Positions 1 to 23,306 of a stretch of 23,306 nt of DNA are shown one piece after another. Each line of letters begins with the position of its first letter. Position 1 is the first letter of the stretch. The position numbers and the translations under genes were made by a program. Source of the stretch: a virus; IMG/VR virus record IMGVR_UViG_3300032285_000602, positions 1 to 23,306 of that record; one strand, written 5' to 3'. Under the pieces are notes generated by a model. That model did not search any database and was not told the DNA's origin. It saw only the letters and a list, made by a program, of their open reading frames with translations.

Positions 1-1
1 A

Positions 2-418
2 AACAGAACCATTGAATTCCTAGATGATGTTGATACCTGGGAGGGCAGTGAAGAAACCGCCCATGAATCTTTGGACTTTGTTTCAGTAGAGGCATACTAC
101 GACTCAAGATTTGCAGGAGACAGTAGAGTCATAAAGCACAAGATGACCAGTGATCAATTCTTCTCAAATAATACAAAGACATATAACTTCATATACATAG
201 ATGGAGACCACACCGCTCTTCAGACCGCTATAGATGGTCTAAATGGCTTTAGGCACCTGGAACCAGGTGGGGTAATGGCATTTGATGATTACTGGTGGTA
301 TTACGGAGGTAAACCGTACTTAGAGCCTAAACGAGGTGTTGATGCAATTCTGTCAATCTGTGAGGGTGAATACACTCTGATTGAGACTGGCTATCAGGTA
401 TGGATTAAGAAGTGTTAG
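2..418 (+). CDS. Class I SAM-dependent methyltransferase, 3' part only (5' end outside window)
   Basis: The frame is open from base 2, so the gene begins upstream; 138 C-terminal residues are visible. The block YIDGDHT, followed about 18 residues later by LEPGGVMAFDDY, is the pattern of the Methyltransf_24 type of Rossmann methyltransferases: end of strand beta4 with its acidic pair, then the PGG turn and the DDY strand. The SAM-binding glycine loop would lie in the missing N-terminal part. The acceptor cannot be read from the sequence; relatives often sit in sugar or surface-polymer loci. Its stop overlaps the start of the glycosyltransferase gene by 7 bases, so the two are probably co-translated. 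A TTG at 71 could serve as a start, but coding sequence clearly continues upstream of it. Family assignment is fairly sure, substrate unknown. Confidence 0.75.
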   Translation, partial: NRTIEFLDDVDTWEGSEETAHESLDFVSVEAYYDSRFAGDSRVIKHKMTSDQFFSNNTKTYNFIYIDGDHTALQTAIDGLNGFRHLEPGGVMAFDDYWWYYGGKPYLEPKRGVDAILSICEGEYTLIETGYQVWIKKC

Positions 419-1143
419 ATAAATGTACCTATGAAGTCTTTCATACAGATACTGGAAATACTCTTCGAAATAAATCTTACGCCCATATTTTAGAAACAAT
501 GGCTGATATGCCAAGGCTTGGTTCTCCAACTTATTACTTAAATACTAAAGAAAAAGCAGAACAATATCTTTCTCAAAATGATTCTGTAAAAATAAATGTA
601 GTTCAAGATTATGCCCAACCAGGAGAGACTTTTCCACCTAGTTCTGGGGTGGTTGGAGTTTGGGCTAGTAACTATGAGGCTTACAAAGCCTTTTTAAAGA
701 CTGATAAAGAATACTTAATTATTTTTGAAGATGACATTACCCTTAGTAAAAATTTCTTTCCAGTGTTAGAAAAATACGTGAATGAACTTCCATATGACTG
801 GGATTTCTTTTCTTTTTTTGTTCCTGATGACTCTCTTTTTGCTTACAACCAAACCCATGACATTGGACAGTTATTTGTATGTAAGTCTTATCAACAATGG
901 TCTTGTGCTGGATACATGGTTAGTAGACAAGGAGCAGAAAAGGCTTTACGCAAAGTAAGAAACCAAGGTGCAGGAGCACCTATAGATTGGTACATTTTTA
1001 ATTTTAGAATGAAAAAAGAAGAAAACCAACCAATATTTGAAACCTACACATTAAAACCACAAGTTTATAAACCAATTAAGTTTTTATTAGGAGCAGCGCA
1101 ATACAGCCAAATACATAATGGCAGTACAGAAGTTATTTCTTAG
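412..1143 (+). CDS. GT25-like glycosyltransferase
   Basis: 243 residues. Residues 78-112 show the GT25 signature: a G-V-x-G-x-W-x-S-x-x-x-A-Y block (compare GEIGCxxSH in the family), then the strand YLIIFEDDITL with the acidic EDD (106-108), the likely metal/sugar-nucleotide site. A second conserved-looking block, CAGYMVSRQGAEKAL (165-179), matches the family's later 'Y-hydrophobic-S-x-x-G-A' region. GT25 includes lipooligosaccharide galactosyltransferases and animal procollagen galactosyltransferases. The start is GTG at 412; an in-frame stop directly upstream (406) excludes a longer form, and the 7-base overlap with the methyltransferase suggests coupling. The gene is visibly richer in A (AAA, TTA and ATT codons) than the minus-strand genes, hinting at separate origin. 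It runs head-on into the collagen-like fibre gene, overlapping its stop. The acceptor is unknown; fibre glycosylation is a hypothesis. Confidence 0.75.
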   Translation: MLDKCTYEVFHTDTGNTLRNKSYAHILETMADMPRLGSPTYYLNTKEKAEQYLSQNDSVKINVVQDYAQPGETFPPSSGVVGVWASNYEAYKAFLKTDKEYLIIFEDDITLSKNFFPVLEKYVNELPYDWDFFSFFVPDDSLFAYNQTHDIGQLFVCKSYQQWSCAGYMVSRQGAEKALRKVRNQGAGAPIDWYIFNFRMKKEENQPIFETYTLKPQVYKPIKFLLGAAQYSQIHNGSTEVIS

Positions 1144-3143
1144 TATCTACCCATAACTTGATTTATTGCAACTTCATCAGTTGCACCGCTGGTTCCTTGA
1201 GTTCCTTGTACACCAGTTCCAATGACACCTTGGGTTCCTTGAGTGCCTTGAGCGCCAAGAGTGCCTTGTGTACCCTGCACACCTTGTGTGCCTTGGGTTC
1301 CTTGAGTTCCTTGTACGCCCTGAGTACCGTTTGCACCTTGAGTACCTTGTGCGCCAGTTGCACCTTGTGCACCTGTTGCTCCTTGAGCACCAGTAGTTCC
1401 CTGTGCACCAGTTGAACCTAATGTGCCTTGTACTCCTTGTGTGCCTTGTGTTCCCTGTACTCCTTGAGCACCAAGTGCACCTTGAGCACCTAGAGTTCCC
1501 TGAGTTCCCTGTGCACCAGTGTTTCCTAAAGTTCCTTGGGTTCCTTGCGTGCCTTGAGTTCCCTGGGTTCCTTGTGTGCCTTGAGTTCCCTGTGTACCTT
1601 GAATACCTTGATAGTTAAGTTGAGCAACACGGATAACAGCACCAGATGCTGCTGGTACAGGAGAGGATGCGGTTACCGCATTAAGGAAGAGGTTAGTTGA
1701 ATCGCCGTTCCAATATACTTCATAGTAGTCATTAGCAGTTGCATTTACTTGCCATGTCCACGCAGCGATTATTGGGCTGGTATTTGTTACAACAGAGTCA
1801 AATGCAGTAGAGACTGCAGTTGTTCCATTTTTAACAAGCCAAAAGTTTGCTTGCTTGTTTCCTGGGCCTGTTACTGCAAGTTGTCCAGCAAAGTCAATAA
1901 GGTAAGTTCCTGTTACTGGCACTGTCACACGAGTAAGGTTTGTGCCATTTGTAACTAAGGTGACACCATTGGCAATATTTGTTGAATCAAACTTAACTGC
2001 TTCTCCGCCAGTTGTTGCTGATTGGTCTACAGTTGAGTAGAAAGAACCGTAGTTAGCAATAACGCCGCCAGCGCCAGTAGCACCAGTTGTACCCTGAGTA
2101 CCAGTACCAGTTGTTTGTGTCCAAAGAATTGGGTCGGTATCAATTTTGATAAATCCACCACTAATAGAACCAGAACCATATTGAATCCATGACTGTCCTG
2201 CTTGTGTATTGCCAGAAACTACAAGTACAAAGTCACCGTAACTAACTTCACCAATGCTACTGTCATCATAATCAGATGCACGAGTTAAGGTCCATTTAGA
2301 ACCAGCAGCACCTTGTGCAGTAACTACATAAATACCATTTTGAGTTGTTGTTGCTTGGTTTTTTACAAGAATACGTTGATTGTTAGTAGCGTTAACTCCG
2401 TCAACAACAAGTTGTCCATTGGTAGTAGCAACCAAAGTTGCACCAATACCTGTTCCTCCAGCAGCATCTGTGGAACCAGGTGTGTATGTAGGTGAGTTAG
2501 GAAGAACCGCTGCAGTTGCTAAAGCAACTGAGAGGTGAGCGTTATTTATATTTGCTGGGCCCTGTACACCTTGTGTACCTTGAACGCCTTGAACACCTTG
2601 AGTTCCCTGTGTACCCTGAGTTCCTTGAGTTCCTTGTGCACCCAAAGTTCCTTGCACACCCTGAGTACCTTGTGCACCCTGTGCACCAAGAGTGCCTTGT
2701 ACACCCTGAGTTCCTTGAATACCTTGAACACCTTGTGAACCAGTAGTTCCCTGAGTACCTTGAGTTCCCTGTGTACCTTGGGTTCCCTGTGTACCTTGAG
2801 TTCCTTGAATTGAAAGACTTTGTACACCTTGGGTTCCCTGTGTACCTTGTGTTCCCTGTGTACCTTGGGTGCCTTGAACGCCTTGTGTGCCTTGTACACC
2901 CTGAATACCTTGTACGCCTTGTACGCCTTGTACACCTTGTGTGCCTTGCACACCTTGTGTGCCTTGTGTTCCTTGAATACCTTGAAGTCCACCGTAGGCT
3001 AAACCAGCCCAGTCAGAAACTCCATTACCAACTTTAAATTTACCAGTGTCAGTCTCAACACCCATTTCACCAGCAGCAAGGGTCGGATTATTAGAGGTCC
3101 ATTGAGCCGCAGTACCACGACGTAATTTAATTGTTACTGACAT
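1140..3143 (-). CDS. Collagen-like phage tail fibre with C1q-like domain
   Basis: 667 residues. 1-51 is an N-terminal module common in phage fibres (RRGTAAQW, then AAGEMGVETDTGKFKVG, a W and a GLAY end). 52-195 is a collagen-like array, almost entirely G-T-Q or G-V-Q, with one break at 108-112. 199-345 is a globular module with the pattern VDGV..N.QRILVKNQ...NGIYVV....W.L.RASD seen in many tail fibres. 361-511 resembles a C1q/TNF-like jelly roll (YGSFYSTVDQ start, VTVPVTGTYLIDF strand, FWLVKNGT). 512-653 is a second collagen-like array, followed by a 14-residue tail. The protein is probably a trimeric virion fibre for host attachment. Its ATG shares one base with the stop of the gene upstream (TAATG). 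Its stop overlaps that of the convergent glycosyltransferase gene. Fibre role is confident; receptor unknown. Confidence 0.85.
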   Translation of the reverse strand: MSVTIKLRRGTAAQWTSNNPTLAAGEMGVETDTGKFKVGNGVSDWAGLAYGGLQGIQGTQGTQGVQGTQGVQGVQGVQGIQGVQGTQGVQGTQGTQGTQGTQGTQGVQSLSIQGTQGTQGTQGTQGTQGTQGTTGSQGVQGIQGTQGVQGTLGAQGAQGTQGVQGTLGAQGTQGTQGTQGTQGVQGVQGTQGVQGPANINNAHLSVALATAAVLPNSPTYTPGSTDAAGGTGIGATLVATTNGQLVVDGVNATNNQRILVKNQATTTQNGIYVVTAQGAAGSKWTLTRASDYDDSSIGEVSYGDFVLVVSGNTQAGQSWIQYGSGSISGGFIKIDTDPILWTQTTGTGTQGTTGATGAGGVIANYGSFYSTVDQSATTGGEAVKFDSTNIANGVTLVTNGTNLTRVTVPVTGTYLIDFAGQLAVTGPGNKQANFWLVKNGTTAVSTAFDSVVTNTSPIIAAWTWQVNATANDYYEVYWNGDSTNLFLNAVTASSPVPAASGAVIRVAQLNYQGIQGTQGTQGTQGTQGTQGTQGTQGTLGNTGAQGTQGTLGAQGALGAQGVQGTQGTQGVQGTLGSTGAQGTTGAQGATGAQGATGAQGTQGANGTQGVQGTQGTQGTQGVQGTQGTLGAQGTQGTQGVIGTGVQGTQGTSGATDEVAINQVMGRY
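1185..1610 (-). repeat. Collagen-like G-X-Q array, fibre 1 (C-terminal)
   Basis: Encodes residues 512-653 of the same fibre. It is more mixed than the first array, with GTLG, GAQG and GATG variants, and ends 14 codons before the stop. Confidence 0.9.
2559..2990 (-). repeat. Collagen-like G-X-Q array, fibre 1 (N-terminal)
   Basis: Encodes residues 52-195 of the 667-residue fibre as Gly-x-Gln triplets, mostly GTQ and GVQ. The one clear break is at residues 108-112. A 9-base unit is repeated at the DNA level with frequent synonymous differences. Confidence 0.9.
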
Positions 3144-3424
3144 TACATTACTCCTCCACCATCATAGGAAAGTGTATAGGTATCACTACCACCTGCTTCA
3201 TCTCCGCCTTCTACAATACCTTTGACGGTATCAGATCCCCCTGCTTCATCTCCGCCTTCAAGTATGTTTGCAGAAGGACTAGAAAGAATTTCAAGCCACT
3301 GTATTCCATCAAATACGTACACATTTCGTGTATCAGTATTGTAATAGAGATCACCAACATAACGACCAGTAGGCTCTGAACCTACAGCCAGTACGTTAAG
3401 TGGTACTAGGGCTCTTTTACTCAC
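3143..3424 (-). CDS. Small fibre-associated protein with duplicated acidic motif
   Basis: 93 residues, starting at GTG 3424 with AAAGG nine bases upstream. Residues 20-43 (RYVGDLYYNTDTRNVYVFDGIQW) match the short 'YYNT..VYV.DG..W' module used at the N-termini of phage fibres; the 947-residue neighbour has an equivalent one at residues 36-55. The C-terminal part contains the acidic Gly-rich unit EGGDEAGGSDT twice (56-66 and 72-82), produced by a 48-bp tandem duplication. There is no collagen-like segment. It lies between two collagen-like fibre genes, 4 bases after one and in TAATG overlap with the next, so it is probably a fibre accessory or assembly protein. The function is inferred from the module and position only. 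Confidence 0.6.
   Translation of the reverse strand: MSKRALVPLNVLAVGSEPTGRYVGDLYYNTDTRNVYVFDGIQWLEILSSPSANILEGGDEAGGSDTVKGIVEGGDEAGGSDTYTLSYDGGGVM
3192..3259 (-). repeat. 48-bp tandem duplication in the small fibre-associated gene
   Basis: An identical 20-base stretch occurs at 3192-3211 and 3240-3259, 48 bases apart, encoding the two EGGDEAGGSDT units. The exact match suggests a recent event. Confidence 0.85.
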
Positions 3425-3428
3425 TAAT

Positions 3429-6272
3429 TTATGCCTTTACTACTACCCTGTAAGCCTGAGTTGTAACTGGAGCCACTGCAAATCCAATTGTAACTGTGTT
3501 ATTTGTTACATAAACAACATCTGTTACAACTTCGGCCTTTGTAGTTGTATCCCATACTGTAACTAGGATATCTGTAGTTCCAAGGTTGTGTATAACTGTA
3601 AACTGCGTAGTTCCAGTTGCACCATTGTCTGTTGAATCTCCAGTAATGGTATCTGCATATGTTCCAAGTTGACCAGAAGTACCTTGAGCACCTTGTAGAC
3701 CATCAATACCTTGGATACCATCTGTACCTTGTGTACCTTGTGTACCAGTGGTTCCCTGTACACCTGTAGCACCGTCAAGGTTTACTGTCCAAGAAGCATA
3801 GGTTCCTGAACCAATGTAATCCTTGATATCAAATGTTAAGTTACCGTTACCGCCGTTGTAGCCAGTTACAGTTGCATGCATCAAGTTGTAGGCATCGTAA
3901 GCAATTACAATGTCTTGACCTACTGAATAACTTAGGCCTGTTTCAACTGTGAATGTAACGTTTGTATCTACTTGAAGTGTGAAAGAATCTGATGCAGTTG
4001 TGCGGTAGCGGTCAGAGTGTCCCTCAGTACCTTGGGCGCCATCTGTACCTTGAGTACCTTGGGCTCCATCAGTACCTTGAGTACCTTGGGTACCGTCTGT
4101 ACCTTGAGTTCCCTGGGTTCCATCAGTACCTTGTGTGCCCTGTGTGCCTTGTGTGCCATCAGTGCCCTGTGTTCCTTGAACACCTTGTGCAGAAAGTAAT
4201 GTCCAGAACGCTCCTTCTGAAGGAGTATCTCCAACATTGCCACCATGAGCATCAATGCGGTACCAAGTTTGTCCTTCGTAAGTTGCTACATCGCCAATTG
4301 CATATGGTAGTCCTGGATTATAGGCACCAGTAAAGTTCCAAAGGGCCGCTGTACCTTGAGTACCCTGAGTTCCATCAGTACCCTGAGTACCCTGAGTTCC
4401 GTCTGTTCCCTGAGTACCGTCTGTACCCTGTGTACCCTGTTGTCCGTCAACGCCCTGTGTACCTTGTACACCTTGTTGACCTTCAGTTCCTTGTACACCT
4501 TGGGTTCCATCAGTTCCTTGAGTACCTTGAGTTCCTTGGGTTCCCTGTACACCTTGAGTACCGTCAGTACCCTGCGTGCCTTGGGCTCCATCGGTACCTT
4601 GAGTTCCTTGTGAACCTGTCGTACCTTGAACACCAGTTGCACCATCAAGGTTTACTGACCAAGAGTCGTAATCTCCAATACCAACGTAATCTTTAATGTC
4701 AACATTAAGTTCATTTGTTATTGCAGTGTAAGAAACTACTCTAGCGTGGATAAGGTTTTCAGAGTCAGCAGCAATAACAACATCTTGACCAACTGAGTAA
4801 CTAAGGTCTGCGTCGTTAAGGACAAAAGTCTGATTTGAATTAGAACCTAGTACATAATCAGTGTAAGAAGTTGTGCGGTAACGGTCTGAATGACCTTCTG
4901 TACCTTGAGCACCTTCTGTACCTTGAACGCCTTGTTGACCTTCTGTACCTTGTACACCTTGTTGACCTTCAGTTCCTTGTACACCTTGTGTACCATCGGT
5001 ACCCTGTGTTCCTTGTGTACCTTGTGTGCCTTGAGTTCCTTGTTGACCCTCTACACCTTGAGTACCTTGTACACCCTGAGTTCCATCGGTTCCTTGAGTA
5101 CCTTGTTGACCTTCAGTTCCTTGAGTACCATCTGTACCTTGGGCTCCTTGTGTACCGTCAGTACCCTGTGTGCCTTGGGTACCTTGTACGCCTTGAACAC
5201 CTTGTACGCCTTGAGTACCTTGGGTTCCTTGAGTACCCTGTGTACCGTCAGTACCTTGCGTACCTTGAGCACCAGTATCACCTTTGTCACCAACTCGTGC
5301 AAATGTTAGATATGCATTGTCATTGTTGTTAAGTGATAGAGATCCTGAAACAAACGCAACTGGAACTGTAAAGTAATTTCCACCGTTTTCATTATGTAGT
5401 CCAACGATTTGGAAGAATGCATAGTTAAGAGGGTTAGTAACATCTGTTACCTTAAACGTACCCTTAATCTGTGAGGTTGAATCATCAATTGTTTGTAAGA
5501 AAGAAGTAATGTCTGTTGCGTTTGCATCGATGTTGTCGATGTAAAGTTCAGTTACAGATGAGAAGTTTGTAGAGTCAAATTTAAAGTTACCCGCAGTTGG
5601 GTCTGTATCTGAAGTGTTTGTTAGGTAGTTGTACTCAAAAGTTTCTCCACCAAATGTACCTGTGGCACCTTGAGTACCATCTGTACCCTGAGTACCTTGC
5701 ACACCTTGGGTACCATCAATACCTTGGGTACCTTGTGTACCATCGGTTCCTTGAGTACCGTCAGTACCTTGGGTACCATCAGTACCTTGTGTACCTTGTG
5801 TACCGTCAGTTCCTTGAGTTCCTTGAGTACCATCTGTACCTTGGGTACCTTGTGTTCCATCAGTACCTTGGGTACCTTGTGTACCATCGGTTCCTTGAGT
5901 ACCTTGCGTGCCATCAGTACCTTGAGTTCCCTGTGTACCATCGGTTCCCTGTGTACCTTGGGTACCGTCTGTACCTTGAGTACCATCAGTACCTTGAGTT
6001 CCCTGTGTACCTTGCTGACCTTCTACACCTTGTGTTCCTTGAGTACCTTGTGTACCTTGAGTTCCTTGCACACCTTGAGTTCCTTGAGTACCTTGGCTTG
6101 CGTTGATCCACTCAGAACCGTTCCATGTCTTTACAACCTTATCGTCAGTGTCATAGTAAATCTGACCTTCGACTGGGTTGGCTGGTCTATTTATCGTTGC
6201 GAGATTTTGAACACGGGCATTTTGTAATTCTAATTTGCCTAAATCAATTGGGGTTAAAAACTTACGGGCCAT
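3429..6272 (-). CDS. Large multidomain collagen-like tail fibre
   Basis: 947 residues, the longest gene here. The N-terminal module (1-58) has the fibre pattern GQIYYDTDD...TWNGSEW. Five collagen-like arrays (60-207, 329-459, 546-641, 696-750, 836-868), mostly G-T-Q/G-T-D/G-V-Q/G-Q-Q triplets, alternate with globular domains. 208-328 is an unidentified beta-rich module. 461-545 and 752-835 are two copies of the same domain (HSDRYRTT...LSYSVGQD...DIKDY.G....SW.VNLDGATG). 643-695 resembles a chitin-binding CBM5/12-like module (WNFTGAYNPGLPYAIGDVATY...W). 869-947 is a C-terminal beta domain with the IHNLGT motif, like that of the 193-residue fibre. AAGGAG lies ten bases before the ATG. It probably acts as an adhesin on the virion with several sugar-binding heads; the CBM-like assignment is tentative. 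Confidence 0.85.
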   Translation of the reverse strand: MARKFLTPIDLGKLELQNARVQNLATINRPANPVEGQIYYDTDDKVVKTWNGSEWINASQGTQGTQGVQGTQGTQGTQGTQGVEGQQGTQGTQGTDGTQGTDGTQGTQGTDGTQGTQGTDGTQGTQGTDGTQGTQGTDGTQGTQGTDGTQGTQGTDGTQGTQGTDGTQGTDGTQGTDGTQGTQGIDGTQGVQGTQGTDGTQGATGTFGGETFEYNYLTNTSDTDPTAGNFKFDSTNFSSVTELYIDNIDANATDITSFLQTIDDSTSQIKGTFKVTDVTNPLNYAFFQIVGLHNENGGNYFTVPVAFVSGSLSLNNNDNAYLTFARVGDKGDTGAQGTQGTDGTQGTQGTQGTQGVQGVQGVQGTQGTQGTDGTQGAQGTDGTQGTEGQQGTQGTDGTQGVQGTQGVEGQQGTQGTQGTQGTQGTDGTQGVQGTEGQQGVQGTEGQQGVQGTEGAQGTEGHSDRYRTTSYTDYVLGSNSNQTFVLNDADLSYSVGQDVVIAADSENLIHARVVSYTAITNELNVDIKDYVGIGDYDSWSVNLDGATGVQGTTGSQGTQGTDGAQGTQGTDGTQGVQGTQGTQGTQGTDGTQGVQGTEGQQGVQGTQGVDGQQGTQGTDGTQGTDGTQGTQGTDGTQGTQGTAALWNFTGAYNPGLPYAIGDVATYEGQTWYRIDAHGGNVGDTPSEGAFWTLLSAQGVQGTQGTDGTQGTQGTQGTDGTQGTQGTDGTQGTQGTDGAQGTQGTDGAQGTEGHSDRYRTTASDSFTLQVDTNVTFTVETGLSYSVGQDIVIAYDAYNLMHATVTGYNGGNGNLTFDIKDYIGSGTYASWTVNLDGATGVQGTTGTQGTQGTDGIQGIDGLQGAQGTSGQLGTYADTITGDSTDNGATGTTQFTVIHNLGTTDILVTVWDTTTKAEVVTDVVYVTNNTVTIGFAVAPVTTQAYRVVVKA
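3669..3767 (-). repeat. Collagen-like array, large fibre (fifth)
   Basis: Encodes residues 836-868, eleven triplets leading into the C-terminal domain. Confidence 0.85.
3768..4019 (-). repeat. HSDRYRTT domain, copy 2
   Basis: Residues 752-835 of the large fibre, one residue shorter than copy 1, with the same ends and a diverged central part. Confidence 0.85.
4023..4187 (-). repeat. Collagen-like array, large fibre (fourth)
   Basis: Encodes residues 696-750, a short array of GTQGTQGTD/GTDGAQ units between the CBM-like module and the second HSDRYRTT domain. Confidence 0.88.
4350..4637 (-). repeat. Collagen-like array, large fibre (third)
   Basis: Encodes residues 546-641, between the first HSDRYRTT domain and the CBM-like module. 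Confidence 0.88.
4638..4892 (-). repeat. HSDRYRTT domain, copy 1
   Basis: Residues 461-545 of the large fibre. It pairs with the copy at 3768-4019: both begin HSDRYRTT, share LSYSVGQD, DIKDY and W-x-VNLDGATG, and run on into the same GVQGTTG collagen start. The middles differ, so the duplication is old or under diversifying selection. Confidence 0.85.
4896..5288 (-). repeat. Collagen-like array, large fibre (second)
   Basis: Encodes residues 329-459. Contains GTEGQQGVQ and GVEGQQGTQ variants besides GTQ and GTD, and ends at the first HSDRYRTT domain. Confidence 0.88.
5652..6095 (-). repeat. Collagen-like array, large fibre (first)
   Basis: Encodes residues 60-207 of the 947-residue fibre. 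The core is a nine-residue unit GTQGTQGTD, a 27-base tandem repeat, giving a regular aspartate every third triplet. Confidence 0.9.
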
Positions 6273-6286
6273 GTTGCTTTATCTCC

Positions 6287-6868
6287 TTAAGATAAGTAAG
6301 CGTATCCACTAAACGACGATTGGAATGAGACCGTAAGTGAGTTCAAATTAGTGTACGTAATTTCACCTTCTACAATGTTACCAGCAGAGTCTACAACTGT
6401 AACGTTGGGCTTAAATCCTAAATTATGATTAATTATCCAAGAGTTACTTGCTGCTCCCTGAGTGTGTTCATATGAAACTCTAGATACAAGGTTTTCAATA
6501 CTTCCTGCGTCACCTTTAGTTCCTTGTACACCTTGGGTACCAGAACCAGTATTTCCTTGAATACCCTGTACACCTTGTAAACCTTGAGTACCAGCACCTG
6601 TAGAACCTTGTACACCCTGCGTTCCTGATCCAGTTGAACCTTGTACACCTTGGGTTCCTATACCCGTTGTTCCCTGTACACCCTGCGTTCCTTGAGAACC
6701 ACGAACGCCCTGAGTACCTTGTGCACCAGTAGTTGCACCGCCGCCTCCAGTACAAGAATTGCAACCACAAGAAGCAGCGTGAAATGTTCCTTGAGGAGTT
6801 GTAATTAATACAACATCATTTACACCAGTAACAGGTGGTGTTCCTGGGCGTTTATATTGTGGACTCAT
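6287..6868 (-). CDS. Short collagen-like fibre protein with HNLG C-terminal domain
   Basis: 193 residues. 1-44 is a short N-terminal segment ending in a CGCNSC cysteine cluster (34-39) and GGGG. 45-122 is collagen-like, here as longer imperfect units such as GTQGVQGSTGSG in which an extra glycine interrupts the triplet register every 10-13 residues. 126-193 is a small beta domain containing WIINHNLGFKPNVTVVD, the same 'HNLG' fold type as the C-terminus of the large fibre. The ATG overlaps the upstream stop by four bases (ATGA), so it is translationally coupled to the connector-like gene. The cysteine cluster could cross-link trimers or bind a metal; neither is shown. Likely a minor fibre or a base for the larger ones. 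Confidence 0.78.
   Translation of the reverse strand: MSPQYKRPGTPPVTGVNDVVLITTPQGTFHAASCGCNSCTGGGGATTGAQGTQGVRGSQGTQGVQGTTGIGTQGVQGSTGSGTQGVQGSTGAGTQGLQGVQGIQGNTGSGTQGVQGTKGDAGSIENLVSRVSYEHTQGAASNSWIINHNLGFKPNVTVVDSAGNIVEGEITYTNLNSLTVSFQSSFSGYAYLS
6503..6736 (-). repeat. Collagen-like array, short fibre
   Basis: Encodes residues 45-122 of the 193-residue fibre. Extra glycine-containing steps (TTGIG, STGSG, STGAG, NTGSG) interrupt the triplet phase every 10-13 residues. Confidence 0.85.
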
Positions 6869-7923
6869 GAACTAACCTGCGCTGTCTTAAAGATTTTTCC
6901 AGAAACATAGGTGTGAGTTACACCATCTTCATTTGTTAATTGTACATCGTAATATGAAGTTCCAGGAAGTAACAAAGTTTGTGCTCCTGTAAGAGCAAGA
7001 TTTAATGTACGAAGATTATCTCCATCTTCTGCAAGATCTGGTTTTGTAACTGTAAATTCTGTAATAACACTTGCAGATCCTGGAACTCCACGAATCTGTG
7101 CCAATGGAGTTAAGTTATCTACTTCAATATCTAATTGGATAGAAAATTCATAAGCGTCACCTTCGTATACATACAGATCTTGAACTACTGTAGTTACAGG
7201 TAGTTCAACATTTCCATAGGTAGGAATTGGAAGATGTACACGTACAGGTACTGATTGATCATCAACCTCTTGTGGTTGATAAATTGGTACATAAAAGTTT
7301 GTAGTTTTTGAAATACGGCGCAAACTAAATACATCAATCTTGTAAAGACCAATACCAAGTTGTGAACACAACTCTTTGTACTGTTGTTTACGGACTTCAA
7401 TCATCTGCATTAACTGGCGATAACGCTCAGAACGAGGAATCATCACTCCATCTGGCGCTGTGATATCAATATCAAAAGAAGCATCTGTAGCCAAGGTATA
7501 AAGGGCTAATGTTGATGCATAAATTACTACTGGGTACTCTTCTAAAGTTGGAAGATTCATAAGGCTTACTGTTCGACCATAAGCATCAGTGTGGTATGCA
7601 GAGTGTTGAGCAAAAGCAGTGCTTATGTATTGGCATGTTTCATCGTTAGTAAAATAACGGAAGTAATTTCCAGCAACGACAACTGAAGTATCAGCCTCTA
7701 AAACATCATCAAAAACTATGTAACCTGTTGCTTCTTCTACCTCAACAGTAGAGGAAACATCTGTTCCATTAGCGGTAACAATAAGATTCAATCCATCAAG
7801 TGGAGAGTAAGGAACTAGATAACGATTGGTTACGCCATCGGCTGTAAATTGGTAAACAAAAGATTTACCAATATCACCAATTTCAGACCTTAGTCGATCT
7901 GCAAGGCTTGAAATCGTAGCCAC
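6865..7923 (-). CDS. Connector/baseplate-like structural protein with C-terminal Ig-like domain
   Basis: 352 residues, GTG start at 7923 with GGAGG four bases upstream. The N-terminal part (LADRLRSEIGDIGKSFVYQFTADG...RYLVPYSPLDG) resembles phage proteins that sit after the capsid genes and act in head completion or as tail adaptors; residues about 85-190 are mainly helical. The C-terminal part, from about residue 250, reads DLYVYEGDAYEF, then AQIRG, then a strand pair ending in GTSYYDVQLTNEDG and VSGKI, a beta-sandwich pattern seen in many phage baseplate or fibre-base proteins. The fusion suggests a protein linking head or tail to the fibres encoded directly downstream. It is the first gene after the terminator at 7966-8025, so it must depend on read-through or on a promoter inside 7924-7965 that I cannot identify with confidence. 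Confidence 0.6.
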   Translation of the reverse strand: MATISSLADRLRSEIGDIGKSFVYQFTADGVTNRYLVPYSPLDGLNLIVTANGTDVSSTVEVEEATGYIVFDDVLEADTSVVVAGNYFRYFTNDETCQYISTAFAQHSAYHTDAYGRTVSLMNLPTLEEYPVVIYASTLALYTLATDASFDIDITAPDGVMIPRSERYRQLMQMIEVRKQQYKELCSQLGIGLYKIDVFSLRRISKTTNFYVPIYQPQEVDDQSVPVRVHLPIPTYGNVELPVTTVVQDLYVYEGDAYEFSIQLDIEVDNLTPLAQIRGVPGSASVITEFTVTKPDLAEDGDNLRTLNLALTGAQTLLLPGTSYYDVQLTNEDGVTHTYVSGKIFKTAQVSS

Positions 7924-7965
7924 GTAACCTCCGTAAAAACTCGGTCATATCATCTCGCATTACTT

Positions 7966-8025
7966 AAAAATAAAAAGGTCCAACCCCCAACTGGGAGGAG
8001 GGCGGGAACCAGTTGAGGGTCGGAC
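7966..8025 (-). terminator. Strong intrinsic terminator between head and fibre genes
   Basis: Arms at 7978-7994 and 8009-8025 form a 17-bp stem with a 14-base loop. Read as minus-strand RNA, all 17 positions pair, two of them as G-U wobbles; read as plus-strand RNA the same two would be A-C mismatches. On the minus strand the stem is followed by CTTTTTATTTTT (7966-7977). Both stem direction and U-tract place it after the stop of the 123-residue gene at 8042. Confidence 0.9.
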
Positions 8026-8041
8026 TACTTGCGACGGCTTT

Positions 8042-8413
8042 TTAGTTTGGCCGCCAAATATATCCAAGTTCTTCTAGATAACTTGCGAGTTTTGATGGAA
8101 CACGATACTTAACTCCTGCTTTAAAGGTGTAAGTATTTCCAACTCCATAAGTCATTTCTTCAATGTCAGTGATTGTACGAATAACTACCATGTCACCAGC
8201 AGTTGATACTCCGACATTTTCAATTTCATCTAGAACAAGAGGAGCGTCTGGTCTTTTAGGATCAAAGACGTCTTTCTCTAAACTTTCAGCCTCAATTTTA
8301 GTAGCGATAGAAATTTCTTCTTGGCGCTTCTTTAGTTCTGCTGCATTCTTCTTTGCTGCTTGTTCCGCTGCACGACCTGTTGCGTCTAGCGGACTTGTTT
8401 GTGTATTTGCCAC
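8042..8413 (-). CDS. Post-capsid head protein (unknown function)
   Basis: 123 residues, GTG start at 8413 with AGGAG ten bases upstream. The N-terminal half (about 10-50) is charged and Ala-rich helix (EQAAKKNAAELKKRQEE). The C-terminal half holds a small beta domain (MVVIRTITDIEEMTYG, YTFKAGVKYRVP) and ends in SYLEELGYIWRPN; this 'V..hLEELGYIW' ending is common in actinophage proteins encoded straight after the capsid gene. A role as minor head protein or head-tail adaptor is inferred from position. It is separated from the capsid gene by an 81-base spacer with a stem-loop and is followed by a strong terminator, so it closes the head transcription unit. Confidence 0.6.
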   Translation of the reverse strand: MANTQTSPLDATGRAAEQAAKKNAAELKKRQEEISIATKIEAESLEKDVFDPKRPDAPLVLDEIENVGVSTAGDMVVIRTITDIEEMTYGVGNTYTFKAGVKYRVPSKLASYLEELGYIWRPN

Positions 8414-8445
8414 GTTGTTTATTCTCCTAAGTTAGTTGGTGATGG

Positions 8446-8476
8446 CTGGGAGCCAAAGAAGGAGTATGGCTCCCAG
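8446..8476 (-). other. Intergenic stem-loop after the capsid gene
   Basis: CTGGGAGCC (8446-8454) and GGCTCCCAG (8468-8476) form a perfect 9-bp stem with a 13-base loop, 18 bases downstream of the capsid stop on the minus strand. No U-tract follows, so it is probably not a terminator; it could stabilise the 3' end of capsid mRNA, be an RNase processing site, or reduce read-through. On the minus strand the loop contains CTCCTTC, which could pair with a Shine-Dalgarno sequence. Confidence 0.6.
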
Positions 8477-8494
8477 ACATCGGGGTAAAGCAAA

Positions 8495-9622
8495 TTAGTT
8501 GGTGTAAACCTTGCAGATCGCTTGATCTGTGATTACGCCAAGACCCCAGATTGCGTACCAAGCAAGAGCATGCTCACGACCGAAGTCAAGAACACCACCA
8601 TCACGAAGTTCAACTGGAAGTGAGATTGCGTGACCAAATGCGTTGTCACCAATCATGATTGCTTCATAAACTGAAGCACCATTACCTGTTGCTGAGGTTA
8701 GATAACCTTTTTCTGCTGTGTAATCTGCAGACTCTGGGTTACCACCTTGTCCTGGGGCTGTGTTAGCCTTAACAGGAGCAGAGTATTGGTTTGCTGGAAC
8801 TGCAACATCAGATGAAGTTGTGTAAGAAGCGTTTTGCGCTAACTTCTTAACCTGAGTTGTCTCAATGAATACTACGTCGTACAAACGACCGATTTCACCA
8901 AGCATGAAGTTACCAGGAGCGGCGTACTTCGTTACTTCAATGAACTCTGGGTTTGAACGGATATCACGAGACTGTGATGGGTGAACGAACATTACGTAAG
9001 TCTCACCTAAACGAGGGATGTTCTTACCAGCAAGAGTAAGAGCAGCATCCTTAACTGCACCAGTTGATAACTTGTAGTTACCATCTAGGTCAGCGAATGC
9101 AGTTGCCTTTTCACCTTCGTTGTACCAGTCGTTGATACCTTGTAGGCCTGTGCGGTCATAGCCGAATACGGCTGATGTAGCAGCAGACAAGGTGTTACGT
9201 GCTTGTACATCTAGGTACTGTGCCATGTGGCGACCTAGCAGACGTGAGGCTGATGCCATTACGTCATCGAAAGATGCGTTCAATAGAAGTTCAGATACTG
9301 CTACTGCGTAGCCGTGCTCTGCAACTGTGATCGCAATTTGCTCTGCTGTAAGAGCGTTAGTTGTCATACGAACACCTTCAGTTAGAGGTGTTGGATCGAT
9401 ACCAAAGTTCTTGTAACGAAGGAAGTTCACACGAAGACCAGGTGCTACACCTAGTTCAGTCTTCTTAACTGCGAATTGTTCGAAACGTAGAATTGGCATT
9501 GCTTGGAACAAGATTTCCTTGCTCCAGATTGTTTGAATTGCTTGGTTCAGGCTGCTATTAGCGCCTGAGTAAGCGGTTGGCGCAGTAGCGAGTTGCCCTG
9601 TACCTGTAATTGCACTTGCCAT
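8495..9622 (-). CDS. Major capsid protein, N4-gp56-like (HK97 fold)
   Basis: 375 residues, a normal size for the N4-gp56 family of HK97-fold capsid proteins. Features include an early helix (NQAIQTIWSKEILFQAMP), the PLTEGVRMT stretch followed by a strand and the AVSELLLNASFDDVM helix, a helix with GRHMAQYLDVQARNTL, and the P-domain block TYVMFVHPSQSRDIRSN.EF..V..Y followed by GEIGRLYDVVFIET. The C-terminus has the expected GHAISLP and a late hydrophobic strand. It forms the capsid shell. It follows the scaffold gene by 34 bases and is followed by a stem-loop. No prohead-protease gene is evident in the window; N4-type heads often mature without one, so this is not anomalous. Confidence 0.9.
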   Translation of the reverse strand: MASAITGTGQLATAPTAYSGANSSLNQAIQTIWSKEILFQAMPILRFEQFAVKKTELGVAPGLRVNFLRYKNFGIDPTPLTEGVRMTTNALTAEQIAITVAEHGYAVAVSELLLNASFDDVMASASRLLGRHMAQYLDVQARNTLSAATSAVFGYDRTGLQGINDWYNEGEKATAFADLDGNYKLSTGAVKDAALTLAGKNIPRLGETYVMFVHPSQSRDIRSNPEFIEVTKYAAPGNFMLGEIGRLYDVVFIETTQVKKLAQNASYTTSSDVAVPANQYSAPVKANTAPGQGGNPESADYTAEKGYLTSATGNGASVYEAIMIGDNAFGHAISLPVELRDGGVLDFGREHALAWYAIWGLGVITDQAICKVYTN

Positions 9623-9656
9623 TTAGGTCAAGTCCTTTCCTAGTAGTTGTTTGGGA

Positions 9657-10415
9657 TTAACCGAACAGTCCCTGACCACGATTGCTTGCAGCAGTGCCAA
9701 GTAGTTTGGCTCTTTGTTTCGCATAGTCCGCCAATGACATATCCCTGATCGAATCAGGAGAGTACGATTTTTGTTCCGAGTCATTATCGAGGGGTCCTGC
9801 GGCAGGATTAGTAATTCTAGTTCCTGCCATTTGTTGTCTTGCGCTTTGCATTGCTTGTTGAGCAGATGACAAAATTCGAGCAGATTTTTCTTTCAACATT
9901 GCGATGCTCTGCTCTACTTCATCTGCATTGTTGCCATCAATTAAGTCAATCAATTCAGGAACAATATTGTCCCGCTCTTGCTCAACTCTTTGTTGACGGT
10001 AAGTCATAACTTCTTGGAACTTGCGTTCTTGTTCCAACAGAGCAAAAGCACGTTCTCTTTCAAGACGTTCCTGCTCAAGTTGAGCCTGAAATTCTTGCTC
10101 CTTCTTTGCGAGGAGTTCTTTCAAAGGAAGTTCTTCTTCTTCCCTTGCCTTTTGCTTTGCTGCTTTTTCTGCTTCTTTAGCAGCACGACGTTGTTCACGC
10201 TCTTCTTGTTTAGCAAGAAGATCTTCTGCTAATTTCTTTTGTAGTGCAAGTTCTTCTTTCATCTTTTCAAGTTGTGGATATAACTTTGCCTTTTCTTGCT
10301 CACGAGCCTTTGCAAGGTCGTCTGCAGTAAAACCAGGCACTGTTACCTCTTCACTTGCGATTGGAGCAACAACATCAGATGCTGTTACTTCTGTGTTCTC
10401 TACTACATTTTCCAT
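9657..10415 (-). CDS. Capsid scaffold protein
   Basis: 252 residues from the ATG at 10415; a GTG at 10424 would add three residues, and neither has a convincing Shine-Dalgarno. Residues about 35-160 form a very long charged coiled coil rich in E, K, Q and A (e.g. KEAEKAAKQKAREEEELP), as in phage scaffolds that assemble inside the procapsid. The C-terminal segment (DMSLADYAKQRAKLLG, ending NRGQGLFG) matches the capsid-binding tail typical of actinophage scaffolds. The position between portal and major capsid genes is the classical scaffold slot. It is expected to leave or be degraded during maturation. Role confident from composition plus context. Confidence 0.85.
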   Translation of the reverse strand: MENVVENTEVTASDVVAPIASEEVTVPGFTADDLAKAREQEKAKLYPQLEKMKEELALQKKLAEDLLAKQEEREQRRAAKEAEKAAKQKAREEEELPLKELLAKKEQEFQAQLEQERLERERAFALLEQERKFQEVMTYRQQRVEQERDNIVPELIDLIDGNNADEVEQSIAMLKEKSARILSSAQQAMQSARQQMAGTRITNPAAGPLDNDSEQKSYSPDSIRDMSLADYAKQRAKLLGTAASNRGQGLFG

Positions 10416-10479
10416 AGTATTCACTTACTTTCTTGGGTCGTTGTCCGAATGCCTTTCGGCGTATCACATTGGGTTATTA

Positions 10480-10541
10480 CGAGACAATTCCATTACATTT
10501 AAATGTGCATGTCTCGCTATATTCTGAATTTTATATCAGAA
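10480..10541 (-). other. Structured portal-scaffold intergenic region
   Basis: The 123-base spacer between portal and scaffold holds nested inverted repeats. CGAGACA (10480-10486) pairs with TGTCTCG (10510-10516) and encloses the 12-bp perfect palindrome ACATTTAAATGT (10495-10506). TTCTGA (10522-10527) pairs with TCAGAA (10536-10541). Just outside, on the minus strand, GCCGAAAGGC forms a GNRA-type mini-hairpin (about 10452-10461). No U-tract. Possible roles are mRNA processing or regulation of scaffold and capsid expression; a protein-binding palindrome is equally possible. Confidence 0.5.
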
Positions 10542-10547
10542 ATCTAA

Positions 10548-12284
10548 TTAATCCTTGTCTACTGTTCTCCTTTGTGGAATTTTTGTTCCATAGGCATCAG
10601 TGACAAGTTTGTTGCGAATCTCTGCTTCAGCCTCTACCTCAATACCTTTAGTCTCTTGGCTGGCTTGATTTTCTGGGTTGTTCTGATCTTGAGGACCCAT
10701 CATTCCATCACCCATAACATCGCCATCTCCCAATTGCATTGGTTGCATTGGTATAGCGCTATTTCCATCAGGGCCAGGCATCATGCCTGTCATATCCATA
10801 ATCTGCTTTTGTATTTGAATCTTAACAAGTTGTAAAGCGCCATCAGCCTCAGCATCAGCCATAAGTTCTTGACGAATTTCTTGCAACTTCTCTTCTGGGA
10901 ACTCTTCGCCAAGTTGACGCAATGCGCCTTCTTTTGACTCCAATCCCATTCCCAACTTGGTCTGGATCTCGTTGAGCACGATCAATTTATCAAGTGGGAG
11001 AGGTTGTGGGAACTGTGCGTAGTTAATGTAAGTAATTGGATCATTAGGATCAAGTTGTGGATATTGACCCTCTTTGATTGGTCCATCTTGATCTGGGTTA
11101 TACGTAAATGTCTCAGGCTCTTTGATTGCAAGAGTTTTCATTACTAATTCATTAATCTTCTCTAAGCCTTTTCCATACTGTGCAACCTTTTGTGAATAAC
11201 GATTCATTAATGGTTGATACTGAATAGAAAGTGCTACACCAGAAGTGTTTGAAATTGGCTGAACTTGTCCAAGCGCAGTTTCTGGAATGTTCATGATTTC
11301 GTGCATTGAACGTTTTAGAAGTTCTAGATACTTCAAGGCTCCGTCAATACCTTGAGCACCACCTTCTAGGTTAAAGACTTGGGCGTCTTTTGGAAGACCG
11401 CCCCAAACCTTCTTTGCGCCCTTTTCTAAGTTAGAGGCTTTAGCACCCACGATCACCGTTACTGGTGATGCGTGGTAGTTAATGATGTCTGCAACATCAG
11501 TGCTAATTTCGTTATATGCACGGTTGATAGTGATGATGTCGTGTGCGTCAGAGAGACCCCACGGCGATCCTGAAACAGGAACATTAGGAATGTGAACTAC
11601 TGGGATTACGCCAAGTGGATTTGGACGTGAATCGATTAGTTCATCGTTTACATATTCTTCAATAGTGTCATCAGTAAGAATTTCAGTGTAAGTAAATACT
11701 TGTCGAGTACCTTCTAGAGATGTTCCCCAGAAACGATACTTTTGTTTAAAACGTAATAAACGTGTGCGATCATGTGGGTGAAACTCAGGGAAACAAAACG
11801 ATGAGTTCATTGGAAGAATGCGGACACGACCTGGGTGTAATAAACCAGCAGAGTCTGTCCAAGGCTCTTCGTATGCAACCTTTACAAAACAATCTCCAGT
11901 AATTCCGCCTTGTTGTCCCATTTCAAGTAGGACACGCATTTTGTCATTGTCTACTTCCCAAACACGTTCCAAACGGTCAGGAACAATGGCCTCAGTTGCT
12001 TTCGGTGAACGAAAATGAACACCACGGCCAAAAGTAAAACGAGAAAGATAATCATTAAATGCACGATAATAGTTAACAGCGATTTGCATTTCGCCTTGTT
12101 CACGGCGGTACCCCCAGTGATGACCAAGATACATTGCCCAGTTTAATGAGTAACGGTTTAGGCGAGGACCGTGGACTTCAAATTCTTCATCAGCAAGTTC
12201 TACTAATCCCAATGGGGAAATAGAGATGGTTAAGTCAGATGATGCCGCTCTATATGACGGCGGACTAAAGTCCAAAAATGACAT
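10548..12284 (-). CDS. Portal protein, SPP1 gp6-like
   Basis: 578 residues. The region NPLGVIPVVHIPNVP followed by GLSDAHDIITINRAYNEISTDVADII matches the core and long helix of Phage_prot_Gp6 portals; the N-terminal half has the wing-like alpha/beta part, including GQQGGITGDCFVKVAYEEP. The C-terminal 90 residues are Met-, Gln- and Asp-rich, low complexity and probably flexible (MDMTGMMPGPDGN, then repeated MQP and GDG). It forms the dodecameric channel through which the terminase packages DNA and to which the tail attaches. Its ATG overlaps the stop of the 84-residue gene (TAATG). Length is slightly above typical because of the acidic C-terminal extension. Confidence 0.92.
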   Translation of the reverse strand: MSFLDFSPPSYRAASSDLTISISPLGLVELADEEFEVHGPRLNRYSLNWAMYLGHHWGYRREQGEMQIAVNYYRAFNDYLSRFTFGRGVHFRSPKATEAIVPDRLERVWEVDNDKMRVLLEMGQQGGITGDCFVKVAYEEPWTDSAGLLHPGRVRILPMNSSFCFPEFHPHDRTRLLRFKQKYRFWGTSLEGTRQVFTYTEILTDDTIEEYVNDELIDSRPNPLGVIPVVHIPNVPVSGSPWGLSDAHDIITINRAYNEISTDVADIINYHASPVTVIVGAKASNLEKGAKKVWGGLPKDAQVFNLEGGAQGIDGALKYLELLKRSMHEIMNIPETALGQVQPISNTSGVALSIQYQPLMNRYSQKVAQYGKGLEKINELVMKTLAIKEPETFTYNPDQDGPIKEGQYPQLDPNDPITYINYAQFPQPLPLDKLIVLNEIQTKLGMGLESKEGALRQLGEEFPEEKLQEIRQELMADAEADGALQLVKIQIQKQIMDMTGMMPGPDGNSAIPMQPMQLGDGDVMGDGMMGPQDQNNPENQASQETKGIEVEAEAEIRNKLVTDAYGTKIPQRRTVDKD

Positions 12285-12538
12285 TACTTCTTGCCTTTAT
12301 CTTTCGACTTCTTTACTTCTTTTTTCTCTTCAAGATGTTTTGCTTTTTCTTTATCTTGTTTTTTCTTTGCCATACCTGCACGACGTGTAGCCTCAGTTGT
12401 TTCAATAAATTGTCCACCACTTTGTACATATTTTTTATGTACCCATGCAGATGCACCAGGGTTTGGATAATTTGAATACTTTGCCCGTGCTTGTGCAACA
12501 ATCATTGCATACAACTTCGGGTTAGCAGGCTTACGCAT
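12284..12538 (-). CDS. Small basic DUF5872-like protein
   Basis: 84 residues, with a strong GGAGGAG six bases before the ATG. The N-terminal part, NPKLYAMIVAQARAKY followed by ASAWVHKKYVQSGGQF, has the pattern 'LY..V...A.....P....A.W..KEY...GG' found in short basic proteins of several phages and large DNA viruses (DUF5872-like, recalled from memory). The last 30 residues are almost entirely Lys, Glu and Asp, a disordered basic tail. It overlaps the portal start by one base (TAATG), so the two are coupled. Nucleic-acid or portal binding is plausible, but no function is established from the sequence. Confidence 0.55.
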   Translation of the reverse strand: MRKPANPKLYAMIVAQARAKYSNYPNPGASAWVHKKYVQSGGQFIETTEATRRAGMAKKKQDKEKAKHLEEKKEVKKSKDKGKK

Positions 12539-12564
12539 TTACGTCTCCTCCGTAGATGACCAAT

Positions 12565-12594
12565 CTCCGCCCATACCCTATAGCATGGACGGAG
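12565..12594 (-). other. Intergenic inverted repeat before the portal operon segment
   Basis: CTCCGCCCAT (12565-12574) and ATGGACGGAG (12585-12594) form a 10-bp stem with a 10-base loop; in minus-strand RNA the one non-Watson-Crick position is a G-U pair, in plus-strand RNA a C-A mismatch. It ends 12 bases before GGAGGAG, the ribosome site of the 84-residue gene. No U-tract follows. The loop coincides with the -10 element of a candidate promoter, so this could be a DNA operator rather than an RNA element. Confidence 0.5.
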
Positions 12595-12605
12595 TTAGGT
12601 GTTAA
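12577..12605 (-). promoter_or_regulatory. Candidate sigma70-type promoter for 84-residue gene/portal/scaffold/capsid
   Basis: On the minus strand TTAACA (12600-12605) and TATAGG (12577-12582) are separated by 17 bases, and TGC precedes the -10 as in extended -10 promoters. The predicted start is near 12570, leaving a short leader ahead of a strong ribosome site. The -10 lies in the loop of the inverted repeat at 12565-12594. Pattern match only. Confidence 0.4.
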
Positions 12606-12609
12606 TAAC

Positions 12610-13005
12610 TTAGTCGTTTACGACTGTTGGGGATGTACGTTGTGTACGTCCACCTGAACGAGCAACTGTCTCAATTTGTGCTGCTGAGTAGTCGTTCATT
12701 GTTCCATGTGCAAACTCACCAAGGTAAGTTGGTGCTTCTACCCATGATGCAGAACCTACGTGAGCACGTTCTGATAATGTTTCTGCAGCAGGCTTTTGCC
12801 ATACTGGAGCATTACGGTTTGGACGTCCTGCTGCAGCAGCAGAACCTTGTGCCATACCTTTTTGAAAATCATTTGGAACATCAGTATCAGTTGCGATACC
12901 TTCTTCAAAACGTAGAGGACCACGACGTGTTGCGTTGTCTGCGCCTTTGCGTTCGTATACTTGTGGGGCACGCTCTGGGAAACGAGGTGCTGGTGAGATT
13001 GTCAT
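12610..13005 (-). CDS. Hypothetical phage protein between terminase and portal
   Basis: 131 residues, not recognised. The start is well supported: AAGGAG lies five bases before the ATG. The composition is polar and rather disordered (rich in A, R, P, T, G), with an N-terminal PAPRFPERAPQVYERKG stretch and an Ala run GSAAAAG; no cysteine or membrane segment. A short ordered stretch may be WVEAPTYLGEFAHGTMNDY near residues 88-106. A gene in this slot, between large terminase and portal, is often a head-assembly accessory, but nothing in the sequence proves it. An opposite-strand frame of equal length exists but is a shadow. Confidence 0.6.
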   Translation of the reverse strand: MTISPAPRFPERAPQVYERKGADNATRRGPLRFEEGIATDTDVPNDFQKGMAQGSAAAAGRPNRNAPVWQKPAAETLSERAHVGSASWVEAPTYLGEFAHGTMNDYSAAQIETVARSGGRTQRTSPTVVND

Positions 13006-13082
13006 ACTTACTCCTTAAGGATTAATTTGGAAGGCCTTTCCAGGTAATAGTTTCCACCCTTTTTGCCTTGTTGTGTGGCTAA

Positions 13083-14663
13083 TTAGAAAAAAGGATTACT
13101 AGATGCAACAACTTCTGGCATTACTAAGTCTTGGGTTAAAGAACAGGCTATAGATAAAGAATCTACAAAGTCATCGTGGGCATAGTTTTCATCAGGAGCC
13201 GCTACAAGGAAATTTGGGCCTTTATATTGAACTTCTGCATCCACCATTTGTTGATAGAACCGTTTCCATGTTCTTAGGCGTCTAGTTTTTGCATGGGCAG
13301 GCCAAGCAATCATTTTTCTTTGAATTAAGGCTTGTAAATGTTTCCATCGTTTAGATTGTTCAGAAGGGCTAGATGTTAATGACATAACCTCTGCTCTTGG
13401 TAATAATAACTTTAAGCGTTGGGCTACAGCATCTCCAACACCGTTAGCGTCAACACCAACAGCAAGAACATCGTAGTTACTTAAGAAGTTAACAATTTGA
13501 TAATACTGTTCTTCCCAGTCATCCCCTTGCATCTCTAACCAGTTTAAAATCCGATGATCAAAATAACCAAACTCGTCAGGACGATCCCAATCAACCCAAA
13601 CAACAGTAACAACTGTACTGTCAGTTTTACGAGCAGGGTCAATGCCGACAACAACTGGGGTTTTGTGCCATACCTTAACAAGTTCTTGAGAAGTGTCACC
13701 CAAGTCATCCATAATCGAAGAAGTAACAAACATACCCCTTTCTAATAACCACTTACAGTTGTAAGACATTTGGAACTCATCAGACTCTTCACCAATACGT
13801 AACATTTCTTTACGAATGAATTTTTCATAATTTGTATTGAATTTTGCAACATCTTTCCAGTCCCATTGGAAATGATTTTGACGATTACCTCTAGTAGTTT
13901 GACGTCTACGGTTTAATTGAATTGAACGATAAAAGTTGTTTTTACTTGTTGTTGGCGTTCCAGTTTTTACCATTGTTCCAGCGTAGTAAGCCAACATAGG
14001 AGAAATAGATTTAGACACAACAAAGTCGTCAGCCTCTTGACATTCATCAATAACAATTAAATGGAAAGACTTAGATTCAATTTTTGCACGAGGGTTAGCG
14101 GTCATCATGGTTATTGTTGAACCAGATTTCTTTAATTTAATCTGGCGAGTTACACCGCCAACACGAGCCGTAGCATCATCGATTTCAGGATCTCCCATGA
14201 TGTCAAGAGCCCTCTCGGAAGTTAAGCGAGTTACAGCACGACCAAATAATGTTTCGGCCTGAGACTCAGTAGGAGCAAATAATCCAACCCATAAACCATC
14301 TTTAAATTTACCTAATAAGTCAGGGTACAACTTTGCAAGACGTGGAAGAAGAACCATCAGTGTGGCTACTGTATCTGCAACAGTTTCAGACTTTCCTGAC
14401 TGACGTGAAGCAAGGGCTGTAATTTCTTCACCATCATTAATAATTACTGATTCAATGATACGACGGGCTAATGGCTTTTGATAAGGGTGTAAATCATGAC
14501 CAACAAGGACTTTTAAGAAGTCCATAATTTTGTCTATTAACTTATCAACAAATTGCTGAGAAAGTTCATCTAATGGTTCGTCAACAGGTTCGTCTGTTGG
14601 TTTTTCTTCGTTCTGATAAAACTCGGGATTAATCTCCTCGAATTTCTCATCATCAAATTCCAT
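13083..14663 (-). CDS. terL: Terminase large subunit (packaging ATPase/nuclease)
   Basis: 526 residues with AAGGA four bases before the ATG. The ATPase domain has Walker A ASRQSGKSET (85-94), Walker B LIVIDECQEAD (202-212) with catalytic E207, and a coupling-motif-like GTPTTSKN (235-242). The nuclease domain has the RNase-H-type acidic residues in GIDPARKTDST (D342), GVDANGVGD (D405) and HDDFVDSL (D497, D498, D501). It pumps DNA through the portal and cuts the concatemer. The first 35 residues are an acidic, disordered extension (DEPVDEPLDEL). No clear small-terminase gene is adjacent; candidates are the small genes at 14671-17389. Confident assignment. Confidence 0.95.
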   Translation of the reverse strand: MEFDDEKFEEINPEFYQNEEKPTDEPVDEPLDELSQQFVDKLIDKIMDFLKVLVGHDLHPYQKPLARRIIESVIINDGEEITALASRQSGKSETVADTVATLMVLLPRLAKLYPDLLGKFKDGLWVGLFAPTESQAETLFGRAVTRLTSERALDIMGDPEIDDATARVGGVTRQIKLKKSGSTITMMTANPRAKIESKSFHLIVIDECQEADDFVVSKSISPMLAYYAGTMVKTGTPTTSKNNFYRSIQLNRRRQTTRGNRQNHFQWDWKDVAKFNTNYEKFIRKEMLRIGEESDEFQMSYNCKWLLERGMFVTSSIMDDLGDTSQELVKVWHKTPVVVGIDPARKTDSTVVTVVWVDWDRPDEFGYFDHRILNWLEMQGDDWEEQYYQIVNFLSNYDVLAVGVDANGVGDAVAQRLKLLLPRAEVMSLTSSPSEQSKRWKHLQALIQRKMIAWPAHAKTRRLRTWKRFYQQMVDAEVQYKGPNFLVAAPDENYAHDDFVDSLSIACSLTQDLVMPEVVASSNPFF

Positions 14664-14670
14664 AGTGTCC

Positions 14671-14913
14671 TTATAACTTAGTGTTAGAGCGTCTCTTTAA
14701 TTCTTTGGCAATTGCGTAAAAGGCTTCAGCGCCCATAAGGATCTCTTCAAGATCCGCTTCACTCTGTTGTCTTTGCCAAACTGTAATATGTCGTCCAATC
14801 GTGTACATCGACTGCTCCATCCATGAGATCAAATCTGGAGTAGGGATTGTTGCCACCCGCTTCTCGATCCGACTCTGGGGCTGGTGTCCAACCTGCTTCT
14901 TCCGTAAAATCAT
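14671..14913 (-). CDS. Small helical protein overlapping its upstream neighbour
   Basis: 80 residues if started at ATG 14913, which has GGGAAG about nine bases upstream. In-frame ATGs at 14820 and 14808 would give 49 or 45 residues. The region PDLISWMEQSMYTIGRHITVWQ followed by DLEEILMGAEAFYAIAKELKRR looks like a two-helix protein, and the first helix begins before the internal ATGs, which favours the long form. That form shares 155 bases with the 132-residue gene in another frame, an unusually long same-strand overlap. It ends seven bases before the terminase start. Similar small helical proteins precede terminase genes in actinophages, and a small-terminase role is conceivable but unproven. 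Confidence 0.55.
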   Translation of the reverse strand: MILRKKQVGHQPQSRIEKRVATIPTPDLISWMEQSMYTIGRHITVWQRQQSEADLEEILMGAEAFYAIAKELKRRSNTKL

Positions 14914-15157
14914 CGTATGTCACTTCCCGCTTCCCTAATGCACTGCTAAGTGCTTCTTCCTCTGTCTTGCGACCATTCCACTTACCAAAGACTAATGCTT
15001 TGTATCTAGGCAATCGTACTATAAGTGGAGTAGCAGTTCTAAATGGTTCTTCAATTTCCTGAGTCCAACCACGCACAAATAATTTATAACCCCATTTAAA
15101 TGGAAAATTAGTAACTTGTACAAATCTGTCTGGTCCGATGTTGTGTACTTTTGGCAT
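14759..15157 (-). CDS. Hypothetical phage protein
   Basis: 132 residues from ATG 15157, which lies one base after the stop of the KTSC gene; a longer frame upstream runs antiphase through that gene and is rejected. The N-terminal half looks folded (VQVTNFPFKWGYKLFVRGWTQ...RLPRYKALVFGKW, a beta-rich pattern) and contains several aromatic residues. The C-terminal 50 residues are polar and coincide with the overlapping 80-residue gene. Not recognised as a known family. No SD is obvious, so translation may be coupled to the preceding gene. Confidence 0.6.
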   Translation of the reverse strand: MPKVHNIGPDRFVQVTNFPFKWGYKLFVRGWTQEIEEPFRTATPLIVRLPRYKALVFGKWNGRKTEEEALSSALGKREVTYDDFTEEAGWTPAPESDREAGGNNPYSRFDLMDGAVDVHDWTTYYSLAKTTE

Positions 15158-15158
15158 C

Positions 15159-15800
15159 CTATGGTTTCTTTGGTTTGGCTGGCTTTCCTGTTTTCTGTAC
15201 TCCGCCGTAGTGTATCTGAGCACCACGACTAAAGCGATAAAAGGCTTTCCTAGCAGTTTGTGATATACCTGAGATATTAGCAGGTCCACGAGGTTTGAAG
15301 TCTAAGTATTGATAAATATAACGGCCCTTTGAAACACGGGCCTTAAATGCTTGCCACTCAGAAGCATCTACTTCGTAATAGTTGTAGAAAGTTCCATCAC
15401 GGAATACAACTGTAATTTTCTTTTCATTCCTGTCATAGCCAGCAGCCACAGTGCGAGGACGTTGTGGATTGGTTGTTGAAGTTGGTACAACTGTCAACGG
15501 CGCTGGGGAGTCATCTTCATCCCCTTGCGGACCTTCTTCAATTGCTAAATTTTCATAATCAGCACCTGAACGGTCGTAATACTCCATTGTATCTTTTGCA
15601 TTAATAACAGAAATGATTTCATCAAATTCGCCATAAGAAGAGGCGGCAGGTAATCCTGCATATCCTGGACCTGTTATCTTAAACATGCCAGAAAGTTCTG
15701 GTTTACTAAATTGACCAGATATTGCTTGCATTAATTCTTGTGACGATGGAAGAGCGACTCGTTTACCACGAGATGCTCCTCCACCAGTCAAACGTGCCAT
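15159..15800 (-). CDS. KTSC-domain protein
   Basis: 213 residues. Residues about 115-168 (RTVAAGYDRNEKKITVVFRDG, then FYNYYEVDASEWQAF, then SKGRYIYQYL) match the KTSC domain, a small beta domain found alone or in phage and bacterial proteins, sometimes beside lysyl-tRNA synthetase-like modules; its role is not established. The N-terminal 60 residues contain ELSGMFKITGPGYAGLPAAS; 85-113 is an acidic Pro/Thr-rich linker. The C-terminus is basic (GKPAKPKKP). It sits 18 bases after the PASTA-like gene. The domain call is likely; the function in the virion or infection is unknown. Confidence 0.7.
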   Translation of the reverse strand: MARLTGGGASRGKRVALPSSQELMQAISGQFSKPELSGMFKITGPGYAGLPAASSYGEFDEIISVINAKDTMEYYDRSGADYENLAIEEGPQGDEDDSPAPLTVVPTSTTNPQRPRTVAAGYDRNEKKITVVFRDGTFYNYYEVDASEWQAFKARVSKGRYIYQYLDFKPRGPANISGISQTARKAFYRFSRGAQIHYGGVQKTGKPAKPKKP

Positions 15801-15818
15801 TAGGTTATTTAGATCCTA

Positions 15819-16466
15819 TTAGGATGCTGTTGCCCAAGCAGTAACGTTGAATGCTGTACCTGCTGCACGCTTTTGTCCTGCTGCAATGCTTTGAGCAACT
15901 ACAGTTCCTGCAGCACCTGAAACTGAACCAGTTCCTGATGTGATCTCTGTATTTGCTGCAGACAAGAAGTAAATCTGGTCTGTGCTTGCTGTATCAGTTA
16001 CAGTGAATGTGCCGTCAACCTTGTTAGTTCCTGTAATTGTAATCTTTGAACCAATTGGGTAACGAGCAACAATGCCTGTTCCAGTAATCTTTGCTGGGTA
16101 TGTTCCAGCAGTACGATCAATGTCTGTAATGCTTTGAGTAGCGTTTGTGCGGTCTGATTGAGCAGTTGTGTTTAACTCAAGGTCTCCTGCAAGTGCTAAT
16201 GCATCTGCTTTTGCAACACCAAGCAAGTTTGGAACTGTGATGTAATCAACGCCACCAGTTTGTGAACCTGGGTCATTTGGTGTGTAAAGAGGGTAGCCAT
16301 TCCAGCCATCTTGTACAATGTTATGTGAATCTAAGGTGTAATCAAGAAGTGTTCCACCATTTTCTGCACGTACATCGTTTGGTTGAATAGGGAAGTTACC
16401 CCATACAAAATCAACAACTACGTTTCCTGCGTCGTCAACAAGACGACCATTTTGATTTGTTGCCAT
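15819..16466 (-). CDS. Structural protein with a PASTA-like domain split by an insertion
   Basis: 215 residues. Residues 77-101 (ITVPNLLGVAKADALALAGD and following) match the first half of a PASTA domain (VPN-h-x-G-x-x-x-x-x-A), and 186-211 (GTVVAQSIAAGQKRAAGT, then FNVTAWA) match its second half (G-T-V-x-x-Q-x-x-x-G-x-x-h-x-x-G). Between them, 102-185 hold a different beta module (PIGSKITITGTNKVDGTFTV). The N-terminus (1-70) looks structural, with several W/Y and NG turns. PASTA domains bind peptidoglycan or act as spacers in cell-wall kinases and penicillin-binding proteins, so a capsid-surface or wall-binding role is possible. It has its own candidate promoter and 5' stem-loop, suggesting high expression, for example as a decoration protein. 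The family call is from pattern reading. Confidence 0.6.
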   Translation of the reverse strand: MATNQNGRLVDDAGNVVVDFVWGNFPIQPNDVRAENGGTLLDYTLDSHNIVQDGWNGYPLYTPNDPGSQTGGVDYITVPNLLGVAKADALALAGDLELNTTAQSDRTNATQSITDIDRTAGTYPAKITGTGIVARYPIGSKITITGTNKVDGTFTVTDTASTDQIYFLSAANTEITSGTGSVSGAAGTVVAQSIAAGQKRAAGTAFNVTAWATAS

Positions 16467-16496
16467 TTTTCTTCTTTCTCTAGAGAGGGTTTAAAT

Positions 16497-16517
16497 TTCC
16501 CCATGCGCTTAGGGGAA
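16497..16517 (-). other. 5' leader stem-loop of the PASTA-like gene
   Basis: TTCCCC (16497-16502) and GGGGAA (16512-16517) form a perfect 6-bp stem with a 9-base loop. If the candidate promoter at 16528-16556 is right, transcription starts near 16521, so the stem begins about five bases from the RNA 5' end, the geometry of 5' mRNA-stabilising hairpins. No U-tract follows. A perfect TCTCTAGAGA palindrome (16477-16486) lies between it and the start codon. Confidence 0.5.
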
Positions 16518-16527
16518 CCTTGAAAGA

Positions 16528-16556
16528 AGTATCCAAGAAGATGGATAAAATGTCAG
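16528..16556 (-). promoter_or_regulatory. Candidate promoter of the PASTA-like gene
   Basis: Minus-strand CTGACA (16551-16556) and GATACT (16528-16533) are 17 bases apart, with five and four matches to the sigma70 hexamers. It lies immediately downstream of the stop of the 76-residue gene and in a 93-base spacer, a location where a late promoter would be useful. Sequence match only. Confidence 0.45.
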
Positions 16557-16559
16557 GGT

Positions 16560-16790
16560 TTATTCGTCACACTCATGATCGTCAAGTTCAGATCCTAACA
16601 GGATCTCGTCACAATCACGGCATTTAAAAAACCTGGTGTCATCTAATCCAACATGCAACGAATCAGCATGTTCCTCAGTTACTTGCATTTTTGGCTGTGC
16701 TAAGACCTCTGGTGGGAATGGGCCTCTTGGTGCATGTGACGATGATGGAACATCATGCCCCTGTACTGCAAACTTTCTAATTACCTTCAT
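16560..16790 (-). CDS. Small putative zinc-binding protein
   Basis: 76 residues. The C-terminal segment FFKCRDCDEILLGSELDDHECDE provides Cys-x2-Cys and, twelve residues on, His-x-Cys, a likely single zinc site. The N-terminal 50 residues (VQGHDVPSSSHAPRGPFPPEV) are Pro/Ser-rich and probably extended. The ATG follows the preceding stop without a gap (TAAATG), so it is coupled to the neighbouring zinc-binding gene. Not assigned to a named family. Possible roles are a virion minor protein or a transcription modulator; the sequence does not decide. Confidence 0.6.
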   Translation of the reverse strand: MKVIRKFAVQGHDVPSSSHAPRGPFPPEVLAQPKMQVTEEHADSLHVGLDDTRFFKCRDCDEILLGSELDDHECDE

Positions 16791-17039
16791 TTATTTTGTA
16801 GATTTTTTTGCAGACTTTTTAACTGGTTGTGGCTCTTCTACAATTTCAGATACAGGAGTACTTAAAGTTTCTAGTGCTTTTGCTTTTTCCTCTTCAAATT
16901 CTGTAGTTATCTTTAGTAATCCAGCACGTTTTCTTCCTTCTAAAAACTTAGGTAAATCTTTACCGCAATAAAATATTGAGTTATTTTTTGCAATTTGATA
17001 CTCATACATTGCAGTTTTATCACAATTAGCACACTTCAT
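16791..17039 (-). CDS. Small putative zinc-binding protein with basic tail
   Basis: 82 residues from ATG 17039, which shares one base with the upstream stop (TAATG); a GTG at 17045 would add two residues and is less likely. The N-terminus MKCANCDKTAMYEY, followed by FYCGKDLPKF, gives Cys-x2-Cys and a third Cys about twenty residues on, like half of a treble-clef zinc site; it recalls the DUF7455-like gene at 20751. The middle is a charged helix and the C-terminus is a Pro/Lys-rich tail (PVKKSAKKSTK) typical of nucleic-acid-binding tails. Function unknown. Confidence 0.6.
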   Translation of the reverse strand: MKCANCDKTAMYEYQIAKNNSIFYCGKDLPKFLEGRKRAGLLKITTEFEEEKAKALETLSTPVSEIVEEPQPVKKSAKKSTK

Positions 17040-17389
17040 TACCACTCCAGTCCATGAGAGAAATTTTTACCGTCAGTTTTCACGGGTGCACCGCCACCCA
17101 TCGGACCTGGGCGTGATGGGTCAGGGAATACTCTAGAGAGTTTTTCTTGCATTTCAGGCTTTAACTCAGGATGTTGAGATAGCCGTTGAGCCCTCATCCA
17201 AAACTCTGGTGGATACATTCCAAAGTTTCTTAAGATTTGTCCATGAGTTTTTGCATTTGGATTTCGTGTAGTTAATAAAGCAAAGTTTAAAATCTTTTTA
17301 TCTATTGCAGTTAATGGGTTAACACGAGAGTTATAACCGTCATTAAAATCGTTATATGACTGGTGCCCTTTATCAATTGATCCAGCCAT
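17039..17389 (-). CDS. DUF3263-like small helical protein
   Basis: 116 residues. The block LTAIDKKILNFA, then GQILRNFGMYPPEFWMRAQRL, then a HPE turn, follows the DUF3263 pattern (L-T-x-x-D-x-x-I-L-x-F-E, a short loop, I-x-x-x-F-G-x-S-x-x-x-Y-x-x-x-L), a helix-turn-helix-like fold common in actinobacteria and their phages. The C-terminal 25 residues are disordered and Gly/Pro-rich. It is coupled on both sides by TAATG overlaps. A DNA-binding or small-terminase-type role is an inference from the HTH-like pattern and the position upstream of the large terminase. Confidence 0.6.
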   Translation of the reverse strand: MAGSIDKGHQSYNDFNDGYNSRVNPLTAIDKKILNFALLTTRNPNAKTHGQILRNFGMYPPEFWMRAQRLSQHPELKPEMQEKLSRVFPDPSRPGPMGGGAPVKTDGKNFSHGLEW

Positions 17390-17787
17390 TAGTTAGGCTT
17401 CTTTCCGCCTCTAACCTTCTTAACAGGAACTCTTCCTGCTTTTTGAGCCGCAGGTGCAGTTGGCATTTTAGCGGTGTAATTTGCTCGAATATTACCGTGA
17501 GCATAGGAAACTTGAGTACCTGGTTGTGCATTGCTGTGTACAAATGTTGCAAATTCTTTTGCTCTTGAATGTGCACTTTGTTGTGCTTTTTCAGAAAGAC
17601 GTGCTTGTTGAGCAGTATGTCGTTTGGTTGCCTCAAAATTGGCTGAAATCATTTGAACAGTTTGGTGGTGTAACTGTGTTTGTTGGTCGTCTCGTGTAGC
17701 CCGAGCACCTTCTCTGTATTTGTTTTCAATAAAACGACTTACAGCGGAAAAAGGGTTTGGACCACCCGAATACTGTTGCATACTCAT
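17389..17787 (-). CDS. Hypothetical basic helical protein
   Basis: 132 residues. A second in-frame ATG lies two codons inside. Residues about 12-85 are strongly helical and rich in Q, H, A, R and T (e.g. HHQTVQMISANFEATKRHTA), and the C-terminal third is basic with a GKKPN end. No cysteine, no membrane segment, no recognised motif. Its stop overlaps the next start (TAATG). It may bind nucleic acid or be a minor virion component; the charge is the only support. Confidence 0.55.
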   Translation of the reverse strand: MSMQQYSGGPNPFSAVSRFIENKYREGARATRDDQQTQLHHQTVQMISANFEATKRHTAQQARLSEKAQQSAHSRAKEFATFVHSNAQPGTQVSYAHGNIRANYTAKMPTAPAAQKAGRVPVKKVRGGKKPN

Positions 17788-17801
17788 AGATCTATCATCC
17801 C

Positions 17802-18173
17802 TTAGTTTTGTGCATCAGACTTGGTAACTGAAAGGGATTCTTCAATAGCAATAAGTCTTTCGCCCATCTCTACAAAGGCTTCCATAAGAATACCTTGATT
17901 ATCGTAAAGTTTATTTACTACGTCTTTTGTTGACTTACCGCCATTACTAGAAAGTTCTCCGTCTAGGCGATTTAACCTCTCCATAACACCTGGAGTGCGG
18001 TCACGGCCTGGGGCCTCCTCTTCCCCAGACCAATCACGCTTAAAGTCTTCAAACCAATCAATCATTGAATCAAACTTATTTTTGTAAGGTTCGAGTAATT
18101 GACGTAAACCTAACAAGGCTGCTGTCACCACTCCAATCGTTGCAAAGATAGTAATGATCATGTTGTTAGTCAT
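17802..18173 (-). CDS. Single-pass membrane protein with coiled-coil domain
   Basis: 123 residues. Residues 4-22 (MIITIFATIGVVTAALLGL) form one membrane helix very near the N-terminus, followed by a charged DWFEDFKRDWSGEEE segment and a helical C-terminal domain (about 65-118, with VMERLNRLDGEL and LMEAFVEMGERLIAIEESL). Similar proteins with the 'DW.GEE..PGR....GVMERL' middle occur in actinophages near lysis genes, by memory. It could be a membrane-anchored structural, spanin-like or holin-associated protein. It lies in a run of small membrane proteins coupled to a secreted protein, supporting an envelope role. Topology inferred; function unproven. Confidence 0.6.
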   Translation of the reverse strand: MTNNMIITIFATIGVVTAALLGLRQLLEPYKNKFDSMIDWFEDFKRDWSGEEEAPGRDRTPGVMERLNRLDGELSSNGGKSTKDVVNKLYDNQGILMEAFVEMGERLIAIEESLSVTKSDAQN

Positions 18174-18197
18174 CCGACTTGTGTCCCTTTCTAGAGA

Positions 18198-18392
18198 TTA
18201 CTTCTTAGCGCCTAAACCGTAAGACGCATCTTTTGGATTTAATGCTTTTGCTAATGGACCGAGAAGACCTGCAATGAAGGCATTGACTAGAGTCTTTGGA
18301 TCAGTTACTCCGCTCATGTATAGAGCGGCAACTGCTGCTGCAGATGCACGTAGATAAGTTGCTGCTGCTGCTTTTAGTTGTTCTTGATTCAT
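18198..18392 (-). CDS. Small membrane protein, possible holin
   Basis: 64 residues, with AGGAG four bases before the ATG. Two hydrophobic stretches (about 15-29, SAAAVAALYMSGVT, and 34-50, LVNAFIAGLLGPLAKAL) are joined by the DPK turn; the C-terminus is polar and ends AKK. The pattern 'YLRA..AAVAALY.AGVTDPK.L..A......P....LNP.D' recurs in phage proteins annotated as holins, by memory. Two short helices, Ala-rich and moderately hydrophobic, fit a small class II holin. Neighbouring membrane genes support this but no endolysin is in sight. Confidence 0.5.
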   Translation of the reverse strand: MNQEQLKAAAATYLRASAAAVAALYMSGVTDPKTLVNAFIAGLLGPLAKALNPKDASYGLGAKK

Positions 18393-18436
18393 ACTTCTCC
18401 TAACAGAGTGCCGACCTCAGAGTAAATAATCTCTTA

Positions 18437-18598
18437 CTATTCTCTATTACGCAGTGGATACGTGACAACCCATGCAACGATAGTGCCAATAATTGCGTAT
18501 CCAACCACAGTTTTTGCACTTCCGTCTAACACTACCCATGCAATAAACATGCCAAGTAGAGTCCACAGTTGATCAACCATGTCCTTTAGTAACTTCAT
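18437..18598 (-). CDS. Two-helix membrane miniprotein, holin candidate
   Basis: 53 residues, read directly from the minus strand; no longer frame covers it. Start ATG 18598 overlaps the stop of the secreted-protein gene by four bases (ATGA), and AAGGGA lies six bases upstream inside that gene, so it is strongly coupled. Residues about 10-25 (LWTLLGMFIAWVV) and 31-47 (VVGYAIIGTIVAWVVTY) are membrane helices joined by DGSAK; the ends are basic (MKLLK start, PLRNRE end). Size, two helices and charged ends fit a class II holin or pinholin. No other function is suggested. Confidence 0.6.
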   Translation of the reverse strand: MKLLKDMVDQLWTLLGMFIAWVVLDGSAKTVVGYAIIGTIVAWVVTYPLRNRE

Positions 18599-20124
18599 AC
18601 ATCTTCCCTTCGTCTTGCTGCATTGTTGTTTCCGCCACTACTTCCTCCAGTAGTTGAACTACCTGTAGTTGTTGCAGCAGCAACTGATGCTGCGTTTATT
18701 GCTGCACCTCCAGCAATTACCGTTGCAACTACAGCCTTTGTTGATTGTTCACGTTCTTCAGTACTCATATCTGCACCAAGACTTCCTAATGCAAGTAAAG
18801 CCTTTGCAGGATCTGTAAATATTGCGCCTACTAAATCAGCGGGATTATTAACCAATGTAAGAGCATCAGCAACTTCTGCGGTAATGATAACTTCATTTCC
18901 ATGAGCATCGGTTCTAACTTGAACTGGAGTTTCTGGTGGCAAATCAGCATAAGTAAGACCTGCATCTTTTATGTCTTCTGCAGTAACTGCAATACCATTA
19001 GCAAGTGCATCAGCAATAAGTGCCTCAGCAATTACTTCTTTTTCAGCATCCGTTAACTTACCATCTGCCATAGCATCACTTACTACGCTTTCAACAGAAG
19101 GAGGTTCAGGTGCAACTTCAGGAATTGGTTCAGGCTCTGGAGCAGGCGCAGGAGCGGGTGCTTCTTCTGGCGCAGGAGCAGGCGCAGGTTCTGGGTCTTC
19201 TGGCTGCACAACTTCAGGCGCTGGATCAGGCTCTACCACAGGAGGAAGCGGTTCAATTGCAGGAGCGGGTTCGACTGGCGCTGGTGGAGTTGGAGGAACA
19301 GGTAGAGGTGCTGGAGCCGTCGATGTATCAGTCTGGGATGTTTGAGTATCCACAATTGCGGAACCACTATCAACAGTCGATGTTGAAGTATCAACAGTAA
19401 CAGTTGGTGTTTCAACAACTACTGTAGGTGTTTCAACGACTGTTGGTGTAAGAACAACAGGTGTTTCTACACGTACAACACCGTATTGTTCAAGAGTAAC
19501 TACATTTCCATTATTTAATGTAACACCAGTTCTTGTTTGACCTGTATATGTAGGTCCAGTTATAGCATAAGAAATTGCAACAGTTCCATTTGCATTTATA
19601 GCAGCAGTAATAATGATGTTAGTTGCTTCGGCAGCATTTTGCATCCAATATGGTCGTGCTGCTAAATCTACTTGAAAACCACCATCACTAGAACTAATAA
19701 CAAAGTGCTCATCATCATGTTCCCATGGTCTGACACATGGAGCAGCACAAGTTCTTGGATAAGCAACCCAGTCCATACTGTATAAAGATATAGATGGTGT
19801 TTGTGGATATTGCCAATAAGTTCCATCTGGAGCACCAAATGTAATTACAGAGTTAGTAGTTGCATACACTGAATCAAATTGACGGCCATCAAATGTTACC
19901 GTTGCAGTAATTGGCACTGAATAGGAAACGTCATCTCCACCACAAGTTTCAAGTACTGTAACAGTTGGAGTATCTCCAGGTGCAGTAGGTGTAGCGGCAG
20001 CAGCAACTGCCGCTGCTTGAGCGGTGTTTACACAAGTTGCATAGGCTGGTGTTGGAATTAGTAATGGTAGTAAAGCAAAAGATGATGCTACAGATAGTGC
20101 TGCGAATATACGCAGTTTTCTCAA
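18595..20124 (-). CDS. Secreted/surface protein with signal peptide and proline-rich stalk
   Basis: 509 residues. The start is TTG 20124, supported by GAGGGG five bases upstream and by the signal peptide that begins there. 1-29 is a classical Sec signal (basic MRKLR, hydrophobic core, AYA cleavage site before T30). 30-217 is a beta-rich globular domain with six cysteines, containing FDGRQFDSVYATTNSVITFG. 225-245 repeats PTV units. 270-342 is a Pro/Ala/Glu-rich stalk (e.g. EPAPAPAPEE). 343-460 is helical, with DGKLTDAEKEVI. Residues 464-486 are moderately hydrophobic and a RRRED end could act as a stop-transfer anchor. No peptidoglycan hydrolase motif is visible. It probably acts in the host envelope during lysis or superinfection control; unknown family. 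It overlaps the two-helix gene. Confidence 0.7.
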   Translation of the reverse strand: MRKLRIFAALSVASSFALLPLLIPTPAYATCVNTAQAAAVAAAATPTAPGDTPTVTVLETCGGDDVSYSVPITATVTFDGRQFDSVYATTNSVITFGAPDGTYWQYPQTPSISLYSMDWVAYPRTCAAPCVRPWEHDDEHFVISSSDGGFQVDLAARPYWMQNAAEATNIIITAAINANGTVAISYAITGPTYTGQTRTGVTLNNGNVVTLEQYGVVRVETPVVLTPTVVETPTVVVETPTVTVDTSTSTVDSGSAIVDTQTSQTDTSTAPAPLPVPPTPPAPVEPAPAIEPLPPVVEPDPAPEVVQPEDPEPAPAPAPEEAPAPAPAPEPEPIPEVAPEPPSVESVVSDAMADGKLTDAEKEVIAEALIADALANGIAVTAEDIKDAGLTYADLPPETPVQVRTDAHGNEVIITAEVADALTLVNNPADLVGAIFTDPAKALLALGSLGADMSTEEREQSTKAVVATVIAGGAAINAASVAAATTTGSSTTGGSSGGNNNAARRREDV

Positions 20125-20167
20125 GTATTCCCCTCGGAATTCTTAGTACCCTCTTCGTGGTTCTTAA

Positions 20168-20173
20168 ATTATA
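20168..20173 (-). promoter_or_regulatory. Candidate -10 element for the secreted-protein gene
   Basis: A perfect minus-strand TATAAT overlaps the stop of the 76-residue gene and would start RNA near 20161, giving a leader of about 37 bases before the TTG with its GAGGGG site. The best -35 is weak (TCGTGA, 18 bases upstream). Confidence 0.3.
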
Positions 20174-20399
20174 ACGGTTTCCAATTTTTATTCACGATTA
20201 ACTTACTTGCATTGTTTTGTGAGTTAACCGATTCTCCTTGTACACCTTTACCACGAGATGACCAAGAAACAATACTTTGATTTGCAACAGATTTGTAACC
20301 CAGATTTGAATCATAACCAAAATGTTGTTTAATCCCACGACGTTGATTAACCATTAATGGTTTACGGTTTAATTTTTGTGATCCAAATACAGAATCCAT
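20169..20399 (-). CDS. Hypothetical small basic protein
   Basis: 76 residues, not recognised. It is basic and polar (many K, R, N, S, Q), low in hydrophobic residues and without cysteines, so probably disordered or nucleic-acid associated. Its ATG shares one base with the stop of the preceding gene (TAATG). Two motifs of note are NRKPLMVNQRRG near the N-terminus and SSRGKGVQGESVNSQNN in the middle. No family or function can be proposed. Confidence 0.5.
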   Translation of the reverse strand: MDSVFGSQKLNRKPLMVNQRRGIKQHFGYDSNLGYKSVANQSIVSWSSRGKGVQGESVNSQNNASKLIVNKNWKPL

Positions 20400-20761
20400 T
20401 AACTTCCTAACCCTCCAACGTAACCTGCACCAGTTCCACCAGTTCCCATACCATCTGATGTTGATGCTGTATCTGCTGCACTGCTCATTGGTTGATCGTG
20501 ATCTTTATCCATTTGATCTGGGTTAGCGGAACCCATTGCACCAATCATGTATGGATAATTACCAAACCAATAACCATTTCCAACATAACCAGATTCACGT
20601 TTTCTTTTAAAACGACGACGCTGTGTTTCTTCAACATTTTCAGCATTATCAAATTGAGCAGATAAGTTTGCTGAGTTTTGTCCTACACCATATCTTCCAT
20701 AAGAACCGTAACGTCCACCAAAGATACCTTTACCTGTTCTGTAAAAATCACTACCTGCCAT
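20399..20761 (-). CDS. Hypothetical Gly/Tyr-rich protein
   Basis: 120 residues from ATG 20761, chosen over an in-frame ATG at 20794 because AGAAGG lies eleven bases upstream and the longer form would sit deep in the preceding gene. The N-terminus is rich in glycine, tyrosine and arginine (GIFGGRYGSYGRYGVG), a basic cluster RRRFKRKRE follows, then a Gly/Tyr segment and an acidic, Gly-rich C-terminus (DKDHDQP, GTGGTGAGYVGG). The composition suggests a disordered, possibly virion-associated or phase-separating protein, which is speculation. Its first 11 bases overlap the DUF7455-like gene and its stop overlaps the next start (TAATG). Confidence 0.5.
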   Translation of the reverse strand: MAGSDFYRTGKGIFGGRYGSYGRYGVGQNSANLSAQFDNAENVEETQRRRFKRKRESGYVGNGYWFGNYPYMIGAMGSANPDQMDKDHDQPMSSAADTASTSDGMGTGGTGAGYVGGLGS

Positions 20762-20954
20762 AATTAAACACGCCTTCTGGATCAAAAACTTCAATTGCTT
20801 TTAAAAATAATTTGTTACCAGTATCTCTTGCATGATGTCCACAAAAATACAACTCACCACTTATAAGTGTGGCACGAACTTTTGCTTGGGCTTGGCACCT
20901 GTCACATCGGTCCTCAATAGTTAAAGGACGTTTTTTATTAACCGCAACAGACAT
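20751..20954 (-). CDS. DUF7455-like zinc-binding protein
   Basis: 67 residues. DRCDRCQAQAKVRATLISGE followed by LYFCGHHARDTGNKL gives Cys-x2-Cys and Cys-x-x-His-His; this is the pattern of the short zinc-binding DUF7455 proteins that are widespread in actinobacteria and their phages. The N-terminus is basic. It overlaps its upstream neighbour by one base (TAATG) and its downstream one by 11. It supports an actinobacterial host. Likely binds one zinc; the partner and role are unknown. Confidence 0.7.
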   Translation of the reverse strand: MSVAVNKKRPLTIEDRCDRCQAQAKVRATLISGELYFCGHHARDTGNKLFLKAIEVFDPEGVFNYGR

Positions 20955-21124
20955 TAAAAAAATCCTGGTTTAGGTAAAGGTATGCTTGCATTTGGAACCA
21001 TTTTATTTTCAACATTTGACATAGGAAGAGGGGCTTTTCCATTAAACTCTTCTTTAATAGGCATAGCACCCATCTTAGTCATGCTTGATTGATCAAACTG
21101 CGAAGAAGATAGGTTTGCATTCAT
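20954..21124 (-). CDS. Hypothetical 56-residue protein
   Basis: Read directly from the minus strand: ATG 21124, TAA 20954-20956. The residues include SSSQFDQSSMTKMGAMP near the start and a Pro/Lys-rich end (PLPKPGFF). Its TAA overlaps the ATG of the DUF7455-like gene (TAATG), and GAGG lies thirteen bases before its own start. The tight coupling to conserved genes is the main support; it is likely the first gene of the minus-strand run that starts at the divergent spacer 21125-21183. No family recognised. Confidence 0.5.
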   Translation of the reverse strand: MNANLSSSQFDQSSMTKMGAMPIKEEFNGKAPLPMSNVENKMVPNASIPLPKPGFF

Positions 21125-21183
21125 GGGTTAATTTTGCCTCTATTATCCAGTACTGTATGCTTATACAAAAGGAGGCTAGACCT
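21125..21183. promoter_or_regulatory. Divergent intergenic spacer with possible promoters
   Basis: A 59-base spacer between the divergent starts 21124 (-) and 21184 (+). Minus strand: TTGTAT (21163-21168) and GATAAT (21142-21147), 15 bases apart. Plus strand: TTGCCT (21134-21139) and TATGCT (21156-21161), 16 bases apart. Both would give very short leaders. The plus side ends in the strong AAAGGAGG ribosome site (21168-21175). Weak matches; the divergent layout is the better argument for a promoter. Confidence 0.3.
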
Positions 21184-21324
21184 ATGAAATTATGGGAAGT
21201 TTTAAAAGCATTTTGGTGTAAACACAAAGAAGTTGTAAATTCATCCTGTCCATTTACTGAAAAAACATATGAGGTATGTGTGGATTGTGGTGCAACTGTT
21301 TCAGTAATGAGAACACATCCATAA
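21184..21324 (+). CDS. Small Cys-rich (zinc) protein
   Basis: 46 residues from ATG 21184, with AAAGGAGG eight bases upstream, the best ribosome site in the window; the longer frame from 21085 runs antisense through the divergent gene and is rejected. Residues 13-45 hold CKHK, then CP, then CVDCGATV, so Cys-x-His, Cys and Cys-x2-Cys can form one zinc site. Similar short proteins with a 'C.H......CP......YEVC.DCGA' pattern are frequent in phages and bacteria. Its stop overlaps the next start (TAATG), forming a two-gene plus-strand island. Function unknown. Confidence 0.65.
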   Translation: MKLWEVLKAFWCKHKEVVNSSCPFTEKTYEVCVDCGATVSVMRTHP

Positions 21325-21503
21325 TGCCAATTTATGTGTATGCGTGTATATCTTGCGATTTAGAATATGAAAAAGAGCGTAGCATTTCTGACGCAGAACC
21401 TGTTTATTACTGCGAAAGTTGCGGCTACGCTCTAGTTCGAGTTTACTCTCCTGTTACCGCCGTTTTTAGAGGCGGCGGATTTTACAAGACAGATAATCGT
21501 TAG
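21324..21503 (+). CDS. FmdB-family zinc ribbon protein
   Basis: 59 residues from ATG 21324, overlapping the upstream stop (TAATG). The protein follows the FmdB/CxxC-CxxC zinc ribbon pattern almost fully: MPIYVYACISCDLEYE, ISDAEPVYYCESCG and the C-terminal SPVTAVFRGGGFYKTD, matching the family ending F-x-G-x-G-F-Y-x-T-D. These one-domain proteins bind zinc and are linked to transcriptional regulation by name only; the biochemical role is unclear. Typical family members are 60-100 residues, so this is a compact version. It ends in a 4-base convergent overlap with the membrane-protein gene. Confidence 0.85.
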   Translation: MPIYVYACISCDLEYEKERSISDAEPVYYCESCGYALVRVYSPVTAVFRGGGFYKTDNR

Positions 21504-21838
21504 TTGTAGTTTGGATCAATAACTGCAGGTGCAGTTTTTGCTGCTTTATCTGCTGCTTGACGTTGTTCTACTTCTACATCAGCAACCGTCTTAGCGCCTT
21601 TGTCTACTGTAGAAAATGCTGCGTTAATTTCATCTAGGGTTAACTTACCGTCATCCATAAATGCACGAGCCAATTTTTCAACAACTGCTGCTACTGCAGT
21701 TAGACCAGCAACTGTTACAGCCTTAATGGTAGAAATACCAGCAATCGCACCAGCACCAATAACACCGAGACCACTTGCTGCAAAAACCGCAACAATACGC
21801 ATCATTACATTTTTAAAACTTGCCATTAAACTATTCAT
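21500..21838 (-). CDS. Small membrane protein with DGKLT motif, possible holin
   Basis: 112 residues. Residues 14-53 form one long or two short membrane helices (RIVAVFAASGLGVIGAGAIAG, then VTVAGLTAVAAVV), followed by FMDDGKLTLDEINAAF, an EF-hand-like acidic loop and helix, and a polar Ala/Lys-rich tail. The combination of Gly/Ala-rich membrane hairpin and DDGKLT motif is seen in actinophage membrane proteins. The start has AAAGGA ten bases upstream. A role in lysis or the envelope is a fair guess. A related DGKLTDAE motif occurs in the secreted protein at 18595. Confidence 0.55.
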   Translation of the reverse strand: MNSLMASFKNVMMRIVAVFAASGLGVIGAGAIAGISTIKAVTVAGLTAVAAVVEKLARAFMDDGKLTLDEINAAFSTVDKGAKTVADVEVEQRQAADKAAKTAPAVIDPNYN

Positions 21839-21874
21839 CCGTTTCTTATCCTTTTCGGTGTTAGTGCGATTTAA

Positions 21875-22333
21875 TTAAGCCTGTTTAGCGTCGATTCCCT
21901 CATTACGGAACATTTTAACATTCTTCTTCTTATCATCGTAGGCTTTCTTAACTTTAAAGTTTGGAAGTACTTCTTCTTTAAGAAGGGACTTTTTTACCTT
22001 CTTGTCTTTACGGTCATCCCCAACTTCTCGCATATACAAAGCATCGTAAGGAATTCCATGCTCATTTAACCAAGTTTTAGTGTCTTTACGATAATGAGCA
22101 GAACGGGCAGTTAGGATTACTACATCCCGCCCTTTATCTTTTTCTCTACGAACTTTTTCCACCATCTCTGGGATAGCGTCAGCGCCAGCAGCATGACTAC
22201 GGAAGCCTTGATGATCTTTTTTGTGATTCGCATTTGGGTCATTTGTATCCGCCAATGTTCCATCTAAATCAAAAACCACAGCCTTCTTGCTTCGTTTATT
22301 ACGCCCTGTTTCAAAGGCATGGTTTTTACTCAT
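21875..22333 (-). CDS. HAD-family phosphatase, polynucleotide kinase 3'-phosphatase-like
   Basis: 152 residues. Motif I is FDLDGTLADT (21-30; nucleophile D22, acid D24). Motif II is VVILTARS (71-78; T75). The block LYMREVGDDRKDKKVK (99-114) and the ending AYDDKKKNVKMFRNEGIDAKQA (131-152, acidic D133, D134) match the phosphatase half of T4 Pnkp (PseT) closely, including the 'L-x-M-R-x-x-G-D-x-R-x-D-x-x-V-K' signature. It would remove 3'-phosphates from broken nucleic acid ends, or act on nucleotides. The kinase half is absent, so it is a stand-alone phosphatase. The N-terminus has a 17-residue basic extension (NKRSKK). Family confident, substrate by homology. Confidence 0.85.
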   Translation of the reverse strand: MSKNHAFETGRNKRSKKAVVFDLDGTLADTNDPNANHKKDHQGFRSHAAGADAIPEMVEKVRREKDKGRDVVILTARSAHYRKDTKTWLNEHGIPYDALYMREVGDDRKDKKVKKSLLKEEVLPNFKVKKAYDDKKKNVKMFRNEGIDAKQA

Positions 22334-22343
22334 GAGTTAAGTA

Positions 22344-22607
22344 TCAGTCTTGTTGGATTCCCATACGTTCTAAATACTTCTCTTTTTCTGACATCAAGTA
22401 AGTCTCAATGCGTTTGTGCTGAATTTCAGCCTGTTCTTCTGTTGCTTTAATTTGTTCTGGTGTCATTTCGCCCTGTAAATCCTTAAATGTAAGTATGGCT
22501 AAATCTAAGTCAGTTTTAGCCAATGCTGCTTTTAATTGTGCTTGTTGCCAAAGAAACTCAGCATGTTCTTCTTTACGTTGTTTTTTCTTATCTTGTGTTT
22601 TAGACAT
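22344..22607 (-). CDS. Hypothetical coiled-coil protein
   Basis: 87 residues, with AGGGTGG four bases before the ATG. It is nearly all helical and charged: KKKQRKEEHAEFLWQQAQLK at the start, LAILTFKDLQ in the middle, then a coil through EQIKATEEQAEIQHKRIE to the end. No cysteine or membrane segment. It is followed by the phosphatase gene after 10 bases, so co-transcription is likely. Not recognised; a small structural or scaffolding protein is possible. Confidence 0.55.
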   Translation of the reverse strand: MSKTQDKKKQRKEEHAEFLWQQAQLKAALAKTDLDLAILTFKDLQGEMTPEQIKATEEQAEIQHKRIETYLMSEKEKYLERMGIQQD

Positions 22608-22675
22608 AAGGCCACCCTATCAGAATAATGTAGGCAGTTTTTGCGTCCTCATACCCAGGAGGCACATATTAAGTT

Positions 22676-22713
22676 GTTAGAGTATCTAACTACAAAACGG
22701 TGTGAATTACACC
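22676..22713 (-). promoter_or_regulatory. Two inverted repeats in the peptidase-to-coiled-coil spacer
   Basis: The 113-base spacer holds GTTAGA-GTA-TCTAAC (22676-22690, 6-bp arms) and GGTGT-GAATT-ACACC (22699-22713, 5-bp arms), placed 8 bases apart directly after the peptidase stop at 22721. Neither is followed by a U-tract. They may be operators, weak RNA hairpins or a processing site. No convincing promoter is visible in the spacer. Confidence 0.4.
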
Positions 22714-22720
22714 ACAAAGG

Positions 22721-23266
22721 TTACTTGTATTGCTCAATCTCTTGGTATGGCCCAGAGGTAAAGGCTGTGATCTTAGATGCTGCTTCCATTGCCTCTTGTG
22801 GAGTTGCACCAACCCACAAGGCACCTAAAGCATAAGGACCACCAGAACCAACTGTATAAAAACCTTCTTGGGTTCTAATTACAGATAGGTCTTGGTCAAT
22901 ATCAAACAATTCGCCCCCAACAGCCATGATGAATTGAAATCTCAAACCATCTTTAGATTTGTCATGATCCTCATTAAAGTCATATCCATTATCAGTTAAA
23001 CATTTACGCAAAGAAGGCATAGCCTTTGAAATCATAAAGTGATAAACATCTTTTGCATCTTTAGCAGTTAATTTTGGCGGATTCCAAATGTGTTGAGCAA
23101 TATCGCATGGTGAGACTTCACCAGCACCCGCAATTAAGAAATCGCCACGTTCTGCAATCTTCTTCATTTGCTCATGACGATATACACGTCCGTTATCATC
23201 TGTTACTTGGTTATCTGCAAGTAATACACAATGATCTTCGTACTGTACCCCAATGATTGTTGTCAT
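22721..23266 (-). CDS. HslV/proteasome-beta-like Ntn-hydrolase peptidase
   Basis: 181 residues with AAGGGG six bases before the ATG. It starts MTTIIGV, so removal of Met exposes Thr1, the nucleophile of HslV and proteasome beta subunits; the family pattern continues with D17 (LLADNQVT, as in HslV's GDGQAT), lysines KK at 34-35 aligning with K33 after a two-residue insertion, an AGAGEVSPC block, and GSGGPYALGALW (137-148), which matches HslV's GSGGPYA motif with the catalytic-loop serine. Length equals HslV. HslV forms a ring peptidase fed by the HslU ATPase; no HslU or proteasomal ATPase is encoded here. Without a propeptide it should self-activate by Met removal. It may process virion proteins or alter host proteolysis; the fold is likely, the role unknown. 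Confidence 0.82.
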   Translation of the reverse strand: MTTIIGVQYEDHCVLLADNQVTDDNGRVYRHEQMKKIAERGDFLIAGAGEVSPCDIAQHIWNPPKLTAKDAKDVYHFMISKAMPSLRKCLTDNGYDFNEDHDKSKDGLRFQFIMAVGGELFDIDQDLSVIRTQEGFYTVGSGGPYALGALWVGATPQEAMEAASKITAFTSGPYQEIEQYK

Positions 23267-23306
23267 CGAATTCCCCTTCAGTAGAAAGCCCCCCTAGGAT
23301 ACCAGA

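Follow-up and report, generated by a model that had tools for sequence, protein, structure and literature searches.

The window, a 23.3-kb fragment of an IMG/VR virus (23,306 nucleotides), carries on its minus strand an open reading frame of 181 codons, which spans exactly positions 22721-23266 and runs from MTTIIGVQYEDHCVLLADNQVTDDNGRVYRHEQMKKIAERGDFLIAGAGEVSP to GFYTVGSGGPYALGALWVGATPQEAMEAASKITAFTSGPYQEIEQYK. The plus strand across the same positions has stops throughout. The gene, its signals and the neighbouring features, all on the minus strand, are listed below, with the basis of each assignment in brackets.

23273-23279, minus strand: purine-rich ribosome-binding site gaagggg, 6 bases 5' of the ATG (sequence)
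22721-23266, minus strand: proteasome-like threonine peptidase, 181 aa, group I, lineage sister to AAH (translation, PHROG 1040, conservation, AlphaFold2, Foldseek)
23266-23264, minus strand: initiator Met (translation)
23263-23261, minus strand: Thr1 codon (translation)
23215-23213, minus strand: Asp17 codon (translation)
23161-23159, minus strand: Lys33-equivalent codon (translation)
around 23122-23120, minus strand: oxyanion Gly region (translation)
22849-22838, minus strand: GSGG turn (translation)
22344-22607, minus strand: 87-aa gene 3' of the peptidase, conserved within ~3 kb in 49 context A loci (neighbour clustering)
21875-22333, minus strand, in the direction of the peptidase: HAD-type polynucleotide phosphatase/kinase-like protein (PHROG 415, 1.7e-33)
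20954-21124, minus strand: 56-aa protein MNANLSSSQF..., with an N-terminal NLSxxQF tag, the only tagged protein in the window (sequence, tag search)
13083-14663, minus strand: terminase large subunit (TerL), 8.1 kb downstream of the peptidase (PHROG 2, 4e-33; 53% identity to BRock)
10548-12284, minus strand: portal protein (PHROG 64, 5e-38)
9657-10424, minus strand: scaffold-like, charge-rich coiled-coil protein between portal and capsid, without protease signature (sequence; counterpart of BRock gp148; no PHROG match)
8495-9622, minus strand: major capsid protein (PHROG 1357, 7e-63; 61-63% identity to BRock-group capsids)

The peptidase matched PHROG 1040, 'peptidase HslV family', at 1.1e-29, and the Pfam family PF00227 (Proteasome) barely above its cut-off (23.9 vs 22.4 bits). 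Without the initiator Met, the protein begins with T-T-I, the first residue being Thr1. Asp17 is residue 18, and in the 'KK' pair it is the second K that corresponds to Lys33 (residue 36, assigned by counting against HslV). Relatives were collected by scanning viral contigs, with 140 confirmed in the first scan and at least 538 in the second. Thr1, Asp17 and the Lys33 equivalent were each kept in 140/140 translated relatives; the loss of Thr1 or D17, which the first-pass annotation had named as the sign of a wrong assignment, was not found. That annotation had also considered the KK pair and GSGGPYA as preserved. The second K was indeed invariant; the first was variable, being also A, R, T, V or S. 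GSGGPYA is not conserved as written (variants were GSGATYA, GSGAPIA and GAGTAYA), and the only invariant positions in this region were G140, G142 and A146. Compared with close relatives, dN/dS was 0.03-0.10, with divergence overwhelmingly synonymous. The reading frame is thus a maintained coding gene under strong purifying selection, and not a chance one. Its catalytic set is complete, and from these residues it is probably an active proteasome-like enzyme.

An AlphaFold model computed from 52 aligned sequences (pLDDT 93.8, pTM 0.89) had the proteasome core and both helix pairs. In the predicted secondary structure, helix H2 covered residues 74-92 and the final strand residues 174-180. The N-terminal Thr after the Met, Asp17, Lys33, the oxyanion Gly and the beta-sandwich core place the protein in group I of the proteasome-like (Ntn) peptidases. 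Among solved structures, Foldseek found BPH as the closest (2.2e-11, TM 0.72), followed by HslV (8e-10). Profile searches (hmmsearch) against the sequences of solved structures gave the same order, with BPH (1e-8) better than HslV (2e-5). In comparisons with the collected families, the profile E-values were 3e-29 for AAH, 5e-21 for PPH, 3e-12 for BPH, 2e-9 for HslV and 3e-4 for the 20S proteasome beta subunit. There was no significant profile match to Anbu, for which a single putative sequence was compared.

In the phylogenetic tree, the window peptidase belonged to one freshwater clade (support 97/98); the copy from a cultured Planktophila phage attached to this clade with 96/91. Together with AAH and other actinophage copies (DSL-LC01, Microbacterium phage Pumpernickel and Arthrobacter phage Hum25), this freshwater/Planktophila clade formed a larger clade with 94/90 support. 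AAH formed a 100/100 clade of its own, with the window peptidase outside. Alternative branchings inside the 94/90 clade had an AU p value of 0.50, and the placement of AAH is thus at sister level only. HslV and BPH formed a separate clade (93/82), away from the peptidase lineage, and the 20S proteasome beta subunits were also in a distinct clade. No grouping with non-peptidase Ntn-hydrolases was seen, so in this respect the first-pass annotation stood. Fold model, profiles and tree all bear out its proteasome-fold Ntn peptidase; its HslV assignment was ruled out by the tree and by the profile E-values. The protein is a group I proteasome-like peptidase that stands beside AAH, and it is not an HslV.

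Twenty-two new proteasome homologues were described by Fuchs, Alva and Lupas in 2021 (PMC8665760). Of these families, AAH resembles the window peptidase most: it has the closest profile, the same length and core, and is also of group I. It differs by its own clade, by an identity of 23-27%, and by its location, mostly on bacterial chromosomes and plasmids. AAH is present in many phages, none of them actinobacteria-specific (PMC8665760), whereas the window lineage sits in actinophages. PPH (e.g. of Salmonella phage SETP7), termed 'the first true viral member' (PMC8665760), is likewise phage-borne and of group I, with the second-best profile and a similar C-terminal half. However, it has ~140 residues and lacks helix H2, which ruled out a PPH identity for a 181-aa protein with H2. 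HslV (ClpQ) shares the fold, Thr1/Asp17/Lys33 and the GSGG turn, but its clade and profile are apart, and its partner HslU was found in neither phage nor host. BPH (5ovs, 5ovt, 5ovu), the best solved-structure match by both fold and profile, is a double ring that is apparently active without an unfoldase (PMC5777263; PMC8665760). It is chromosomal, belongs to another clade and has a much more acidic pore loop (EEEDD / ESQDDALE). In the peptidase lineage, the loop that follows the second helix is only mildly acidic, with a mean net charge of -1.6. Therefore, a BPH identity was ruled out by clade and loop, and the idea of a strongly acidic, BPH-like pore loop was dropped.

The nearest named copies were those of the Planktophila phages LanE43-AprF5 and E7 (OX376641, OX376640), 39% identical to the window peptidase over the full length, and of the predicted actinophage DSL-LC01 (31%). 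LanE43-AprF5/E7 are the first cultured phages of 'Ca. Nanopelagicales', and their peptidase gene is absent from the main-text discussion of the paper describing them (PMC10202952). They share with the window phage the peptidase clade and WhiB, but have other terminase and portal families, a ~39-kb genome and a peptidase in the slot behind the portal. In the 2021 survey, phage proteasome homologues were known from sequence alone, with neither an AAA+ partner nor a functional context for families of the PPH/AAH type (PMC8665760). Our literature search found no biochemical characterisation of any phage proteasome homologue, AAH and PPH included (PMC8665760). Phage members of the family, PPH and AAH, were thus already known; the present actinophage lineage and its setting are new.

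The window TerL was 53%, and the capsid 61-63%, identical to homologues of the Streptomyces phage BRock group. WhiB was encoded in 10/10 carrier phage records, while in the control set it matched in Corynebacterium only. GC was 38-47%. That the carrier phages infect actinobacteria is well supported by WhiB and the BRock-like TerL and capsid, and this agrees with the actinobacterial host first proposed. A scan of genome contigs with the phage-peptidase profile gave zero bacterial relatives, and for the search of bacterial relatives the AAH profile was substituted. Across 396 actinobacterial genomes, the phage-type search gave two matches: the AAH of the centre genome itself, and a partial one over 44 positions. 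On plasmid pRtrCIAT899b of Rhizobium tropici CIAT 899 (L095:2001-2519), an unannotated AAH copy beside transposase genes is broken by a stop after 38 codons. At the homologous place in many other rhizobial plasmids, a hypothetical protein is listed.

Neighbour clustering covered 114 loci and showed two main arrangements. In context A, that of the window, a CHAP endolysin (PF05257), the peptidase, the 87-aa gene and, farther on, TerL, portal, scaffold and capsid follow each other in one direction. The same order was kept in a 95-kb relative (G001). In context B, that of the Planktophila phages, the order is TerL - ... - portal - peptidase - ~80-aa gene - ~150-aa gene - large protein (1711 aa in F5) - ... 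- scaffold - capsid. When loci were chosen by the portal alone, the peptidase was immediately behind it in 61/68. The other seven had either a clean absence (two loci) or another 86-aa gene in the slot (five loci), and no replacement protease was found in any of them. When TerL served to choose the loci, 9/16 with enough sequence in view had the peptidase on the TerL strand, 7-10 kb upstream; in several of the remaining loci it was farther out, on contigs already known as carriers. Ten whole records were also searched directly, and six of them had it. Streptomyces phage WRightOn has a homologous portal module with small genes in the slot and no peptidase, and no peptidase gene was found in BRock, which has a homologous capsid module. 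The peptidase is therefore a frequent yet optional gene of the late region: its absence from 7/68 loci without a substitute protease marks it as accessory, rather than as an essential prohead protease. In other phages, relatives adjoin nucleotide-metabolism, PhoH or lysis genes, so a late position may not be general.

Several neighbouring genes were noted besides. The protein that replaces the peptidase and the next small gene behind the portal in L308, L315, L316, L330 and L337 is basic (86 aa, MPxQRKK...KEPVLVKIDFWAIAAKEVYDA). In context A loci (L005, L007, L018 and others), the gene of a 174-aa protein occupies almost the same position, ~1.3-2.2 kb upstream of the peptidase, but in either orientation depending on the phage, and looks as if it were moving or inverting. 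The window also encodes a 509-aa protein without family match (18595-20124, minus strand). Its length varies in the relatives (median 758 aa), which have a signal-like segment at the start and then a Thr/Ala-rich body.

In the window-type relatives, many unrelated small proteins begin with M(x)0-7 LSxx[QE][FL], typically NLSxxQF. This tag was counted 63 times in 547 kb of window-type loci and 3 times in 468 kb of Planktophila-type loci, whereas the control loci (533 kb of mainly bacterial sequence together with the BRock region) had none. A slightly looser pattern gave 85 proteins in 20 groups, several of the small groups looking like chance. Further tagged proteins are at L004:2074-2427, L013:3685-3975, L025:5205-5558, L052:1498-1833, L054:5551-5892 and elsewhere. 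Among their bodies were one GNAT (PF00583) and one sub-threshold match to an Arr ADP-ribosyltransferase; others resemble ParB-type folds, as judged by eye. Since the bodies are unrelated, the common N-terminus may be a tag for targeting, perhaps of packaged or injected proteins.

As noted in the first-pass annotation, the window encodes no partner unfoldase. Because the window is a fragment, this absence was checked in larger relatives. None of the 10 carrier records, among them the complete genome of Planktophila phage F5 (38.9 kb), had an AAA_2 protein (ClpX/HslU type) above cut-off. A P-loop scan of F5 (37.7 of 38.9 kb) picked up one protein, helicase/RecA-like, but no unfoldase of the AAA+ kind. 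A ClpX/HslU-type unfoldase is thus absent from these ten carriers. Among 396 Actinomycetota genomes, HslU was above cut-off in one, in line with the earlier remark that actinobacteria usually have a 20S proteasome rather than HslV; other Clp-type AAA+ proteins in actinobacteria gave sub-threshold matches to the HslU model. In this single genome (G166, from an actinobacterial sample, C56:8117-9420), the match was split across two adjacent frames, possibly because the gene is broken, the sequencing erred or the sample was contaminated. Both 95-97-kb relatives encode a CobS/MoxR-like AAA_5 protein next to a VWA/CobT-like partner, on the strand opposite to the peptidase and 7-8.5 kb from it:

L089:4251-6997 (G001 84251-86997), opposite strand to the peptidase: CobS/MoxR-like AAA_5 next to VWA/CobT-like protein
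L092:5242-8538 (G002 45242-48538), opposite strand to the peptidase: CobS/MoxR-like AAA_5 next to VWA/CobT-like protein

As an HslU-like partner, the CobS-like protein was rejected, with a best HslU blastp E-value of 0.085 and AAA_2 under the cut-off. AAA_5 proteins of the MoxR type are not known to feed a peptidase.

Several functions can be considered for such an enzyme. A role in head maturation, with a proteasome-fold enzyme cutting scaffold or capsid in place of an S78/U9 protease, was favoured initially, from the slot behind the portal. About half of the examined loci have the peptidase in this classical slot, in one operon with scaffold and capsid, and the S78 prohead protease is missing from 9/10 carrier records. 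The portal-chosen scan and the gene-less operons weakened this role, and with it the earlier suggestion that the protein may mature virion proteins, no prohead protease being recognisable nearby. Seven of the 68 phages have an equal module with neither the peptidase nor a substitute, and the related modules of WRightOn and BRock also do without it. Furthermore, the scaffold is a separate gene, the window capsid aligns with its Streptomyces phage homologue from the first residue, without an additional N-terminal domain, and the window-type peptidase is >8 kb from portal and scaffold. We now consider a prohead protease distinctly unlikely. The late operon could also serve virion cargo: the NLSxxQF proteins would be packaged and injected, and a proteasome-like ring would trim or license them. 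T4 gp21 acts likewise on Alt and internal proteins. In the Planktophila-type phages the tag does not accompany the peptidase, and we regard the idea as very improbable.

A patchy, accessory, yet strongly constrained gene is what would be expected of a host take-over or counter-defence enzyme, which would remove one particular protein of the host, whether a transcription factor, an effector of its defences or part of its proteasome. The window-type neighbours, many of them small variable proteins, would fit such a role; one is a confirmed GNAT, and others hint at ADP-ribosyltransferases. However, no host target or signal was identified, and a late gene product would come late for such a role unless the protein were packaged in the virion; we consider this function rather doubtful. 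Slightly less probable, and in our view unlikely, is a peptidase subunit served by a motor, either a host AAA+ protein (ClpX, ClpC, ARC/Mpa or FtsH) or the phage CobS/MoxR-like AAA_5. The AAA_5 and VWA/CobT-like pair in both large relatives and the Clp-type proteins of actinobacteria speak for it. Against it stand the complete Planktophila phage without AAA+ partner, the opposite strand and MoxR type of the pair, the scarcity of HslU in the hosts (1/396) and the lack of a co-occurring AAA+ for any of these families (PMC8665760). A non-hydrolytic member, either a connectase-like ligase or an inactive structural ring, is the least probable of all: the two-helix insert between S3 and S4 that marks connectase is absent from the predicted secondary structure, and the catalytic residues are all kept (140/140).

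The best reading, to which we give about an even chance, is an active N-terminal threonine peptidase that forms a ring and acts late on unfolded proteins, independently of ATP. Removal of the initiator Met would expose Thr1, and the subunits would by themselves form closed rings, single or double, like those of BPH and HslV. Such a chamber would function without a dedicated AAA+ motor and take in unstructured or partly unfolded chains. Made late in infection, the peptidase would trim or remove surplus, misfolded or host proteins. The benefit would be modest, and the gene retained by most, though not all, of these phages. Since BPH, the nearest solved fold, is a double ring that apparently needs no unfoldase, an ATP-independent ring is plausible here by analogy. 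Against this reading, the peptidase matches the acidity of the BPH pore loop only faintly (net -1.6), an AAA_5 motor protein is encoded in both large relatives examined, and the settings of relatives in other phages may not be late ones.

The peptidase represents a large, separate lineage of proteasome homologues, carried by phages that infect the most abundant actinobacteria of fresh water; a single viral collection yielded at least 538 contig stretches that match it. A cultured phage-host pair is among the carriers, which makes the function directly testable. With carriers without identifiable unfoldase, hosts without HslU, and gene-less sister phages for comparison, the lineage is naturally suited to asking whether chambers of the proteasome type can work without an ATPase.
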